Made by a program: the position numbers and the translations under genes. A stretch of 64,000 nt of DNA from an uncultured Acetobacteraceae bacterium (GTDB lineage: Bacteria > Pseudomonadota > Alphaproteobacteria > Acetobacterales > Acetobacteraceae): positions 1-64,000 of the forward strand of contig CAIYDT010000117.1 of assembly GCA_903924985.1 (NCBI GenBank), written 5' to 3'. Shown in pieces: positions 1 through 64,000 of this stretch (its first letter is position 1; the number at the start of each line of letters is the position of its first letter). The notes beneath the pieces were generated by a model. It saw only the letters and a program-made list of their open reading frames with translations. It made no database searches and had not been told where the DNA came from.

Positions 1-69
1 CGTATCGTCATCGGCGGCGGGCATGGCAGATTCTGTCCGGGGCTGGAGAGTGGCGTCAGCACCCAATCT

Positions 70-1509
70 CTAAGCGATTCCAGATGGTTGTACCATGCCC
101 GTTTCTGAATCCCTGCTATGCGGTGAATAAGATGGGCTAAGTACGGTAATCGGCGTGACCTCCCGGATGCCAAGTTCGCGATGGAGGTAAAGCCGCAACT
201 CCGGCGCGCGATCCTGCGTGATGCCGCTGGTAAGCCACCCGCGGCTACTTACTTCCGGAAACAGTTCCTTGAGCTGGCCTTCATCAAGAAGTTCGCGAAG
301 AGCCTGTCCATCCGCGAGCAAGGCATGCCGCGCCGAAAGGTATCCGTTTCGCTGGTCCGGGAGGAGCTGCTCGTTCGCCAGCACGTTTTTAACATGCTCA
401 AAGAGTGGGGCGAACATACCGCCCTCAAATTTAGGACGGTCTAGGGGGAGGCTGTTTAAAGTCGCGACGTCCAGCATTCGATGGTCGCGCAGCCAGAGCA
501 ATGAACCAGCCAGAAGCTCCCCGGCCGTCCTCAAACAACCGATATTCCACGCATTGTCAGTCAGCACCGCGTCTCGGCTCGGCGTCGTCCGCAGCGGCCC
601 CTGAAGCAGAAAGCCGAGATGTGTTTCCACCACAGTCGGGAAGAAGACGTTCAGCATGGATCGAGCTATACGGCGGACTCGCCGGCGCCCAGTGGGCAGG
701 CCAACATCGAGTGCGAATGCGAGCTCAACACAGCCGATCTCGGCACCTTCCGGCCCCAATACCTGCCGAGAAAATATTAGCCAGTCCTCTTCGATGTCTG
801 CCTGCCCGGCCTGCTCACCGATGACCTTGACTTGCCGAGCTACACCGTCTTGGTGGATCGGCTGGTCGCGGAGGTACAGACCGGACGGGCCATCCTCAAC
901 AGTCCATTCGATTTGATCGATCTCTCGAAGAAACAGAAGGGTGTTAGCTCCCAGTGAGGCAAGTCCATTGGCAATGACGGATTGGTCCTCACGTGAGCTC
1001 AAAGGGAGGATGATGACCGTCTCTTCTATCTCTCGGTTCACTGCGTCCACTGCCACCGGACGGAGATAGTCCTCGATGGCGAAGTCTTCGGCCCCGGAGT
1101 GAACCTCGGGACGTTTAGTAAACGCATAGACGGACTTGAAACCGATACCGAAGCGGCCGATTGCCGTACGTTCTTTGGTGCTTTCGTTGATGCCGCAAAT
1201 GCCGCGGACGTCTCTCTCGTCGAACGGTGCGCCGAAATGGGATACGCGGAGGCACGTGTCAGTCAGGCAAAACTTGACCGAGCGCTTACCGTCCCACTCG
1301 CGACGCTTGCGTAGTGCATCTTCGGCATTTTGCAGCAGTTCATAGATGAAATGGTTCTTCTCAGTATAGCGTTCCGCTAAAAGCATGGGGCCTATGCGCT
1401 GCCAGTCCGTTCCGTAACGGCGTTCATTCTCCTGTGCCAGCATCACGTAGTCGACAGGCCGCGGCTTGGCTACAGCTAAGCCGTACATCGAGTTGTCATT
1501 CGGCATCAT
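70..1509 (-). CDS. Sacsin-like GHKL (HSP90-type) ATPase domain protein, frameshifted near its visible 3' end
   Basis: The protein carries an HSP90-type ATPase fold: the N-box reads ELLQNAEDAL and the lid/G2 segment reads GRFGIGFKSVY. This arrangement is typical of sacsin N-terminal ATPase-like proteins, which are usually much longer (often over 1000 residues). The start is placed at the MMPNDNS methionine; the longer ORF start adds an unlikely leader. The last ~26 residues after 'GIREVTP' look like out-of-frame sequence. A different frame from about position 155 down to position 1 is open and reads plausible protein (AWYNHLESLRDW). The gene therefore probably continues beyond the window and has a frameshift (mutation or sequencing error). 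Family members occur in defence islands, but the function here is unknown. Confidence 0.6.
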   Translation of the reverse strand: MMPNDNSMYGLAVAKPRPVDYVMLAQENERRYGTDWQRIGPMLLAERYTEKNHFIYELLQNAEDALRKRREWDGKRSVKFCLTDTCLRVSHFGAPFDERDVRGICGINESTKERTAIGRFGIGFKSVYAFTKRPEVHSGAEDFAIEDYLRPVAVDAVNREIEETVIILPLSSREDQSVIANGLASLGANTLLFLREIDQIEWTVEDGPSGLYLRDQPIHQDGVARQVKVIGEQAGQADIEEDWLIFSRQVLGPEGAEIGCVELAFALDVGLPTGRRRVRRIARSMLNVFFPTVVETHLGFLLQGPLRTTPSRDAVLTDNAWNIGCLRTAGELLAGSLLWLRDHRMLDVATLNSLPLDRPKFEGGMFAPLFEHVKNVLANEQLLPDQRNGYLSARHALLADGQALRELLDEGQLKELFPEVSSRGWLTSGITQDRAPELRLYLHRELGIREVTPITVLSPSYSPHSRDSETGMVQPSGIA

Positions 1510-1632
1510 GGCGTACCTTAGCGGGCTGCTGGCGATGCACCATATCGTGCATCCGGTAAAGGGATAGGCCAATTTGCTGACCAGCAATGTATATGGCCTG
1601 AAAAAGCGACATGCTCAATATCTCACATTAGC

Positions 1633-1887
1633 TCAATAACGCCACCGGCACTGCGCGATCATCACCGTGTCGTCCGTCACCCGATAAACCATCCGATGCT
1701 CCTCAGTCAGCCGCCGCGACCACCAGCCGGAGAACTCGCCCCGCAGGGGTTCCGGCTTGCCCGTCCCGGTGAACGGTGTCCGACTGCATTCCTTGATCAG
1801 GTTATTGAGCCGCGCAAGAATCTTGCGATCGGTCGTCTGCCAGAAAACATAGTCGTCCCATCCATTCGAACTGAATGCGACTTTCAC
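1633..1887 (-). CDS. yoeB: YoeB/Txe-family mRNA interferase toxin
   Basis: The 84-residue product matches the compact RelE/YoeB fold, ending in the family-typical 'RMVYRVTDDTVMIAQCRWRY', with Glu and Arg in 'LTEEHRMVYR' and a terminal His/Arg-Tyr-type tail. YoeB toxins bind the ribosomal A site and cleave mRNA. The start is GTG and overlaps the antitoxin stop in the sequence GTGA, a 4-base overlap that implies translational coupling to the upstream yefM. The length equals the normal family length, so the gene looks intact. Confidence 0.92.
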   Translation of the reverse strand: MKVAFSSNGWDDYVFWQTTDRKILARLNNLIKECSRTPFTGTGKPEPLRGEFSGWWSRRLTEEHRMVYRVTDDTVMIAQCRWRY

Positions 1888-2138
1888 TCAATCAGCTCAT
1901 GCACCGAACCACCGCCAGCTTCGAGTTCGGCGATCGACCGTAGCAGCCGCTCCGCATTCCGCGGACTGCTCAACAGGAACCGCGTCTCCTCCCACGACGC
2001 GTAATCCTCCAGCGACATCAGCACCGCCGCCGGCTTGCCGCGGTCACGGGTGATGATGACCGGGTTATGGTCGTTCACAACGCTGTCGAGCGTGGCGGCG
2101 AGGTTCCGGCGAAGCTCGCTGTAGGATGTGACTCGCAT
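1884..2138 (-). CDS. yefM: Phd/YefM-family antitoxin
   Basis: The product opens with MRVTSYSELRRNLAATLDSV, the standard YefM N-terminal DNA-binding/dimerisation segment, followed by 'VIITRDRGKPAAVLMSLEDYASWEET'. The acidic C-terminus (ELEAGGGSVHELIE) is the toxin-binding tail. The start is set at this internal ATG because the 12 extra residues of the longer ORF are not part of the family. It neutralises YoeB and autoregulates the operon with it in characterised homologues. The toxin gene follows with a 4-base overlap. Confidence 0.92.
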   Translation of the reverse strand: MRVTSYSELRRNLAATLDSVVNDHNPVIITRDRGKPAAVLMSLEDYASWEETRFLLSSPRNAERLLRSIAELEAGGGSVHELIE

Positions 2139-2472
2139 GGCCGGACGCGTACCGAACCGCGTACCAGAACGCAAGGTATTCCGCCCAGAGTTATCGCATA
2201 GGACTACGCGCCCGCCCCTTTCGTCATGTTCTGGTGTACCGAGGTCCTATGCGACGGCCCTGCGACCGCCCGCGACGGACCGGTCCTTATACCAAGCGAC
2301 GCGACCTTTGACTCATGCGACCGTGCCATGACGTGGAATAGCGTGCCATCGGTCATTCGTTCCGACGGCTGATACGACGTCCATACCAATCCTGACCTAC
2401 ATACCCTCGTATTAGGAATCCGATCATAAAAGTTCTTGCTCCGTTCCTCAGAACCTGCTACCACCATACCCA
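2139..2472. other. Intergenic stretch without a recognisable gene; holds an inverted repeat and GCGAC copies
   Basis: About 330 bases upstream of the yefM-yoeB operon. ORFs on either strand look like chance frames. It contains a perfect 11-base inverted repeat (2194-2204 and 2244-2254) and six copies of GCGAC between 2251 and 2321. The yefM promoter/operator is expected here, but no clear -35/-10 could be assigned. Confidence 0.5.
2194..2254. repeat. Perfect 11-bp inverted repeat upstream of yefM-yoeB
   Basis: TCGCATAGGAC at 2194-2204 is exactly reverse-complementary to GTCCTATGCGA at 2244-2254, with 39 bases between. It lies about 55 bases upstream of the yefM start. It could be an operator or a relic of a mobile element end; nothing in the sequence decides which. 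Confidence 0.6.
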
Positions 2473-3231
2473 ATGCCCCGAACAGCCCCAACCACCCCGG
2501 CCCCCACAAAACCCCGCCCCATCCCTGGGCGTATCGGGGCTGTTCTCAACGTGCTCGCCGTCCTCATCGCCCACGCCCGCCACTTCGCCGCGACCGCCGC
2601 CGCCCGCGTATCCGCCCCGGAATTCGCCACCGCCGCCGCCGTCTTCGGCACCTATGATCTCCCCACCCTCCGGCAGCGCATGCAACGCGGCATGCTCAGG
2701 GCACTCGCCCTGCAACACTATCTGTTCGCCCGCGCCGCCAGGGGCCGCAACCTGCGGTTCGCCTGGCCGCCTCGCGTCGAATTGCAACCCCACCACCGTC
2801 CTCCGGCCAAACCGGCCCCCCGCCCCCGCTCCGAACACGTCCACCCACGCCGTCCCGATCCCGCGCTGCTGGACCAAGGCGATCCGGATGCGTCCCGCCT
2901 GCCCACGCCCGAAGAACTCGCCGCCGAGGTACGCCGCCGCCCTGTCGGCCGTACCATCGCCTATATCTGCATGGACCTCGGCATCGCCCCCGGTCTCTGC
3001 GACGGCGACTTCTGGAACCGCGTCGAAAAAATCCTGCGGCGCTACGGCGGCAGCCTCCGCCGTCTGTACCAGGTGCGCGCGCGGCGCGAGGAATCCTTCC
3101 AGCGCGAACGCGACAGACGCCCGGACACCTGGCACATCGACTGGCGGGACCTGCGCCCACCAACCGTGCGCCGGGCGCTCGGCTGCCTGGTTGGGGAGCC
3201 TCCGCCAAGCGCGCTCCCAAGCGCGGCTTGA
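2473..3231 (+). CDS. Hypothetical protein, probably lineage-restricted
   Basis: A 252-residue soluble protein with a Pro/Arg-rich linker in the middle (about residues 100-135). The N-terminal part is Ala-rich and helical (AVLNVLAVLIAHARHFAATAAAR). The C-terminal part carries 'GRTIAYICMDLGIAPGLCDGDFWNRVEKILRRYGGSLRRLYQVR'. The codon pattern (strong GC at third positions) supports coding. From memory it resembles unnamed proteins found repeatedly in Acetobacteraceae, but I cannot name a domain and propose no function. It stands alone between the TA patch and the deacetylase pair. Confidence 0.6.
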   Translation: MPRTAPTTPAPTKPRPIPGRIGAVLNVLAVLIAHARHFAATAAARVSAPEFATAAAVFGTYDLPTLRQRMQRGMLRALALQHYLFARAARGRNLRFAWPPRVELQPHHRPPAKPAPRPRSEHVHPRRPDPALLDQGDPDASRLPTPEELAAEVRRRPVGRTIAYICMDLGIAPGLCDGDFWNRVEKILRRYGGSLRRLYQVRARREESFQRERDRRPDTWHIDWRDLRPPTVRRALGCLVGEPPPSALPSAA

Positions 3232-3333
3232 TAGGCACGTCTTTATTGTTATCATATCGTAACTTTATTCCCGCACTGGCGCTCCCCCCCAACCCCGGTA
3301 AACTCGGCACAGCCAAACCCGGGAACAGCGCCC

Positions 3334-4245
3334 ATGGACACCACCCTCGTCCCCTACTCCCCGATCCTCCACCGCCCCGCCCTGCGCTGGCCGAACGGCG
3401 CCCGCGTCGCCCTCTGGGTCGTGCCCAACATCGAGCACTACGAGTACCAGCCCAAATACGTCCGCGTCCGCGACCCCTGGCCGCGCAGCCCGCACCCGGA
3501 TGTGCTGGGTTACGCCACCCGCGACTACGGCAATCGGGTCGGGCTGTGGCGGCTGTTTGAGCTGACCGACGACCTGCGGATCCCCTGTACCGTCAGCCTG
3601 TCGATGACCGTCATCCAGCATTTCCCGGATATCCTGGAGGGCATGGAGAAACGCCAGTGGGAGCTGATGTCGCACGGCATCTATAACACCCGCTACCATT
3701 GGAATTTCTCGCCCGACGAAGAACGCGCGGCGATGCAGGAGTCTCGGGAGATCCACCGCAAGCTCACCGGCCGCGAGCAAAAAGGCTGGTTCAGCCCGGC
3801 CATCACCAACACGGTCAACACCTTCGACCTCGCGGCTGAGTGCGGTTTCTCCTACACCGCCGACCTGTATCACGACGACCAGCCTTTCCCGCTGCGAGTC
3901 AAAACCGGCTCGTTGCTGTCCCTGCCCTACACTGTCGAACTCAACGACGTCCTGTCCCACCGGCGCGGCGAGGAGGCCGAAGAATTCGCCCGCCAAATCC
4001 GCGATTATTTCGATACGGTCTACGCGGAAGGCGCCGAACAGGGACGGGTCATGTGTATCGCGTTGCACCCCTATTGGGTCGGGCAGCCGCACCGCATCAG
4101 GGCGGTCCGAGCGGCGCTGGAATACGTGCTGTCGCACTCCGGCGTCTGGCTGGCTCGCGGGTCGGAGATCGTGGATTGGTTCAACGCCAACCATTTACCG
4201 GCGATCGAATCCCACCTCGCGGCGCGGGAGGCGGCCAATGGTTGA
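3334..4245 (+). CDS. Polysaccharide deacetylase family protein (PuuE-like), first of a tandem pair
   Basis: 303 residues matching the NodB/PuuE-like carbohydrate esterase 4 fold. Recognisable elements are WPNGARVALWV near the N-terminus, DYGNRVGLWRLFELTDDL, MSHGIYNT, and the C-terminal LHPYWVGQPHRIRAVRAAL, which is the usual histidine-containing closing motif. The first canonical metal motif (TFDD) is replaced by 'NIEHYEY', as in several PuuE-type allantoinase relatives, so the substrate may not be a polysaccharide. The following gene is a paralogue and overlaps this one by 8 bases, so the two are probably co-translated and may form a heteromer. Substrate unknown. Confidence 0.8.
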   Translation: MDTTLVPYSPILHRPALRWPNGARVALWVVPNIEHYEYQPKYVRVRDPWPRSPHPDVLGYATRDYGNRVGLWRLFELTDDLRIPCTVSLSMTVIQHFPDILEGMEKRQWELMSHGIYNTRYHWNFSPDEERAAMQESREIHRKLTGREQKGWFSPAITNTVNTFDLAAECGFSYTADLYHDDQPFPLRVKTGSLLSLPYTVELNDVLSHRRGEEAEEFARQIRDYFDTVYAEGAEQGRVMCIALHPYWVGQPHRIRAVRAALEYVLSHSGVWLARGSEIVDWFNANHLPAIESHLAAREAANG

Positions 4246-5158
4246 GTTTTCCCCCTCCAACATCCCCCCGGTCAACGAACCGCGTCTCCCGGGGATGGAC
4301 CACGCGCACTATCCCTTCCGCAAACTGACCGACGCCCCGCGCTTCATATGGCCGAACGGCGCCCGCATCGCGCTGACGGTCACGCTGATGGTCGATCATT
4401 GGGAGCTCTCGCCGCCGGCCGACGCATACCCAGACCCTCGGATCGTGTCCCCATTGGGAAAATTCCACCCGGACTGGCTGACCTGGAGCCAGCGGGCGTA
4501 CGGAAACCGCGTCGGCATCTTCCGCATCCTGGATGTGCTGGACCAGTTCGGCCTGACGCCCTCCGTCGCGCTCGGTTCCGGGGCCGCCGAGCTGTGCCCC
4601 GAGTTGGTGGACGAGCTCAGCCGCCGCAATGCCTGCTTCATGGCGCACGGCGATTTCGCCAGCCGGCGGATCACCAGCAAGATGTCGGACGCCGAAGAAC
4701 GCGCGTTCATCGCCCGCGCCCGCGACGCCATCGCCAAAGCCGCCGGGGATGCCCCGCTCGGCTGGTGCGGGCAGGATTTCAACCAATCGGCCGACACGCC
4801 CGCGCGCCTGATCGAGGCCGGTTTCGAATACACCACGGATTGGGCCAACGACGACCGCCCGTACCTGCTGAACGGCAAACTGGTCGCCCTGCCGCCGCAG
4901 CCGGAATGGAACGACCTGGAGGCGATCCGCCTGCGCGGCGTCACCGTCCCGGTATGGGCCGACAATATCGCCGAGGCCTTCGCCGTATTGCACGAAGAAG
5001 GCGGCGGCACGTTCAACCTGACCTTGCATCCCTGGATCGCCGGCCAGCCGCACCGCATTCGTTATCTGCGGGAGGCACTCTCGAGGATCCTCGGCAAATC
5101 AGGTATTTGGCGAACGACAACCGACGAACTGGCCAAGGCGGCGCGCGCGCAGCTGTAA
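4238..5158 (+). CDS. Polysaccharide deacetylase family protein, second of the pair
   Basis: 306 residues, clearly homologous to the preceding gene (shared WPNGARIALTV, AYGNRVGIFRILD, LHPWIAGQPHRIRYLREAL). The metal-motif region reads 'LMVDHWELSP', again without the TFDD signature. The ATG lies inside the end of the upstream gene behind a good GGGAGGCGG ribosome site. The tandem, overlapping arrangement suggests a duplicated pair with divided roles. It is a candidate amidohydrolase on a small N-acyl substrate; this is inference from the PuuE-like features only. Confidence 0.8.
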   Translation: MVEFSPSNIPPVNEPRLPGMDHAHYPFRKLTDAPRFIWPNGARIALTVTLMVDHWELSPPADAYPDPRIVSPLGKFHPDWLTWSQRAYGNRVGIFRILDVLDQFGLTPSVALGSGAAELCPELVDELSRRNACFMAHGDFASRRITSKMSDAEERAFIARARDAIAKAAGDAPLGWCGQDFNQSADTPARLIEAGFEYTTDWANDDRPYLLNGKLVALPPQPEWNDLEAIRLRGVTVPVWADNIAEAFAVLHEEGGGTFNLTLHPWIAGQPHRIRYLREALSRILGKSGIWRTTTDELAKAARAQL

Positions 5159-5181
5159 CCCAACTGCAAGGACCACCGACG

Positions 5182-5616
5182 ATGCTCGCTCCTCAACCCC
5201 CAACCTGGGTCAACGACTTCAAGAAATTCATCATGCGCGGCAATGTTGTCGACCTCGCGGTCGGCATCATCATCGGCGCCGCGTTCACCAGCGTGGTCGG
5301 CAGCCTGGTGAAGGACGTCATCACCCCCGTGATCGGGCTGCTGACCGGCGGAGTAGATTTCTCCAACATCTTCATCACGCTGAAGGGGCAGCACTACGAC
5401 ACCCTGGCCGAGGCCCAGAAGGCCGGCGTGCCGACCATGAACGTGGGCCTGTTCATCAACGCGATCATCCAGTTCCTGATCGTCAGCTTCGCGGTGTTCT
5501 GGCTGGTGCGGGTGCTGACCCACCTCAAGGTCCGGGAAGATGCCGCGCCCGCCGGCTTGACCAAGACCGAGGTTTTGTTGGGGGAGATTCGGGATTTGTT
5601 GAAGGAGAAGGGGTGA
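5182..5616 (+). CDS. mscL: Large-conductance mechanosensitive channel MscL
   Basis: 144 residues. Cytoplasmic N-terminal helix (FKKFIMRGNVVDLAVGIIIGAAF), TM1 through VVGSLVKDVITPVIG, a periplasmic loop with 'LKGQHYDTLAEAQ', TM2 (INAIIQFLIVSFAVFWLVRVL) and a C-terminal helix rich in charged residues (LGEIRDLLKEKG). It opens under membrane tension to release solutes during hypo-osmotic shock. The ORF track fuses it to a long out-of-frame leader; the real start is the ATG behind GGACCACCGACG. The length is normal for the family. Confidence 0.96.
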   Translation: MLAPQPPTWVNDFKKFIMRGNVVDLAVGIIIGAAFTSVVGSLVKDVITPVIGLLTGGVDFSNIFITLKGQHYDTLAEAQKAGVPTMNVGLFINAIIQFLIVSFAVFWLVRVLTHLKVREDAAPAGLTKTEVLLGEIRDLLKEKG

Positions 5617-5626
5617 TATCGGCGTA

Positions 5627-6637
5627 ATGGCCTTTCCCCCCACCGTCGTCCCCGTCTCCATCGTCACCGGCTTTCTCGGTAGCGGCAAAACCACGTTGAT
5701 CGGGCGCATTCTGCGTACGCCCGGGTACGCTCGCACCGCCGTCATCGTGAACGAATTCGGAGAGGTCGGGTTAGACCACGACCTGATCGCCAAAAGCGAT
5801 GAGACGCTGCTGTCCCTGACCACTGGCTGCCTGTGCTGCGCCGTGCGCGGCGATCTGGTGGAAACCCTGCTGGACTTGTATTGCCGGCGCGACGCCGGGG
5901 AGATCGAATTCGACCGCGTGCTGATCGAGACCTCCGGCCTCGCCGATCCCGCGCCCATCCTGCACGCGCTGATGACCGACCCCGGCGTCACCCAAAGCTA
6001 CCAGATCGACAGCGTGATCGCGGTCGCCGATGCAGTCCACGGGGAAGGAACCTTGGACCGCCACACCGAGGCGCGGCGGCAAGCGGCCCTGGCCGATCGC
6101 CTGATTCTCAGCAAAACGGATGTCGCCGGCGATGCACCCGGTCTGCGGGCGCGCCTGTCCGCGATGAACCCAGGGGCGCCGGTCATACCTTCGGCGGATG
6201 TAACGCCGGACACGCTGTTCACCCCGTCCGACCCGGCCGCCCGCGCCCTGCGGTTGACGCAGTTACCAGACCAACCCGCCGCCTCTCCGTTCGGTCAGGC
6301 GCGCCACACGGATGGGATCGAGACGTTCGTCCTGCAGCGCGACACCCCGATGCCCGCCCTTGCTTTGACGCTGCTGCTTCAGGCCATGACGGAGCACTGC
6401 GGCGCTCGCCTGCTACGGGTAAAAGGGCTGGTCGACATCGCGGAAATGCTCGGCCGCCCCGCCGTCATCCATGGCGTCCAGCACGTCTTCTCCCCGCCCG
6501 AGTTTTTGGATCGTTGGCCCTCCGAAGACCGCACCACCCGCATCGTCTTCATCGCCCGCGACATCCCCCGTCACTTCCCCGCTCGGCTTTTGGCGGCGAT
6601 CGAGGCGGAAGTTCGGGACGAGATCGCCTCGTTCTGA
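5627..6637 (+). CDS. CobW/G3E-family GTPase (metal chaperone type)
   Basis: 336 residues with an N-terminal P-loop GFLGSGKTT, the CobW signature GCLCCAVRGDL (CxCC metal site), ETSGLADPAPI as the G3-type switch, and SKTD as the base-recognition motif. The C-terminal CobW_C domain includes 'LRVKGLVDI' and 'HGVQHVFSPPEFLDRWP'. Such G3E GTPases insert or deliver metals (zinc, cobalt, iron) to target proteins; the client is unknown. It starts 10 bases after mscL and may be read from the same transcript. Confidence 0.9.
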   Translation: MAFPPTVVPVSIVTGFLGSGKTTLIGRILRTPGYARTAVIVNEFGEVGLDHDLIAKSDETLLSLTTGCLCCAVRGDLVETLLDLYCRRDAGEIEFDRVLIETSGLADPAPILHALMTDPGVTQSYQIDSVIAVADAVHGEGTLDRHTEARRQAALADRLILSKTDVAGDAPGLRARLSAMNPGAPVIPSADVTPDTLFTPSDPAARALRLTQLPDQPAASPFGQARHTDGIETFVLQRDTPMPALALTLLLQAMTEHCGARLLRVKGLVDIAEMLGRPAVIHGVQHVFSPPEFLDRWPSEDRTTRIVFIARDIPRHFPARLLAAIEAEVRDEIASF

Positions 6638-6652
6638 TACACTCCCGCCATC

Positions 6653-7072
6653 ATGATCCGCATCACCCACTCCATCTGGCTGGACGAGAAAGCCATCGAA
6701 GAAAGCTTCATCCGAGCCTCGGGGCCCGGTGGGCAAAACGTCAATAAGGTATCGACGGCGGTGCTGCTGCGGGTGTCGCTGGACAAGGTCGACCTGCCGC
6801 CGCCCGTCCGCGCCCGCCTGGAGAAGCTGGCCGGCCGGCGCCTGACGCTCGACGGAGAACTGCTCATCACCAGCCAGCGCCACCGCACGCAGGAGCGCAA
6901 CCGGGTGGAGGCGATGGACTCCCTGATCAAGCTCATCCAGCGCGCCGCCGTCGCCCCCATCCGCCGCGTCGCCACCAAACCCAGCTTCGGGGCGAAGCAG
7001 CGGCGCGTGGATGAAAAGACCCATCGCGGCCGCACCAAGATGGCGCGTTCCGGCCCGGCGGAGCATGACTAA
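6653..7072 (+). CDS. arfB: Alternative ribosome-rescue factor / peptidyl-tRNA hydrolase ArfB
   Basis: 139 residues. The class I release factor signature GPGGQNVNKV sits at residues ~24-33, and the C-terminal tail is basic (KRRVDEKTHRGRTKMARSG), which in ArfB/YaeJ inserts into the empty mRNA channel. It hydrolyses peptidyl-tRNA on ribosomes stalled without a stop codon. It lacks the codon-recognition domain of RF1/RF2. It follows the CobW GTPase by 15 bases in the same direction. Confidence 0.95.
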   Translation: MIRITHSIWLDEKAIEESFIRASGPGGQNVNKVSTAVLLRVSLDKVDLPPPVRARLEKLAGRRLTLDGELLITSQRHRTQERNRVEAMDSLIKLIQRAAVAPIRRVATKPSFGAKQRRVDEKTHRGRTKMARSGPAEHD

Positions 7073-7086
7073 GGCGACATAGCGCG

Positions 7087-7218
7087 TTGCCCAACGAAAC
7101 ACTGCTCGCTTTGGCAACGGCCCTTGCTCTCGCCACCATGATCGGGTTCGAGCGGCAGTGGCGCCAGCGCTCCGTCGCCATCGAAAGTGCGACCTGGACG
7201 GTGAGTACGACGTCATAG
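7087..7218 (+). pseudogene. MgtC/SapB-like N-terminal remnant
   Basis: A short open frame reading 'NETLLALATALALATMIGFERQWRQR', which resembles the first membrane helix and GxERxWRxR motif of MgtC/SapB-family inner-membrane proteins. It then loses similarity and stops after 43 codons. The reverse strand just downstream reads 'CANANLVAAYDVV', vaguely like the LRTNALVA segment that would follow in MgtC, so an internal inversion is conceivable. It is too short to be functional and the assignment rests on one motif. Confidence 0.35.
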
Positions 7219-7236
7219 GCGGCAACGAGGTTGGCG

Positions 7237-7899
7237 TTAGCGCAGCGTCCCAACGCGTTCCACCAAAGCCCGCCGAGCCGCCGCCGCGTCGCGGCCTAAA
7301 GCCAACAATGCCGGCAGTTGCCTGGGCTGCCCGACGACCGACGCGATCACCCGCATCAGACCGATGGCGCCACTGTCGTCCAACGCGCAATGCGCGGCCG
7401 GTGGCAGGTCGCGCTCTGCTGGATCGCAGATGGCGCGCAGGACGGAGAAGGGCAGCCCATGTGCCTCCGCCGCGTGCGCGAGCGCACCGCTTTCCAGGTC
7501 GGCCGCGGCGCAGCCTGTTAAGACGAATAATTGGTTCTTGGCGGCAGCCGATGCCGCGATCCGGTCGGCCGCCAGCAGTGTGTGCGCGGTGCCGCCACCC
7601 AACAGTCTATTCAAGGCGGCGTTGGTCGCGACCGCGCGCCCCTGCGTCACCACCGCCTCCGGCACGATCACGGCGCCAGGGCGCAGCAGCGGATCCAGCC
7701 CACCCGCCAGCCCGAAGCTGATGAGCGCCGTAGCCCCCCGCCCTATCAGCCTTTGCACGGCGGCCTCCGCCCCGACCGCTGTGCCGCCGCCAGTCTCCAC
7801 CAAGGCAAAGCACCGCCGGGCAATCCGCGCCTCGGCGGTCAGTCCAACGACAACGCCGATGTTCTCGAACGAGGGGCGGTCAAAAGCCAAACGCGACAC
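7237..7899 (-). CDS. hpnG: Hopanoid-associated phosphorylase HpnG
   Basis: About 220 residues of the purine/uridine phosphorylase superfamily: 'IGVVVGLTAEARIARR' opening, 'ALISFGLAGGLDPLLRPGAVIVPEAV' and 'AADLESGALAHAAEAHGLPFSVLRAICDPAERDLP', which contains the acidic ESG-type nucleoside-site segment. In hopanoid synthesis HpnG removes adenine from adenosylhopane on the way to ribosyl and bacteriohopanetetrol products. The start is uncertain. The GTG chosen gives a 20-base overlap with the shc stop region, while the ORF track start lies deep inside shc. It is the last gene of the hpnE-shc-hpnG operon. Confidence 0.85.
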   Translation of the reverse strand: MSRLAFDRPSFENIGVVVGLTAEARIARRCFALVETGGGTAVGAEAAVQRLIGRGATALISFGLAGGLDPLLRPGAVIVPEAVVTQGRAVATNAALNRLLGGGTAHTLLAADRIAASAAAKNQLFVLTGCAAADLESGALAHAAEAHGLPFSVLRAICDPAERDLPPAAHCALDDSGAIGLMRVIASVVGQPRQLPALLALGRDAAAARRALVERVGTLR

Positions 7900-9790
7900 G
7901 CCGTGTGTTGCCGCGGGTGAGGGTCCGGTAGCGGGCCAGCGCCAACAGCGGGAAATACAGCCGGTAACCGTGGTAGCGCAGGTAAAACACACGCGGGAAA
8001 CCAACGGCCGTATACGGATTCTCCTCCCATTCCCCATCGTCACGCTGGGTGCGCGCCAAATACGCGATACCACGCGCGACCGCGGGGTGTTCCGCCTCCC
8101 CGGCCGCCATCAACCCCAGCACCGCCCAGGCCGTCTGGCTCGGCGTCCCTTCCTTGTAGCGGCCGGGTGGCGCGGCGCCGTAGCTTTCTTCGTCCTCACC
8201 CCAACCGCCGTCCTCACGCTGGACGGAAACCAACCAGTCCACCGCCCGCCGCATCATGGGGTCTTCGAATGGGATGCCGGCGGCGTTCAGGGCGCAGAGT
8301 ACCGACCAGGTGCCGTAGATGTAGTTGGTGCCCCAGCGGCCGAACCAGCTACCGTCCGGCTCCTGCTCGCGGCGGAGGAACGCCATGGCGCGCTGCATGA
8401 CGGGCTCCTCGGCGGACATCCCGATCTGCGCGAGGAAGGACACGCAGCGCGCGGTCACGTCGCTGGTGGGCGGGTCCAGCAGAGCGCCGTGATCGGCGAA
8501 GGGGATGTGGTTCAGGTATAAGTGCGTGTTCTCCGGCTCGAACGCGCCCCAGCCGCCGCCCAGCTTGCCGCCGCCGGAGGACTGCATGCCGATAATCCAC
8601 TCCCGAGCGCGCTCGATGGATTCGGCGTGAGCGGGGTTGCCGTTGCGGTGCAACAGCATGCCCACCACGGCGGTGTCGTCCACGTCGGGGTAGTGGGCAT
8701 TTTCGTACTGAAAGGCCCAGCCGCCGGGGCGCAGGTCCGGCCGGCGCACCGCCCAGTCGCCCGCGACATCGGTGATCTGGCGCGCGCGCAGCCAGTCGCA
8801 GGCGGCGTCGGTGGACTCCCCCGCCTCGGCCATCGCGTGCCCCGCCAACCCGGTATCCCAGATCGGGGACAGGCACGGCTGGCAGTAGGCTCGGTCGTCC
8901 TGGATTACCAGCAGCTTGCGCACCGCCTGCCAGGCGATGGCGGCGTCTGTGTGCTCCGGCGCATACCCCAGCGTGTCGAACATCATCACGCTGTTGGCGA
9001 TGGCCGGGTAAATCCCGCCCAGCCCGTCGCCCCCGTTCAGTCTTTCGCGCGTGAAGGCCACGGCCTTGGCCACCGCGCTGTCGGCGGACCGCTTGGGAAA
9101 CCACGGCTGGACCACCCTGAGTACGCTGTCGAGGTGCTTGAAGAACGTGCTCCAGCCGGACTTGTCAGGGCCCTGTATCCAGTCGCGGACCTGCGCCGGC
9201 GGCGTCCGAAACAGCTCCCGGATATGCACGGAATTTGGGTTTCGGGCGGTGGGCCGCTTCGCCATCAGCACCAGCAGCGGCACGATCACCGTGCGCGACC
9301 AGTAGGACACTTTCGACAGATGGAAGGGGAACCACAGCGGCAGATGCATGATTTCCACGGGCATAACCGGCACCGCGTGCCACGGCACCTCCCCAAACAA
9401 CGCCAGCTGCGCCCGCGTGAACACGTTGGTGCGCTCCGCCCCGCCGGCCGCCAGAATGGCCTCCCGCGCGCGCATCATGTGCGGTGCATCGGGCGAATCA
9501 CCGATGGCCTTCAACGCGAAATATGCCTTTACGCTGGCGGAAATGTTGAACGCCCCTTCGTGGAACAACGGCCACCCGCCGTGTGCGCCCTGAATTCCCC
9601 GGAGATAAACGCCAATCTTGGCTTCCAGATCCCCGTCGATGCGGTCGAGGAAGTGCTCCAACAGCACGTATTCGGCTGGGATCGTGGCGTCGGCCTCCAG
9701 CTCGAACACCCAGTGCCCGTCCGGCTTTTGCAAACGCGACAGCGCGGCTTGCGCACGTTCCACGGCCAGGCTGGTGTCAGTATCGAGCAA
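7880..9790 (-). CDS. shc: Squalene-hopene cyclase
   Basis: About 636 residues with the catalytic DXDD motif 'DVDDTAVV' (the acid that protonates squalene). Repeated QW motifs are present, for example QKPDGHWVF, GGWGAFE, EQEPDGSWFGRWG and QREDGGWGEDEESY. It makes hopene/diplopterol, the membrane hopanoid scaffold. No ATG precedes conserved sequence, so a TTG start ('LLDTDTSLAVERAQAAL') is used; the GTG nine codons further on is an alternative. The longer ORF extends into hpnE in another frame and is not real. It lies between hpnE and hpnG on the same strand. Confidence 0.95.
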   Translation of the reverse strand: MLDTDTSLAVERAQAALSRLQKPDGHWVFELEADATIPAEYVLLEHFLDRIDGDLEAKIGVYLRGIQGAHGGWPLFHEGAFNISASVKAYFALKAIGDSPDAPHMMRAREAILAAGGAERTNVFTRAQLALFGEVPWHAVPVMPVEIMHLPLWFPFHLSKVSYWSRTVIVPLLVLMAKRPTARNPNSVHIRELFRTPPAQVRDWIQGPDKSGWSTFFKHLDSVLRVVQPWFPKRSADSAVAKAVAFTRERLNGGDGLGGIYPAIANSVMMFDTLGYAPEHTDAAIAWQAVRKLLVIQDDRAYCQPCLSPIWDTGLAGHAMAEAGESTDAACDWLRARQITDVAGDWAVRRPDLRPGGWAFQYENAHYPDVDDTAVVGMLLHRNGNPAHAESIERAREWIIGMQSSGGGKLGGGWGAFEPENTHLYLNHIPFADHGALLDPPTSDVTARCVSFLAQIGMSAEEPVMQRAMAFLRREQEPDGSWFGRWGTNYIYGTWSVLCALNAAGIPFEDPMMRRAVDWLVSVQREDGGWGEDEESYGAAPPGRYKEGTPSQTAWAVLGLMAAGEAEHPAVARGIAYLARTQRDDGEWEENPYTAVGFPRVFYLRYHGYRLYFPLLALARYRTLTRGNTRRVAFGF

Positions 9791-9804
9791 GAGTGAGCCC
9801 CGGT

Positions 9805-11067
9805 TCAGGCGGCGAGAACAGCCTCGGCCGCGGTTCGGCCCGACCTGATCGCACCTTCGATCGTGGCGGGCAACCCGGTTTTGGTCCAATCCCCCGCCAG
9901 CACCAGATTGGGCAGCGCGGTTCGCGCCTCCGGCCGGCGATGCTCCTGCGCCGCGGTGGCGGCGAAGGTGGCGCGTTTTTCCTTTACGACGCGAACAGGC
10001 GGCATTTCCCGGTCCATCTCCACCGGCAGGTTCAGGGCATCGCGTACGTTCAGCCACACCACCGCCGCCAGTGCGTCGGCGGAATCGTCCACCAATTCGT
10101 TGGCAGCGCTCACGGTGACCGAGATGTGGCCCTTTTTGGCGAAGATCCACTCAGCCGTGCCCGACAGCACACCCAGAAAACCGGTCTCGGCCAGCGGCCC
10201 TTCGGGATCGGCCTCGATTTTGTAGTGCAGGTTCAAAATCGCCTCGAATTTGTCGGGGACGGTCAGCGAGGGCAGCAGGTCGGTCGCGACCCAGGGCGGC
10301 ACCGCCATCACGACGGCATCGCCGGGTCCCAGGTCGATTTGCTCGGCGGTGGTCGAGATCGAGGTCACGCGCCCATCGGTGACGCCGATGGCTGTGACGC
10401 GGCTGTTGAACCGCACGTCGGCCCCGCGCTCGCGCAGTTTAGCGACGGCGGGGTCGATCAAAGCCTCCGACAAGCCGTCCGTCGGGAACCGGGGGATGCA
10501 GGCTTTACCGCCCTTCAGCAGCGTTTCCCGCATGACGGCACCTAGCAAACGGGCAAGCCCGGCCTGCGGGCGGGTATTGAGGGCGGCCACCGCCAGGGGC
10601 TCCACCAGGCGCCAATACAGCTTGCCGCGGCGCATGGAATCCGTGACCAGGGTGTCGCCCTTGATTTCGGCGATTTTGCGCATTTTCAGGTAGTCTGACA
10701 GGCGGGTGTCCGGCACGCGCCGGCCCTTGGCCAAAATCCACCAGGGGATGCGTCCGAGGTTGGGTCGCACCCGCCAACGCTCCCCCGATTTGATGTCCAT
10801 GAACGGGAAAACGGGCAGTTTGGGGCCGCCTAACAGGCCGGCAGAGCCTATTTCGTCGATATAAGCAAACGCCGCTTTGTTACCTGTCAGTAGCAGATGA
10901 TTGCCGTTATCGATCCGGATACCCAACTCCCGGTCGAGATAGGACCGGCAGCGGCCGCCAGCAGCGGGGCCGGATTCATGCAGAGTAACCCCGCGACCTG
11001 CAGCGGTCAGCGAAAGCGCGGCCGACAGACCGGCCAATCCGGCGCCGATAACGTGAACGTGGCTCAT
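9805..11067 (-). CDS. hpnE: Hydroxysqualene dehydroxylase HpnE
   Basis: 420-residue FAD-dependent amine-oxidase-type flavoprotein: dinucleotide motif VIGAGLAGLSAALSL at the N-terminus, 'AAGGRCRSYLD' and 'IDNGNHLLLTGN', and a C-terminal FAD motif 'LVLAGDWTKTGLPATIEGAIRSGRTAAEAVL'. HpnE reduces hydroxysqualene to squalene, the substrate of the cyclase encoded directly downstream. The partners hpnC and hpnD, usually next to it, are not in the window. ATG start; the shc start follows 14 bases after its stop. Confidence 0.92.
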   Translation of the reverse strand: MSHVHVIGAGLAGLSAALSLTAAGRGVTLHESGPAAGGRCRSYLDRELGIRIDNGNHLLLTGNKAAFAYIDEIGSAGLLGGPKLPVFPFMDIKSGERWRVRPNLGRIPWWILAKGRRVPDTRLSDYLKMRKIAEIKGDTLVTDSMRRGKLYWRLVEPLAVAALNTRPQAGLARLLGAVMRETLLKGGKACIPRFPTDGLSEALIDPAVAKLRERGADVRFNSRVTAIGVTDGRVTSISTTAEQIDLGPGDAVVMAVPPWVATDLLPSLTVPDKFEAILNLHYKIEADPEGPLAETGFLGVLSGTAEWIFAKKGHISVTVSAANELVDDSADALAAVVWLNVRDALNLPVEMDREMPPVRVVKEKRATFAATAAQEHRRPEARTALPNLVLAGDWTKTGLPATIEGAIRSGRTAAEAVLAA

Positions 11068-11115
11068 GATCGGCGGGGGTTTCGCACGGGGTTGGTAGCA
11101 AATGCAACGGGAATA

Positions 11116-11868
11116 TCAGTAGGCCGTGAGCCCGCCATCCAGCAGCAGGATTTGCCCGGTGATATAGGATGCGAGCGGCGATGCCAAATACCGGATCGCG
11201 CCGGCCATTTCCTCGGCATTGCCGAAACGCCCGAGAGGAATGCGGGTCAGCATGCGCCCCCGCCTCTCAGGATCGACCAGATTGGGCCGGCGGGATTCGG
11301 TTTCCGTCGTGCCGGGGGCGATGGCGTTCACACGAATGCCGTGCGGCGCCCATTCGATCGCCAGCATGCGCGTCATATGGCTAATGCCGGCTTTGGCAAT
11401 TCCATAGGCGGACGCACCCGCGAAACCCACGGTGCCATGGGTGGAGGCGAGGCTAACGACACAACCCTGCCATTTTGTATCTAACATGTGACGACCAACG
11501 GTCGTGCTCATGAAAAATGTCCCGGTCAGATTGACGCCGAGCACGCGTTCCCAATCTTCGCGCGTGATGTCGATGGCGGGTTTGCCGGGGGATGGCACAC
11601 CGGCGTTGTTCACCAGCAGGTCGATGCCGCCCAACGTGGCGACTGTGGTTGCCACGGTTTGGTTGACGCTGGTCTGATCGCGTGTGTCCAGCACCAGTGG
11701 CAATGCTTTGCGGCCGGCGGCCTCGATGGCGGCGACGGTGTTTTCCAACGCCGCGGTGGTCAGGTCGGTGACGGCGACGTCGAACCCGTCTTGTGCCAGG
11801 CCGACGGCGGTGGCGTGGCCGATGCCATAGGATGCCCCGGTAACCAGGGCGACGCGGTGCTGTTCCAT
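11116..11868 (-). CDS. SDR-family NAD(P)-dependent oxidoreductase
   Basis: 250-residue classical short-chain dehydrogenase. It shows the cofactor motif TGASYGIG, NNAG at ~88, catalytic Ser in 'VVSLASTHG', YxxxK as 'YGIAK' and 'IRVNAIAPG'. Asp in 'VAVTDLTT' after beta-2 suggests NAD preference. The substrate is not predictable. It sits just downstream of the ABC importer genes on the same strand (13-base gap), so it may belong to that operon rather than to the hopanoid genes. Confidence 0.9.
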   Translation of the reverse strand: MEQHRVALVTGASYGIGHATAVGLAQDGFDVAVTDLTTAALENTVAAIEAAGRKALPLVLDTRDQTSVNQTVATTVATLGGIDLLVNNAGVPSPGKPAIDITREDWERVLGVNLTGTFFMSTTVGRHMLDTKWQGCVVSLASTHGTVGFAGASAYGIAKAGISHMTRMLAIEWAPHGIRVNAIAPGTTETESRRPNLVDPERRGRMLTRIPLGRFGNAEEMAGAIRYLASPLASYITGQILLLDGGLTAY

Positions 11869-11881
11869 GGTGTAGCCCTTC

Positions 11882-12934
11882 TCATGGGTTGAAAATGCTG
11901 AGCCATTCCTTTTTCGCGGCCTGAATGTCGGCAGCGGTTATTTTCTGCCAGTCCATTTTGATCAGCGTCAGACTGTCGATCGCGGGTGCGTATTCCGGCA
12001 GCGGACTTTTGAAATTGGACCGGCCGGAGATAAGGGCCTCGGCTTTCGACAGGATAGTCTGGCCTTTTTCCGACAGCACGAAATCCAGCCAGAGCTTCGC
12101 GGCGTTGGGGTGCGGCGCCTTGGCCAGGATGAAGGAGCATTGCGGCAACAGCACGACGCCCTCGGTTGGCAGCAGGTATTTCAGGTTCGCACCGCGTTCG
12201 TTGTATTGATAGACGCGGGTGGGCATGCCGCCGAAGGCCATGAGGTCCTGACCAGTGACGAGGCGTTCCGCCGTCGCCTCCGACCGCACGATGAAGGCGG
12301 GTTTCAGCTTCGCCAGTTCCTTGAAGTAGTCCACGGGAAATATGGTGCGCAGGCCGATGTAGGCGAGCACGCCGGTCGCGGAATTGCCGGCATCGTTCAG
12401 GCTCATGCGCCCAGGCGGCACGCTGCCCAGCACGTCCTTCCAGCTCTTGCCCTTGAATTTCAGGTTGTCCTCATTCCAGGTGGGCACGAACATATAGGCG
12501 CCGTTGAATGCGTAATAATCCGGCTTGCCGAGGCCCGCGGCAAACGCGGTACCGTAGGCCGCGTAGGACGGGGAGGCGTATTTCATAATGTGCCCGCCGG
12601 TCACCAGCGTATTGATCCAGGGCGGGGAAGCGATGGAGGCGATGTCGATGGTGACGTTGTTGGCGCTGGTTTCCTGCTCCACACGGGTGACGAGCGCCAA
12701 AGTGGGGCTGAGGGTATAATGGACGGCAAAGCTTGTTGGGATGCCGTATTCCTTGCGGAACGCGGCGACCAGCGCGTCGTTGGTTTCCGGCTGGATTACG
12801 GTGTCCCAGTAGCTGACGGAGCCTTCCTTGATCGCGGCGGCGATGAGGTCTTGCCGGTCGTCGGCGAAGGCTGGCGGGATCAGGATCGTTGCGCAAAGGG
12901 CAAGCGCGGAAAGGAAGCGGCGGGATAGGGTCAT
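11882..12934 (-). CDS. ABC transporter periplasmic substrate-binding protein (copy 2)
   Basis: 350 residues with a Sec signal peptide (MTLSRRFLSALALCATILIPPAFA). The body is a periplasmic binding protein of the type-2, iron/thiamine/putrescine-like class ('EGSVSYWDTVIQPETNDALVAAFRKEYGI', 'TGQDLMAFGG', 'PHPNAAKLWLDFVLSEKGQTIL'). It is a close paralogue of the next gene upstream in the operon, sharing long identical blocks such as YNERGANLK and FILAKAPHPNAAKLW. The ligand is unknown; Fe(III) complexes or small organic anions are typical for the class. The start is the signal-peptide ATG, not the longer ORF. Confidence 0.87.
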   Translation of the reverse strand: MTLSRRFLSALALCATILIPPAFADDRQDLIAAAIKEGSVSYWDTVIQPETNDALVAAFRKEYGIPTSFAVHYTLSPTLALVTRVEQETSANNVTIDIASIASPPWINTLVTGGHIMKYASPSYAAYGTAFAAGLGKPDYYAFNGAYMFVPTWNEDNLKFKGKSWKDVLGSVPPGRMSLNDAGNSATGVLAYIGLRTIFPVDYFKELAKLKPAFIVRSEATAERLVTGQDLMAFGGMPTRVYQYNERGANLKYLLPTEGVVLLPQCSFILAKAPHPNAAKLWLDFVLSEKGQTILSKAEALISGRSNFKSPLPEYAPAIDSLTLIKMDWQKITAADIQAAKKEWLSIFNP

Positions 12935-12963
12935 GGGGACTCCGTTATGACGCGAGGGGTGAT

Positions 12964-14049
12964 TCATGGCGTGAAAATGCTCTGCCATTCGGCCTTGCCC
13001 TTCTTGATGTCGTCCGCCCCAATCTTCGACCAATCCATCGGGATCAGCTTCAGCTTGTCGATTGCCGGGGCGTACTCGGGTAGCGGGCTGGTGAAACCGG
13101 TGCGGGACGATACCAAAGCCTCCCGTTTCGACAGGATGGTCTGGCCTTGTTCGGACAGTTGGAAATCCATCCACAGCTTCGCCGCGTTCGGGTGAGGTGC
13201 TTTGGCCAAAATGAACGTAGCGTTGCCGAGCAGCAGGATGCCTTCCTCCGGCAGCATGAATTTCAGATTGGCACCGCGTTCGTTATATTGCAGGATTCTC
13301 CCTGGGGACCCGCCCCAGGCCATCAGGTCCTGGCCGTTGACCAGCCGCTCCGCCGTTTGTTCGGACCGCACGATGAATTGCGGCTTCATCTTGGCCAGGG
13401 CCCTGAAATAATCCAGGTCCATAATTTGGCGGATGCCCATGTAGGACAGCAGGCCGGTGGCGGAGTTGGGGGAGTCATTGATGCTGATCCGGCCCGATGG
13501 CACCGCGTTCAGCACATCCTTCCAGGATTTTCCCTTGAAATCGAGCGTATCGGGGTTCCACGCCGGCACGAACATATAGGCGCCGTTCGGGGTAAAGTAG
13601 CTCTTTTGACCGAGCCCCGCTGCGTAGGCTTTGTCGTAGTGCCTGGCCTCGCGGCTGTCGTATTTCAGGATATGGCCTGCCTTGACCAGCCCGCTGACCC
13701 AAGGCGCCGAGGCCAAGCTGGCCAAATCGATAGTGACGTTACCGGATCCGACTTCCTGCTCCACCCGCGTCACCACGCCCAAGGTCGGGCTGAGTGTGTG
13801 CTTCACCGCGAAGCTGGCCGGTAATCCGTATGCTTTGAGGAAAAGCGGCACCAGTTCGTCGTTGGTTTCCGGCGCGATGACGGCATCCCAGTAGCTCAGC
13901 ATGCCCTCGGTTTTCGCCGCGGCGATGGTGGCACGGATGGCGTCCCGGTCGGCGGCGTCGGCGGCCAGCACGACCGGCGGATCGTCGGCGCGCGCGGTGC
14001 CGGAGACCATCAAAGCCAGTAACATCGCGACGATGACACGCATCTTCAT
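12964..14049 (-). CDS. ABC transporter periplasmic substrate-binding protein (copy 1)
   Basis: 361 residues, signal peptide MKMRVIVAMLLALMVSGTARA, same type-2 binding-protein fold as its downstream paralogue (29-base gap). Shared motifs include 'SYWDAVIAPETNDELVP', 'GNVTIDLASLASAPW', 'GAYMFVPAWN' and 'FKGKSWKDVLNAVPSGRISIND'. By eye the two proteins are well over half identical, so they arose by tandem duplication. It probably delivers substrate to the permease and ATPase encoded just upstream. Confidence 0.87.
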   Translation of the reverse strand: MKMRVIVAMLLALMVSGTARADDPPVVLAADAADRDAIRATIAAAKTEGMLSYWDAVIAPETNDELVPLFLKAYGLPASFAVKHTLSPTLGVVTRVEQEVGSGNVTIDLASLASAPWVSGLVKAGHILKYDSREARHYDKAYAAGLGQKSYFTPNGAYMFVPAWNPDTLDFKGKSWKDVLNAVPSGRISINDSPNSATGLLSYMGIRQIMDLDYFRALAKMKPQFIVRSEQTAERLVNGQDLMAWGGSPGRILQYNERGANLKFMLPEEGILLLGNATFILAKAPHPNAAKLWMDFQLSEQGQTILSKREALVSSRTGFTSPLPEYAPAIDKLKLIPMDWSKIGADDIKKGKAEWQSIFTP

Positions 14050-14068
14050 GGCAGTTTCCCCATTCTTG

Positions 14069-15145
14069 TTATGGCAGCACGATCCAGTCGTCCGAGAGCA
14101 TGACGGCATGCACCGCGTCGCCGCGCTTAAACCCCGCCGCCGGCTGGGTGGCCCGCAGCGACACGCCGCTGATGTCGACGATATATTCCTCGGCCACGCC
14201 CAGGAAGGACATTGCCTCGATGGTCCCCGGCAGCGCACCATCGCACGCGACCCGATCCGCGCGTACGCTTTCCTTGCGGATGCAGGCCAGTACCGTCTTC
14301 CCAGGGTTCGTATCCAGCCCGTCGCCCGCGATGCCTCGCACCGTCACACGATCGTTCAGGGCAACGTCCACATACGGCGTCCCGGCGACCGGCCCGATCA
14401 TACGAGCATCCAGGACATTCATGCCGAAGAACCGGGCGACGAAGGCCGTGGCGGGGCGGGCAAAAACCGCTCGGGCGGGTCCGGACGTTTCGATGGTGCC
14501 GTGGTTCATCAGCACGACGGTATCGGCGAGGCCGAACGCTTCCGCCTGATCGTGCGTCACGTAGATGGCGGTGAAACCCAGGCGTTCCTGCAACAAGCGT
14601 AATTCCAGGCGCATCTGCTCGCGTAGCTGGGCATCCAGGTTCGACAAAGCCTCATCGAACAGCACCAGCCGCGGTTCGTGCACCAGCGCTCGGGCCAAGG
14701 CGATGCGCTGCTGTTGGCCACCGGAGACCAATGTCGCCGACCGGCTCTCGAACCCTTTAAGCCCCACGGTTTCCAGCATCTTCGAGGCGCGCGCGAGCCG
14801 TTCCGCCGCGCCCATGCCGCGCACCTTCAGCGGGAAGGCAACGTTCTCGGCCACCGTCATGTGCGGCCAGACGGCGTAGGACTGGAAAACGATTCCAAGC
14901 TCCCGCTTTTCCGGCATCAGATCGACGTTGCGCACCTTGTCGAAGACTCGATTGCCGCCGATTTCGATAATGCCGGCGTCCGGCGTCTCCAACCCCGCCA
15001 GGCAGCGCAAAATCGTTGTCTTGCCGCAGCCGCTGGGTCCCAGCAGCGCCAGAGTGCTACCCCGCGGCACGTCGAACGATACGTCCCCCACCGCCGTGTG
15101 GCCGCCGAAGCGCTTGGTCAGATGTGCGATGTGGACAAAACTCAT
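14069..15145 (-). CDS. ABC transporter ATP-binding protein (FbpC/PotA-like) with TOBE domain
   Basis: 358 residues: Walker A GPSGCGKTT, Q-loop in 'GIVFQSYAVWPHMTV', signature VSGGQQQRIALARAL, Walker B 'RLVLFDEALSNLD', H-loop 'IYVTHDQAEAFGL'. The region after ~240 is a TOBE-type regulatory/ligand-sensing domain common in ferric, spermidine and sugar importers. It energises the double permease encoded upstream. It is on the same strand as the permease and both binding proteins. Confidence 0.92.
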   Translation of the reverse strand: MSFVHIAHLTKRFGGHTAVGDVSFDVPRGSTLALLGPSGCGKTTILRCLAGLETPDAGIIEIGGNRVFDKVRNVDLMPEKRELGIVFQSYAVWPHMTVAENVAFPLKVRGMGAAERLARASKMLETVGLKGFESRSATLVSGGQQQRIALARALVHEPRLVLFDEALSNLDAQLREQMRLELRLLQERLGFTAIYVTHDQAEAFGLADTVVLMNHGTIETSGPARAVFARPATAFVARFFGMNVLDARMIGPVAGTPYVDVALNDRVTVRGIAGDGLDTNPGKTVLACIRKESVRADRVACDGALPGTIEAMSFLGVAEEYIVDISGVSLRATQPAAGFKRGDAVHAVMLSDDWIVLP

Positions 15146-15161
15146 GGATCAGCACTCATGG

Positions 15162-16841
15162 TCAGCTTTGGGAAATCGAGGTGCGGGTCAGGCGGAAAAT
15201 GGCGAAGGCGCTCAGCAGCAACACAAGCTGGATCACGGCCAAAGCGGCGACGTAGCCGGAGCTGCGCTCGCTCAGGATCACCATCGCCACGCTGATGGTT
15301 TCGGTGCCCTGCGCGTATAGCAGGATGGTGGCCCCGAGTTCGCGGATGAAGATCACGAACAGCATCAACCAGGCCGCCACCAAAGCCGGGCGCAGCAGCG
15401 GCAAAACGATTAGCCGCATGGTCTGCAACCAGCTCGCGCCGGAGGAACGGGCACTCTGTTCCAGTTCAGGATTGATCGCCAGGAACATGGCGGTGACGGT
15501 GCGGGTGGCGAAGGGGAAGAAGCGGGCGATGTAGGCGATCAGGATGATGGTCAGCGTCGAATAGAGCGGGGTGCGGATCGCCATGATCAGGAAGCCCAGG
15601 CCCAGGATGATTCCCGGGATGCCGAGAGGCAGGGACAGCAGCGCGTCCACCAAAGCCCGGCGTTTGGGGTTGCCTCGGGTCAAATAATACGACTGCAACA
15701 CGCTCAGCGCAACCGCCAGCGTGGCGCCGGTCAGCGCCAGGAACAGGCTGTTGCCGATCGCGGTCTTGGTCAGGTCGTATTTCGTCAGCACATATTCGAA
15801 ATTGCCGGTGGTGGCGGTGCGCCACATGAAGTGGCCGGTCCAGAGCCTGGAAAATGCCACCATCAGCAGCACCGCCGTCGGCAGGATGACCGCGCCGCCG
15901 ATGTAGACGAATTCCAGCGTCAGCGCGGCGATGCGCCCGCCGGTGCGCAGATGGATTTGCCTCGGGCGGTAGCCCTTGCCGGTCACCGTATCGAAGCGCC
16001 GGTTGGCGATGAAACTGCGCTGCACCAGGGTCAGCACGATGGTCACCGTCAGCACCACCATCCCGAAGGCCGCCGCCCGCCCGAAATCGGAGGGGTACTG
16101 GACCAACGAAAAAATCTCGGTCGGCATGAAGCGGATGCCGCGCGGGGAGCCCAGCGCCAGCGGCACGTCGAACAGCCCGGCCGAGGTGACGAACACGATC
16201 AGCGCCGCGGACAGCAACGCCGGCAGCACCAAGGGCATGGTGATATGCCGCAGCGTGTACCAGAAGGAGGCACCGTGAACGCGTGCCGCGTCCTCGAACG
16301 ACGCGTCCATCTGACGCAGCGGGCCGATGACGAACAAATAGACGTACGGCGTGTAGAACAGCGTCAGCACCCAGATCACGCCGGGGATGCTGTAGATGTC
16401 CAGCCAATCCATGGAGAACCCAAGATACGTGCGCGCCAGCCAGGGGATCAGCCCGCCATGCGGCGCCAGAAGGTAAATCCAGGAAATCGCGCCGACGTAG
16501 GGGGACAGGAAGAAGGGCACCAAATTGCCCGTCTCGAACCACGAGCGCCCCGGCATGTCGGTGCGCGCCACCAGCCAGGCCAGCGTGAACCCCAGCGCCA
16601 TGGCCAGCACGGTCGTGCAGCCCCCGGCGATCAGGGTGTTGACCGCCGCGCTGGCGAAGCGGGGGTCGGTGAACAGCCCCACGAAGTTGGCGGCCGAGAT
16701 GCCAATCGCATCCCCGTCCCACACCAGGACGCTGCGCACGATGGTCGCCAGGAAGGGCCCGGCGATCAGCAGCACGCCGATCGCGACTCCGGCGGCGGGC
16801 AAGCCCACCTGCATCCACCGGCCGTGACGGCTGGCATCCAC
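15162..16841 (-). CDS. ABC transporter permease, double-length (FbpB/ThiP-type)
   Basis: 559 residues with two binding-protein-dependent permease halves in one chain, about 12 membrane segments. The EAA-type loops read 'DASFEDAARVHGASFWYTLRHITMPLVLPALLSA' (~200) and 'NPELEQSARSSGASWLQTMRLIVLPLLRPALVAAW' (~480). The fused layout is typical of iron (FbpB) and thiamine (ThiP) importers. The start is GTG (GTGGATGCC). It heads the operon permease-ATPase-SBP-SBP. Confidence 0.92.
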   Translation of the reverse strand: MDASRHGRWMQVGLPAAGVAIGVLLIAGPFLATIVRSVLVWDGDAIGISAANFVGLFTDPRFASAAVNTLIAGGCTTVLAMALGFTLAWLVARTDMPGRSWFETGNLVPFFLSPYVGAISWIYLLAPHGGLIPWLARTYLGFSMDWLDIYSIPGVIWVLTLFYTPYVYLFVIGPLRQMDASFEDAARVHGASFWYTLRHITMPLVLPALLSAALIVFVTSAGLFDVPLALGSPRGIRFMPTEIFSLVQYPSDFGRAAAFGMVVLTVTIVLTLVQRSFIANRRFDTVTGKGYRPRQIHLRTGGRIAALTLEFVYIGGAVILPTAVLLMVAFSRLWTGHFMWRTATTGNFEYVLTKYDLTKTAIGNSLFLALTGATLAVALSVLQSYYLTRGNPKRRALVDALLSLPLGIPGIILGLGFLIMAIRTPLYSTLTIILIAYIARFFPFATRTVTAMFLAINPELEQSARSSGASWLQTMRLIVLPLLRPALVAAWLMLFVIFIRELGATILLYAQGTETISVAMVILSERSSGYVAALAVIQLVLLLSAFAIFRLTRTSISQS

Positions 16842-16846
16842 TGCCT

Positions 16847-16872
16847 GATTCCCCCCTGCTTGCGCGGGAATC
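16847..16872. repeat. REP-like palindrome between ABC permease and luciferase-like gene
   Basis: GATTCCC at 16847-16853 pairs with GGGAATC at 16866-16872, with more G/C pairing inside. It matches the general look of dispersed extragenic palindromes in GC-rich alphaproteobacteria. It lies just upstream of the divergent permease and monooxygenase starts. Confidence 0.5.
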
Positions 16873-16959
16873 CCCGCGCTTTATGATCGTGCGAGACATT
16901 AAGCGGACTTCCGGCGCCAGGCCAAGGTGGCCAGCCGGCGTTCGGACAGGAGACGACCG

Positions 16960-17994
16960 ATGAAATTTGGACTTTTCGGCGCGGCGACCGCGCAGCGCAG
17001 CGCGAACCCCGACGTGGATAGCGGCGCCGGCTTCAAGGACTACATCGAATACGTGATCGAGGCGGAATCGCTCGGCTATCATTCGTCCTTCATCGTGGAG
17101 CACCATTTCACCGGCTTCGGTCAGGTGTCGGCGACGCTAAACCTGCTGACCTGGATCGGCGCCCGCACCACCACGCTGCGGCTTGGGACGGCGGTGATCG
17201 TGCTGCCCTGGCACGACCCGGTGCTGCTGGCCGAGCAGGCGGCGACGCTGGATTTGCTGTCCGGCGGGCGGCTGGATTTCGGCATTGGCAAGGGGTATCG
17301 CCACAACGAATACGTGGGCTTCCGCATCCCGATGGAAGACGGCCAGTCCCGGTTCGAGGAATCCATCGACATCATGACGAAGGCTTTCACGTCGAACGAG
17401 CGTTGGTCGTTCGAGGGCAAGCACTGGGGCTACGAAGACATCGTCGTGGAGCCGCCGACCGTGCAGCGCCCGCATCCGCCGTTCTGGCAGGGCGCCGGGC
17501 ATCCGGAGTCGATCAGGCGGGTCGCGGCGCGCGGGCACAATCTGTTGCTGGATCAATTCGCCTCGATGGACGAGACGTTGCGGCGGTTCAACATCTACCG
17601 CGATGCGATGATCGCCAACGGCTTCGGCTTCAACCCGAACCAGGTGGCGGTCGCCCGCGCCTTCTACGTGGCGAAGGACGAGGCCGACAAACAAGCCGCC
17701 GTCGATCGCCGCATCGCCGCCCAGCGCCGCCTGCACGACATCAGCCAACGCCCCGACGGCAACAACACCGCGAGCATCATGGCCTTCTCCGACACCCGCG
17801 AAGCCAGCGAGGAAAGCGCACTGTACGGCAACCCCGACGAGATCTGCCGCAAGATCGAACGCCTCCAGGCTGCCGGCGTGGAGTACATGCTGCTGAATGG
17901 CGGCGGGACCTCGCGGGAGAATCTGCGCCGCTTCGCGAAAGAGGTGATGCCGCACTTCGCCGACAAGGCGCCTGCGAAGGCAGCGGCGGAATAG
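16960..17994 (+). CDS. LLM-class flavin-dependent oxidoreductase (luciferase-like monooxygenase)
   Basis: 344 residues of the bacterial luciferase-like TIM barrel: MKFGLFG start, 'YHSSFIVEHHFTGFGQ', 'LRLGTAVIVLPWHDPVLLAEQAATLDLLSGGRLDFGIGKGYR', and 'LYGNPDEICRKIERLQAAGVEYMLLNGGG' at the C-terminus. These enzymes use reduced FMN and oxygen on varied substrates. The start is the ATG behind GGACAGGAGACGACCG. It is divergent from the ABC importer and could oxidise what the importer brings in; that link is only positional. Confidence 0.88.
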   Translation: MKFGLFGAATAQRSANPDVDSGAGFKDYIEYVIEAESLGYHSSFIVEHHFTGFGQVSATLNLLTWIGARTTTLRLGTAVIVLPWHDPVLLAEQAATLDLLSGGRLDFGIGKGYRHNEYVGFRIPMEDGQSRFEESIDIMTKAFTSNERWSFEGKHWGYEDIVVEPPTVQRPHPPFWQGAGHPESIRRVAARGHNLLLDQFASMDETLRRFNIYRDAMIANGFGFNPNQVAVARAFYVAKDEADKQAAVDRRIAAQRRLHDISQRPDGNNTASIMAFSDTREASEESALYGNPDEICRKIERLQAAGVEYMLLNGGGTSRENLRRFAKEVMPHFADKAPAKAAAE

Positions 17995-18017
17995 GTGGCA
18001 TCCTGCTCGTACCCCAA

Positions 18018-18048
18018 CGTCACGGTCGGGCTTGACCCGACCATGACG
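18018..18048. repeat. REP-like palindrome covering the start codon of the LolD-like gene
   Basis: CGTCACGGTCGGG (18018-18030) and CCCGACCATGACG (18036-18048) pair at 12 of 13 positions around a 5-base loop. The ATG used for the following gene (18043-18045) is within the right arm. The element type (GTCATGGTCGGG arms around CTTGA) is a common dispersed palindrome in related genomes. Confidence 0.65.
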
Positions 18049-18723
18049 AATGTTCCCCTCGTCCTGCGCGGCGTCGAACGCATCTACCGGGGGGAGGCTG
18101 GCGATCTGCCCATCCTGCGCGATGCCGACCTGACGCTACACGCGGGGGAGATCGTGGCGCTGGTCGCACCCTCCGGCGCCGGCAAGTCGACTCTGCTGCA
18201 TGTGGCGGGGCTGTTGGACCGCCCGGATGGCGGGTCCGTGCTGGTGAACGGCCGCGACGCCGGGTCCCTTCCCGACGCCGGCCGCACCGAGGTCCGCCGC
18301 GACACCATCGGCTTCGTCTACCAGTTCCACCACCTGCTCGGCGAGTTCACCGCGCTGGAGAATGTTGTCTTACCCCAAATGATCGCGGGGCGGTCGCGGC
18401 GGGAGGCGGTGACGCATGCGTCCGCGTTGCTGGATGCGTTCGGGCTATCGGCGCGGGTGGATCACTTGCCGGGCAAGTTGTCGGGTGGGGAGCAGCAGCG
18501 GGTCGCCATCGCTCGCGCCCTGGCCAATGGGCCGAAGGTCCTGCTGGCGGACGAGCCGACCGGGAATTTGGACGTGGCGACGGCGGGGACGGTGTTCGAG
18601 GAACTGCTGGCGATCGTGCGGGGTCAGGGGCTGGCGGCGTTGATCGCGACGCATAATCCGGAGCTGGCGGGGCGGATGGACCGGATTGTTACGTTACGGG
18701 ATGGGTTGGTGGTGGCGGGATAA
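18043..18723 (+). CDS. ABC transporter ATP-binding protein, LolD/MacB-type
   Basis: 226 residues: Walker [10 protein letters not shown], '[26 protein letters not shown]', signature [16 protein letters not shown], Walker B '[12 protein letters not shown]', '[22 protein letters not shown]'. This subfamily serves LolCDE lipoprotein release or MacB-type mechanotransmission. No permease partner is adjacent, so it is an orphan here. The start is uncertain: the ATG lies inside a palindrome, and an in-frame GTG at 17995, directly after the upstream stop, would add 16 residues. Confidence 0.85.
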
Positions 18724-18765
18724 TAGACCTTGCCGTCGAGTTGCCGCACTGGCGCCTCTCCCTCA

Positions 18766-18790
18766 CCGTCATCCCGGCGCATGCCGGGCC
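18766..18790. repeat. REP-like palindrome downstream of the LolD-like gene
   Basis: Within CCGTCATCCCGGCGCATGCCGGG, CCCGGC pairs with GCCGGG around GCAT. It lies in the 180-base gap between the convergent LolD-like and FAD monooxygenase genes and may also serve as a transcript end. I see nothing else in that gap. Confidence 0.5.
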
Positions 18791-18903
18791 CCACGAAGCC
18801 GCTGGTCCGGAACACAGAAAGGCAGCGACTCACCCTCCACCCACAGGCGTCCGTCACGCCATCTGTTTGCGGGTCATAACGCGACATACAGTACGCCCAG
18901 ATT

Positions 18904-20094
18904 TCAGACCGGGACCGTCAGGGCGTTGTATTCGTAGAGCCAATCGTAACGTGCCCGCACCTTCGCGGGTTCGAACTCCCGTTCGATATATTCCGTCGCA
19001 CCCTCGGCCGATCCCAACGCGGGGTTGTGGAATCGTTTCGTGTTCTCCGACGACCCGCGTACGATCCTGGCGGTGCGTTCCAGGCGGGCGTTTTCGTAAC
19101 GGATCAGGGCCGAGGGCACATCGGGACTGGTATCCAGCAGGCGCGCCAGGATAATCCCGTCCTCCAGGGCCATGTTGGCACCCTGCGCCAGGAACGGCAG
19201 CGTGGGATGCGCGGCGTCGCCCATCACGCAGACGCGTCCCACGGAAAAATGTTCCAGCGGTTCGCGGCCGAGCAGGGCCCATTTGTAGGGGATGTCGATG
19301 GCGCGGACGATGTTGTGGATGTCCTGATGCCAGGGGGCGAGGTCTCTTAGGCATTCCTCCCGCGTGCCGGGTTCGGTCCAGGATTCCACGCGCCAGTCGT
19401 CGCGCTCGATGGCGGCGACGAAGTTCAGAAGTTCGCCTCGGCGCAGCGGGTACGTTACGACATGGCCACCGACGCCGATCCAGTTGTTGCCGACCAAACG
19501 GCGCTGGTGCGGCGGTAATTTGTCCATTGGCACAAGGCCGCGCCAGACCATGATGCCGGTGAACTGCGCCTTGCCGTCGCCGAACATCTGCTGGCGAATG
19601 CGGGAATGGACGCCGTCGGCGCCGATGAGTACTTCGCCCTCGACGCGTTCCCCGTTGGCCAGCAGCAACGTGACACCGGATGCGGTCTGTTCGAAGCCGG
19701 CGCAGGCGTTGCCCGGCTGCACGGCCTCCGGGTCGGCGCGGCGGACGGCGTCCAGCAATACCGCGTGAAAGTCGCCTCGGTGCACCATCCAGTAGGGGGC
19801 GCCGAAGCGTTGGACGGATTCCTCGCCCACGTCGAAGGGCATCCAGGCCTGACCGGTGCTCCAGAGGCGGAACTCGCGGCCCATGGGGACGCAGACGACT
19901 TTCAGCATGGCCTCTTCGAGGCCGAGGTCGATCAGCAGGCGGGTGCCGTTGGCGCCGAGTTGCACGCCGGCGCCGATTTCTTTCAGATCCGATGCCTGTT
20001 CGTAGATGCGGACGCGGTGGCCGCGCCGCATCAGGGCCAGCGCGGCGGTCAGGCCGCCGAGGCCGGCACCGGCTATGAGAATAGGATGTGTCAC
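18904..20094 (-). CDS. FAD-dependent aromatic monooxygenase (3-hydroxybenzoate 6-hydroxylase / salicylate hydroxylase type)
   Basis: 396 residues of the class A flavoprotein hydroxylase fold: ILIAGAGLGGLTAALALMRRG (GxGxxG), 'GADGVHSRIRQQMF' (DG motif), and 'VCVMGDAAHPTLPFLAQGANMALEDGIILARLL' (GD motif with the ribityl contact). NADH-dependent hydroxylases of this group convert 3-hydroxybenzoate to gentisate or salicylate to catechol. A gentisate dioxygenase-like gene two genes upstream on the same strand favours the former. The exact substrate is unproven. Confidence 0.85.
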   Translation of the reverse strand: MTHPILIAGAGLGGLTAALALMRRGHRVRIYEQASDLKEIGAGVQLGANGTRLLIDLGLEEAMLKVVCVPMGREFRLWSTGQAWMPFDVGEESVQRFGAPYWMVHRGDFHAVLLDAVRRADPEAVQPGNACAGFEQTASGVTLLLANGERVEGEVLIGADGVHSRIRQQMFGDGKAQFTGIMVWRGLVPMDKLPPHQRRLVGNNWIGVGGHVVTYPLRRGELLNFVAAIERDDWRVESWTEPGTREECLRDLAPWHQDIHNIVRAIDIPYKWALLGREPLEHFSVGRVCVMGDAAHPTLPFLAQGANMALEDGIILARLLDTSPDVPSALIRYENARLERTARIVRGSSENTKRFHNPALGSAEGATEYIEREFEPAKVRARYDWLYEYNALTVPV

Positions 20095-20111
20095 GGGCCG
20101 TTCCCCCTGTC

Positions 20112-20197
20112 GTCATGGCGGGCGCAGGCCCGCCATCCTCGTCTGACCGCGTCTGTGTCATTAAAGTCATGGGTGGCGGGCCTGCGCCCGCAATGAC
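20112..20197. repeat. Long imperfect inverted repeat (27-bp arms) between two FAD monooxygenase genes
   Basis: The sequence at 20112-20138 (starting GTCATGGCGGGCGCAGGC) and the one at 20171-20197 (ending GCCTGCGCCCGCAATGAC) are reverse complements at about 25 of 27 positions, separated by 32 bases. Each arm also contains its own small palindrome. This is the layout of paired REP elements (a BIME-like unit). It could form a strong hairpin in the transcript and separate expression of the two genes. Confidence 0.75.
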
Positions 20198-20206
20198 GGT
20201 AGAGGG

Positions 20207-21421
20207 TCATCCCGCCAGTGCTTTTTTGTCGTATCCGGCAACGGTCTTGTATCGATCCGTGATTGCCCGCAGCTCGGCTTCGGGGATCACGTCCTCGATC
20301 CGAGTGAAGGGCTTGTCGCCGGTTCGTTCGTAGACCTCCCGCAGGATGGCATCGGGCGGGTTGCGACGGTTGGTCAGCACCACGTTGGTTGTGGGCGGCA
20401 GACGCAGGGCCTCGTATTGGGTCAACGCGGCCGGAACGTTTGACACACCGGCCAGGCAGTCGGCCATGGCCCGAGCATCCAGGATCGCCTGCCCTGCCCC
20501 GTTCGAGCCCCGAGGCACCATGGGGTGTGCCGCGTCGCCCAGCAGTGTCACCCGCCCGAAGGTCCAGCGTGGCAGCGGGTCCTGGTCGACCATGGGGAAC
20601 TCCAGCACCGTCTCGGCCGCGCGCATCATCGCCGGAACGTCCAGCCAATCGAAATGCCAATCCGCGAAGGCCGGCATGCAGTCATCCAGGCTTCCCGCTC
20701 GGTTCCAGTCCCGTTCCAAATGTCGGGGCGTTTCGATCTCCGCCACCCAATTTACCAGTTGGCGGCCATCGTCCAGATCGCGGATGGGGTAAATGACCAT
20801 CTTGCCGTTCGCCAACCACCCGGCTCGCACCATGGTGGCGCCGGTCAGAAACCGAGGCCACACCGTCACTCCGCGCCACATGTTGTAGCCGGAATACAGC
20901 GGCGCACCCTCATCGGGGTAGAACTGCTTACGTATCAATGAATGGATGCCGTCGCAGGCAATGACCGCTGCCCCGCGCGCGGAAAAACCGTCAGCAAACC
21001 GAGCCTCGGCGAAACCGTCGCCCTGCTCCACCCCAAGACACTGGTGGCCCGTCAGAACGCTGTCGGGGCCCAGCCGGTCCCGCACCGCGCGCAGCAGCAG
21101 CATTTGCAGCTCACCGCGATGGATCGACACCTGCGGCCAATCGTAACCCGCCGCGACACCAGCCGGCTCCCGGTAGATCAACTGCCCGAACCGGTTGAAA
21201 AAGGCACTTTCAGCGGTGGCGATGCCGGAGGATACCAACACGTCCCGCAAGCCCAGCGCCGCCAGCTCCTTCGCCGCGTGCGGCAGCACGTTGATGCCGA
21301 CGCCGATAGGACGAATTTCGGCCGAGGACTCGAAAACCCGGCAGGGGATTCCCACCTCGTGCAAGGTCAACGCCAGCGTCAGGCCGCCGATGCCGGCGCC
21401 GACGATCAATACCTCATCCAT
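20207..21421 (-). CDS. FAD-dependent oxidoreductase / aromatic hydroxylase
   Basis: 404 residues, class A flavin monooxygenase: 'VLIVGAGIGGLTLALTLHEVG', 'IACDGIHSLIRKQFYPDEG', 'VTLLGDAAHPMVPRGSNGAGQAILDARAMADCL'. It begins 8 bases inside the end of the upstream gentisate dioxygenase-like gene, so the two are translationally coupled. It is distantly related to the next monooxygenase downstream. A role in hydroxylating an aromatic acid towards the ring-cleavage substrate is inferred from that coupling. Confidence 0.87.
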   Translation of the reverse strand: MDEVLIVGAGIGGLTLALTLHEVGIPCRVFESSAEIRPIGVGINVLPHAAKELAALGLRDVLVSSGIATAESAFFNRFGQLIYREPAGVAAGYDWPQVSIHRGELQMLLLRAVRDRLGPDSVLTGHQCLGVEQGDGFAEARFADGFSARGAAVIACDGIHSLIRKQFYPDEGAPLYSGYNMWRGVTVWPRFLTGATMVRAGWLANGKMVIYPIRDLDDGRQLVNWVAEIETPRHLERDWNRAGSLDDCMPAFADWHFDWLDVPAMMRAAETVLEFPMVDQDPLPRWTFGRVTLLGDAAHPMVPRGSNGAGQAILDARAMADCLAGVSNVPAALTQYEALRLPPTTNVVLTNRRNPPDAILREVYERTGDKPFTRIEDVIPEAELRAITDRYKTVAGYDKKALAG

Positions 21422-22460
21422 GCAGGCGGTCTTCCCGCCATAGCGACAGCACTTCCTGCACCGGCCGGTCGGAAAATGAGAAAAGCACCGACTCCTTCGA
21501 CGCCTTATGGTGATGCACCGCCCAACTCGGAACCACGAACATGTCGCGCGGCTTCCAGCGGAATACGGTATCGCCGATGACCGTTTCGCCTTCGCCTTCC
21601 ATAACGGAATAAAAAGTCCCATCGGTGGAACGGTACGGCGCCGACGAGAACCCCGCGGGCAGCAGCGCCATAAAGGCCCCGATCGTCGGCATGGGGGAGC
21701 CACCCGAACCCGGGTTGATGTAGCGCAGCTTGTAGCCGTGGCAGGGATCCGGTTCCCCATTGCGCGCCAGGGTCGCCAAAGCCTCCCGCGAGCGGGAATA
21801 CGGGTAGCTGAACACCGGCGACGAAATCCGCTCCGGCTTCCAGTCCACCGGCACCATATTGGCGCCGTAGCGTGCCAGGCTGTCGCCGGAGGGGCGGGTG
21901 ACCGTCTGGCTCTCGGCGTTGGCCGGTTCGGCGAAGCTGGCGTCCAGCAGCCGGATCATGGGGATGTCCAGCCCGTCCAGCCACACCACCGGCTTGTCCG
22001 TCTCATTCCCGTGGTCGTGCCAGGTCCAGCTGGGGGTGATGATGAAATCGCCGGGCTCCATGATTGCCCGCTCACCCTCGACCGCCGTGTAGGCGCCGCT
22101 GCCCTCCACGATGAAACGCAGGGCGGAGGCGGCGTGGCGGTGGGCCGGTGCGACCTCCCCCGGCATGATCAGTTGCAGGCCGGCGAACAGGGAATGGGTG
22201 GCCGAGGTGTGGCCTTGCAGGCCTGGGTTTTCCAGGATCAGAACGCGGCGCTCGGCTTCCTTGGCGGTGATCAGGCCGCCGGACTGCATCAGGAAGGGGC
22301 GAACGACGTTGTCATAATCCCACTTCACCGGCAGCGCGGGGGTGTTGGGAGTGCGGGTCACCAACGCGTGCAACCGCTCCCACAGGGGGGCCAGATGATG
22401 CGGGCCGATCTGGTCGTAGAACGCCTGCCGTTCGGGCGCGACGGATGGGGCATCGTTCAT
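21414..22460 (-). CDS. Gentisate 1,2-dioxygenase-like bicupin
   Basis: 348 residues with two cupin halves. The N-terminal half has the metal motif 'PAHRHAASALRFIVEG' with 'MEPGDFIITPSWTWHDHGN'. The C-terminal half reads 'TDGTFYSVMEGEGETVIGDTVFRWKPRDMFVVPSWAVHHH'. This matches Fe(II)-dependent gentisate / hydroxynaphthoate dioxygenases that open the aromatic ring. The start MNDAPSVAPERQ follows a good GAGGAGAGG site. Maleylpyruvate isomerase and fumarylpyruvate hydrolase genes are not in the window. Confidence 0.88.
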   Translation of the reverse strand: MNDAPSVAPERQAFYDQIGPHHLAPLWERLHALVTRTPNTPALPVKWDYDNVVRPFLMQSGGLITAKEAERRVLILENPGLQGHTSATHSLFAGLQLIMPGEVAPAHRHAASALRFIVEGSGAYTAVEGERAIMEPGDFIITPSWTWHDHGNETDKPVVWLDGLDIPMIRLLDASFAEPANAESQTVTRPSGDSLARYGANMVPVDWKPERISSPVFSYPYSRSREALATLARNGEPDPCHGYKLRYINPGSGGSPMPTIGAFMALLPAGFSSAPYRSTDGTFYSVMEGEGETVIGDTVFRWKPRDMFVVPSWAVHHHKASKESVLFSFSDRPVQEVLSLWREDRLHG

Positions 22461-22559
22461 GCTCGGGACCTCTCCTCGGGAGTTAGCGCCCAGGATGCCA
22501 TTGTGCGCGGCCCTTCGCCAGTGGCACTGTCGCCCTTCGAACCTGGGAGCAAACAAGCG

Positions 22560-23663
22560 ATGGCACAGAAAATCCGCGTCGGCATGGTGGGGATCACCCC
22601 CAACCGTGGTTTTTCATCAATTGCCCACATGCCGGCGCTCCTGGCCCTACCCGACTTCGAGGTCGTGGCCGTCTGCACCACCAGGCAGGCATCCGCCGAG
22701 GTGGCCGCGCGGCATTACGGCGCCACCCATGCCTTCGCCGATCCCGTGAAACTGGCGCAGCACCCGGACGTCGATATGGTCACCGTGTGCGTCAGCGTGC
22801 CCGGCCACCTCGACCCCGTCATGGCCGCTATCAATGCCGGCAAGCACGTCTATTCCGAGTGGCCGCTCGGCCGCACCACCGCCGAGGCAATGCGCATGCG
22901 CGACGCCGCCGTCGCCAAGGGCGTGCGCCACGCCGTTGGGCTGCAAGGGCGGGTGTCGCCGTCGATCTGCTACGCCCGCGACCTGATCGCCGAGGGGCAT
23001 ATCGGTCAGCCGCTGTCCGCCACCCTGTTCGTCAACGCCGGCAACTGGGGGGCCACCATCGATCGCGCCTACCAGACGAGCTTTGCCAACGGCGCCAATT
23101 TGATGACCATCACCGGCGGCCACAACCTGGACGCGCTATGCTTCATGCTGGGCGAGTTCCGCGAACTCGGGGCCTTCGCCGTCAGCCAGCGCGACACCAT
23201 CCCGTTGGAGGGCACCGGCGAACCGGTCCCCAAGGACGTGCCGGACCAGCTGGTGGTCGGCGGCATCCTCGGCAGCGGCGCGGTGGTCTCGGTGCAGGTG
23301 CGCGGCGGCATGACACGGGGGCACGAGTTCCTGTGCGAAATTCACGGCTCCGAGGGCGATCTGGTGCTGGAGGCGACCGAACGCGCCTCCACCCAGCGGC
23401 AGGAGCTGAAAGTGATGGGCGCCCGCGGCAAGGGCGTGCCGCTGGCGGAGATGACGGTGCCGGAAAAATACCGCTGGGTGCCGGCGGGGGTGCCGAAGGG
23501 ATCGCCATACAACGTGGCGCAGCTTTATGCCCGGTTCGCGGCGTGCATCCGCTCGGGCGCCCCGATGGTCCCCAGCTTCGACGACGCGATCGTGCGGCAC
23601 CGGATGCTGGACATGATCGTGGCAGCGTCGAAGACAGGGCAGAAGCAGATCGGCGGGGTCTAA
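22560..23663 (+). CDS. Gfo/Idh/MocA-family oxidoreductase
   Basis: 367 residues: N-terminal Rossmann fold (KIRVGMVGITPNRGFSSIAHMPAL), 'AGKHVYSEWPLGRTTAEAMRM' with the EWP variant of the family EKP motif, and a C-terminal alpha/beta domain containing 'ITGGHNLDALCFMLGEF'. Family members oxidise or reduce sugars, inositols and related polyols with NAD(P). It is divergent from the gentisate dioxygenase-like gene and convergent with phnE; its stop overlaps the phnE stop. Confidence 0.9.
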   Translation: MAQKIRVGMVGITPNRGFSSIAHMPALLALPDFEVVAVCTTRQASAEVAARHYGATHAFADPVKLAQHPDVDMVTVCVSVPGHLDPVMAAINAGKHVYSEWPLGRTTAEAMRMRDAAVAKGVRHAVGLQGRVSPSICYARDLIAEGHIGQPLSATLFVNAGNWGATIDRAYQTSFANGANLMTITGGHNLDALCFMLGEFRELGAFAVSQRDTIPLEGTGEPVPKDVPDQLVVGGILGSGAVVSVQVRGGMTRGHEFLCEIHGSEGDLVLEATERASTQRQELKVMGARGKGVPLAEMTVPEKYRWVPAGVPKGSPYNVAQLYARFAACIRSGAPMVPSFDDAIVRHRMLDMIVAASKTGQKQIGGV

Positions 23664-23671
23664 CCCCGCCG
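23651..23671. terminator. Bidirectional hairpin whose loop holds both stop codons
   Basis: CGGCGGGGT (23651-23659) and ACCCCGCCG (23663-23671) are perfect 9-base arms around CTA. The TAA of the oxidoreductase and the TAG of the convergent phnE overlap in this loop. There is no U tract on either side, so it may act as a transcript-end stabiliser rather than a classical intrinsic terminator. Confidence 0.65.
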
Positions 23672-24523
23672 ATTGGGCGTGCCGATCAGCCGCAGTCGCA
23701 GCATCCGGGACAGATTATCGATCAGCGCCACGGTGATCAGGATTAGCACGATCACGTATGCCACCTGATCCCAGGCGTTGATCTGAATGCGCTCCGACAG
23801 GCGCAGCCCGATGCCGCCGGCGCCAACCAATCCCAGAATGGTGGCCTCGCGGGAGTTGGACTCGATCTGGTACAATGTCTGACTGATCATCACCGGCAGC
23901 ACCTGCGGCAGAACGGCGTAGCGGAGCGCGCCGAGGAAGCTGCCGCCTGTGGAGGTCACGCCCTCGACCTGCTTGCGATCGGTGTTCTCGATCGCCTCAG
24001 CGAACAGTTTTGATAATACCCCAGTGTCCGCGACGCAGATGGCCAGGATGCCCGCGATGGGACCAAGCCCCACCGCGCGCACGAAAACCAGCGCCCAGAT
24101 CAGTTGATCCAACCCGCGCATCCCGTCGAACAGGCGCCGAGTGAAAAACCGGAATACGCGTGCCGGAATGACGTTACGCGCCCCCATAAACCCGAGGGGC
24201 AACGCAATCACCAATGCCAGCATACTACCGAGGTACGCCATCGCCACGGTCTCGAGCATGGAGCGCAGCAGTTCCGCGTGATCCCAGCCCGCGAAACCGG
24301 TCCAATCCACCATCAGGCGAACGATCACCCACAGCTTCGACAGGCCGGTGAAAACCTTACCGAAGTCGAACAGCCAGTGCAGGTAGATCATGTATCCCGC
24401 GACCAGCAACCCGATGCCCCAGCGGATCGCCTGCGTTTGCCGGTCCGCACCGAAGGCCCAGGGCGTGCGCAGCCTCTGCGCCGCGATGTCCTCTGGGGCG
24501 ATATCGGCCAGACGCGTGCTCAT
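23660..24523 (-). CDS. phnE: Phosphonate-type ABC transporter permease PhnE (second copy)
   Basis: 287 residues, about six membrane helices, with the PhnE-type EAA region 'EAIENTDRKQVEGVTSTGGSFLGALRYAVLPQVLPVMISQTLYQIESNSREATILGLVGAGGIGLRL'. It starts with a 4-base ATGA overlap behind the first phnE, so the two permeases are co-translated and probably form a heterodimeric channel. It is the last gene of phnC-phnD-phnE-phnE. Confidence 0.9.
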   Translation of the reverse strand: MSTRLADIAPEDIAAQRLRTPWAFGADRQTQAIRWGIGLLVAGYMIYLHWLFDFGKVFTGLSKLWVIVRLMVDWTGFAGWDHAELLRSMLETVAMAYLGSMLALVIALPLGFMGARNVIPARVFRFFTRRLFDGMRGLDQLIWALVFVRAVGLGPIAGILAICVADTGVLSKLFAEAIENTDRKQVEGVTSTGGSFLGALRYAVLPQVLPVMISQTLYQIESNSREATILGLVGAGGIGLRLSERIQINAWDQVAYVIVLILITVALIDNLSRMLRLRLIGTPNRRG

Positions 24524-25479
24524 GAGAACTGCCCGATGAAGCGGTGCCGGATGCGTTCCGATGCCAGGTCCAGCACGACCACCACCAGCAGGATCATGAT
24601 GCAGATGGCGCTGACTTCCTCATATATATTGAAGCCGATCACCCGTTTCAGCTCCATGCCGATGCCGCCCGCGCCGACGAAGCCCATGATGGTGGAGGAT
24701 CGTACGTTGATTTCGAACCGCAGCAACGCGTAGCTGAGGAATCCCGGCAGGACCTGCGGTACCATCCCGTAACGGATTTGCGCCAGCCAGGAGCCGCCGA
24801 CCGAGCGGATGCCCTCGACGGCCCGCGGATCGGCATTTTCGTTCAGTTCAGAGAACAGCTTGCCCAGCGCGCCGGTGGTATGGATGCCGATCGCCAGGAT
24901 ACCGGCCAAGGGGCCGATACCGAACGGCCAGACGAAGATAAACGCCAACACCACCTGCGGCACGGTGCGCAAAACCTCCAGCATGCGGCGCAGCACGAAC
25001 ACGACGGGGCGCATGCCGAGCAGGGTGCCGGTCGCGGGGAAGCAGATGACGAAGGCGGCGGTGAAACCCATCACCGTCGCCAGGATCGCCATCTGCACCG
25101 TCTGCCACAGCAGCTTGGCATACACGTCGAATCGGTAGAACCAGTAGGCGAGCGACTGCGGTTCCTTCACGCCCCCGAAGACATGGGCGAACGCGAGAAC
25201 CGGCACTGGATCGGCACCACGCGACGGCTCGATGGACAAAAGCTTCCCGAAATATTCGCCAATCCGTGGGATACCATCGAAGATTTTCCGCGGCGAGAAA
25301 TCGGTCCATATCGCCGAAACCAGAAAGACCAGCACAATGACCGCGACGGTCAATATCGTTTCGGTCGAGCGGGCACGCCGCACCGCACCGAAGCGTTGTT
25401 GAAACAGCCGGTAGGCGGAGTCGTCGGTGGGGTTGTTACCCCTCTCCCCGAAGGGGAGAGGGAGGTTTGTTTGATTCAC
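24520..25479 (-). CDS. phnE: Phosphonate-type ABC transporter permease PhnE (first copy)
   Basis: 319 residues with membrane helices and the family core 'ELNENADPRAVEGIRSVGGSWLAQIRYGMVPQVLPGFLSYALLRFEINVRSSTIMGFVGAGGIGMEL'. The N-terminal segment 'TNLPLPFGERGNN' is encoded by a perfect hairpin typical of dispersed repeats, so the first ~15 residues may be repeat-derived or the true start may lie further in. It begins 2 bases after phnD. Confidence 0.9.
   Translation of the reverse strand: MNQTNLPLPFGERGNNPTDDSAYRLFQQRFGAVRRARSTETILTVAVIVLVFLVSAIWTDFSPRKIFDGIPRIGEYFGKLLSIEPSRGADPVPVLAFAHVFGGVKEPQSLAYWFYRFDVYAKLLWQTVQMAILATVMGFTAAFVICFPATGTLLGMRPVVFVLRRMLEVLRTVPQVVLAFIFVWPFGIGPLAGILAIGIHTTGALGKLFSELNENADPRAVEGIRSVGGSWLAQIRYGMVPQVLPGFLSYALLRFEINVRSSTIMGFVGAGGIGMELKRVIGFNIYEEVSAICIMILLVVVVLDLASERIRHRFIGQFS
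25440..25462. repeat. Perfect 10-bp-arm hairpin inside the 5' end of phnE
   Basis: CCCTCTCCCC (25440-25449) and GGGGAGAGGG (25453-25462) pair completely around GAA. This is a widespread repeat-type palindrome. It is read in frame as LPLPFGERG at the start of PhnE. In the mRNA it lies about 20 bases after the ATG and could attenuate translation or transcription between phnD and phnE. Confidence 0.7.
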
Positions 25480-25481
25480 TC

Positions 25482-26423
25482 TTAGGAACGCCCGCCGCGC
25501 TTCTCGGATTGGCGCAGTTCGATGATGTCCTTGTACAGCTCCATCGTCGCTGGCACGTAACCAACACCGGCGCCCTGCTCTACCGAGTCGTAAACGTCTT
25601 TATGCAACTTCGGCAGCTCCAGCAGGAAGTCGGCGAAAACCTTCTTCAAATCGGCCGGCAGCGCGGTGCGCACCGCCCAGGGGCCGTTCGGGATTTTGCC
25701 CGACTGCCAGATGATGTTCACGTCGGACATTTTCAGCATGCCCTTATCGACCATCGAGCGCAGGTTGCCGCGGGTGTACCCCTGCTCCTTTTCGCCCTGG
25801 CCGGAGGTCCAGGTCACGCAACCATCGTACTGATGATTGAGCATGGCAACGACGCCCTGCTCATGCCCGCCGGCGAACCCGGTGCGGGAGAAATACGCCC
25901 CGTCCGACAGGTCGATGCCCTTGGACTTCATCGTGGCACTCGGGATCAGATAGCCGGACGTCGAGTTGGGATCGGCGAATGCCAAAGAGTGGCCCTTCAT
26001 CTTCTCGATCGAGTCGATGCCGGAGTCCTTCCGGGTTACCATCACCGAGTAATAGTAGGTGGAACCGTCGGCTTCCTGCGGCACGATGATCGGCTCGATG
26101 CACTTGCAGTCGAGCCAGGCGCCCGCGAAACCGGAGGCCCCGAATTCGGCGGCTTCCAACTGCCCGGCAGCAATGCCCTGCATGACGCCGGCATAATCGG
26201 CGGCGGGGAAGAGCTTCACCGGCACGCCCAGCTTCTCCTGTAGCAGGCGCTGGAAACCGTCGTATTTCTTCAGCCGGTCCTGGGTGTTCTCGCCACCCAG
26301 AATCCCAACCCGAAACTCCTTGATCTGGCTTTTCCAGTCATCGGCGCGGCTGGCGGTAGGCATGGCAATGCCAAGCCCGGCGATGGCGACAAGCGCCATC
26401 CTGGCAATCGTACGACGCAGCAT
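25482..26423 (-). CDS. phnD: Phosphonate-type ABC transporter substrate-binding protein PhnD
   Basis: 313 residues with a signal peptide (MLRRTIARMALVAIAGLGIAMPTASRA). PhnD/phosphate-phosphonate binding fold: 'RVGILGGENTQDRLKKYDGFQRLLQEKLGVPVKLFPAADYAGVMQGIAAGQLEAAEFG', 'SLAFADPNSTSGYLIPSA', 'NIIWQSGKIPNGPWAVRTALP'. It captures alkylphosphonate or related anions in the periplasm. No C-P lyase genes are nearby, so uptake may feed a different route or a locus elsewhere. Confidence 0.9.
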   Translation of the reverse strand: MLRRTIARMALVAIAGLGIAMPTASRADDWKSQIKEFRVGILGGENTQDRLKKYDGFQRLLQEKLGVPVKLFPAADYAGVMQGIAAGQLEAAEFGASGFAGAWLDCKCIEPIIVPQEADGSTYYYSVMVTRKDSGIDSIEKMKGHSLAFADPNSTSGYLIPSATMKSKGIDLSDGAYFSRTGFAGGHEQGVVAMLNHQYDGCVTWTSGQGEKEQGYTRGNLRSMVDKGMLKMSDVNIIWQSGKIPNGPWAVRTALPADLKKVFADFLLELPKLHKDVYDSVEQGAGVGYVPATMELYKDIIELRQSEKRGGRS

Positions 26424-26447
26424 CGGAAATCTCCGTTAAAGGTGTAT

Positions 26448-27248
26448 CTAACGGGCCATGGCGGGCATGGCCCCGACCGGCAGGCTGGTGGAGGTCAAAC
26501 GCTCATCGAAAGCGCCAGACTCTCCATAGATCGTGCGCAGAACGGGATCCGTCAGTTCTTCCGGTTTCCCATCGAACACGACTCGCCCAGCCGACATGCC
26601 GATAATACGCCGACAATAGGTGCGTGCCGTGTCAAGTGTGTGAAGATTTGTCAGAACCGTAATGCCGTCGCGCTGGTTGATGTCCCGCAGCGCGTCCATC
26701 ACCACCTTGGCGTTCATCGGATCGAGCGAGGCGATCGGCTCGTCGGCCAAAAGAATAGTCGGTTCCTGCATCAAAGCCCGCGCGATCGCCACCCGCTGCT
26801 GCTGCCCGCCGGACAGGGCGTCGGCACGGTTCATCGCGACCTCGGCCAGTCCCAGACGGTCCAGCGCCCGGATCGCCAGCGCCCGCTCCGCCGGGGTGAA
26901 CAGCTTGAACAACACGCGCGCGGTGGACATGCGATTGAGCCGACCACACAGCACGTTGGTCAGCACATCCAGCCGGTTCACCAGATTGAACTGCTGAAAG
27001 ATCATGGCCGTGCGCGCCCGCCAGGCCCGCAGTTCCTTGCCGCGCAGGGCGGTAACGTCGATGCCATCGGCCACGATCGACCCGCCGGACGGCTCGATCA
27101 GCCGGTTGACCAACCGCAACAGGGTCGATTTGCCAGCACCGGAACGCCCGATGATGCCGACCATCTCGCCGCGCGCGATGGTCAGATTGGCACCGGCCAC
27201 GGCCAGCGTGTCGCCAAACCGGCGACTGAGTTGAACGAGTTCCAGCAC
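26448..27248 (-). CDS. phnC: Phosphonate-type ABC transporter ATP-binding protein PhnC
   Basis: 266 residues: Walker [10 protein letters not shown], '[24 protein letters not shown]' (a PhnC-typical stretch), signature [15 protein letters not shown], Walker B '[13 protein letters not shown]', '[16 protein letters not shown]'. GTG start. It energises the PhnE pair and leads the operon phnCDEE; phnD follows 24 bases on. Confidence 0.93.
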
Positions 27249-27327
27249 GGGCGTCCTGTCGATTGGTCAGCGGCGGGATAGCAGGGTCAGTATGACCGGT
27301 GTGTGACCGTTCGGTGAAGGCATGACC

Positions 27328-28197
27328 CTAGGGCAGGAACGGTTCCCACCTTATATATTTCAGGATGTACTCCCGGTAGGTCCAGGCGTGCGAGTGCCAG
27401 CGATGGCGGGCCTCCGGTTCGTACCAGGTCAGGCCCATGCGTTCGGCGACCAGCGGGTGGACCGGCACGACCTCGATATCCTGGCCGTGGTTGCCGCGCA
27501 TCAGAAACGTCATCTCCTGCCGGGCGCGCGCGATCCCGGCCGGAGACAGGCCATCGGTCAGCGCGAGCAGCCGGTGCAGCAGATAAACGAACGGCAGCGC
27601 GGTCAAATGGGTCGCGGCATGGAACAGCCTGGTGGTACGGAAATGCGCCTCCACCCAATCCCAGACCTTGATATCCGCCAGGGCATCGACGGCGCGAACC
27701 CGGGTCGCATCCAGGCGCAGCCGTCGCTCCAGGTCCGGCATCTTCTCGGTGGTCAGGCGCATGTAGCGGGCAAATAATTCGTCGTCCGGCGGATCCTCCC
27801 CGGTCAACGACGGCGCCAGGGATGCCGCGATGGAGTCCGACCAGGGATAGACATAGTCCGAACTGGCCGCAACCCGCGGGTCGGACCCGGAAAACGGCCA
27901 CAGGCACAGCAGGATCAACGGGGGGAATTTCACCACCTGACAATCGGGCCGCAACCGACTTTCCAGGATGCGCCGATGGATGGTGGGCTCACCGCTTTCC
28001 ACCTGATTCCACACCACGCGAACATCGGCGAAAAACGCTTCATCGTAGCGGGTCTCCCAGTCCTGTTCGGTGACCTGCTGCAAGGCGATGAGCTTGATAT
28101 TGTATCGATCCGTGACGCCGGACAAATAGCGGGCGACATGGGCGAGATACTCGCCTTGGCAGCTACCGTAGATCAGCAGGGAGGGTTTTTGGCTCAT
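27328..28197 (-). CDS. WcbI-like polysaccharide biosynthesis protein
   Basis: About 289 residues. The N-terminal 'SLLIYGSCQGEYLAHVARYL' is the GSCQ-type opening of WcbI-family proteins linked to capsule biosynthesis (putative acetyltransferases). Later elements are 'FPPLILLCLWPF' and a C-terminal 'HSHAWTYREYILKYIRWEPFLP'. The start MSQKPS is preferred over an upstream ATG at 28218, which would overlap the preceding gene. That gene shares the same C-terminal motif, so the two are related neighbours. Substrate unknown. Confidence 0.7.
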   Translation of the reverse strand: MSQKPSLLIYGSCQGEYLAHVARYLSGVTDRYNIKLIALQQVTEQDWETRYDEAFFADVRVVWNQVESGEPTIHRRILESRLRPDCQVVKFPPLILLCLWPFSGSDPRVAASSDYVYPWSDSIAASLAPSLTGEDPPDDELFARYMRLTTEKMPDLERRLRLDATRVRAVDALADIKVWDWVEAHFRTTRLFHAATHLTALPFVYLLHRLLALTDGLSPAGIARARQEMTFLMRGNHGQDIEVVPVHPLVAERMGLTWYEPEARHRWHSHAWTYREYILKYIRWEPFLP

Positions 28198-28205
28198 GGT
28201 GCGGC

Positions 28206-30053
28206 CTATCCCAGCCATGGGCTCCAGCGGATGTAGCGGATGATGTGCTCACGGAACGTGAAATCGTTGTTTTGCCAGCGATAACGCATGTCCGGCGACC
28301 ACCAGTTCAGCCCGAAATGCCACGCGACGCGAGGATGGACCGGCAAAGCTCGGCCCTCGGCCCGCCAGCCCAGGGTCAGGCGATCCAGCGCGGCCAGCGC
28401 GGTTTCCAGATCGCAAACCTCCCGCAGGACCGGCGTTTCCAGCAATTGCCGCGCGACTTCCCGCACAATCGGCGTACCGCGCTCATAGGGTGCGGCGAAC
28501 ATGATCCGATCGCGAAAACCCGCGTCGAGGAACGCCGCCAACCGCACGTCGCTGTCCCGGTCCGCGGCCTCCCACCGCCCGCGATCGGCGGCGTACAACC
28601 CATCCAGGTCGATCGGCGCCGCCTCGGTCTGCTCCATATACATGTCGAACAACGCGTCGTCGGTCATGGTCGGATCGGTCAGCGACGCCGCGATGGGGTC
28701 GCCTTCGAAGTAGCGGCCGCTGTTATACAAAGGCGGCTCCGGCACCAGCCGCGCATCCCTTCCCTGGAACGGCCAGAGCGCATGCATGGCGCTGGTGGGG
28801 AAGGTACGAATCTGGCACGCCGTCGGCAGAACGGACCGGATACCCTGCCTGACCGCGATTTCCCCGACCATGACCTCCTCGAAATACGCATCCGCACCGT
28901 CCAGCCACCTCTCCGGCAGGCGCGCTCGGAGCCTGTCGACAGGCACGCTGGCATTGAGCCATTGCACCGAGACCTTGCCGCGCATCGGGATCATCCGGGC
29001 GAACAGCAGCGATATCTGATTGGCGAGATGATGGCCGGCGACCGCCAGCCGGATCGGAGCCGAACGGGCGACCGCCGGCCGGTCCAACGGTGCATCCACC
29101 GAAGCAGCGGAGGATAGCGGTTCGGCGGGCGGCGTCCAGGCCGCGCGCAAACCCGGGAGTTCGTCCAGTTCCTGCCGCAGCGGATCGAACCAGGGAAAGG
29201 CTTCGATACCGGCGCGATACGCGGCCTCGGCCTGATCGAACCGGCCAAGGCTGGCCAAAGTACGGGCCAAACCCAAGGACGGGTTCGCCTGGGCGGGAAA
29301 ACGAGTCCGCAACACGGCGAACCGCGCGGCGGCATCGGCCGCCTCTCCCAAATAAATGGATAGCCAGGCGCGCTCCGTCAGGATGTCGTAATCGTCCGGG
29401 AAGCGTTCCAGCGCCCGCCGCATCAGATCGCGCGCCTCGGCGAAGCGCCCACCGTAGCGCAGCGCGGTCGAGCCGCCGATATAGGCGACGGTGATTTCGG
29501 GAAAAACCCTGCCCAACTGCTCCCAGATGACGAGTGCTTCGTCCAGCCGGCGCTGATTCGTGACCAGCCAGCCAAGCTCCCACCAGGGTTGGGGCAGCCC
29601 CGGGAAACGGGTCATGATCTGGCGCAGCGCCGCTTCGGCTTCCGCCATCAGCCCCTGATCCCGCAGGCACAGCGCGGAGCCCAACCAGGGATCGAGCGCA
29701 TCGGGAAAGCGTGCCCGGGCCCGATCCCAGCGCGCCGCGGCTTCCGGCCAGTCGCGCCGAACCTGTGCGAAGCGGGCGTGTTCGGCCGCCAAGGCGGCAT
29801 CGTCGGGGAACATTTCGAGCGCCGCTTCCAGCAGCATGTCGGCCTCTTCAAAGTGGCGCACCTCCGTCAACGCGGCCGCCGCCTGCCGGAACGGTTCGGT
29901 CGCGCCGGAAAATCGCACCCGGAGTTCGGCGTAAATGGCCAGCGCCCCGGGCAGGTCCCCCGCGGCGCGCGCGTCCCGCGCCGCCGCCAGCCCGCCTTCC
30001 AGCGTGGCGGACACATCGGTTGCGATACCCTCGGATGAAGCTGTCTCGGACAT
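28206..30053 (-). CDS. TPR-repeat protein fused to a WcbI-like C-terminal domain
   Basis: 615 residues. Roughly residues 20-300 are tetratricopeptide-type helical repeats ('GDLPGALAIYAELRVRF', 'AEAEAALRQIMTRFPGLPQPWWELGWL', 'FDQAEAAYRAGIEAFP'). From ~325 a domain begins with 'APIRLAVAGHHLANQISLLFARM' and ends 'YRWQNNDFTFREHIIRYIRWSPWLG', closely parallel to the WcbI-like protein encoded next. The GHHLANQ segment replaces the GSCQGE motif, so its putative active site differs. ATG behind CAGGAGCG. A role in surface polysaccharide or glycan modification is inferred. Confidence 0.75.
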   Translation of the reverse strand: MSETASSEGIATDVSATLEGGLAAARDARAAGDLPGALAIYAELRVRFSGATEPFRQAAAALTEVRHFEEADMLLEAALEMFPDDAALAAEHARFAQVRRDWPEAAARWDRARARFPDALDPWLGSALCLRDQGLMAEAEAALRQIMTRFPGLPQPWWELGWLVTNQRRLDEALVIWEQLGRVFPEITVAYIGGSTALRYGGRFAEARDLMRRALERFPDDYDILTERAWLSIYLGEAADAAARFAVLRTRFPAQANPSLGLARTLASLGRFDQAEAAYRAGIEAFPWFDPLRQELDELPGLRAAWTPPAEPLSSAASVDAPLDRPAVARSAPIRLAVAGHHLANQISLLFARMIPMRGKVSVQWLNASVPVDRLRARLPERWLDGADAYFEEVMVGEIAVRQGIRSVLPTACQIRTFPTSAMHALWPFQGRDARLVPEPPLYNSGRYFEGDPIAASLTDPTMTDDALFDMYMEQTEAAPIDLDGLYAADRGRWEAADRDSDVRLAAFLDAGFRDRIMFAAPYERGTPIVREVARQLLETPVLREVCDLETALAALDRLTLGWRAEGRALPVHPRVAWHFGLNWWSPDMRYRWQNNDFTFREHIIRYIRWSPWLG

Positions 30054-30136
30054 CGAACGCTCCTGCCAGAGCCGCGTCATACCGCGCGATGCGGCAGTTC
30101 CGCCAGAGGAGCCGACAAAACAACAGGTAGGGGATT

Positions 30137-30171
30137 GGCAGACGGGTTATCCACAGTATTTTGTGTCTGCC
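30137..30171. promoter_or_regulatory. DnaA-box consensus inside an inverted repeat upstream of minC
   Basis: TTATCCACA at 30147-30155 is an exact match to the DnaA-box consensus TTATNCACA. It is enclosed by GGCAGAC and GTCTGCC (7-base arms). It lies about 42 bases upstream of the minC start, in the divergent gap with the TPR/WcbI gene. Function is inferred from the match only. Confidence 0.5.
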
Positions 30172-30196
30172 GAGTCGTTTGTCGTTGACCACCGGC

Positions 30197-30928
30197 ATGA
30201 CAGGCAGTACGACCGATGCTGTGACAACCGCCGATACCCCTCCTTTTATACGTCTGCGAGGCCGTTCCGTGATGGCCCTCGTCCTCGCACCCGAACCGCC
30301 TTTGCCGACGTGGCTGGCGGCGCTGGACGCGCAGATCGCACGTGCCCCCACCTTTTTCGACGGACGCCCCGTGCTGGCCGATCTCGGCGCGCTGCCCAGC
30401 GGCACGCCGGATGTGGCGGGTTTCCTGCGCTCGCTGGAAGAACGCGGCATCCGCATCATCGGCACCGAGGGCGCCCACCCATCCTGGAAGGGTGTGGAGG
30501 CCTGGGGCCGACCCTTCCCCTCCGCCAGCAAGCCGGGTCGGCCGATTGAGATCCCGGATGAGGCGCCGAAGGTGGCTTTGCCCACGGCCGGCGGCGATGT
30601 CAGCTCCTTGGTCATCGACCAGCCCATCCGCTCCGGCCAGTCCGTGGTGTTCGAGAAGGGCGACGTGACGGTGCTGGGCTCCATCGCCTCGGGCGCCGAG
30701 GTCATGGCCGGCGGGTCCATCCATGTTTACGGCGCCATAAGGGGCCGGGCGATCGCCGGGCTGGCGGGCAACAGCAAAGCCCGCATCTTCTGCCGCAAAT
30801 TGCAGGCGGAGCTGGTGGCGATCGACGGAGTTTACCAAACGGCGGACGACATGCCGGCAGCCCTGGTTGGGTGCGCCGTGCAGGCGTGGCTCGAGGGCGA
30901 GCAGATGAAAATGACGGCCCTGGACTGA
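30197..30928 (+). CDS. minC: Septum site-determining protein MinC
   Basis: 243 residues. The C-terminal MinC beta-helix domain is clear: 'QPIRSGQSVVFEKGDVTVLGSIASGAEVMAGGSIHVYGAIRGRAIAGLAGNSKARIFCRKLQAELVAIDGVY'. The N-terminal FtsZ-inhibiting domain (residues ~15-110) is present. With MinD it blocks Z-ring assembly near the poles. The start at MTGSTTDAV is used; the ORF track start adds 12 residues. First gene of minCDE. Confidence 0.95.
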   Translation: MTGSTTDAVTTADTPPFIRLRGRSVMALVLAPEPPLPTWLAALDAQIARAPTFFDGRPVLADLGALPSGTPDVAGFLRSLEERGIRIIGTEGAHPSWKGVEAWGRPFPSASKPGRPIEIPDEAPKVALPTAGGDVSSLVIDQPIRSGQSVVFEKGDVTVLGSIASGAEVMAGGSIHVYGAIRGRAIAGLAGNSKARIFCRKLQAELVAIDGVYQTADDMPAALVGCAVQAWLEGEQMKMTALD

Positions 30929-30950
30929 TATCGAACAACGGGAGACGCGC

Positions 30951-31766
30951 ATGGCCAAAGTCTTGGTCGTAACATCCGGCAAGGGCGGCGTCGGGAAGAC
31001 GACATCCACCGCGGCACTCGGCGCGGCGCTGGCACAGAACGGCGCCAACGTGGTGGTGGTCGATTTCGATGTTGGCCTGCGAAACCTCGATTTGGTCATG
31101 GGGGCGGAACGACGGGTCGTTTACGACCTGATCAACGTCGTGCAGGGCGATGCCAAGCTGGCGCAAGCGCTGATCCGCGACAAGCGCATCGACAATCTGT
31201 CGCTGCTGCCGGCCTCGCAAACCCGCGATAAGGATGCGCTGACGCCCGAGGGTGTCGAACGCGTGGTTGGCGAGTTGAAGGAAAAATTCGACTGGGTGAT
31301 CTGCGACAGCCCGGCCGGTATCGAGAAAGGCGCCATGCTGGCCATGCGCCATGCCGACATTGCGGTGGTCGTAACCAACCCGGAAGTATCCTCCGTTCGA
31401 GATTCCGACCGCATCATCGGCATGCTGGATTCCAAAACCGCCAAGGCTGAAAAAGGCGAGCGGATCGAGAAGCATCTGCTGCTGACCCGGTACGATCCCG
31501 GTCGCGCGGCACGCGGCGAGATGCTGAACGTCGAGGACGTGCTGGAAATCCTGTCCATCCCGCTGCTGGGGATCATTCCGGAAAGCGAGGAAGTGCTGCG
31601 TGCCTCGAATATCGGGTCGCCGGTGACCTTGGCCAACCCAACCGGCCTCGCGGCCCGCGCTTACTTCGACGCGGCTCGGCGGTTGGGCGGGGAAAAGATC
31701 GAGGTCGTCGTGCCGATGGAGCGTAAGGGCTTCATGAGCCGGCTGTTCGGACGGAGGGTCGCATGA
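30951..31766 (+). CDS. minD: Septum site-determining ATPase MinD
   Basis: 271 residues of the ParA/MinD family: deviant Walker A KGGVGKTT, '[29 protein letters not shown]', '[23 protein letters not shown]'. The C-terminal amphipathic helix '[16 protein letters not shown]' is the membrane-targeting sequence. ATP-bound MinD recruits MinC to the membrane and is released by MinE. Its stop overlaps the minE start by 4 bases (ATGA). Confidence 0.97.
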
Positions 31767-32035
31767 ACCTTCTCTCGCTCCTGTTCAAACGAAAGTCCTC
31801 GGCGCCGGTCGCGCGCGAGCGCTTGCAGGTGCTGCTGGCGCATGAACGTATCGCCACCGGTCATTCCGAGCTACTGGCGAAGTTACAGGAGGAGATCATC
31901 CAGGTGATCGCCCGGCATATCAAGATCGACCGCGAACAGGTGCATGTGAAGCTGGATCGCGGGAAGGATACGTCGACGCTGGAGATCGACGTGGATTTGC
32001 CGGCGGTGATGCCGTTGATGGGGGCTCGTGGGTAA
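31763..32035 (+). CDS. minE: Cell division topological specificity factor MinE
   Basis: 90 residues: N-terminal '[30 protein letters not shown]' (membrane-binding and anti-MinCD helix) and a C-terminal dimerisation domain with '[40 protein letters not shown]'. It stimulates MinD ATPase and creates the pole-to-pole oscillation. Normal family length. A decayed TA module follows immediately, its first ATG overlapping the minE stop (TAATG). Confidence 0.96.
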
Positions 32036-32121
32036 TGGGGGCGACAGCGGAAGCCAGGGGTCTCACTGACGACATTCTCGATCGTGAGTTGGCACTCTTC
32101 AAAGACGAGCGCACACACTGA
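32035..32121 (+). pseudogene. Antitoxin C-terminal remnant next to a truncated PIN toxin
   Basis: A 28-codon frame reading 'ARGLTDDILDRELALFKDERTH', which resembles the C-terminal end of short antitoxins that precede PIN-domain toxins of the COG1569 type. Only the tail is left; the DNA-binding part is missing, apparently lost where it abuts minE. The stop overlaps the start region of the toxin remnant, as in intact TA pairs. Confidence 0.4.
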
Positions 32122-32309
32122 TCGTCCCGGATACGTCTTGCATTGTCAGCGCCGCGATGAGAGCCGGTGTTCCTCGCAGCGCTGTTCTGGCTATTTGTGC
32201 GGCCGAGCCGATCGCGATGAGCGCGGAGGTTTGGGACGAAATCCAGGCGGTACTGCATCGGCCGGGACTGACCAGGTTCGTCAATGCGTCGGACAGGAAC
32301 GAGGTTTAA
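32118..32309 (+). pseudogene. Truncated PIN-domain toxin (COG1569-like)
   Basis: The frame reads 'LIVPDTSCIVSAAMRAGVPRSAVLAIC..' with 'SAEVWDEIQAVLHRPGL', the N-terminal half of a PIN-domain toxin, including the first catalytic Asp (PDTS). It stops after about 63 codons where the family continues to ~140 residues, and the later acidic residues are missing. There is no ATG at the expected start. It is read as a dead remnant. Confidence 0.55.
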
Positions 32310-32323
32310 CCAGCAAAAGCCAC

Positions 32324-33343
32324 CTATCCCTTATCGTGCCCCACCCGCACCAACAGCTTCCCGAAATTTTGACCGCCGAGAATCCCCGCCAAAGCCGCCG
32401 GCGCCTGTTCCAGCCCCTCGTGGATATCTTCCCGGTAAATCAGGCTCCCATCCGCCACCCAAGGTGCCGCCATCTCCCGCCACTCGGTCAGCCGCGCCGG
32501 CCGGTCGGACACGATGAAGCCCTGGATAAGCACGGCTTTCCCCACCACAAACCCCAGATTGGGGCCAGGCGGAAACACGTCCTCATTGTACTGCGACACC
32601 ATCCCGCACATCGCGACCCGAGCATGGCGGTTGAGCTGGTCGAACACCGCCGCTTGCACGGCGCCGCCGACATTCTCAAAATATCCGTCGATGCCGTCCG
32701 GGCAGGCGGTCTTCAACTCGAAAGCAAGGTCGATCGAACGGTGATCGACGCAATCGTCGAAGCCCAGGTTGTCCTGCACCCATAGGCATTTCTCCGCCCC
32801 GCCGGCGACGCCGACGACCCGAGCCCCTGCCCGCTTCGCCAACTGGCCCGCGACCGAGCCCACCGCGCCGGACGCAGCCGAAATCACGATCGTTTGGCCT
32901 TTCCGCGGCTTGATGATCTCCGTCACCCCGGCATAGGCCGTGGCACCGGGCATCCCCAGCACGCCCAGGTACGTGGACGAGGGCACCCCAGCCGGCACCT
33001 TCACCAGCCGATCCCCCGGCGTCACGGAATGCGTCTGCCACCCCCGCGACCCAACGACCACGTCGCCCACGGCGAAGCGGGGATCGGCGCTGGCGATCAC
33101 CTCCCCGACCGTCTCACCCGTCATGACTTCGCCGATCTGAATGGCGACGGCGTAGGTCTGTTCCTCCCGCAGGCGTCCGCGCATGTACGGATCGATCGAC
33201 AGCCATAACGTCCGCGTCACCACCTCCCCTGCCTTGGGCTCGGGGATCAGGTCCTGGACGATTTCGAAATCGCCGGGGCTGGGCTCGCCGGAGGGGCGGC
33301 GTTTCAGGACGACGGATTGGCGCAGTTGGTTGTTTCCGGACAT
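32324..33343 (-). CDS. NADP-dependent MDR-family oxidoreductase (CurA / leukotriene B4 dehydrogenase-like)
   Basis: 339 residues, zinc-independent medium-chain reductase: 'TLWLSIDPYMRGRLRE' (family hallmark), cofactor motif 'VISAASGAVGSVAGQLAKRAGARVVGVAGG', 'DGIDGYFENVGG', and 'IQGFIVSDRP' near the C-terminus. Such enzymes reduce the C=C bond of alpha,beta-unsaturated carbonyls with NADPH. It follows the zinc alcohol dehydrogenase gene by 4 bases on the same strand. Confidence 0.92.
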   Translation of the reverse strand: MSGNNQLRQSVVLKRRPSGEPSPGDFEIVQDLIPEPKAGEVVTRTLWLSIDPYMRGRLREEQTYAVAIQIGEVMTGETVGEVIASADPRFAVGDVVVGSRGWQTHSVTPGDRLVKVPAGVPSSTYLGVLGMPGATAYAGVTEIIKPRKGQTIVISAASGAVGSVAGQLAKRAGARVVGVAGGAEKCLWVQDNLGFDDCVDHRSIDLAFELKTACPDGIDGYFENVGGAVQAAVFDQLNRHARVAMCGMVSQYNEDVFPPGPNLGFVVGKAVLIQGFIVSDRPARLTEWREMAAPWVADGSLIYREDIHEGLEQAPAALAGILGGQNFGKLLVRVGHDKG

Positions 33344-33347
33344 GGCG

Positions 33348-34421
33348 TTACGCAGCCTCCGCTTTCAGGACCAGACGACCGGTGACCTTGCCGTCGCGCA
33401 GACGCATCAGCGCGGCGTCGGCTTCTCGCTGGGGCACGGTTTCGATCGGCAGGGCTTGCAGCTCACCAGCCTGCGCCAGGGCCACCAACTCCCGCAACTC
33501 CTTCGGATTGCCGACGTAGCTGCCCTGCACCGTCAGGGCTCGGATTGCCATGATCGGCAGCGGCAGCATCAGCTCGCCGCCGAACAGCCCGACCTGCACC
33601 AGCTTGCCGCCTTTGCGCAGCGCGGCGAAGGCGAAGCGGGCGGTGGCGGTGCCGTTCACCAGATCGACCACGGCCAGCACGGGGCCGCCGGCGGCCTCGG
33701 TGATGCGGGCGGTCACACCCTCCCCGCTGCCATCGACCACCTTCGTGGCACCGGCCGCGAGGGCGGCGGCGCGCTTTTCGGCGCTGATATCGACGCTGAT
33801 AATGTTCTTGTGCTTCAGGGCCTTCAGCACCGCGATGGCGTTCAGCCCGAGGCCCCCTGCCCCGACCAGCACTATGGCCTCGGACGGGGTGTAACCCGGG
33901 GTCGCCATGGCCTTCTTGATGCCGGAGAAAACCGTGATCCCCGAGCACGCGTAGGTCGCGGCAAGGGCCGGATCCAGCGTGCCGGGATCGACCAAATGTC
34001 GTGGATGCGGCGCCACCACATGCGTGCCGTAGCCGCCGTTCTGGTAGACGCCCAGACTGCGCGCCGCGACGGTGCACATGTTGTCCTCTTCCGCGAGGCA
34101 GGTGGCGCAGGTGCCGCAGCCCAGCCAGGGAAACACGATGCGCAGGTCGCCGACCTTCACGCCCTTGGCGTCGGGGCCGAGCTTCACGACACGCCCGACG
34201 ATCTCGTGCCCCATGGCAAGCGGCAGGGTCACGCCGCGATCCACCAGCGACATCTTCTGGCCACCGCCGATGTCGTAATACCCCTCCCAGATATGCAAAT
34301 CGGAGTGGCAGACGCCGCAATGGGTGACCTCGAGCAGCACCTCGGTCCCCTTCGGCTCCGGTGTGGGGAGTTCGATTTCCTTCAGGGGCTTCCCGTTTTC
34401 GACGACGGCCCAGGCGCGCAT
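33348..34421 (-). CDS. Zinc-dependent alcohol dehydrogenase
   Basis: 357 residues: catalytic zinc motif 'CGVCHSDLHIWEG' and 'LAMGHEIVGRVV' (GHE), structural zinc cysteines in 'LGCGTCATCLAEEDNMC', Rossmann motif 'VLVGAGGLGLNAIAVLKAL' with 'ISVDISAEKR' suggesting NAD. It oxidises primary or secondary alcohols. It forms a two-gene operon with the MDR reductase, a pairing that could reduce both C=C and C=O of one substrate (inference). Confidence 0.92.
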   Translation of the reverse strand: MRAWAVVENGKPLKEIELPTPEPKGTEVLLEVTHCGVCHSDLHIWEGYYDIGGGQKMSLVDRGVTLPLAMGHEIVGRVVKLGPDAKGVKVGDLRIVFPWLGCGTCATCLAEEDNMCTVAARSLGVYQNGGYGTHVVAPHPRHLVDPGTLDPALAATYACSGITVFSGIKKAMATPGYTPSEAIVLVGAGGLGLNAIAVLKALKHKNIISVDISAEKRAAALAAGATKVVDGSGEGVTARITEAAGGPVLAVVDLVNGTATARFAFAALRKGGKLVQVGLFGGELMLPLPIMAIRALTVQGSYVGNPKELRELVALAQAGELQALPIETVPQREADAALMRLRDGKVTGRLVLKAEAA

Positions 34422-34455
34422 GATGGTTCTCCGGTGTGCTTGTGCGGGGGTATGG

Positions 34456-34473
34456 TTAGCGCGTGGGCGCTAA
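34456..34473. repeat. Short perfect inverted repeat upstream of the alcohol dehydrogenase
   Basis: TTAGCGC (34456-34462) and GCGCTAA (34467-34473) around GTGG, about 35 bases upstream of the dehydrogenase ATG. It could be a transcription-factor operator or the transcript end of the cassette upstream. No regulator gene is adjacent. Confidence 0.35.
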
Positions 34474-34537
34474 TTTGTCAGCCCTCCGCAAAACGCTCGG
34501 CGTCGTCGCCAATCCCGGTGACAATTATTGGCGGCCA

Positions 34538-34960
34538 CTACTCCGCTGGGAGGCGAATGATTTCGGCCAAATTTTGTATCCTCCTTCGGGTCGATGATTT
34601 GATGCCCCAAACAGCACCATGATGGACATGGCCATGATCTGGGTCCCATCCGACCTTTAAGCCCAGCCGACGCAAGGCGCCAACGTTAAGACGGGCCACC
34701 CCTTTGCTTAGACTGTTGACGTAGTGCAAGGCAGGCAACCCATCGGCAATTATCCAGGGTTCAATATCGACCGACATTCCGCCTCCGGTCGATTCCGAAA
34801 AGGCACCACTTGACACTCGCGTCCCGCCGTTGCCATCGGGGACCATTTCGTTCGGCATAATGTGCCGGACCAGGTGGTCGCCATCGTGGATCTCACGATG
34901 ATCATGAGGAACGATCTCGCCAGCCGAATCACGCTCAGGGGGTTGGCGTACGATCGGCAT
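34538..34960 (-). CDS. Hypothetical protein of a three-gene accessory cassette (DHLVRH-type)
   Basis: 140 residues, soluble, no signal peptide. Notable segments are 'HDGDHLVRHIMPNEMVPDGNGGTRVSSGAFSESTGGGMSVDIEPW' and a His-rich 'DPDHGHVHHGAVWGIKSSTRRRIQNLAEII'. From memory the first part resembles small uncharacterised proteins with a 'DHVVRY' opening found sporadically in bacterial accessory regions. I cannot name a domain. It is third in the operon, 10 bases after the previous gene, and its codons are less GC-biased than neighbouring housekeeping genes. Confidence 0.6.
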   Translation of the reverse strand: MPIVRQPPERDSAGEIVPHDHREIHDGDHLVRHIMPNEMVPDGNGGTRVSSGAFSESTGGGMSVDIEPWIIADGLPALHYVNSLSKGVARLNVGALRRLGLKVGWDPDHGHVHHGAVWGIKSSTRRRIQNLAEIIRLPAE

Positions 34961-34970
34961 ATGGGAGCAA

Positions 34971-35414
34971 TTATCCCTTCGCCACCGCCCAAATCAACTC
35001 GGCCAAGTCTCGAAAGTCGGTTGTGACTTCGATCTCCTGTTCATGACCAGAGTCATGGTTTGCGTACCAAACGGAGACCGAATTCGGTTTGGTAACTTCA
35101 ATCTCGAGGTCGGCGCTCCCGGTATGCCATTCGAGTTGCAGGGCACCGTTACCTAATGGAACGATCGCCGGGCTGTTGCCGGTCGGTGGCATGGTATAGG
35201 CCAACAGTTGGAACGCGAACAACGCCGTATCCGGGGATACCGGGCCTGAGCCGCGATCGTCCCAGTTGTCCTGCAAGTCCAGAAGTTGCTCCATCGCTCT
35301 TCGAACTACAGGGACCCAGGTAATCGTCGGCAGCGCCAACTCAGACACGGCTCCGGAAGCCACGGGGGTCATAAGCCGTTCCCCGGGCCAGACAGCACTT
35401 GTATTTGCATTCAT
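34971..35414 (-). CDS. Hypothetical protein of the TIGR04255-associated cassette ('NWDDRGS' type)
   Basis: About 147 residues, soluble. The core 'LLDLQDNWDDRGSGPVSPDTALFAFQLLAYTM' followed by 'GNGALQLEWHTGSADLEIEVTKPNSVSVWY' resembles small proteins containing a 'NWDGYGA' motif that I recall beside TIGR04255 genes. The start MNANTSAV overlaps the upstream stop as ATGA; an ATG 15 bases earlier is the alternative. No catalytic motif is visible. It is probably co-translated with the TIGR04255 gene and may form a complex with it. Confidence 0.65.
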   Translation of the reverse strand: MNANTSAVWPGERLMTPVASGAVSELALPTITWVPVVRRAMEQLLDLQDNWDDRGSGPVSPDTALFAFQLLAYTMPPTGNSPAIVPLGNGALQLEWHTGSADLEIEVTKPNSVSVWYANHDSGHEQEIEVTTDFRDLAELIWAVAKG

Positions 35415-36256
35415 TGCTTGCGCCCCCATTTGGTGTGATAAAGCGGTGACGTTATGTCTGCGAAGCTCTTGACCACATATCTTCGTCCGGCCTGTAGGAA
35501 CGCAACGGTTCCAGCGATGCTGGCTGGTTCGGGCGCTCCTCTGACAGTCAGACTCATCTGAATAACTGTTTGTCCGGTCAATAATTTACCAGGCTCCGCG
35601 CTGACGATTAGGCGGCCAAGCGGGCGTTGGTCCTCACTTTTGAGAACATATCGGAACAGCAAGTTGGCATCCTCCGGTAGACCGAGCGATTCGGCGTCCG
35701 GATGGGACAGCAGTGACCCAAACAATTCCGACATTGCGCCGTATGGCAGCTGGCCGTCTGGGACGGGGATCTGATTGACGTAGCAAATCTCGCATTGGTT
35801 CGGCGTAACGACTCCGATTTCATTATCTGTCACGAAGTCTGAAAACTGGGTCAACTTACCCTCGAACTCTGGCAGAATCTGCTCAAACCGCGGATAGGTG
35901 TCGGCATCTTTGACCTTCCGCCAGTTGTGAATGAAGCGGTCCCGTTGGATTTGCAGAACTTTCGTGCGATCGTCATTCAGAAAAAATGATCGCGGCATAC
36001 CCATGAGAACGGATGGCGAGAATGCGAATCCCGGCAACAGGCCGCCAAAAAGAGGTATCGCTTGCCCGAACGTTTCGAAGATTGGCATGATCGAAGGATG
36101 CTCCTCCGTCTGCGGATATGACTGTTCGAAGATGCGCCAAAGGCGGCCGACATATGCCGTTGTGAACTTTTCAAGGCTGTTGAACTGCACTCCTAGCACC
36201 ACTTCCGTGAGCGGAGGGTTCGAAAAATCCGGCAGGTCAATAGGCCGATTCGGCAT
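35411..36256 (-). CDS. TIGR04255-family protein
   Basis: 281 residues from MPNRPIDL. The N-terminal 'FSNPPLTEVVLGVQFNSLEKFTTAYVGRLWRIFEQSYP' is the hallmark of the sporadically distributed TIGR04255 family, and the rest of the chain fits ('VLQIQRDRFIHNWRK', 'NQCEICYVNQIP'). The function of the family is unknown. It heads a three-gene operon with 4-base and 10-base junctions, lodged between metabolic genes. Lower GC at third positions than its neighbours suggests acquisition by transfer. Confidence 0.8.
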   Translation of the reverse strand: MPNRPIDLPDFSNPPLTEVVLGVQFNSLEKFTTAYVGRLWRIFEQSYPQTEEHPSIMPIFETFGQAIPLFGGLLPGFAFSPSVLMGMPRSFFLNDDRTKVLQIQRDRFIHNWRKVKDADTYPRFEQILPEFEGKLTQFSDFVTDNEIGVVTPNQCEICYVNQIPVPDGQLPYGAMSELFGSLLSHPDAESLGLPEDANLLFRYVLKSEDQRPLGRLIVSAEPGKLLTGQTVIQMSLTVRGAPEPASIAGTVAFLQAGRRYVVKSFADITSPLYHTKWGRKQ

Positions 36257-36316
36257 TCGGGTTCCACGCGTTGTTGTGCTTAAAATGGGCACGAACTGAA
36301 CGGATGTCAAAGCGAA

Positions 36317-36349
36317 GGTGCAAACCCGACGTTAGCCAAGGTTTGCACC
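36317..36349. terminator. Perfect 10-bp-arm hairpin between the hydroxyacid dehydrogenase gene and the TIGR04255 cassette
   Basis: GGTGCAAACC (36317-36326) and GGTTTGCACC (36340-36349) pair perfectly with a 13-base loop. It lies downstream of the dehydrogenase stop (minus strand) and 60 bases upstream of the cassette start. No U tract follows. It may end the dehydrogenase transcript or act in cassette regulation. Confidence 0.45.
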
Positions 36350-36377
36350 GAATGGCTATCGAGGGGCGCACGTCTTC

Positions 36378-37373
36378 TTACCGCTTCAGCACCTCCGGAT
36401 TGGTCACCCGCACCGGTTTCCCATCCAGGAAGCCCAGCGCGTTCTCGATCATCTGCGGGTAAAAACCGTCCCAGGTCTCCTTCACGCCGTAGCCCATGTG
36501 CGGCATCAGCACGGTGTTCGGCGCGGTGCGCAGCGGATGCCCAACCGGCAGAGGCTCCCGATCGTAAACGTCCAGCGCCGCTACGATCTTGCCGGCGTTC
36601 ACCGCCGCCAGCATCGCCGCCTCATCGATGATCGGCCCGCGGGAGGTGTTGATGAGGATCGCCCCCTTCTTCATCCGTGCGATGTCGGCCGCCCCGATCA
36701 GCCCGCGCGACCGCGGCGACAGTACCAAATGCACGGAAATGGCGTCGGACTGGGCCATCAGCTCCTCCTTGGTCACCTTCGTCACGCCCATCTCGGCGCA
36801 GCGTTCGGCGGTCAGGTTCTGGCTCCAGGCAATGACGTTCATGCGCAGCGCCTTGCAGTAGGTCGCCATGTAGCCGCCGAGCCGGCCCAGGCCCATCACG
36901 CCCATGGTCTTGCCCGCCAGCCCGATACCGACCGGGACGCCCATCTGGAACGTGCCCCCGCGCATGTTGGCATCGCCCCGAGGAATGCCGCGTGCCGCTG
37001 CCAGCAGCAGGCCGAGCGATAGCTCCGCCGTCGCGGAGTCAGCGTAACCGCCGCCGGAGGTCGCGCACACCGGGATGCCGCGCGCCGTGCAGGCGGGGGT
37101 ATCCAGCGACGCATTGCGCGCGCCCGTCATGCCCATCATGCGCAATTTCGGCAGCCGGTTGATCAGGGACGCCGGCAGCGGGGTGCGCTCGCGCATCGAC
37201 AGCACGATGTCGAAATCGGCGAGTTTCGCGACGGCGTCGTCCTCATCGGCAAACGCTTCCTGGAAGATGGTGACCTCGGCGCGGGCCTCCAGCCTGGACC
37301 AGTCGGCGGCGCCGCGCGCCACGCCCTGCCAGTCGTCCAGCACCGCGACCTTGGATTTGTTGGTACCGCTCAT
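36378..37373 (-). CDS. D-2-hydroxyacid dehydrogenase family protein
   Basis: 331 residues: NAD motif GLGRLGGYMATYCKAL, catalytic Arg in 'LINTSRGPIIDEAAML', the Glu-containing 'VALDVYDREPLPVGHPLR' and the catalytic His in 'TVLMPHMGYG'. Family members reduce 2-oxoacids or oxidise D-2-hydroxyacids (phosphoglycerate or hydroxypyruvate type). The substrate is not decided. Divergent from the 3-hydroxyacyl-CoA dehydrogenase-like gene, with ~107 bases between that should hold both promoters. Confidence 0.9.
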   Translation of the reverse strand: MSGTNKSKVAVLDDWQGVARGAADWSRLEARAEVTIFQEAFADEDDAVAKLADFDIVLSMRERTPLPASLINRLPKLRMMGMTGARNASLDTPACTARGIPVCATSGGGYADSATAELSLGLLLAAARGIPRGDANMRGGTFQMGVPVGIGLAGKTMGVMGLGRLGGYMATYCKALRMNVIAWSQNLTAERCAEMGVTKVTKEELMAQSDAISVHLVLSPRSRGLIGAADIARMKKGAILINTSRGPIIDEAAMLAAVNAGKIVAALDVYDREPLPVGHPLRTAPNTVLMPHMGYGVKETWDGFYPQMIENALGFLDGKPVRVTNPEVLKR

Positions 37374-37480
37374 TGTCCCGCTCCCGTTATTCGCCAGGGG
37401 CGCAAAGTGCCGCCGGGTTGGCGCTGGCGCAAGCGGGGCTGTTGTGATCGTCTGCGCGCCGTCATTCGAAGGAGTCGCGC

Positions 37481-38410
37481 ATGCCCCAGGTCGCCGTCAT
37501 CGGAGCCGGTCTTATCGGCCGAGCCTGGTCCATCGTTTTCGCTCGGGCGGGGTTCGACGTGGCGTTGTGGGACAAGTTCCCCCAGGCCGTGCCGGCCGCG
37601 CTGGATTTCATCGCCGAGCGCCTGCCGGAGCTGAAGGAACATGGATTGCTAAAGGACGATCCCGCAACGGTCATGGCCCGCATCCGGCCTGTGGAGGCGC
37701 TGGCCGACGCGCTACGGGACGCCGAATACGTGCAGGAAAATGGGCCGGAGCGCGTACCCGAGAAGATCGCCCTGTTCGCCGAACTGGACACATTGGCTCG
37801 GCCTGATGCGGTGCTCGCCAGCTCCACCAGCGGCATTCCCGCCAGCGCCTTTACCGAAGGATTGGCCGGCCGCGCCCGCTGCCTGGTCGCGCACCCGGTG
37901 AATCCGCCCTATCTGATCCCGCTGGTGGAAATCTGCCCCGCGCCCTGGACCGACGAGGCCACCGTCGCCCGCACGCGGGAGATCATGACCCTCGCTGGCC
38001 AGGTGCCCGCCACGGTGAAGAAGGAAATGGACGGGTTCGCGTTGAACCGCCTGCAAGGGGCACTGCTGGCCGAGGCATTCCGGCTGGTCGCGGATGACGT
38101 CATCTCCCCCGTCGATCTCGACGCGCTGGTGAAGCACGGCCTCGGCCTGCGGTGGAGCTTTATGGGACCGTTGGAGACCATCGACCTGAACGCCCCCGGC
38201 GGTCTGGCGGATTACTGCGACCGGTATGGCCCACTCTACGCGAAGATGCAGGAGCAGATGACCCCGCTTGAATGGACGCCCGACCTCGTCGGCAAATTAC
38301 ATGACGCTCGGCGGGCGGAGCTGCCGGCGAACATGCAGCCGGTGCGGCAGGAGTGGCGCGACCGGCGGCTGATGGCGCTGCTGGCCCATAAACTCGGATT
38401 TCCCGGATAA
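37481..38410 (+). CDS. 3-hydroxyacyl-CoA dehydrogenase family / L-gulonate 3-dehydrogenase-like (lambda-crystallin type)
   Basis: 309 residues: 'VAVIGAGLIGRAWSIVFARAGFDVALWD' (GxGxxG with Asp for NAD), 'ASSTSGIPASAF', catalytic His in 'LVAHPVNPPYLIPLVEI', and C-terminal 'GLGLRWSFMGPLETIDLNAPGG'. The single-domain length and the 'HPVNPPYLIPLVE' motif favour the lambda-crystallin/L-gulonate dehydrogenase branch over fatty-acid oxidation FadB. ATG behind AAGGAG. Confidence 0.88.
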   Translation: MPQVAVIGAGLIGRAWSIVFARAGFDVALWDKFPQAVPAALDFIAERLPELKEHGLLKDDPATVMARIRPVEALADALRDAEYVQENGPERVPEKIALFAELDTLARPDAVLASSTSGIPASAFTEGLAGRARCLVAHPVNPPYLIPLVEICPAPWTDEATVARTREIMTLAGQVPATVKKEMDGFALNRLQGALLAEAFRLVADDVISPVDLDALVKHGLGLRWSFMGPLETIDLNAPGGLADYCDRYGPLYAKMQEQMTPLEWTPDLVGKLHDARRAELPANMQPVRQEWRDRRLMALLAHKLGFPG

Positions 38411-38615
38411 GACCGGATTGCTGGCGTCCGGGAACTGGACGACGCGCTCGGTCTTTCCGATCTGGCCGGTGCGTCGCTGTCGGAATACCGGCGTATCCGA
38501 TCGATCCACGACCGCACATTGCCCCAGGGTGCACGGCGGCATAGTGTCGATTCATCGACGTTCCGGCTCTGCCGCGATCCCCGCCGCGATCCCGTTCCTC
38601 GATCGGAGTTTCGAC

Positions 38616-39554
38616 ATGGCGCCAACGATCAAACGCGGCGATCGCGGCATTGCCGTCCGGGAATTGCAAGGTTTGCTGAACACGCGCAGCGGCGGATTGC
38701 ACCTGGTTCCCGACGGCCATTTCGGCCAACGGACCGAGGACGCCGCCCGAGCCTTCCAACGCTACGCGAAATTGACCCCGGACGGGATCGTGGGACAGCG
38801 GACCTGGGCCGCGCTGCATCGGGACGAGCATGCGCCTCCGCCGATATGCATGTGGTTCGATCCCGTCGACACCGGGCTGGTCGATCGGTTTTTCCGCGAT
38901 CTCGGGCGACCACCGCCTCCGGCCCCGGCAGCGCCGACCACGACGCCGCCGACCGCAAAACCACCCATCGCAAAACTAAGCGACCAACGGAATTACCGGC
39001 GCCTCCTCTTTCCCGACTACCGCGGCCAAGGCTATATCATCAACGACTTCCTGCGCTTTAAGGACTACGCGATCCGTCTGCTCCCCAGCACCGAAATCCG
39101 TGGACCGAACGACGACATCCAGGGCTTCAAGAACGAATGTGCCCAATTCGTCCAATATTTCGGGGTGCCCAGCACTACGTCCTGGCACCGCGGCCCGCGG
39201 GTTTGCGATTTCAAGCCCGGCGAATTGCCGCAAGGGACGGTCGTCTCGACGTTACGTGACGGCAAGTACTACAGCGACTACTCCGGGCGGTCCCATGTTG
39301 GGATCTATCTGAACCACGACGATTACGCGACGTATTTAGCCGGGAAGAATCGCGCCGCGGCTGTCACTCTGTTCGATCAATGGAACGGTACGCGCATCGG
39401 CCCACACAAAAAATTGTATGCGGTCGACGCGGACCAAGAAGGGAGCGTTCTCAAGAACGGGCGGACCTGGGAGGATAAAGGCAAACAGCGCACGCGGCGT
39501 GTGAACTGGGTCGCCGACGGCGAGGAGTATTACGTGTTGTTGACGGACCAATAG
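38616..39554 (+). CDS. Peptidoglycan-binding domain protein with a BPSL0067/NlpC-like amidase domain (candidate effector)
   Basis: 312 residues. Residues ~3-70 are a PG_binding_1 domain ('IKRGDRGIAVRELQGLLNTR', 'DGHFGQRTEDAARAFQRYAKLTPDGIVGQRTWAAL'). A Pro-rich linker (~98-120) follows. The C-terminal domain has the Cys in 'FKNECAQFVQYF', 'TSWHRGPRVCDFKPGELPQGTVVSTLRDGKYY' and the His in 'SGRSHVGIYLNHDD', then 'TLFDQWNGTRIG'. This fits papain-like (NlpC/P60) amidases of the BPSL0067 type, some linked to type VI secretion. No signal peptide, so export would need a dedicated route. ATG behind CGGAG. A periplasmic protein gene follows 1 base later. Confidence 0.75.
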   Translation: MAPTIKRGDRGIAVRELQGLLNTRSGGLHLVPDGHFGQRTEDAARAFQRYAKLTPDGIVGQRTWAALHRDEHAPPPICMWFDPVDTGLVDRFFRDLGRPPPPAPAAPTTTPPTAKPPIAKLSDQRNYRRLLFPDYRGQGYIINDFLRFKDYAIRLLPSTEIRGPNDDIQGFKNECAQFVQYFGVPSTTSWHRGPRVCDFKPGELPQGTVVSTLRDGKYYSDYSGRSHVGIYLNHDDYATYLAGKNRAAAVTLFDQWNGTRIGPHKKLYAVDADQEGSVLKNGRTWEDKGKQRTRRVNWVADGEEYYVLLTDQ

Positions 39555-39555
39555 C

Positions 39556-40059
39556 ATGCGCGCCGGACGCGCGGCGGCGGCGCTGTTTTTCTGGTTGGGT
39601 TCGGGCGCGGCCTGGGCCCAGGCCGATCGGCTGATCGCCGCGTGCCCGCCTTTCGCGTCCGAGCGGACCGCCATCCCACCCGGTGCGCGCATCGTCGGGC
39701 GCTTGCCCGCGCGGGATCTGCCGCTGTGGGACGCGACCGTGTCCCTAGGCACGCCTGAGGACGTCGGCACCGACCGGGTTTTGGCCGAACAAGAACGGGA
39801 TGACGAAACCTGGTCCGCCGCGGGTGCGGCGACCTATGTCTGGGACGTCCGGCCTGGGCCGCTACCGCTCATGCTGGCGTGCCGCTACGGCGCGACCTCC
39901 GCTGACAGCCTGGGCGTATCGGACGCCGCGCCGCTGCTGCTGATCCCGCTCCCGTTCGCGATGCGGGGCGAATGCGCGGTCGTCCATCAAGCACCGAGCG
40001 CCGATCGGCGAGCGCACCCGCTGAGGGAAGCCGTTTGCCGTGCGGTTCCGGGGCCGTAG
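39556..40059 (+). CDS. Exported small protein, STY0301-like candidate immunity protein
   Basis: 167 residues with a Sec signal (MRAGRAAAALFFWLGSGAAWAQA). The mature part has 'IAACPPF', a 'LPLWDATVSLGTPEDVG' stretch, 'LPLMLACRYGA' and 'MRGECAVVHQ', a cysteine spacing and order that resembles STY0301-family periplasmic proteins. Location directly behind a probable peptidoglycan amidase with one base between suggests it protects the cell wall from that enzyme. The family call is from memory and tentative; the signal peptide is clear. Confidence 0.6.
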   Translation: MRAGRAAAALFFWLGSGAAWAQADRLIAACPPFASERTAIPPGARIVGRLPARDLPLWDATVSLGTPEDVGTDRVLAEQERDDETWSAAGAATYVWDVRPGPLPLMLACRYGATSADSLGVSDAAPLLLIPLPFAMRGECAVVHQAPSADRRAHPLREAVCRAVPGP

Positions 40060-40247
40060 GCTCGGCCTCTGCGGCGGCGTGGGTTGTGCCCCCCGGCGTC
40101 GAACTCAAGTTACAGCCTGTAAACGGCGTCAGCATCGGTTGAATCGCTTCGGCATGTTCGGAGCCACATGTCATGTCCGCGGGTCATGCGTCATTAGATC
40201 GTTGATTTCGGCTGAAAATTGCATAGCCGGGACAAAGCAAGCCAGCC

Positions 40248-41306
40248 TCACACCTGATCGAAGTCCACCACCACCCGTTCGGTGACCGGCCGGGACTGGC
40301 AGGTCAGCACAAAGCCGGCGGCCAACTCCCAAGGCTCAAGGGAATAGTTCACCGCCATCTCCACTTTTCCTTCCACCACCTTGGCGCGGCAGGTGCAGCA
40401 CATGCCGCCCTTGCAGGAAAACGGCAGGTTGCGCCCGGCTCTGAGGGCGGCGTCGATGATCGCCTCCCCTTCCGCGACGGGAATTTCCACGCGAGAGCCT
40501 TCGTGGATAATGGTCGCGATGGCGGCGGGCTTGGCCCCCGCGGCAATCGCGACCGGCCGCGGCCGCCCGTCCACCGAGGGTGTGAAACGCTCCACATGCA
40601 CATGCGGGATGCCGATTTCGGTCAGCACGGCGGGCAGGCCCTCGATCATCGGCTGCGGGCCGCAGACGAAGGCGTGATCCACCGGGGGCAGCATCGCTGC
40701 CAGACGCCGCACCTTGTCGGCGTCCAGGTGGCCGTTCAGCATGGGGATGTCCTGTTCCTCCCGCGACAGCACGTGGAACACGGACAGGCGGGACAGATAC
40801 CGGTCCTTCAGATCCTCGATTTCAGAGCGGAACATGATGCTGTCGGTGGACCGGTTGCCGTTGAACAGGAAGAAGCGGCTGCCGGGCTCCCCCGCCAGCA
40901 GCGCCTTCATCAGCGACAGCACGGGGGTGATGCCCGATCCGGCGGCGAACGCCGCGAAGCAACGACCGGCCTCCGCGTCGGGCGTCAGGCCGAACCGCCC
41001 CTCCGGGGTCATCACCGATAGGGTATCTCCCACCCGCGGCACGGCATTGGCCCAGGTGGAGAATACCCCTCCCTCGACCCGCTTGATCGCCACCTGCAAC
41101 CCCGGCTCATCCGGGGCGGAGCACAGGGAGTAGCTGCGCCGCATATCCTGCCCATCGATCTCGGCGCGTAGCGTCAGGTACTGGCCCGGTGTGAAGCGGT
41201 AGGCCGGCTTCAACGCATCCGGCACCTCGAACGTCAGCACCACCGCGTCCGCTGTGTCATGGCGCAGGGCAGTGACGCGCAGCGTGTGGAACCGGGGGCG
41301 GGCCAT
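40248..41306 (-). CDS. PaaE-like ferredoxin-NADP reductase / 2Fe-2S oxidoreductase
   Basis: 352 residues in three domains: FAD-binding barrel with 'RRSYSLCSAPDE', NAD(P)-binding domain with 'GSGITPVLSLMKALL' and 'FVCGPQPM', and a C-terminal plant-type ferredoxin domain with CxxxxCxxC as 'CKGGMCCTC' plus a later Cys in 'LTCQS'. It transfers electrons from NAD(P)H to an oxygenase, as PaaE does for phenylacetyl-CoA epoxidase. The paaABCD genes are not here, so the partner is unknown. Start at MARPRFHTL, 8 bases after the GST gene. Confidence 0.88.
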   Translation of the reverse strand: MARPRFHTLRVTALRHDTADAVVLTFEVPDALKPAYRFTPGQYLTLRAEIDGQDMRRSYSLCSAPDEPGLQVAIKRVEGGVFSTWANAVPRVGDTLSVMTPEGRFGLTPDAEAGRCFAAFAAGSGITPVLSLMKALLAGEPGSRFFLFNGNRSTDSIMFRSEIEDLKDRYLSRLSVFHVLSREEQDIPMLNGHLDADKVRRLAAMLPPVDHAFVCGPQPMIEGLPAVLTEIGIPHVHVERFTPSVDGRPRPVAIAAGAKPAAIATIIHEGSRVEIPVAEGEAIIDAALRAGRNLPFSCKGGMCCTCRAKVVEGKVEMAVNYSLEPWELAAGFVLTCQSRPVTERVVVDFDQV

Positions 41307-41314
41307 GCCGGCGA

Positions 41315-41998
41315 TCAGGCCGTCTTCGCCGACCGTCCCAAGCCGCCGTACAAATCCAGCACCCGTTCGAACCAATCCGAGATCGGTCCTTCTGGATCGA
41401 TCACCGGAAATGTACTCGTGCACCGCGGCCACATCAGCGTCCCCGCCACGATATGATCCGCGTAACTCGGCGCCGCACCGCCCAGCCACGGCCGCCCCTG
41501 TAACGCCACACGCAGCGGGGTCAACGACGCGCGGAACGCCGCCACCCGCTGCTCGCGCCCGGCCTGCACCTCTTCCAGCGTCTTGCCGAATCGGGCTTCG
41601 CGGCTGGAGCGGAAATATTCCTTATCCTTCTCCGCAACCACATCCAGCAGATCGCGCACGATCAGTGTCGCGATCCCCGGCACCATCACCGAATCCGCCC
41701 AGGCGTTGATGAAGCGCGCATGCGCCTGCCCGGCGGCGCCGCCGAACAGCGTCGGTGTCGGTGCGGACGCTTCGAGGTGCACGGCGATCGCCCAGCTATC
41801 GGATACCACGGTGTTTCCGTCCTGGATCACCGGCACCCGCTCCTGCCCCGAGAACGCAATCGCGCTCTTGTCCGTGAAGCGCCAGGGAACCGCGTCCACC
41901 GACATGCCGTTGTGCGCCAGCGCGAATTTGGTGCGCCAGCAGTAGGGGCTGAAGCGCAGGTCGGGATCGGCCCCGGCCAAGTCGTACAGCGTGATCAT
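41315..41998 (-). CDS. Glutathione S-transferase family protein
   Basis: 227 residues: thioredoxin-fold N-terminus '[31 protein letters not shown]' with SPYCWR, 'QERVPVIQDGNTVVSDSWAIAVHLE' as the cis-Pro and glutathione-binding segment, and an all-helical C-terminal domain with 'GAAPSYADHIVAGTLMW'. It resembles fungal-type or beta-etherase-like GSTs. The ATG shares one base with the tpiA stop (TGATG), so it is translationally coupled to tpiA. Substrate unknown. Confidence 0.88.
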   Translation of the reverse strand: MITLYDLAGADPDLRFSPYCWRTKFALAHNGMSVDAVPWRFTDKSAIAFSGQERVPVIQDGNTVVSDSWAIAVHLEASAPTPTLFGGAAGQAHARFINAWADSVMVPGIATLIVRDLLDVVAEKDKEYFRSSREARFGKTLEEVQAGREQRVAAFRASLTPLRVALQGRPWLGGAAPSYADHIVAGTLMWPRCTSTFPVIDPEGPISDWFERVLDLYGGLGRSAKTA

Positions 41999-42720
41999 CA
42001 GGCCCTCGCGATTCCCAGGAAATCTTCGGCTTTCAGGCTGGCGCCGCCCACCAGCGCGCCGCCGACATGCGGCACCGCCAGCAGCGACGCGGCGTTCGAC
42101 GGCCGGACGGAGCCGCCGTACAGGATGAGGGTCTCCTCCCCGGCCGCCCCAAACCGGCGCACCAGTTCCTGTCGGATGAACAAATGCATGGCAGCGACAT
42201 CGGCCTCTGTCGCGGTGCGGCCGGTGCCGATCGCCCAGACCGGTTCGTATGCGACAACGCCCGCGAAGCCATCCGGCAAGCTGCCCGTCAGTTGCCCGCC
42301 CACAACCGAGGACTCCCGCCCCGCCTGCCGTTCGGCATCGGTCTCCCCCACGCACACGATGGGTGTCAGCCCCGCCGCCACCGCCGCCAGGGTTTTGGCG
42401 CGCACCAGCGCGTCACTTTCCCCGTGGTTCTGGCGCCGTTCGGAGTGGCCGAGGATCACGAATCTGGCCCCGGCATCCCGCAGCATGGCCGCCGAAATAT
42501 CGCCGGTATGCGCGCCATGGGTTTCGGTGTGGCAGTCCTGCCCGCCCACCGCGACCGGGGATCCTGCCAGAATGCGCACCACGGCCGCGATTTGAGTCGC
42601 GGGGGGGCACACCAGCAGGTCGCGGGTCAGCGCACCGGCGTCCAGCAGGGGGGTAGCGATCGCCGCGGCCTCCGCCGTCAGGCCATGCATCTTCCAGTTA
42701 CCCGCGATCAGTTGGCGCAT
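41998..42720 (-). CDS. tpiA: Triosephosphate isomerase
   Basis: 240 residues. Active-site residues are all visible: Asn/Lys in GNWKMHG, His in 'VILGHSERR', Glu in '[13 protein letters not shown]', and the phosphate-binding '[11 protein letters not shown]'. It interconverts dihydroxyacetone phosphate and glyceraldehyde 3-phosphate. It is divergent from ppiD-trpE, an arrangement common in alphaproteobacteria. Confidence 0.97.
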
Positions 42721-42736
42721 GGCGTGTTCCTCCTAG

Positions 42737-42800
42737 GCAAACCTCTCGAGGTTTGCGCTCAAACAAAAACCTAAGCTGGTTTGCGCCCGCACGAGGTTTA
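42737..42800. repeat. Cluster of CAAACCT / AGGTTTG palindromes between tpiA and ppiD
   Basis: GCAAACCT (42737-42744) and AGGTTTGC (42749-42756) form a perfect hairpin. A second, overlapping one uses GCGC and CAAAC with GTTTGCGC (42755-42786), and further AACCT and GAGGTTT copies occur to 42800. It lies in the tpiA-ppiD promoter region. The element may be regulatory or a dispersed repeat. Confidence 0.5.
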
Positions 42801-42940
42801 CGATCCCATCTGTGTCCTGACCCGCGCAAGCCTGCTTAGGCCCCTCCCCTACCAGAACTCCGCCCCGGCTGGCAAAGCGCCCCTTGCCCATCTATATGCT
42901 GCCGGCTCCGCCATTGAGGCCGCCAAATGGAATCAACTGT

Positions 42941-44848
42941 ATGATCACCGCCTTCCGCCGCGCTTTGGATACCTGGTACGTCAAGGCGTTCTTCGTCATC
43001 ATGGTGGGGGCGTTCATCTTCTGGGGCATCGGCGACGTCGTGCGCTTGGTGGGCACCTCCACCTGGGTGGTGAAGGTCAGCGGCCAAACCATTGAGGCGC
43101 AGGCATTTCAGGCGGAGTACCAACGCGCGCTGTCGGCCGCGACGCAACAACTGCCACCAGGGCAGGAAGCCACGCCGGACCTCAAACGCAAGGTCGGCGA
43201 GTCCGCGATGGAGCGCATCGTCGGCGAAGCGGCCATGAGCGGAATTTTGCGGGACATGCGCCTGGTCAGCCCCGATTCCACCGTCGCCGCCTACGTGCGC
43301 GGCATGCCGGTGTTCAAGGACAACACCGGGCAATTCAGCAAACCTCTGTTCGACGCGGCGCTGCGCAACAACGGGCTGACGGAGCAGCGGTTCCTGCAAT
43401 CGGTGCGCATCGACCTCACACAGCGGCAATTGCTGGGCGCGGTGACGGCCGGCGTGCTCGCGCCGCAGGCCGAGGCGATGCCGGTGTACGCCGCCATCTA
43501 CGAAAAGCGCGCTGCCGATATGGTGGCGTTCTTGTTCAACCGAGCGCCCGCGGTGCCGCCGGCGGATGAAGCGACGCTGCGGCGGTTCTACGACAATCAC
43601 CCCGACATTTACGCCACCCCGGAATACCGGCGGATCAAGGCCGTGATCCTGTCGCCGAAATCCCTGGCGAACGAGATCGCGATCACCGACGACGACCTGC
43701 ACGCTGCGTATGAACGGGCCAAGATCACCTACATCACCCCGGAAAAACGTTCCGCTCAGGTGATTTCGGTCGGCGATGAGGCGAAGGCCAAGGCGCTGCA
43801 AGCAACCTGGCAGGGCAACGCCGACTGGGCCGCGATGCAGGAAGCCGCCAAAACCGCGGACGCCGCCGCCGTGGCACTGGACGATTCGACACAGGAGCAG
43901 TTTCCCGATTCCGATCTGGCGAAAGCCGTGTTCGCCGCCCAGGAAAACGCCGTGACCGGACCGGTCAAAGGCGCGCTCGGCTGGTACCTGGTGAAAGTCA
44001 CCCATGTCGCGGCCGGGAGCGAGAAAACCTTCGACGCGATCAAGAATGAGCTGAAGGACCGGGTGCTGGCGGAAAAGGCCACCGACATCATCTACACGCG
44101 CGCCAACACGCTGGACAATCTGCTGGGCAATGGCACGTCTCTGGACGATCTGCCGGGCGACCTCGGCCTGATCGCGCTCGCCGGCACGCTTGACGCGGAA
44201 GGCAAGACGCCAGAAGGCGAGCCGGCCCCGCTACCCGATCCCGCCGAACTGCGAACCGCGATTATCGCCACCGCCTTCCAACTGCGCCCCGGCGATCCGT
44301 TGCGCCTGACAGAGGCCAAGACACCCAGCGGCCCCGCCTATTTCGCGCTGACGATCGAGGAGATCACCCCGCCCAGCGTCAAACCCTTCGACGCGGTAAA
44401 GGACCGGGTCAGCGGAGATTGGACCTTCGAGCAACAGCACCACGCCCAGAACGAGGCCGCCGCCGCGATGCTGGCCGCCATCCAGGGTGGCCGCAATTTC
44501 GCCGATGCCGCGACCATCGCCGGCGTGATACCGCGTCTGACACCGTTGGTTTCCCGCGGGGAGGGCGTGGCGGGCATGCCGCCGGAGCTGCACCAAATGC
44601 TGTTCGGGCTGAAAAAGGGCGAACCCACCATGGTCGAGACAGCGGAAGGCTTCATCGTCGCCATCCCGGCGGAGATCGTCGTACCCGATCCGAACACCGA
44701 CAAAGCCGGCTACGACAAGATGCGCACCGACCTGTCGCGCAACATCGCGTCCGATTATGCCAGCGTGTTCCAGGAAGCCGTGCGCCTGCGCGCCAACCGG
44801 CGTATAAACCAGGCGAATTTCGACCAGATCGTGCAACCCCAGCAGTAA
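42941..44848 (+). CDS. ppiD: Peptidylprolyl isomerase / periplasmic chaperone, PpiD-like (SurA N-domain)
   Basis: 635 residues. A short cytoplasmic N-terminus and one membrane anchor ('WYVKAFFVIMVGAFIFWGIGDVV') are followed by a SurA-type chaperone region ('VVKVSGQTIEAQAFQAEYQRALSA') and a PPIC rotamase domain around residues 230-370 ('ITYITPEKRSAQVISVGDEAKAKAL', 'GPVKGALGWYLVKVTHV'). PpiD helps newly exported proteins fold at the Sec translocon. trpE starts 11 bases downstream, so they share a transcript. Confidence 0.9.
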   Translation: MITAFRRALDTWYVKAFFVIMVGAFIFWGIGDVVRLVGTSTWVVKVSGQTIEAQAFQAEYQRALSAATQQLPPGQEATPDLKRKVGESAMERIVGEAAMSGILRDMRLVSPDSTVAAYVRGMPVFKDNTGQFSKPLFDAALRNNGLTEQRFLQSVRIDLTQRQLLGAVTAGVLAPQAEAMPVYAAIYEKRAADMVAFLFNRAPAVPPADEATLRRFYDNHPDIYATPEYRRIKAVILSPKSLANEIAITDDDLHAAYERAKITYITPEKRSAQVISVGDEAKAKALQATWQGNADWAAMQEAAKTADAAAVALDDSTQEQFPDSDLAKAVFAAQENAVTGPVKGALGWYLVKVTHVAAGSEKTFDAIKNELKDRVLAEKATDIIYTRANTLDNLLGNGTSLDDLPGDLGLIALAGTLDAEGKTPEGEPAPLPDPAELRTAIIATAFQLRPGDPLRLTEAKTPSGPAYFALTIEEITPPSVKPFDAVKDRVSGDWTFEQQHHAQNEAAAAMLAAIQGGRNFADAATIAGVIPRLTPLVSRGEGVAGMPPELHQMLFGLKKGEPTMVETAEGFIVAIPAEIVVPDPNTDKAGYDKMRTDLSRNIASDYASVFQEAVRLRANRRINQANFDQIVQPQQ

Positions 44849-44859
44849 CAGAGACCCCG

Positions 44860-46392
44860 ATGAACGTGTCCGTCCCACCCGGTTTTGCCGCCTTCCGCTC
44901 CGCTTACGAGGACGGGCGCGGCTGCCTGGTGTGGCGCAAAGGCGTGTCGGACCTGGATACTCCGGTTGCCGCGTTCCTGAAGCTGGCGCATGGCCAACCG
45001 AATTCTTTTCTGTTGGAAAGCGTGGAGGGCGGGGCGAAACGCGGCCGCTACTCCATCATCGGCATGGCGCCAGATTTGATCTGGAAGTGCCAGGACGGCA
45101 AGGCGTCGGTCAACCGGCATGCGCTGTCGGCACCGCACGCCTTTCTGCCCGACCCGCGCCCGGCGCTGGAAAGCCTGCGCGCGCTGATCAATGAGGTGCG
45201 GCTGGACGTACCCGCCAATCTGCCGCCGATGTCGGGCGGGCTGGTCGGTTACCTCGGCTACGACATGGTCCGGCTGATGGAAAAGCTGCCGGAGAAGAAC
45301 AAGGACACGCTTGGCGTGCCGGAGGGCGTGATGGTGCGCCCGACGTTGTTCGCGATCTTCGACAACGTGAACGACGAGCTTTCCCTGGTGTCCCCGGTCT
45401 ACCCTCAGCCCGAGGTCTCCGCGGCCGAGGCATGGTCCCAGGCGCAGGCGCGTCTGGCCGAGGCAGCGGACGCGCTGGACCGGCCGATGCCGCGCCAGCC
45501 TCCCCCGGTGATGCTGCCCGACCCGCCGACCCCGGCGTCAAATTTCACCAAAGAAGGCTTCATCGACGCAATTGCCCGGTGCAAGGAATACGTCGCGGCG
45601 GGCGACGCGTTTCAGATCGTCATCAGCCAGCGGTTTTCCGTGCCATTCACGCTACCGCCGTTCGCGCTGTACCGCGCGCTGCGGCGGATCAATCCGGCGC
45701 CGTTCCTGTTCTTCCTCGATTTCGGGGGGTTCGCGATCGTGGGTTCCTCACCGGAGGTTCTGGTGCGGTTGCGCGACGGTGTCGTTACCATCCGGCCGCT
45801 GGCGGGGACGCGGCGGCGCGGGGTCACGCATGACGAAGACATGGCGCTGGAAGCCGAATTGCTGGCCGATCCGAAGGAGCGGGCAGAGCACCTGATGCTG
45901 TTAGACCTCGGGCGTAACGACGTAGGCCGGGTCTCGGCCGTGGGCAGCGTCAAGGTGACCGAGAGCTTCATCATCGAGCGATTCAGCCATGTGATGCACA
46001 TTTCGTCGAACGTCGAAGGCAAACTGCGCGACGGGCTGGACGCCCTGGACGCCCTGGCGGGCGGTTTCCCCGCCGGCACCCTGTCCGGCGCGCCCAAGGT
46101 GCGGGCGATGGAAATCATCGAGGAACTGGAACCCGACCGCCGCGGCATCTACGCCGGCTGCATCGGCTACTTCGCCGCCAACGGAACGATGGATACCTGC
46201 ATCGGCCTGCGCACCGCCATGGTGAAGGACGGCACGATGTACGTGCAGGCCGGCGCGGGAATCGTCGCGGAGTCCGTGGCCGAGGCGGAGTACGAGGAGT
46301 GCCACCAGAAGGCCCGTGCTTTGGTGCGCGCGGCGGAAGAAGCGGTGCGGTTCGCGGCGGGGAAGTCGGGGGGGAACAGCGGGGCCGGGTAA
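44860..46392 (+). CDS. trpE: Anthranilate synthase component I
   Basis: 510 residues of the chorismate-binding family: N-terminal 'SFLLESVEGGAKRGRYSIIG' (tryptophan feedback site contains LLES), core 'PLAGTRRRGVTHDEDMALEAELLADPKERAEHLMLLDLGRNDVGRV', and C-terminal 'IYAGCIGYFAANGTMDTCIGLRTAMVKDGTMYVQAGAGIVAESV'. It makes anthranilate from chorismate with TrpG-supplied ammonia. trpG does not follow here; an MFS transporter does, so the usual trpEGDC cluster is broken up. Confidence 0.96.
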   Translation: MNVSVPPGFAAFRSAYEDGRGCLVWRKGVSDLDTPVAAFLKLAHGQPNSFLLESVEGGAKRGRYSIIGMAPDLIWKCQDGKASVNRHALSAPHAFLPDPRPALESLRALINEVRLDVPANLPPMSGGLVGYLGYDMVRLMEKLPEKNKDTLGVPEGVMVRPTLFAIFDNVNDELSLVSPVYPQPEVSAAEAWSQAQARLAEAADALDRPMPRQPPPVMLPDPPTPASNFTKEGFIDAIARCKEYVAAGDAFQIVISQRFSVPFTLPPFALYRALRRINPAPFLFFLDFGGFAIVGSSPEVLVRLRDGVVTIRPLAGTRRRGVTHDEDMALEAELLADPKERAEHLMLLDLGRNDVGRVSAVGSVKVTESFIIERFSHVMHISSNVEGKLRDGLDALDALAGGFPAGTLSGAPKVRAMEIIEELEPDRRGIYAGCIGYFAANGTMDTCIGLRTAMVKDGTMYVQAGAGIVAESVAEAEYEECHQKARALVRAAEEAVRFAAGKSGGNSGAG

Positions 46393-46524
46393 GCAGGCGT
46401 ATGCTGGGAGCAAAATCGCAATCTTGCCTTAGGGTCGTGGATATCCAGATATCCGCGTGACCCCGGCGTTTGACGCCGCCCCGAAACCCCGCACCCTCCC
46501 AACCAACAACAAAGCAGGGCGCCC

Positions 46525-48066
46525 ATGGCCGAGACGACCGATCCGGCCGACACACACACCGAGGTCCCCCATCGGGCGATGATCACTGTCTGCGCGATCG
46601 GGGCAACGTTGCTGCAATCGCTGGATCAGACCATCGCCAACGTGGCGCTGCCCTATATGCAGGGCAGCTTCTCCGCCAGCTATGACGAGATCACCTGGGT
46701 CCTGACCTCCTACATCACCGCCGCCGCCATCATGACCGCGCCGGTGGGGTGGATGGCGATGCGGTTCGGACGCAAGCCGTTGTATATCGGCTGCATCGTG
46801 GGGTTCACGATCGCCTCCATGATGTGCGGGCTGGCGCAATCGCTGCCGCAGATGGTGATCTTCCGGCTGTTGCAGGGCATGTTCAGCGCCGCTTTGGTGC
46901 CGCTGTCGCAGGCCACGCTGCTGGACATCTACCCGCACGAGCGGCGGGGTTTCGCCATGGCCATCTGGGGCGTGGGCGTGATGATCGGCCCGATCATGGG
47001 GCCCACGCTCGGGGGTTTCCTGACCGAGGCCTATAATTGGCGCTGGGTGTTCTACATCAACCTGCCGTTCGGCCTGCTCGCCACATTCGGGCTGCTGACC
47101 TTCCTGCCGCGCAGCCAGGGCCTCACGCGTCTGAGCTTCGATTGGCTGGGTTTCGTCGTGTTGACCGCCGGTATCGGCGCCTTTCAGATGATGCTCGACC
47201 GCGGCCAGGACCTGGACTGGTTCACCTCGCGAGAAATTATCATCGAGGCGGTGGTCGCCGGCCTTGGCCTATACTTGGCGCTGGTGCACATCGTCTGCGC
47301 CCGCCAGCCGCTCATCCGGGCAGACCTGTTCAAGGACGTGAATTTCTCCGCCGGGCTGGCGATGATGTTCGCGGTCGGCACCCTGCTGGTGTCGAGCCTG
47401 GCGCTGATGACCCCCTGGCTACAGGTGATGAGCAACTACCCGGTCGAAACCGCCGGCCTGATCATGGCACCGCGCGGCTTCGGCAATCTGTGCACCATCA
47501 TGTTGTCCGGCCGCCTGACCACGCGGGTGGACGAGCGATACATGGTCGGCTTTGGGCTGTCGCTGATCTGCTATTCCTTCTGGCGGATGACCGGCTGGAC
47601 GCCCGACATCTCGGTGCACGACATCGTCGTGACGATTATCATTCAGGGGGCCGGCCTCGGTCTGGTGTTCACGCCCTTGCAGGTACTGGCCTTCGCGACG
47701 CTTTCACCCGCGCTGCGGACCGAGGGCGCGTCGCTGTTCAGCCTGCTGCGCAACATCGGTGCGGCGATCGGGGTGTCTGTCACCTCGGCGGTGCTGGCAC
47801 ACAACACCCAGGCGATGCACGAGGTGATCGGCGGGTCCGTGACCCCGTTCAACAGAGCGCTGGAAATAGCGGTCGGCGGACACGGATGGCTGGATCCGGC
47901 GACGCACCGGGGGGCGGCGCTGCTGGATCGCATGGTCAATCAGCAAGCGCAGATCGTCGCCTATGTGGACGACTATAAGATGCTGATCCTCACCACCTTC
48001 CCAGCTATCGCGTTGCTGCTGCTGATGCGCCTGCCGGGCCAGGCAGCGGCGATGCGCAACCGATGA
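46525..48066 (+). CDS. MFS transporter, DHA2 (EmrB/QacA) family multidrug exporter
   Basis: 513 residues with about 14 membrane helices. Typical motifs are 'LDQTIANVALPYMQGSF' (motif D1 of DHA2), 'GWMAMRFGRKPLYIG' (motif A), 'LLQGMFSAALVPLSQATLLDIYPHERRG' and 'GPTLGGFLTEAYNWRWVFYINLPFG' (motif C). It is a proton-driven exporter of toxic compounds. No EmrA-type adaptor or regulator is adjacent. Its stop overlaps an ATG of the next reading frame, but that gene probably starts later. Confidence 0.93.
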   Translation: MAETTDPADTHTEVPHRAMITVCAIGATLLQSLDQTIANVALPYMQGSFSASYDEITWVLTSYITAAAIMTAPVGWMAMRFGRKPLYIGCIVGFTIASMMCGLAQSLPQMVIFRLLQGMFSAALVPLSQATLLDIYPHERRGFAMAIWGVGVMIGPIMGPTLGGFLTEAYNWRWVFYINLPFGLLATFGLLTFLPRSQGLTRLSFDWLGFVVLTAGIGAFQMMLDRGQDLDWFTSREIIIEAVVAGLGLYLALVHIVCARQPLIRADLFKDVNFSAGLAMMFAVGTLLVSSLALMTPWLQVMSNYPVETAGLIMAPRGFGNLCTIMLSGRLTTRVDERYMVGFGLSLICYSFWRMTGWTPDISVHDIVVTIIIQGAGLGLVFTPLQVLAFATLSPALRTEGASLFSLLRNIGAAIGVSVTSAVLAHNTQAMHEVIGGSVTPFNRALEIAVGGHGWLDPATHRGAALLDRMVNQQAQIVAYVDDYKMLILTTFPAIALLLLMRLPGQAAAMRNR

Positions 48067-48164
48067 AACCGGTTCTGCCGCGGTTTCGCGACGATCTACG
48101 CCTGACGGATCGCGTCGCTTCGTGCTGGATAATCGGCGCGCTCTGCCCGTATCCTTACAAACCG

Positions 48165-48911
48165 ATGCCCCTTCCCACGATTCCCCCCCCCGACATCCCT
48201 GGCCCCGCCCTAGTCAGGGTCGTGGGCGACGTTCATGGCGATGCCACCGCGTTTCGCTACGCCGCCGCGACCGACCGGTTCGTCATTCAGCTCGGGGACC
48301 TCGTCGACAATGGCCCGAGCAGCGCCGGCGCACTGCGGATCATGTTCGATCTGATCGACCAGCGGCGCGGCCTGTTCATCCTGGGCAATCACGAGTTCAA
48401 GCTGGCCAGAGCGATCGCCGGGCAGACGAAACGCATCGACCCGGCCCTGGCCGCCACGCTCGGGCAACTCGACGAACCCCTCCGCGATCGCATCGTGCGG
48501 GAGGTCGCGCATGCGCCGCTCTGGCTCCGTCACGGCAACGCCCTGTTCGTGCACGGCGGCTTCCATGCCACGATGCTGGAGCAGCCACCACCGGGAGCAG
48601 GGCTGGAACGGCCGCACGGTGCCGCGGCGCGCGCGCTGTACGGCGAACCAACGGGCCGCATCCAATCCGATGGGTATCCGGAACGCAGTCTTGCCTGGGT
48701 GGACCGCATTCCCGCCGGTATCACCGTCTATTGCGGGCACGACCGGCGCAGCAACGATGGCCGCCCCTACCGCCGCACCGGCCAGGCCGGCGGGGTCGCG
48801 GTGTTCCTGGATACCGGCGCCGGCAAGGGCGGCCATTTGTCCTGGATCGACCTCGATTTGCTGGAAAGTAAATTTGTTGGTAACAAAACTCCCGCTGCGA
48901 ATCTGAAGTAA
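48165..48911 (+). CDS. Metallophosphoesterase (bis(5'-nucleosyl)-tetraphosphatase / PP2A-like)
   Basis: 248 residues with the calcineurin-like metal motifs in order: GDVHG, GDLVDNG, GNHE, 'LFVHGGFH' and 'VYCGHDRR'. These bind two metal ions and hydrolyse phosphoesters; the ApaH/PrpE-like spacing suggests a diadenosine polyphosphatase or protein phosphatase. The ATG at MPLPTIPPP is preferred; an ATG overlapping the MFS stop at 48063 adds 34 residues without family character. Confidence 0.82.
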   Translation: MPLPTIPPPDIPGPALVRVVGDVHGDATAFRYAAATDRFVIQLGDLVDNGPSSAGALRIMFDLIDQRRGLFILGNHEFKLARAIAGQTKRIDPALAATLGQLDEPLRDRIVREVAHAPLWLRHGNALFVHGGFHATMLEQPPPGAGLERPHGAAARALYGEPTGRIQSDGYPERSLAWVDRIPAGITVYCGHDRRSNDGRPYRRTGQAGGVAVFLDTGAGKGGHLSWIDLDLLESKFVGNKTPAANLK

Positions 48912-48917
48912 CGGCGT

Positions 48918-49250
48918 ATGCCGCATTCTGGGAGGTTGACACTGCCTAAGATTTCAGCTTTCGCCAGGGCCATAGGGTCCCTGCGCCAGACCAAAGTGCC
49001 CGCGGCTCGGCTCGCGCAGGTCGGTCGCACGCGCCACCGGCGGCTGGACGACGTGATTCAGGAAGCCTTCCAGCATGCCTGCCTGAATGGCGATCTGGAA
49101 ACAGCGGTCGATCTGGCCGACCTGCTGGAGCGCAAAACAGCCCGCTGGCTGGCGGCAAATGGCACCGACAAGCGCAACAGCGCGGCGCAGCTTACGGCGA
49201 TGCGGACGGAAATCGCACGGCGCCGCCAAATGAAAGCGAACGAGCGGTGA
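48918..49250 (+). CDS. Small conserved hypothetical protein
   Basis: 110 residues, basic, helical. The middle 'RLDDVIQEAFQHACLNGDLETAVDLADLLE' looks like one helix-turn-helix repeat (TPR/Sel1-like spacing), and the C-terminus is 'AQLTAMRTEIARRRQMKANER'. It has no signal or membrane segment. It is co-directional with the phosphoesterase (6-base gap) and SixA. I recognise no named domain; similar short proteins occur in Acetobacteraceae as far as I recall. Confidence 0.55.
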   Translation: MPHSGRLTLPKISAFARAIGSLRQTKVPAARLAQVGRTRHRRLDDVIQEAFQHACLNGDLETAVDLADLLERKTARWLAANGTDKRNSAAQLTAMRTEIARRRQMKANER

Positions 49251-49316
49251 TAGCCGAACCCGCCGCGCGATGCGGGGCGGGACAAGACGGCTCGGGCGTG
49301 GCAGAGTGTCCCTATT

Positions 49317-49850
49317 ATGCACCAGCTCCTCCTCCTGCGGCACGCCAAATCCTCCTGGGATTCCGCTAACCTCCCCGATCGCGAACGGCCGCTGAACACG
49401 CGCGGACGCCGGGCGGCGATCCTGATGCGGCAGGCGATGCACGATCTGGGGCTGGAGCCGGACATCGTCCTGGTCTCCACCGCCCGCCGCACGCGGGAGA
49501 CGCTGGAACTGCTGGAACCCTGGAATGCGACGCCGTTGGTGGAGCACATGGACTCGCTCTACCTGGCGCCGCCCCGATTGTTACTGGAAGCGCTACGCGG
49601 CGTGGCGGACACCGCCCGGTCGGTGATGCTGGTCGGGCATAATCCCGGTCTGCATGAGCTGGCACTGTCCTTGATCGAACCGGGGGCCCAAAGGGACGTG
49701 CACCAAGCCCCCTTACGCGACCTCGCCCGGGGTTTCCCTAGCGGCGCGCTGGCGGAGTTCTCGATCCCCGGCCCGTGGTCCCGCCTCGATGCGGGCGGCG
49801 GCCGGCTGGTGCGCTTCATCGCCCCACGCAGTCTCGCGGGAACCGGCTGA
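49317..49850 (+). CDS. SixA-type histidine phosphatase
   Basis: 177 residues of the branch-2 histidine phosphatase fold: catalytic 'LLLRHAKSSW' (RHA), 'RPLNTRGRRAA', 'STARRTRETLELL' and the second histidine in 'VMLVGHNPGLHELALSL'. SixA enzymes remove phosphate from phosphohistidine proteins (for example ArcB or PTS-Ntr proteins). It is followed within a few bases by the CYTH-CHAD gene; this pairing around phosphate/polyphosphate chemistry is seen in other alphaproteobacteria. Confidence 0.88.
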   Translation: MHQLLLLRHAKSSWDSANLPDRERPLNTRGRRAAILMRQAMHDLGLEPDIVLVSTARRTRETLELLEPWNATPLVEHMDSLYLAPPRLLLEALRGVADTARSVMLVGHNPGLHELALSLIEPGAQRDVHQAPLRDLARGFPSGALAEFSIPGPWSRLDAGGGRLVRFIAPRSLAGTG

Positions 49851-49855
49851 CCCCC

Positions 49856-51295
49856 ATGCTGATGGAGTTCAGCCTCCATCCAGACGACGCCTCTCGCCTT
49901 TCGCGGTCGAAACTGCTTGCCCGCCCCCCCGCCGCTCGGTCGATTTATCGTACGGTGCGGCTGGTTTGGCATGACAGCCCCGAACGGGATTTACGAAGCG
50001 ACGGCCTGGCGCTGGAGGAACGGCGCGGCGGCTGGCGGCTGGAACGCCTGACCCCCGGGAACCACGCCTGGCTACCGGCGCAACCGCCGCCGGAGATCGC
50101 CCATGGCCGGCTGCCGGCAGACCTCGGGTACGCCCTGCCGGATGGGCTTGGACCGTTCGCGGTCTTCGAGGGGCGGCTGGCCACCTCGGTCCTGGATGCC
50201 GTCACCATGGGGCTGCTGCGCGGCAGCATCAGTCAGACGCCCGTTTGCCGCCTGACGCTGGATGGCGCGGACGCGGCGGTGCGCGATCTCGCGCTTGCCC
50301 TGGCCGGCGGATTCCGCCTGAACGTGCCGCGCGCCAGCCTGGCGGCCGAGGCGATGGCGATCGCTGACGCTGTGGCCCCGCCCCCCCGCCGGCTGGGTGC
50401 ACCCGAACCCTTCGGCGACACGACGGTCGCCGCCGCCTTCACCAATGCCATCGGGCATTTCACCGATGTGGTGTTGCACTTCGCGCCGCTGGCGGCCGAG
50501 GGCGGGCCGAATACCGAACCCGTACACCAGATGCGCGTCGCGGTGCGGCGGGCGCGCTCCGCCATCGCGGTGTTCAAGCATGGGCTGGCGTGCCCAGACG
50601 TCGCGGCCGCCGACCAAGCCCTCAAAGCGCTCGGCGCCGTGCTTGGACCGGCGCGCGACTGGGATGTGTTCTTGACGGAAACCCTGGCCCGCGTCACCGC
50701 CGCGTTCCCCGAAGACGCGAAATTGCGGCGACTGACGAAGGCCGCGCAGCGCCAGCGGTCGGACAGCCATGCGACCTTGCGCGACTGGCTGCTGTCGCCG
50801 GGATTCCGGCAGTGGGCCATCGGTCTCGCCTGGCTCTGCGCCAGTCAAAGCTGGCACGCGACCCTCAGTGCGGAGGAACAGGCCGCCAGCGCCATGACGC
50901 CCACGGATTTCGCCGCCCACGTGTTGCAGCGCCGCTGGAAAAAGGTTTCGGCAGCCGGTAAGTCCATCAAGACGCTGGACGCTCCCGGCCTGCACAGGCT
51001 GCGCCTGCGCGCCAAGCGTGCCCGCTACGCGATGGAGATTTTCGTCCCAACCGGCAACGCCAAACCGGCGCAACGCCTCATCCGGCAACTCAGCACGCTA
51101 CAACAACGTCTGGGCACGCTGAACGACGGTGCCGTCGCGGCTGGGATGCTCGACACGCTGGGAGGAGCCGGGGGGCGGCACGGCTACGCGGTGGGGCTGG
51201 TTCTCGGCTTTCTCGCGGCGTCCGCGAACACGGAGCGGCCGCGCATCCTGCGCGCCTGGAAGAAATTTCGCAGCACCCCGCGTTTTTGGGCTTGA
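49856..51295 (+). CDS. CYTH-CHAD domain protein (polyphosphate-associated)
   Basis: 479 residues. The C-terminal CHAD domain is clear: 'PVHQMRVAVRRARSAIAVFKHGL', 'GPARDWDVFL', 'LHRLRLRAKRARYAMEIF' and 'LQQRLGTLNDGAVAAGML', the paired His/Arg motifs that bind polyphosphate. The N-terminal ~190 residues are positioned like a CYTH triphosphatase domain, but the canonical ExExK entry motif is absent ('MEFSLHPDDASRLSR'), so that half may be inactive. ATG 5 bases after the SixA stop. Confidence 0.8.
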   Translation: MLMEFSLHPDDASRLSRSKLLARPPAARSIYRTVRLVWHDSPERDLRSDGLALEERRGGWRLERLTPGNHAWLPAQPPPEIAHGRLPADLGYALPDGLGPFAVFEGRLATSVLDAVTMGLLRGSISQTPVCRLTLDGADAAVRDLALALAGGFRLNVPRASLAAEAMAIADAVAPPPRRLGAPEPFGDTTVAAAFTNAIGHFTDVVLHFAPLAAEGGPNTEPVHQMRVAVRRARSAIAVFKHGLACPDVAAADQALKALGAVLGPARDWDVFLTETLARVTAAFPEDAKLRRLTKAAQRQRSDSHATLRDWLLSPGFRQWAIGLAWLCASQSWHATLSAEEQAASAMTPTDFAAHVLQRRWKKVSAAGKSIKTLDAPGLHRLRLRAKRARYAMEIFVPTGNAKPAQRLIRQLSTLQQRLGTLNDGAVAAGMLDTLGGAGGRHGYAVGLVLGFLAASANTERPRILRAWKKFRSTPRFWA

Positions 51296-51362
51296 CCGAG
51301 TCGCGACACACCTGCATCCGGGACACTTACGGCGGCAGTCCAAGTGGGTGGGGGCCGAACGC

Positions 51363-51926
51363 GTGCCGATCGATCGCAAGCGACGCATTTTCCGTCCGGA
51401 AGGGACGCCCTTGGGTCGCCCGTCCCGCGGTGCCGCGCTGACCGTTCTGGCCGGCGCATTCATTGTTACCGGCGGCGCGTGGTTCGGGATGCAGCCTTCC
51501 CAGGCACCCGCATCCACGGCCCCACCGGGGCATCTCTCCGCCGACCCCGCTCAGGTCCGTGTCATCGATGGAAGCACTCTGTTGCTGCGGGGCCGAACGG
51601 TGCAGCTGGCGGGGGTCCAGACGGCGGAACATGGCCCGTTCTGCGAGGCCTCGAGCGGCGCGCGCTTCGATTGCGGCGCGGCGGCAACCAACGCCCTGGC
51701 TGGTCTGATCCGCGATTCCGCGATCGACTGTGCCCTGAATGGCGCCGGGCAAAATGGGCGGCCTTTGGCGGTGTGCTCCGCCGGCGGGCAGGAAATCAAT
51801 CTGACGATGGTCGCCTCAGGCTGGGCACGCGCGGAACCTGGCGCGGCCGCATTGGGAGACGCGGAACGACGCGCTCGGGCGGAACGCCGGGGGCTTTGGG
51901 CGAGCGCTTGGGCCACGGCGGACTGA
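51363..51926 (+). CDS. Membrane-anchored thermonuclease (SNase)-fold protein, probably inactive
   Basis: About 187 residues. An N-terminal membrane segment (ALTVLAGAFIVTGGAWFGM) precedes an OB-fold SNase-like domain: 'VRVIDGSTLLLRGRTVQLAGVQTAEHG', 'EINLTMVASGWARAEP' and 'AERRGLWAS'. The usual catalytic DGDT and RLxGIDAPE residues read DGST and QLAGVQTAE, so the calcium ligands and catalytic Arg are replaced. GTG start chosen after a G-rich ribosome site; a GTG 15 bases upstream is possible. The longer ORF start lies inside the CHAD gene. Confidence 0.7.
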   Translation: MPIDRKRRIFRPEGTPLGRPSRGAALTVLAGAFIVTGGAWFGMQPSQAPASTAPPGHLSADPAQVRVIDGSTLLLRGRTVQLAGVQTAEHGPFCEASSGARFDCGAAATNALAGLIRDSAIDCALNGAGQNGRPLAVCSAGGQEINLTMVASGWARAEPGAAALGDAERRARAERRGLWASAWATAD

Positions 51927-52057
51927 CGCACGCGCCCCGGGCTTTCGGTAACGCCGATGCGAAATCCATGTACGACACGAAATAATCTTTCGCATTAGGG
52001 CGCTCGCACGTAACGGGCCGCATTGCGCTCAAGACGGCATTGCCACCCGAGCACACG

Positions 52058-52078
52058 ATTAACCATATTGTAGTTAAT
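52058..52078. promoter_or_regulatory. AT-rich inverted repeat in the pdhA promoter region
   Basis: ATTAAC (52058-52063) and GTTAAT (52073-52078) are a perfect inverted repeat in an otherwise GC-rich 275-base gap upstream of pdhA. The AT-rich block through ~52095 is the likely promoter area. The palindrome could bind a regulator; none is encoded nearby. Confidence 0.4.
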
Positions 52079-52201
52079 TTTGATTTTTGCGTTGCAGCAT
52101 CACGGATTACGCCAACTGATCTTGCTCGCACCGTCGCGGCATGGCAGGTGTCTGCCACATTTCGGCTTAAGCGCCCCACGGATCAGGTGAGGATAACGGC
52201 G

Positions 52202-53224
52202 ATGGCACAGGCAGCGGAAACCCGCAAACGCGGGAAGGCCAGGGAACCCCAGGTCAACCAACCCGAGCTGATGGGCGCCTACCGCACCATGCTGCTGATC
52301 CGCCGGTTCGAGGAGAAGGCCGGCCAGCTTTACGGCATGGGCCTGATCGGCGGCTTCTGCCACCTTTATATCGGCCAGGAAGCGGTGGTGACCGGCATGC
52401 AGATGGCAGCCGGAGAGGGCGATCAGGTCATTACCTCGTACCGCGATCACGGCCATATGCTGGCCGCGGGCATGGAAGCGCGCGGCGTGATGGCGGAGCT
52501 GACCGGACGTTCGGGCGGCTATTCCCGCGGCAAGGGCGGCTCCATGCACATGTTCAGCAAGGAGCGGAACTTCTTCGGCGGGCACGGGATTGTGGGCGCG
52601 CAGGTCAGCCTGGGCAACGGTTTGGCGTTCAGCAATATGTATCGCGGCAACGACCGGGTTAGCTTCACCTATTTCGGCGAAGGCGCGTCGAATCAGGGGC
52701 AGGTCTATGAGAGCTTCAACCTCGCCGTGCTGCTGAAGCTGCCGACAGTCTTCATCATCGAGAACAACCGCTACGGCATGGGCACCTCGGTGGAGCGCTC
52801 TTCGGGGTCGCACGATTTGTCGAAGAACGGTGCGCCGTGGGGCATCCCCGGCCAGAAGGTGAACGGCATGGATGTGCTGGCGGTACGCGAGGCGGCCACG
52901 ACCGCGGTGGCACATTGCCGAGCGGGCAAGGGGCCGTATTTACTGGAGGTGGAGACGTACCGGTATCGTGGGCACTCCATGTCCGATCCGGCCCGCTATC
53001 GCACGCGGGAGGAAGTGCAGGCCATGCGGTCGCAGCACGACTGCATCGAAAGCGCCCGCCACCAGTTGGAAGCGCTGGGCGTCGAGGAAGGGGCCTTCAA
53101 GGCGATCGACGATGAGGTGAAGGGCATCGTTCAGGATGCAGCGGACTTCGCCCAGACCAGTCCCGAGCCGGATCCGGCCGAACTCTGGACCGATATTTTG
53201 GTGCCAGATGGAATAGGAGCCTGA
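52202..53224 (+). CDS. pdhA: Pyruvate dehydrogenase E1 component, alpha subunit
   Basis: 340 residues: 'LIRRFEEKAGQLYGMGLIGGFCHLYIGQEAV', 'RDHGHMLAAGM', 'GKGGSMHMFS', and the thiamine diphosphate motif 'YFGEGASNQGQVYESFNLAVLLKLPTVFIIENNRYGMGT' (GDG...NN variant GEGASN). It decarboxylates pyruvate together with the beta subunit encoded next. ATG behind GTGAGGATAACGGCG; the longer ORF start is not used. Confidence 0.97.
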   Translation: MAQAAETRKRGKAREPQVNQPELMGAYRTMLLIRRFEEKAGQLYGMGLIGGFCHLYIGQEAVVTGMQMAAGEGDQVITSYRDHGHMLAAGMEARGVMAELTGRSGGYSRGKGGSMHMFSKERNFFGGHGIVGAQVSLGNGLAFSNMYRGNDRVSFTYFGEGASNQGQVYESFNLAVLLKLPTVFIIENNRYGMGTSVERSSGSHDLSKNGAPWGIPGQKVNGMDVLAVREAATTAVAHCRAGKGPYLLEVETYRYRGHSMSDPARYRTREEVQAMRSQHDCIESARHQLEALGVEEGAFKAIDDEVKGIVQDAADFAQTSPEPDPAELWTDILVPDGIGA

Positions 53225-53227
53225 GCC

Positions 53228-54559
53228 GTGGCAACGCAGATACTGATGCCGGCGCTGTCGCCGACCATGACCGAAGGCAAGTTGGCCAAATGGCTGAAGG
53301 GCGTCGGAGACCACGTGAAGGCGGGCGACGTGATCGCGGAGATCGAGACCGACAAAGCGACCATGGAGGTCGAAGCGGTCGATGAGGGCAAGCTGGCGCA
53401 GATACTGATCCCCGAGGGGACCGAGGGCGTGGCGGTAAACACCCCCATCGCGGTGCTGACGGTGAACGGGGAGGTGTTTACGGCCGCTCCAGTCGCGGCC
53501 CCTGCCCCCGTCGCGGCGCCGGTTGCTGCCCCCCCTGCCCCGATGGCCGCTCCGGCCACCGTCGAAGATAAGGATTGGGGCCCGACCAAGCCGACGACGG
53601 TGCGGGAGGCTTTGCGCGACGCCATGGCGCTGGAAATGCGCCGCGACGGCGACGTGTTCCTGTTGGGCGAGGAAGTCGCGCAGTACCAGGGCGCGTACAA
53701 GATCAGCCAGGGGCTGCTGGACGAGTTTGGCGCCAGGCGGGTGATCGACACGCCCATCACCGAACACGGGTTTACGGGGATGGCCGTCGGCGCCGCGCTC
53801 AACGGGTTGAAGCCCATCGTGGAGTTCATGACGTTCAACTTCGCCATGCAGGCGATGGACCAGATCATCAATAGCGCCGCCAAGACGTTGTACATGTCGG
53901 GTGGCCAGATGGGTTGCCCCATCGTGTTCCGCGGCCCGAATGGGGCGGCGTCACGGGTGGGGGCGCAGCATTCGCAGTGCTATGCGAGCTGGTACGCGCA
54001 TGTTCCAGGGTTGAAGGTGGTGGCGCCCTGGTCGGCGGCCGACGCCAAAGGGCTGCTGCGGGCGGCGATCCGCGACCCCAATCCGGTGGTCTTCCTGGAA
54101 AACGAGATCCTCTATGGGCAGACGTTCGACTGCCCGGTGGACGACGACTTCATCCTTCCCATCGGCAAGGCGAAGATCGAGCGCGCCGGCACGCATGTGA
54201 CCATCGTCGCCTTCTCCATCATGGTCGGGGTGGCACTGGAAGCGGCCAAGATCCTTGCCGAACAGGGGATCGACGCGGAGGTGATCAACCTGCGTACCCT
54301 GCGTCCGCTGGACACCGCCACGGTGGTAGAAAGCGTCAAGAAGACCAACCGCCTGGTCACGGTGGAAGAAGGCTGGCCCTTCGCCGGCATCGGTGCCGAG
54401 GTGACCATGCAGGTGATCGAGGGCGCCTTCGATTGGTTGGACGCCCCGCCGGTGCGCGTGCATGGGCTGGACGTGCCCCTGCCCTACGCCGCCAACCTGG
54501 AAAAACTGGCCCTGCCGCAGCCGTCGTGGGTTGTGGACGCGGTTAAGAAAATCGTCTGA
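53228..54559 (+). CDS. pdhB: Pyruvate dehydrogenase E1 component, beta subunit with N-terminal lipoyl domain
   Basis: 443 residues. Residues ~1-80 are a biotinyl/lipoyl domain with the lipoylation site '[12 protein letters not shown]'. An Ala/Pro linker (~85-112) follows, then the transketolase-type E1 beta ('[43 protein letters not shown]', '[18 protein letters not shown]', '[24 protein letters not shown]'). An E1 beta with its own lipoyl domain is a known alphaproteobacterial variant. GTG start 3 bases after pdhA. Confidence 0.97.
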
Positions 54560-54573
54560 GAGGGAGCGGGACC

Positions 54574-55833
54574 ATGGCCACCAACATTCTGATGCCGGCG
54601 CTGAGCCCCACCATGACGGAGGGCACGCTGGCGCGTTGGCTCAAGAAAGAGGGCGACGTGATCAAAGCCGGCGACGTAATCGCCGAGATCGAGACCGACA
54701 AGGCGACCATGGAGGTCGAGGCCGTCGATGAGGGCGTGCTCGGTCGCATTTTGGTGGTGGATGGGACGGAGGGTGTGAAGGTAAACGCGCCCATCGGGGT
54801 GATGATCGACGCTGGGGAGGCCACACCATCTGGTGCGGCACCCGCGGCGGCAAGACCGGTTCCAGTTGCGGCTGCCCCCGCCCCGGTCGCCGCGGCGATG
54901 GCGGCCCCGGTCGCGCGCCCGACTGGCGAACGGGTCGTGGCCTCGCCATTGGCGCGCCGGATGGCGGCGCAAGCTGGCGTCGATCTGGCGGCCCTGAGCG
55001 GGACTGGTCCCGGCGGGCGGATCGTGCGGGGGGATATCGAGGCGGTGGTGAAGGGCGCTCCGCCTCCCGTTGTCGCCGTTGTTCCGGTTGCTGCGCCTGT
55101 TGCTCCGAAGGCACCGGTTGTCTCGATCACGGCACCGCATCGGGTCGTGCCACACAGCTCCATCCGCAAGGTCATCGCCCGCCGGCTGACGGAGGCGAAA
55201 GCCTCCATCCCGCATTTCTACGTCTCGATGGACGTGGAAATCGACGCGCTCATCGCGCTGATGGACAAGCTGAACGCCAAATCCCCACCGCGCGAGCACC
55301 CGGATTGGCGCTTCATCACCATCAACGATCTGGTGATCAAAGCCTCCGCCGCCACGCTGCGGCAGGTGCCGGCGGTGAACGCCAGTTGGACCGACGACGC
55401 GATGGTCCTGTACGACGATGTCGATATCAGCGTGGCAGTCTCCATCCCGGACGGGTTGATCACCCCCATCGTGCGCAAGGCCGACCAGAAAGGCCTGCTG
55501 ACCATCAGCCGCGAAATGAAGGACATGGCGGCCCGAGCGCGGGCGGGAAAGCTGAAGCCGGAGGAATTCCAGGGCGGCGGGTTCTCGATCTCCAACATGG
55601 GCATGTTCGGGGTGACGGCATTCAACGCCATCATCAACCCGCCGCAGGCCGGTATCCTCGCGGTGGGCGCCGGGCAGAAGCGCGCCGTGGTGAAAGACGG
55701 CGCACTGGCGATCGCGACGGTCATGACGGTGACTCTGAGCGTCGATCACCGCGTCATCGATGGCGCTTTGGCCGCGACCTGGCTGAAGGCGTTCAAGGGC
55801 ATCGTTGAAGACCCGTTGAGCTTGATGCTGTGA
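54574..55833 (+). CDS. pdhC: Pyruvate dehydrogenase E2, dihydrolipoamide acetyltransferase
   Basis: 419 residues: one N-terminal lipoyl domain ([12 protein letters not shown]), a linker, a peripheral-subunit binding domain '[36 protein letters not shown]', and a catalytic domain ending in the active-site motif '[21 protein letters not shown]'. It transfers the acetyl group to CoA and forms the complex core. The lipoyl coding sequence is nearly identical in DNA to that of pdhB. Confidence 0.97.
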
Positions 55834-56327
55834 CGTTCACCCTGCGCGACGCGACGCCGGCCGACGTCCCGGACGTGCTGCGTCTGGTGCGGGGGTTGGC
55901 GGAGTACGAACAACTGCTGCACGAGGCCGTGGCCACCGATGCGGATTTCCGGACCGCGCTGTTCGGACCCACGCCGCGGGCTTACGCGGTTCTGGCGGAA
56001 GTCGCGGACAAGCCCCCCGTTGGATTGGCGCTGTGGTACTACACGTTCAGCACTTTCACCGGCCGACCGGACATGTTCCTCGAAGATCTGTTTGTGGAAC
56101 CCGCGTTTCGCGGCACCGGTATCGGGTTGGGATTGTTACGGCATCTGGCACGCCGAGCGGTCGCGGAGAAATGCCGCCGCATCGAATGGCGCGTGCTGAA
56201 CTGGAACCAACCCTCGATCGATTTCTACGCCCGTCTCGGCGCGACGCCGATGCAGGACTGGCACGTAAGGCAACTCGGCGGAGCGGCACTGGCCGCGCTG
56301 GCGCAAGGAGGCGGCGGAAATGGCTGA
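55830..56327 (+). CDS. GNAT-family N-acetyltransferase
   Basis: 165 residues: '[27 protein letters not shown]', '[57 protein letters not shown]', the acetyl-CoA-binding R/Q-x-x-G-x-G/A motif and DFYxxLGA. It resembles spermidine/diamine acetyltransferases. It overlaps pdhC by 4 bases (GTG start) and lpd by 8, so it is embedded in the pyruvate dehydrogenase operon. It could use the acetyl-CoA the complex makes, but the substrate is unknown. Confidence 0.88.
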
Positions 56328-57720
56328 CCAGAGCTTCGACCTGATCGTCCTCGGCGGCGGCCCCGGCGGCTACGTCGCCGCCATTCGAGCAGCGCAACTC
56401 GGCATGAAAACCGCGCTGGTGGAGCGCGAGCATCTCGGCGGCATTTGCCTGAACTGGGGCTGTATTCCTACCAAGGCGCTGCTGCGCACGTCGGAGATCA
56501 ATCATTTACTCCATCATCTGCCGGAGTTCGGATTCGCACCGGTCACGCCGCAATTCGATTTGGACAAGGTGGTGAAACGGTCGCGCGGAATCGCGAAGCA
56601 ACTGTCGCAGGGCGTGGCACACCTGTTGCGGAAGAATAAGGTCACCGTGTTCGACGGCGCCGGCGCGCTGGCCGGCAAGGGCACGCTGGCGGTGACGAAG
56701 GACGGCAAACCGGTCGCAACCCTGAAAGCTCCGCACATCATCCTGGCCACGGGGGCGCGCGCGCGGTCGCTGCCGGGGATCGAGGCGGATGGTCGTTTGA
56801 TCTGGTCCTACAAAGAAGCCATGGTCCCCACCGCGATGCCGAAATCGCTGCTGGTGATCGGCTCCGGCGCCATCGGCATCGAGTTCGCCAGCTTCTACCT
56901 GAACATGGGCGCCGCGGTCACGGTGGTGGAGGTCCTGGACCGCGTATTGCCGGTCGAGGACGCGGAAATATCGGGATTGGCCCATAAAGCGTTCGAGAAA
57001 CAGGGCATGAAAATCCTGACCAAGGCGTCGGTGAAGTCGGTGAAGAAGAATGCCGACAGCGTCGTGGTCAGCGTGGAAGCGGGCGGCAAGGTGCAGGAAA
57101 TCACCGTCGACCGCGTGATCTCCGCCGTCGGCATCGTTGGCAACACCGAAGGCCTGGGGCTGGAGGGAACCGGCGTGAAGGTCGACCGCACCCATGTGGT
57201 CATCGACGAATATTGCCGCACCGGGGAGCCCGGCGTTTACGCGATCGGGGATTTGGCGGGCCCGCCATGGCTGGCGCACAAGGCCAGCCATGAAGGCGTG
57301 ATGTGCGTCGAGAAGATCGCCGGGGTGAAGGGCGTGCACCCGATGGACCCGTTGAACATCCCGGGCTGCACCTATTGCCGACCGCAAGTAGCCTCGGTTG
57401 GGCTGACCGAGGCACGGGCCAAAGAAAGCGGGCGGGACATCCGCGTCGGCCGTTTCCCGTTCATCGGCAACGGCAAAGCGATCGCCATGGGCGAGCCAGA
57501 CGGCCTTGTGAAAACCATCTTCGACGCGCGGACGGGCGAACTGCTCGGCGCCCACATGATCGGCGCCGAGGTGACCGAGATGATCCAGGGCTACGTCATC
57601 GCCCGCACGCTGGAGACGACGGAAGCCGAACTGATGCACACGGTGTTCCCGCACCCGACGATCAGCGAGACAATGCATGAGTCGGTCCTTGACGCCTACA
57701 AGCGGGTTATCCACTTCTAG
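56320..57720 (+). CDS. lpdA: Dihydrolipoyl dehydrogenase (E3)
   Basis: 466 residues: FAD motif 'VLGGGPGGYVAAIRAAQLG', redox disulfide 'GGICLNWGCIPTKALL', NAD motif 'VIGSGAIGIEFASFYLNMGAAVTVVE', 'YAIGDLAGPPWLAHKASHEG', and the C-terminal catalytic His-Glu in 'HTVFPHPTISETMHESVLDAY'. It reoxidises the dihydrolipoyl groups of the complex. ATG behind AAGGAGGCGG. Confidence 0.97.
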   Translation: MADQSFDLIVLGGGPGGYVAAIRAAQLGMKTALVEREHLGGICLNWGCIPTKALLRTSEINHLLHHLPEFGFAPVTPQFDLDKVVKRSRGIAKQLSQGVAHLLRKNKVTVFDGAGALAGKGTLAVTKDGKPVATLKAPHIILATGARARSLPGIEADGRLIWSYKEAMVPTAMPKSLLVIGSGAIGIEFASFYLNMGAAVTVVEVLDRVLPVEDAEISGLAHKAFEKQGMKILTKASVKSVKKNADSVVVSVEAGGKVQEITVDRVISAVGIVGNTEGLGLEGTGVKVDRTHVVIDEYCRTGEPGVYAIGDLAGPPWLAHKASHEGVMCVEKIAGVKGVHPMDPLNIPGCTYCRPQVASVGLTEARAKESGRDIRVGRFPFIGNGKAIAMGEPDGLVKTIFDARTGELLGAHMIGAEVTEMIQGYVIARTLETTEAELMHTVFPHPTISETMHESVLDAYKRVIHF

Positions 57721-57723
57721 GTC

Positions 57724-58662
57724 ATGACCATTACCCGAACCATCATCGACCACCGCCACCCGGAGAAGGCGCATCGCCCGGACAACCCGATCCAGCGGAA
57801 GCCCGCCTGGATCCGGGTCAAGGCGCCCAATCACCCGATCTACCGTGAAACCCGCGAACTGATGCGGACCAACGGGTTGGTGACGGTGTGCGAGGAAGCC
57901 GCCTGCCCCAACATCGGGGAATGCTGGTCGCAGCGGCACGCTACCATGATGATCATGGGGGATACGTGCACGCGGGCTTGCTCGTTCTGCAACGTGCGCA
58001 CGGGGATGCCTTTGGCGCTGGATGCGTCGGAACCCGCGCGTGTGGCAGTTGCGGTTGCGCGACTTGGGCTGCGGCATGTGGTGATTACGTCGGTGGATCG
58101 GGATGATCTGCCGGACGGAGGCGCCGAACACTTCGCGGCCGTGATACGGGCCATTCGTGGAGCGGCGCCGGGGACAACGATCGAGGTCCTGACACCAGAT
58201 TTTCTGCGCAAGACCGGCGGTGGCGACATCGTCGCGGATGCCCGGCCCGACGTGTTCAACCATAATCTGGAGACTGTGCCTCGGCTTTATCCCTCGATCC
58301 GGCCGGGGGCGCGATATTACCAGTCGTTGCGGCTGCTCGATAGCGTGAAGCAGCGCGCGCCGGGGATTTTTACCAAGTCGGGGTTGATGGTTGGGTTGGG
58401 CGAAAGCCGGAGCGAGGTGGCACAGGTGATGGACGATCTGAGGATCGCGGAGGTCGATTTTCTGACGATCGGACAATATCTGCAACCAACCGTGAAACAT
58501 GCCGCCGTCGCCGCGTTCGTCACACCCGAGGAATTCGAGGATTACGCCGCCATGGCGCGCGCCAAAGGGTTCTTGCTGGTCTCGGCGACACCGCTGACCC
58601 GCAGTTCCTACCACGCGGACACCGATTTCGCCGCGTTGGCAGCTGCCAGGAATCGCGCTTAA
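57724..58662 (+). CDS. lipA: Lipoyl synthase
   Basis: 312 residues: auxiliary cluster cysteines in '[13 protein letters not shown]', radical-SAM motif CTRACSFC, '[25 protein letters not shown]', and the C-terminal RSSYHAD motif whose Ser ligates the auxiliary cluster. It inserts two sulfurs into octanoyl groups on lipoyl domains, matching its place right behind the PDH genes it matures. It starts 3 bases after lpd. Confidence 0.97.
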
Positions 58663-59102
58663 TGCCCACGCACGCGGAACGGCAGATCGTTCCCTACAGT
58701 CCGGAACAGCTCTTCGACCTCGTGGCGGATGTAGAGGCGTACCCGAAGTTCCTGCCATGGTGCGTCGGTGCTCGGGTGCGAACAAAAACCGAGCGGGAAT
58801 TGGTGGCGGATTTGACGATCGGGTTCGGACCGTTTCGGGAGTCGTTTACCAGCCGGGTGACGCTGGAGCGGCCACAGCGGGTGAAGGTCCGGTATGAAAA
58901 TGGCCCGTTCCGATATTTGAACAACCAGTGGGAGTTTCTGCCGCATCCCCGTGGGACGGAGCTGGATTTCTTCGTGGATTTCGAATTCAAAAGCCGGATT
59001 TTACAAGCGGCGATCGGGCTGGTTTTCAATGAGGCCGTGCGCCGGATGGTCGGGGCGTTTCATAAGCGGGCACGGGATGTTTATGGGGTGGGCAAAACGT
59101 GA
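58662..59102 (+). CDS. Coq10/RatA-family START-like protein
   Basis: 146 residues of the polyketide cyclase/START-like fold: 'YSPEQLFDLVADVEAYPKFLPWCVGARV', 'FRESFTSRVTLERPQRVKVRYENGPFRYLNNQWEFLPH', 'VDFEFKSRILQAAIGLVF'. Homologues bind ubiquinone (Coq10) or are named RatA. In alphaproteobacteria it commonly follows lipA. The start shares one base with the lipA stop (TAATG). A ubiquinone-related role is more likely than a toxin. Confidence 0.88.
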   Translation: MPTHAERQIVPYSPEQLFDLVADVEAYPKFLPWCVGARVRTKTERELVADLTIGFGPFRESFTSRVTLERPQRVKVRYENGPFRYLNNQWEFLPHPRGTELDFFVDFEFKSRILQAAIGLVFNEAVRRMVGAFHKRARDVYGVGKT

Positions 59103-59110
59103 CTTTCGGT

Positions 59111-59764
59111 TTACAGGCAATGAACGCTGACCAAAGCGTCTTTAAGCCGCGCCTCAAAAGCAACAAATGATCGCGATACCCTGAGACTGTCCAGGGATTG
59201 ACGTTCCGCAATCGACGAATACAGGAACTGCAGGTCATTAAGCCGTCGCCGCCGTCGGCCCGTTACAATTTGGATTGCGTTCGTCAACACTCTTTTAGGA
59301 TCGGTGAGCCGCTCCGCGCCGTTGGCATCAATCGGCAAGCCAAGATTTTCAGCTGTAGCGCGGGAGCCTAGCGCCTTGGTAACGGCCATTGGATCGGCAA
59401 GCATCCAGGATTCCGTTTCGTGCCGCGGCGTTACCGTCACGCACCTGACCGGCTCCCACCCGCACCGCCGCTGCATGGCCTCACAATAAGCAGCCCCTCG
59501 CGACGGAAGCGATGCTTCAACGCTGCGACCACCCGAGTCAGCGTGGATGAAAACCATGAGAAATGCGTCACGTGCCCTACACGCCTCCTTAGCGACCTGA
59601 TCCACTGGCCCGCGGGAAAGTCTCACGGCGGGCATTTCAGGTATAGTGGCGGCCTGAGCATTATTTCGCAGCACGAGGTCAGTCATAACTCTCGGAATGA
59701 GAGCGTTGAAATAGTGCGCATCCGTCTCCCCCTCATATAGGGCTGCCCACCCAACATAAATCAT
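59111..59764 (-). CDS. DUF4276-like TOPRIM-type protein paired with an AAA ATPase
   Basis: 217 residues. Acidic clusters in TOPRIM-like order: 'YEGETDAHYFNALIPRVM' (Glu entry motif), 'FLMVFIHADSGGRS' (Asp pair region) and 'ETESWMLADP', the last being typical of DUF4276 proteins. Such proteins accompany OLD/AAA-type ATPases and are suspected nucleases. The start overlaps the ATPase stop by 4 bases (ATGA), so the two are coupled. The DUF4276 assignment is from memory of the motif and not certain; RloB-like is the alternative. Confidence 0.65.
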   Translation of the reverse strand: MIYVGWAALYEGETDAHYFNALIPRVMTDLVLRNNAQAATIPEMPAVRLSRGPVDQVAKEACRARDAFLMVFIHADSGGRSVEASLPSRGAAYCEAMQRRCGWEPVRCVTVTPRHETESWMLADPMAVTKALGSRATAENLGLPIDANGAERLTDPKRVLTNAIQIVTGRRRRRLNDLQFLYSSIAERQSLDSLRVSRSFVAFEARLKDALVSVHCL

Positions 59765-61095
59765 GCCGCACCATGATTTTGGTGGAGGAGTTTTTCGATT
59801 TCGAATTTCGTCAGATGCTTTTCTGGGTCTATTATATCGCCAATTCGCTTTACACCCGTACGCATACGGGTTTTGATGGACTTCCGGTTTCGCAACGGCT
59901 CAACAACGATGACGTTATCCGCGGCGACGATCTCGGCATCGTTCAGGGATTCCATCACTTGGGGCGAATGGGTGTTAAGCAAAATTTGAAACGAGGGCTC
60001 CGTTGGATCCATCGATATGTAAGCGGAATTTCGCAAAATCTCCACAAGCATGCGAATCCGCCCTTCATGCACACCGTTCTCAGGTTCCTCGAAGCATAAA
60101 GTACCGCGGCGCCGTGGATCATTCAATACAGCGATCAGTGCCAGCAGACGAATGGTCCCGTCCGAAATGACCCTTGAGCTGAAGATTGACCCATCATGAA
60201 ATTCCAAGCTAAAGGAGTAGCGCTTCTGGGACGGTTCGTCCTGGATGATGATCCGGCGCACGCTGGGAATCAACGATGCCAGATCGGCCACAACGTCCGC
60301 CAATACGCCATCCGGCCGCAGATCGGTGGCGGTTTCCTGCCGTTGGTGCGCAAGTACCGCCGCCAGGTTCGACGCATCTGCGTTCATGAGCCGGTCCTCA
60401 AATCGGCCGTTCTCAGCCCGAGCCGCCGTTGGATTGATTTCCAGAAAGCGAATGTTGATCAGGACATCCCGCAGGGCATGAAGGTGGGGAAATTCAGACG
60501 TCGTCATGGTCGACAGTGTTGTACGGGACGCTTCCTTCAACGAAACGCGCCGAGGCGATCCATGCTTATTGTGTCCGTCCTGACGGATCAGAATACCCTC
60601 TCCGTCTGGGCTCTTCTCGATAAAGGAATTGCGACGGTTGGCATATTCGATTTTTATATCGTCGGAAAATTTACCATGATCGGCAATTTTCGCGATGGGG
60701 CGGCAAGTCTCCTCCCTGACGAAAATCCCGACTGGGGTACCGTCTTTGTTTTCAATGAGTGCCAGTGCCAACCTGTAGCGGACACGCTGCCCAGATATCT
60801 TGTACGTTGTTCCGAAATCATCGACGCCATGCGAGCCCAGGAGAACCTCGACCGCAAACGACATGCACTTCGACACTTCGCCACCACTTCGACGAAAAAG
60901 TTCCTCGGGTTCTCCACGGAGCCTTCGCGTAGCTGTCGGAATGTCATGTTGGGCTAAAAGCGACAGAAACCGCAACGCATCGAACAGGTTCGACTTACCG
61001 CTGGCATTGGGTCCGACAATCGCCGTGAACGGCTGAAGGTCGAGGCTGAATCCCTCGAACGTCTTAAACCCGTCGATCTCGATGCGTGTGATCAT
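59761..61095 (-). CDS. AAA-family (AAA_21/AAA15, OLD-like) ATPase, candidate defence protein
   Basis: 444 residues from MITRIEIDGFKTF. Walker A 'IVGPNASGKSNLFDALRFLS', a long coiled middle region, ABC-like signature region 'VISDGTIRLLALIAVL', Walker B 'GTLCFEEPENGVHEGRI', and 'ILLNTHSPQVMESL' with the switch His. This is the SMC/ABC-type ATPase found in OLD, PARIS (AriA) and AbiL-type systems. It is followed by a TOPRIM-like gene, as in those systems. Inserted between housekeeping genes and less GC-biased in codon use. The ORF's first 14 residues are discounted. Confidence 0.85.
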   Translation of the reverse strand: MITRIEIDGFKTFEGFSLDLQPFTAIVGPNASGKSNLFDALRFLSLLAQHDIPTATRRLRGEPEELFRRSGGEVSKCMSFAVEVLLGSHGVDDFGTTYKISGQRVRYRLALALIENKDGTPVGIFVREETCRPIAKIADHGKFSDDIKIEYANRRNSFIEKSPDGEGILIRQDGHNKHGSPRRVSLKEASRTTLSTMTTSEFPHLHALRDVLINIRFLEINPTAARAENGRFEDRLMNADASNLAAVLAHQRQETATDLRPDGVLADVVADLASLIPSVRRIIIQDEPSQKRYSFSLEFHDGSIFSSRVISDGTIRLLALIAVLNDPRRRGTLCFEEPENGVHEGRIRMLVEILRNSAYISMDPTEPSFQILLNTHSPQVMESLNDAEIVAADNVIVVEPLRNRKSIKTRMRTGVKRIGDIIDPEKHLTKFEIEKLLHQNHGAA

Positions 61096-61141
61096 GTTCG
61101 CTCCGGTGAGGGACGGAGCATGCGCCCCGCCCCACACTCCA

Positions 61142-62194
61142 TCAACCCGTCTTGAACTGTCCCCCCGGCGTGGACTTTGAAATCGCCATCTCCTCCTCCG
61201 ACATATCCGCCGGAATATCGGCGAACAGCGGCGTGCTCAGGTACCGTTCCCCAGTATCGGGCAGCATGCACAGGATATTCGATCCTTTCGGGGCTTTCGC
61301 CGCCACCTGCAACGCGCCCGCGAACGTGGCGCCGGAGGTGATGCCTACGAAGATCCCCTCCTTCGCCGCCAGTTCCTTGCTGCACCGCAGCGCGTCCGGT
61401 CCGGCCACGCGCACGATCTCACTGATCAGACCGGACGTCACCGCGTCGCCGGTGATTTTCGGGATGAAATCCGGGCTCCAGCCCTGCATCGGGTGCGGTT
61501 TGAACGCCGGATGGGCATGCGCGGGCGTTCCGTCGGCGTTGCGCCCCTGCGGCGAACCGCTGGTCAGCATCGCCGCGTCTTCCGGCTCGCATACCACGAT
61601 CTTGGTCTTCGGCGATTCCACCGCCAGCACCCGCGACACGCCGCGCAAGGTGCCGCCGGTGCCGAAGCCCGTGACCCAGTAATCCAGCGTCGTGTCGGCG
61701 AAGTCGTCGATGATTTCCCGAGCGGTGGTGCGCGAGTGAATATCGGGGTTGGCGTCGTTCTCGAACTGGCGGGTCAGGAACCAGCCGTTGGCCTTCGACA
61801 GCTCCATCGCCTTGTTCACCATGCCCATGCCCCGCTCCGCCGCCGGGGTCAGCACCACCTGGGCGCCGAGGAAACGCATCAGCCGGCGGCGCTCGACGCT
61901 GAAGGTTTCGGCCATGGTGATGACGAGGGGGTAACCCTTCTGGGCGCAGACCATCGCCAGGCCGATGCCGGTGTTGCCGCTGGTGGCCTCGACCACGGTC
62001 ATGCCGGGCTTTAGCTCGCCGGATTTTTCCGCCGCCTCGATCACGCCCAAGGCCAGCCGGTCCTTGACAGAACCAAGCGGATTGAACGCCTCGATTTTAA
62101 CGAATAAATTTACGCCCTCCGGCGCCAATTTGCCAATTTTTACTACCGGCGTATTGCCAATGGTTTCGAGGATATTCGCGTAACGGCGTCCCAT
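61142..62194 (-). CDS. cysK: Cysteine synthase A
   Basis: 350 residues, fold type II PLP enzyme: PLP lysine in 'FNPLGSVKDRLALG', substrate loop 'VEATSGNTGIGLAMVCAQKGY', phosphate loop 'GFGTGGTLRGV' and 'VGITSGATFAGAL'. It makes cysteine from O-acetylserine and sulfide. The chain is somewhat longer than the usual ~310 residues, mainly through the C-terminal region after 'LSTPLFADIP' and a small insertion near 'NADGTPAHAHPAF'. Confidence 0.95.
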   Translation of the reverse strand: MGRRYANILETIGNTPVVKIGKLAPEGVNLFVKIEAFNPLGSVKDRLALGVIEAAEKSGELKPGMTVVEATSGNTGIGLAMVCAQKGYPLVITMAETFSVERRRLMRFLGAQVVLTPAAERGMGMVNKAMELSKANGWFLTRQFENDANPDIHSRTTAREIIDDFADTTLDYWVTGFGTGGTLRGVSRVLAVESPKTKIVVCEPEDAAMLTSGSPQGRNADGTPAHAHPAFKPHPMQGWSPDFIPKITGDAVTSGLISEIVRVAGPDALRCSKELAAKEGIFVGITSGATFAGALQVAAKAPKGSNILCMLPDTGERYLSTPLFADIPADMSEEEMAISKSTPGGQFKTG

Positions 62195-62277
62195 GGTCTG
62201 CCTCCCTGACTGATACGCCGCACTATACAGAATTCCATTCCACGCGGTAGCGTCCCCCTCATTTGGAGGGAACCGCC

Positions 62278-63375
62278 ATGTCCATCGCCGCCGCCGTCTT
62301 CCGCGAAGTGCACAAGCCCCTGACCATCGAGCAGGTGGACATCGACAAGCCCTGGGGGCGGGAGGTGCTGGTGCGCACCGCCGCGACCGGCGTCTGCCAC
62401 TCCGACCTGCACATCGTGGACGGGCTCGGCCGCTACGCCACCGACAAGCCGTTCGTTCTGGGGCACGAGGGTTCGGGGGTTGTGGAGGCCGTCGGCGCCG
62501 ATGTCACCACCGTGCGCGTCGGCGACCACGTGGTTGCCTGCCTGTCCGGCTTCTGCGGCACCTGCCCGCAATGCCTGAGCGGGCATCCCAACGTCTGTAC
62601 CGGCGGCCTCGTCACAAGGTCCGAAACCGCGACCCCGCGCCTGTCGCAGAACGGCGGCCTGTTCCGTCAGTTCGCCAACATCGCCAGCTACGCGGAAAAG
62701 ATGCTGCTGCACGAAAACTCCCTGGTGCGCATCGACCCAGACCTGCCGCTTGACCGCGCCGCCTTGGTGGGCTGCGGGGTGCTGACGGGGGTCGGTGCGG
62801 CACTCCGAACCTCCGGCATGCAGGCGGGCCAAACCGTCGCGGTCTTCGGGTGCGGCGGCGTCGGCCTGTCGATCATCCAGGGTGCCCGCATCGGCGGCGC
62901 TCGGCAGATCATCGCGGTGGACCAATTCGACTCCAAGCTGGACATGGCCAAGGCCGCCGGCGCCACCCACACCGTCAACTCCACGCAGGACGACGCTGTT
63001 AAAGCTGTGCGTGGCCTGACCAAGGGCCTTGGCGTGGATCACGCCTTTGAGGCCGTGGGGCTTTCCATCCTCTGCCGCCAGGCGATCGAGAGCCTCGCCG
63101 TGCGCGGCACCGCCACGATTGTCGGCGTGCTGCCGGCGGACGCCACCATCGAGTTCCCCTGGCTGGCGATCCGGCCGGAATGCAAGGTTCAGACCTCCCG
63201 CATGGGTTCCAACCAGTTCCGGGTGGATATCCCCAACTACCTGGAATTCTACCGCCAGGGCCGGCTGGACCTGGACTCCATGATCAGCCGCCGTGGCAGG
63301 CTGGGCGACATCAACGAAGCCTTCCGCGCGATGAAGGCCGGCGAGGTCGCTCGTTCGGTGCTGATGTTCGACTGA
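62278..63375 (+). CDS. Zinc-dependent alcohol dehydrogenase (class III-like/AdhD type)
   Basis: 365 residues: catalytic zinc site 'TGVCHSDLHIVDG' and 'VLGHEGSGVVEAVGAD', structural zinc 'CGTCPQCLSGHPNVC', 'LVGCGVLTGVGAAL', Rossmann 'VAVFGCGGVGLSIIQGARIGGARQIIAVDQFDSKL' (Asp suggests NAD). It resembles aryl-alcohol and formaldehyde-type dehydrogenases. ATG behind a strong TTGGAGGGAACC site. The next gene starts in its stop codon. Confidence 0.92.
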   Translation: MSIAAAVFREVHKPLTIEQVDIDKPWGREVLVRTAATGVCHSDLHIVDGLGRYATDKPFVLGHEGSGVVEAVGADVTTVRVGDHVVACLSGFCGTCPQCLSGHPNVCTGGLVTRSETATPRLSQNGGLFRQFANIASYAEKMLLHENSLVRIDPDLPLDRAALVGCGVLTGVGAALRTSGMQAGQTVAVFGCGGVGLSIIQGARIGGARQIIAVDQFDSKLDMAKAAGATHTVNSTQDDAVKAVRGLTKGLGVDHAFEAVGLSILCRQAIESLAVRGTATIVGVLPADATIEFPWLAIRPECKVQTSRMGSNQFRVDIPNYLEFYRQGRLDLDSMISRRGRLGDINEAFRAMKAGEVARSVLMFD

Positions 63376-63725
63376 TGAACCTCTACAACATCTGGTGCGA
63401 CCTGAAGCCGGGCGTGGGCGATGTGGACTTCAGCCAGAAGGTCGCCGCCTACCTCGGACACCTGGAGGAGCAGGGTTTGATCGAAGGCTGGCGCCTGTCA
63501 CGCCGCAAACTGGGACTGGGGCCGTCGTCCCTGGGCGAGTTCCATATCGTGATAGAATGCAGCGATCTCGCACAACTCGACGCCGCGTTCGGGCAGGTGG
63601 CCAGCCGGCGGGACCCGGTGGAGGGCTACCATTTCGGGGTCAATTCCCTGGTGCAGAACGCCACGTTCGCCCTCTACCGCGACTTCCCCGACCCCGAACG
63701 GCATCAGGGGGAAGAGCGTTTCTGA
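63375..63725 (+). CDS. Small conserved protein (DUF6614-like)
   Basis: 116 residues: 'NLYNIWCDLKPGVGDVDFSQKVAAYLGHLEEQGLIEGWRLSRRKLGLGPSSLGEFHIVIECSDLAQLDAAF' and a C-terminal 'HFGVNSLVQNATFALYRDFPD'. This looks like a dimeric ferredoxin-like alpha/beta-barrel protein. The start shares a base with the dehydrogenase stop (TGATG), so the two are co-translated. I believe it is the family called DUF6614; function unknown. Its 3' end overlaps the convergent gene by 22 bases. Confidence 0.75.
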   Translation: MNLYNIWCDLKPGVGDVDFSQKVAAYLGHLEEQGLIEGWRLSRRKLGLGPSSLGEFHIVIECSDLAQLDAAFGQVASRRDPVEGYHFGVNSLVQNATFALYRDFPDPERHQGEERF

Positions 63726-64000
63726 GCCAACGCCCCGGCGACTCGCCGGATGACACCGTCCCAGTCCCCCGGCGTCTCCTGCCGGAACAGCCGCGCGGAC
63801 GAGTACCAAGGGCTATCCTCCCGCCCCAGCAACCAGCGCCAATCCGGCACATGCGCCAGCAGCACCCAAACAGGCGCCCCCAACGCGCCCGACAGATGCG
63901 CGACCGCGCTGTCTACAGCAATTACCAGATCGAGGGTCCCGATCAGCGCCGCGGTTTCCGCGAAATCGGTCAGCTGCGCGGAAAGATCGGGCAACCCCGC
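63704..64000 (-). CDS. C-terminal end of a TPR / GT9-like glycosyltransferase protein (partial)
   Basis: Only the last ~98 residues are inside the window: 'DLSAQLTDFAETAALIGTLDLVIAVDSAVAHLSGALGAPVWVLLAHVPDWRWLLGREDSPWYSSARLFRQ', ending 'VIRRVAGALAQKRSSP'. The 'DTAxAHLAGALGxPVWVLL...DWRWLxxREDSPWYPSxRLFRQ' pattern is the C-terminal sugar-donor domain common to TPR-containing glycosyltransferase family 9-like proteins. The N-terminus lies beyond position 64000. Confidence 0.75.
   Translation of the reverse strand, partial: AGLPDLSAQLTDFAETAALIGTLDLVIAVDSAVAHLSGALGAPVWVLLAHVPDWRWLLGREDSPWYSSARLFRQETPGDWDGVIRRVAGALAQKRSSP

What the first reader, a model, noticed from the sequence alone, without database searches (positions are those of the whole stretch)
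34538..36256. Three-gene cassette of unknown function built on a TIGR04255 protein
Seen: three minus-strand genes with a 4-base ATGA overlap and a 10-base gap, framed by an upstream perfect hairpin (36317-36349) and inserted between metabolic genes, with less GC-biased codons than its surroundings. The first product has the TIGR04255 hallmark NPPLTEVVLGVQF; the second has a 'DNWDDRGS...LQLEWH' core; the third has 'DHLVRHI' and a His-rich tail. Known: TIGR04255 is a sporadically distributed family without assigned role. Inference: compact, co-translated, sporadic cassettes of unknown proteins are often immunity, toxin-antitoxin or stress modules; this could be an undescribed one.
Basis: partly seen in the sequence, partly recalled or inferred. 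Interest (0 to 1): 0.72.

Follow-up and report, generated by a model that had tools for sequence, protein, structure and literature searches.

The report
Mobile three-gene TIGR04255 defence-like module
Three small genes of unknown function travel together between bacteria, phages and plasmids as one compact unit, related to an untested candidate anti-phage system, and probably act as a sensor, adaptor and toxic-effector module protecting cells or the elements that carry it.

Summary
The three minus-strand genes exist as drawn. All three recur in the same order in 72 of 80 related genomic loci (nine phyla), in three IMG/VR viral contigs and on a Mycobacterium plasmid between relaxase and coupling-protein genes. 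In the window they form a foreign island (GC 55% against 64%). Seven same-genus genomes have the two flanking metabolic genes adjacent, without the cassette. Immediate neighbours elsewhere are mostly ordinary genes, so it behaves as a stand-alone cassette. The hairpin is real but not conserved. Gene 2 is homologous to the C-terminal domain of PADLOC candidate PDC-M32A, gene 3 to PDC-M32B. Gene 1 (TIGR04255) is unrelated to the PDC-M32A N-terminus, so this is a split variant with another front component. Gene 3 folds confidently; its best, individually non-significant, fold matches are ADP-ribosyltransferase-type enzymes. In three lineages gene 3 is lost, degraded or replaced by a PIN-domain gene while genes 1-2 remain. 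Best reading: sensor (1), adaptor/antitoxin (2), toxic effector (3). No paper found names TIGR04255; function is untested.

The parts
35411..36256 (-). Gene 1: TIGR04255 family protein, 281 aa; proposed sensor component
   Evidence: NCBIfam TIGR04255 E 1.7e-16, 60.8 bits over cut-off 30; AF2 model pLDDT 92.3, no convincing fold match
34971..35429 (-). Gene 2: 152 aa (147 aa from second ATG at 35414), NWDxxGA...QxEWH domain; proposed adaptor/antitoxin
   Evidence: PADLOC PDC-M32A, profile positions 264-365 of 375, E 1.5e-11; hhalign to M32A alignment E 1.3e-14
34538..34960 (-). Gene 3: 140 aa; R32 and S63 invariant, R97 97% and H114 98% conserved; proposed effector, tentatively ADP-ribosyltransferase-like fold
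   Evidence: 11 of 66 family members hit PADLOC PDC-M32B, best 5.1e-6; hhalign E 5.6e-12; AF2 pLDDT 94.8; weak Foldseek matches to Tpt1/KptA, AvrPphF, NarE, DarT
34486..36383 (.). Approximate extent of the inserted segment, about 1.9 kb; absent between the same two flanking genes in same-genus genomes
   Evidence: Alignment to L103, where matches 33015-34485 and 36384-38391 abut; L104, L105, L107, L108, L111, L130 similar with spacers of about 0.05-0.11 kb
36317..36349 (.). Perfect 10-bp inverted repeat with 13-nt loop upstream of gene 1, inside the insert; not conserved in homologous cassettes
33348..34421 (-). Flanking gene: zinc alcohol dehydrogenase-like; ordinary host gene
   Evidence: adjacent to the other flank in empty-site relatives; name from sequence reading
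36378..37373 (-). Flanking gene: D-2-hydroxyacid dehydrogenase-like; ordinary host gene, present in 31 of 33 genus genomes
   Evidence: name from sequence reading

Best explanation
A horizontally mobile three-gene conflict module, a split relative of phage-defence candidate PDC-M32. Shown: the three genes are a conserved unit, the unit moves between loci and genomes and is carried by phage and plasmid contigs, and genes 2 and 3 are homologous to the C-terminal part of PDC-M32A and to PDC-M32B. Inferred: gene 3 is a toxic effector enzyme, possibly of the ADP-ribosyltransferase fold, held inactive by a complex with gene 2. Gene 1 (TIGR04255) is the sensor that releases it when a phage or other foreign element is detected, which stops growth or translation and so aborts the infection.
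For: Conserved order in 72 of 80 genomic loci plus viral contigs and a Mycobacterium plasmid. Empty sites in same-genus genomes and foreign composition. Phage carriage: between tail genes (L020), next to an integrase (L154), near terminase and portal (L155). Homology to PDC-M32 components. In a second, gene-2-seeded sample genes 2 and 3 co-occur in 51 of 61 loci, while the front partner varies: TIGR04255, fused M32A-type N-terminus, or other. Gene 3 is absent (L072 clade), degraded (L056) or replaced by a PIN-domain gene (L028) while genes 1-2 persist. Gene 3 keeps invariant or nearly invariant R, S, R, H, and 8 of the top 9 PDB fold matches are ART-fold proteins.
Against: No fold match of gene 3 is significant (best E 0.23 in PDB, 0.02 unnamed in BFVD; TM below 0.5), and profiles do not match RES or Tpt1. 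Immediate neighbours are mostly metabolic. The PIN replacement is a single case. I found no reported experiment on PDC-M32 itself. The roles of genes 1 and 2 rest on analogy only.
Confidence: 0.55

Rival explanations
1. Selfish addiction module: a tripartite toxin-antitoxin set that stabilises itself or its plasmid or prophage, with no phage trigger.
For: Stand-alone cassette at scattered sites, on a plasmid between relaxase and coupling-protein genes, in phages; gene 3 lost or degraded first where modules decay.
Against: Three genes with a large conserved first component of about 270 aa is more than an addiction pair needs; homology to a defence candidate.
Confidence: 0.25
2. Non-conflict accessory enzyme or signalling module (for example ligand-binding protein plus nucleotide-modifying enzyme) with a niche metabolic or stress role, spread by transfer.
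For: Mostly metabolic neighbours; gene 1's best, weak fold matches are START/PYL-like ligand-binding folds.
Against: Sporadic distribution within one genus, phage carriage at several positions, link to PDC-M32, gene 3 loss pattern.
Confidence: 0.15
3. Ordinary vertically inherited lineage operon.
For: The module is one conserved operon wherever it occurs.
Against: Only a few of 145 relatives carry it and same-genus relatives have the empty site.
Confidence: 0.02

Closest known systems
PADLOC phage defence candidate PDC-M32 (M32A + M32B)
   Same: Gene 2 is homologous to the C-terminal ~100 residues of M32A and gene 3 to M32B; same gene order.
   Different: M32A is one ~375-aa protein with an N-terminal domain unrelated to TIGR04255; here the NWD domain is a separate gene preceded by TIGR04255.
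TIGR04255 (NCBIfam sporadTIGR04255)
   Same: Gene 1 is a member over the cut-off.
   Different: The family is a single-protein entry with no role; here its members are seen as the first gene of a three-gene module in most loci examined.
CmdTAC toxin-antitoxin-chaperone anti-phage system (PMC11618068)
   Same: Tripartite module with a sensor, an antitoxin/adaptor and an ADP-ribosyltransferase effector; here an analogy of working only.
   Different: CmdC is a SecB-like chaperone; gene 1 shows no SecB match among the listed fold hits. No direct sequence comparison was run.

Membership tests
TIGR04255 | NCBIfam HMM score over curated cut-off 30 bits, near full length | tested here: met
   60.8 bits, model positions 2-251 of 252
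PDC-M32 | Full-length M32A protein (N-terminal domain plus NWD domain) | tested here: not met
   Only M32A profile positions 264-365 matched, by gene 2; gene 1 is not homologous to the M32A N-terminus (hhalign E 0.5)
PDC-M32 | M32B protein encoded next to it | tested here: inconclusive
   The window protein itself has no PADLOC hit, but 11 of 66 aligned family members do and profile comparison gives E 5.6e-12: homologous, not a direct model match
PDC-M32 | Anti-phage activity | not testable with these tools
   PDC entries are predictions; no experiment found in the papers searched
ADP-ribosyltransferase superfamily (gene 3) | Significant fold similarity | tested here: inconclusive
   8 of the top 9 PDB matches are ART-fold, but E 0.23-1.2 and TM 0.31-0.46; BFVD rank 2 is a putative RNA 2'-phosphotransferase, E 0.1
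ADP-ribosyltransferase superfamily (gene 3) | Sequence-profile match to a known ART family (RES, Tpt1/KptA tested) | tested here: not met
   hhalign E 0.19 and 0.42, short stretches only; no credible Pfam hit
CmdTAC / TAC systems | SecB-like chaperone component | tested here: inconclusive
   Gene 1 fold search lists no SecB in the top 50; no Pfam family over cut-off; direct comparison not run
Toxin-antitoxin systems in general | One gene toxic alone, neutralised by partner(s) | not testable with these tools
   Only indirect: gene 3 lost, degraded or replaced while genes 1-2 persist in three lineages

The most novel reading that the evidence does not exclude
TIGR04255 proteins are the sensors of a widespread, uncharacterised class of three-component anti-phage systems in which a constant adaptor-effector pair (NWD domain plus a new, highly divergent ADP-ribosyltransferase-like enzyme) is combined with interchangeable front ends, and occasionally with another toxin such as a PIN nuclease.
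Probability: 0.3. Interest if true: 0.82.

Novelty: new variant of a known kind. Interest (0 to 1): 0.62.

Why it matters
It gives a genomic role to TIGR04255, a family named for its sporadic distribution and, in the papers searched, undescribed. It joins that family to the uncharacterised candidate PDC-M32 through two shared components, and predicts which gene is the effector and which residues to mutate. A small, three-gene, phage-carried cassette is directly testable in a laboratory strain.

Tried and rejected
Hairpin as a conserved operator or mobility end: rejected, not enriched upstream of homologues. Promoter/terminator scan: promoter-like sites at chance level, terminator-like sites weak. 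Gene 1 as the missing N-terminus of M32A: rejected. Gene 3 as a RES or Tpt1 family member by profile: not supported. PDB sequence searches with profiles of all three genes and of M32B-type proteins: no credible hit. Defence-island context: not supported for immediate neighbours; among 143 neighbour proteins 3 match integrase, 3 Phd/YefM, 2 PIN, 2 Abi_C and 2 type I specificity families, without a control sample. Search of the phage record collection with gene 1 found nothing. The single-sequence scan of genome contigs with gene 2 and the viral scan with gene 3 found nothing; profile scans of viral contigs with gene 2 and gene 3 alignments failed for lack of conserved stretches. PHROGs has no family for the three proteins.

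Full report
OBSERVATION. The three genes, their order, the ATGA overlap (if gene 2 starts at its second ATG, 35414), the 10-base gap, the motifs and the hairpin are in the sequence as described. Gene 1 is a TIGR04255 protein over the curated cut-off. Genes 2 and 3 have no Pfam or NCBIfam match.

INSERTION. The cassette is a foreign island: GC 55% against 64% for the window, GC3 0.59-0.64 against 0.82-0.89 in four genes around it. The flanking hydroxyacid dehydrogenase is present in 31 of 33 genomes of the genus. In L103 (95% identical dehydrogenase) the left flank matches up to 34485 and the right flank from 36384, at adjoining positions, so the whole 1.9 kb is missing; L104, L105, L107, L108, L111 and L130 show the same with spacers of about 0.05-0.11 kb. 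Among 145 relatives only a handful carry gene 2 or gene 3. Same-genus G027 has the cassette at a contig end, away from the contig that holds its dehydrogenase.

CONSERVED UNIT. A scan of GTDB genomes with a gene 1 alignment returned 187 relatives; the best 80 were kept. Profile searches of the ORFs around them find gene 2 and gene 3 downstream in the same order in 72 of the 80, and in both viral contigs of that set. The eight exceptions: L024 ends at a contig edge; L059, L060, L072 and L079 form one clade; L028, L056 and L100 differ singly. Gene 1 and gene 2 ORFs overlap in 69 of 74 complete loci when the longest start is taken, and genes 2 and 3 overlap or lie 30 bases or less apart in 70 of 74. 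The tree of gene 1 mixes phyla: 17 changes of phylum label against a minimum of 8, though clustered more than chance (37 in shuffles); mis-binned MAG contigs can add to this. The set is biased towards relatives of the window's gene 1. As a second sample seeded on gene 2, whole-genome searches found matches in 19 of 399 genomes of the window's phylum, 24 of 246 of the phylum of L028 and 11 of 297 of the phylum of L038. Of 61 such loci 51 also hold gene 3; 32 of those have TIGR04255, 6 a fused long gene 2, 13 neither. The broad gene 3 profile used there was seeded from genes downstream of gene 2, but it aligns to the strict gene 3 profile with E 1.6e-20, and ten of ten tested gene 1 proteins pass the TIGR04255 cut-off.

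MOBILE ELEMENTS. Three IMG/VR contigs carry the full set: L020/L153 between a minor-tail-like hydrolase and a tail protein, L154 directly after an integrase and before ParB/DNA methyltransferase genes, L101/L155 near terminase and portal genes. A Mycobacterium paragordonae plasmid carries it between a MobF relaxase and a type IV coupling-protein gene. Immediate chromosomal neighbours are mostly metabolic, with a scatter of integrase, antitoxin, PIN, Abi_C and type I specificity hits; no control sample was run, so no enrichment is claimed.

RELATION TO PDC-M32. Gene 2 matches positions 264-365 of PADLOC PDC-M32A. Rhodococcus plasmids carry the two-gene PDC-M32A/M32B form. Profile comparison links gene 2 to the M32A C-terminus (E 1.3e-14) and gene 3 to M32B-type proteins, with the known TIGR04255-associated member left out (E 5.6e-12); 11 of 66 gene 3 family members hit PDC-M32B models directly. 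Gene 1 does not match the M32A N-terminus. So the core is the gene 2-gene 3 pair with alternative front components. PDC-M32 has been reported in Sinorhizobium prophages by annotation only (PMC12429752). No paper in the library names TIGR04255.

GENE 3. The AF2 model is confident (pLDDT 94.8). R32 and S63 are invariant, R97 and H114 nearly so in 66 sequences. Of the top nine PDB fold matches, eight are ART-fold proteins (KptA/Tpt1 five times, AvrPphF ORF2, NarE, DarT; fold assignment from general knowledge), none significant (E 0.23-1.2, TM 0.46 at most). In BFVD the best hit is unnamed (E 0.02) and the second is a putative phage RNA 2'-phosphotransferase. Profiles do not match RES or Tpt1. I treat the ART fold as a lead, roughly even odds.

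LOSS PATTERN. In the clade L059/L060/L072/L079, L072 keeps genes 1 and 2 without gene 3, and the others keep gene 1 with only the first codons of gene 2. L056 keeps only a C-terminal trace of gene 3. In L028 a PIN-domain gene starts three bases after gene 2, where gene 3 would be. These three lineages fit gene 3 being the costly, exchangeable effector. The search was seeded on gene 1, so loss of gene 1 could not have been seen.

MECHANISM. By analogy with tripartite toxin-antitoxin-chaperone defence such as CmdTAC, where a chaperone senses capsid protein and frees an ADP-ribosyltransferase toxin (PMC11618068), I propose gene 1 as sensor, gene 2 as adaptor/antitoxin and gene 3 as effector. Unit, mobility and homologies are shown; toxicity, complex formation, trigger and enzymatic activity are inferred.

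Noticed in passing
G000:C82:25034-25741 (L001:411-2235): The same genome has a second, diverged TIGR04255 gene, followed by two co-directional genes (L001:928-1482 and 411-953) that look like very diverged gene 2 and gene 3 (marginal profile matches).
   Followed up: partly
L028:3035-3433: PIN-domain (VapC-like) gene directly after genes 1-2 in a Nitrospira MAG, in the place of gene 3, with a tRNA-Ser downstream.
   Followed up: partly
L045:2167-3429: A transposase-like gene is inserted between genes 2 and 3 of an otherwise complete cassette.
   Followed up: no
L139:1064-2748: Gene 2 domain fused behind TPR-like repeats and followed by gene 3: another possible front end.
   Followed up: no
L100:5044-9408: TIGR04255 gene without genes 2-3, upstream of an HsdR-like type I restriction gene.
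   Followed up: no
L014/L015 (Rhodococcus plasmids): Two-gene PDC-M32 on mobilizable plasmids of Rhodococcus from oil and Antarctic sea ice; one copy has an IS21-like element nearby.
   Followed up: partly
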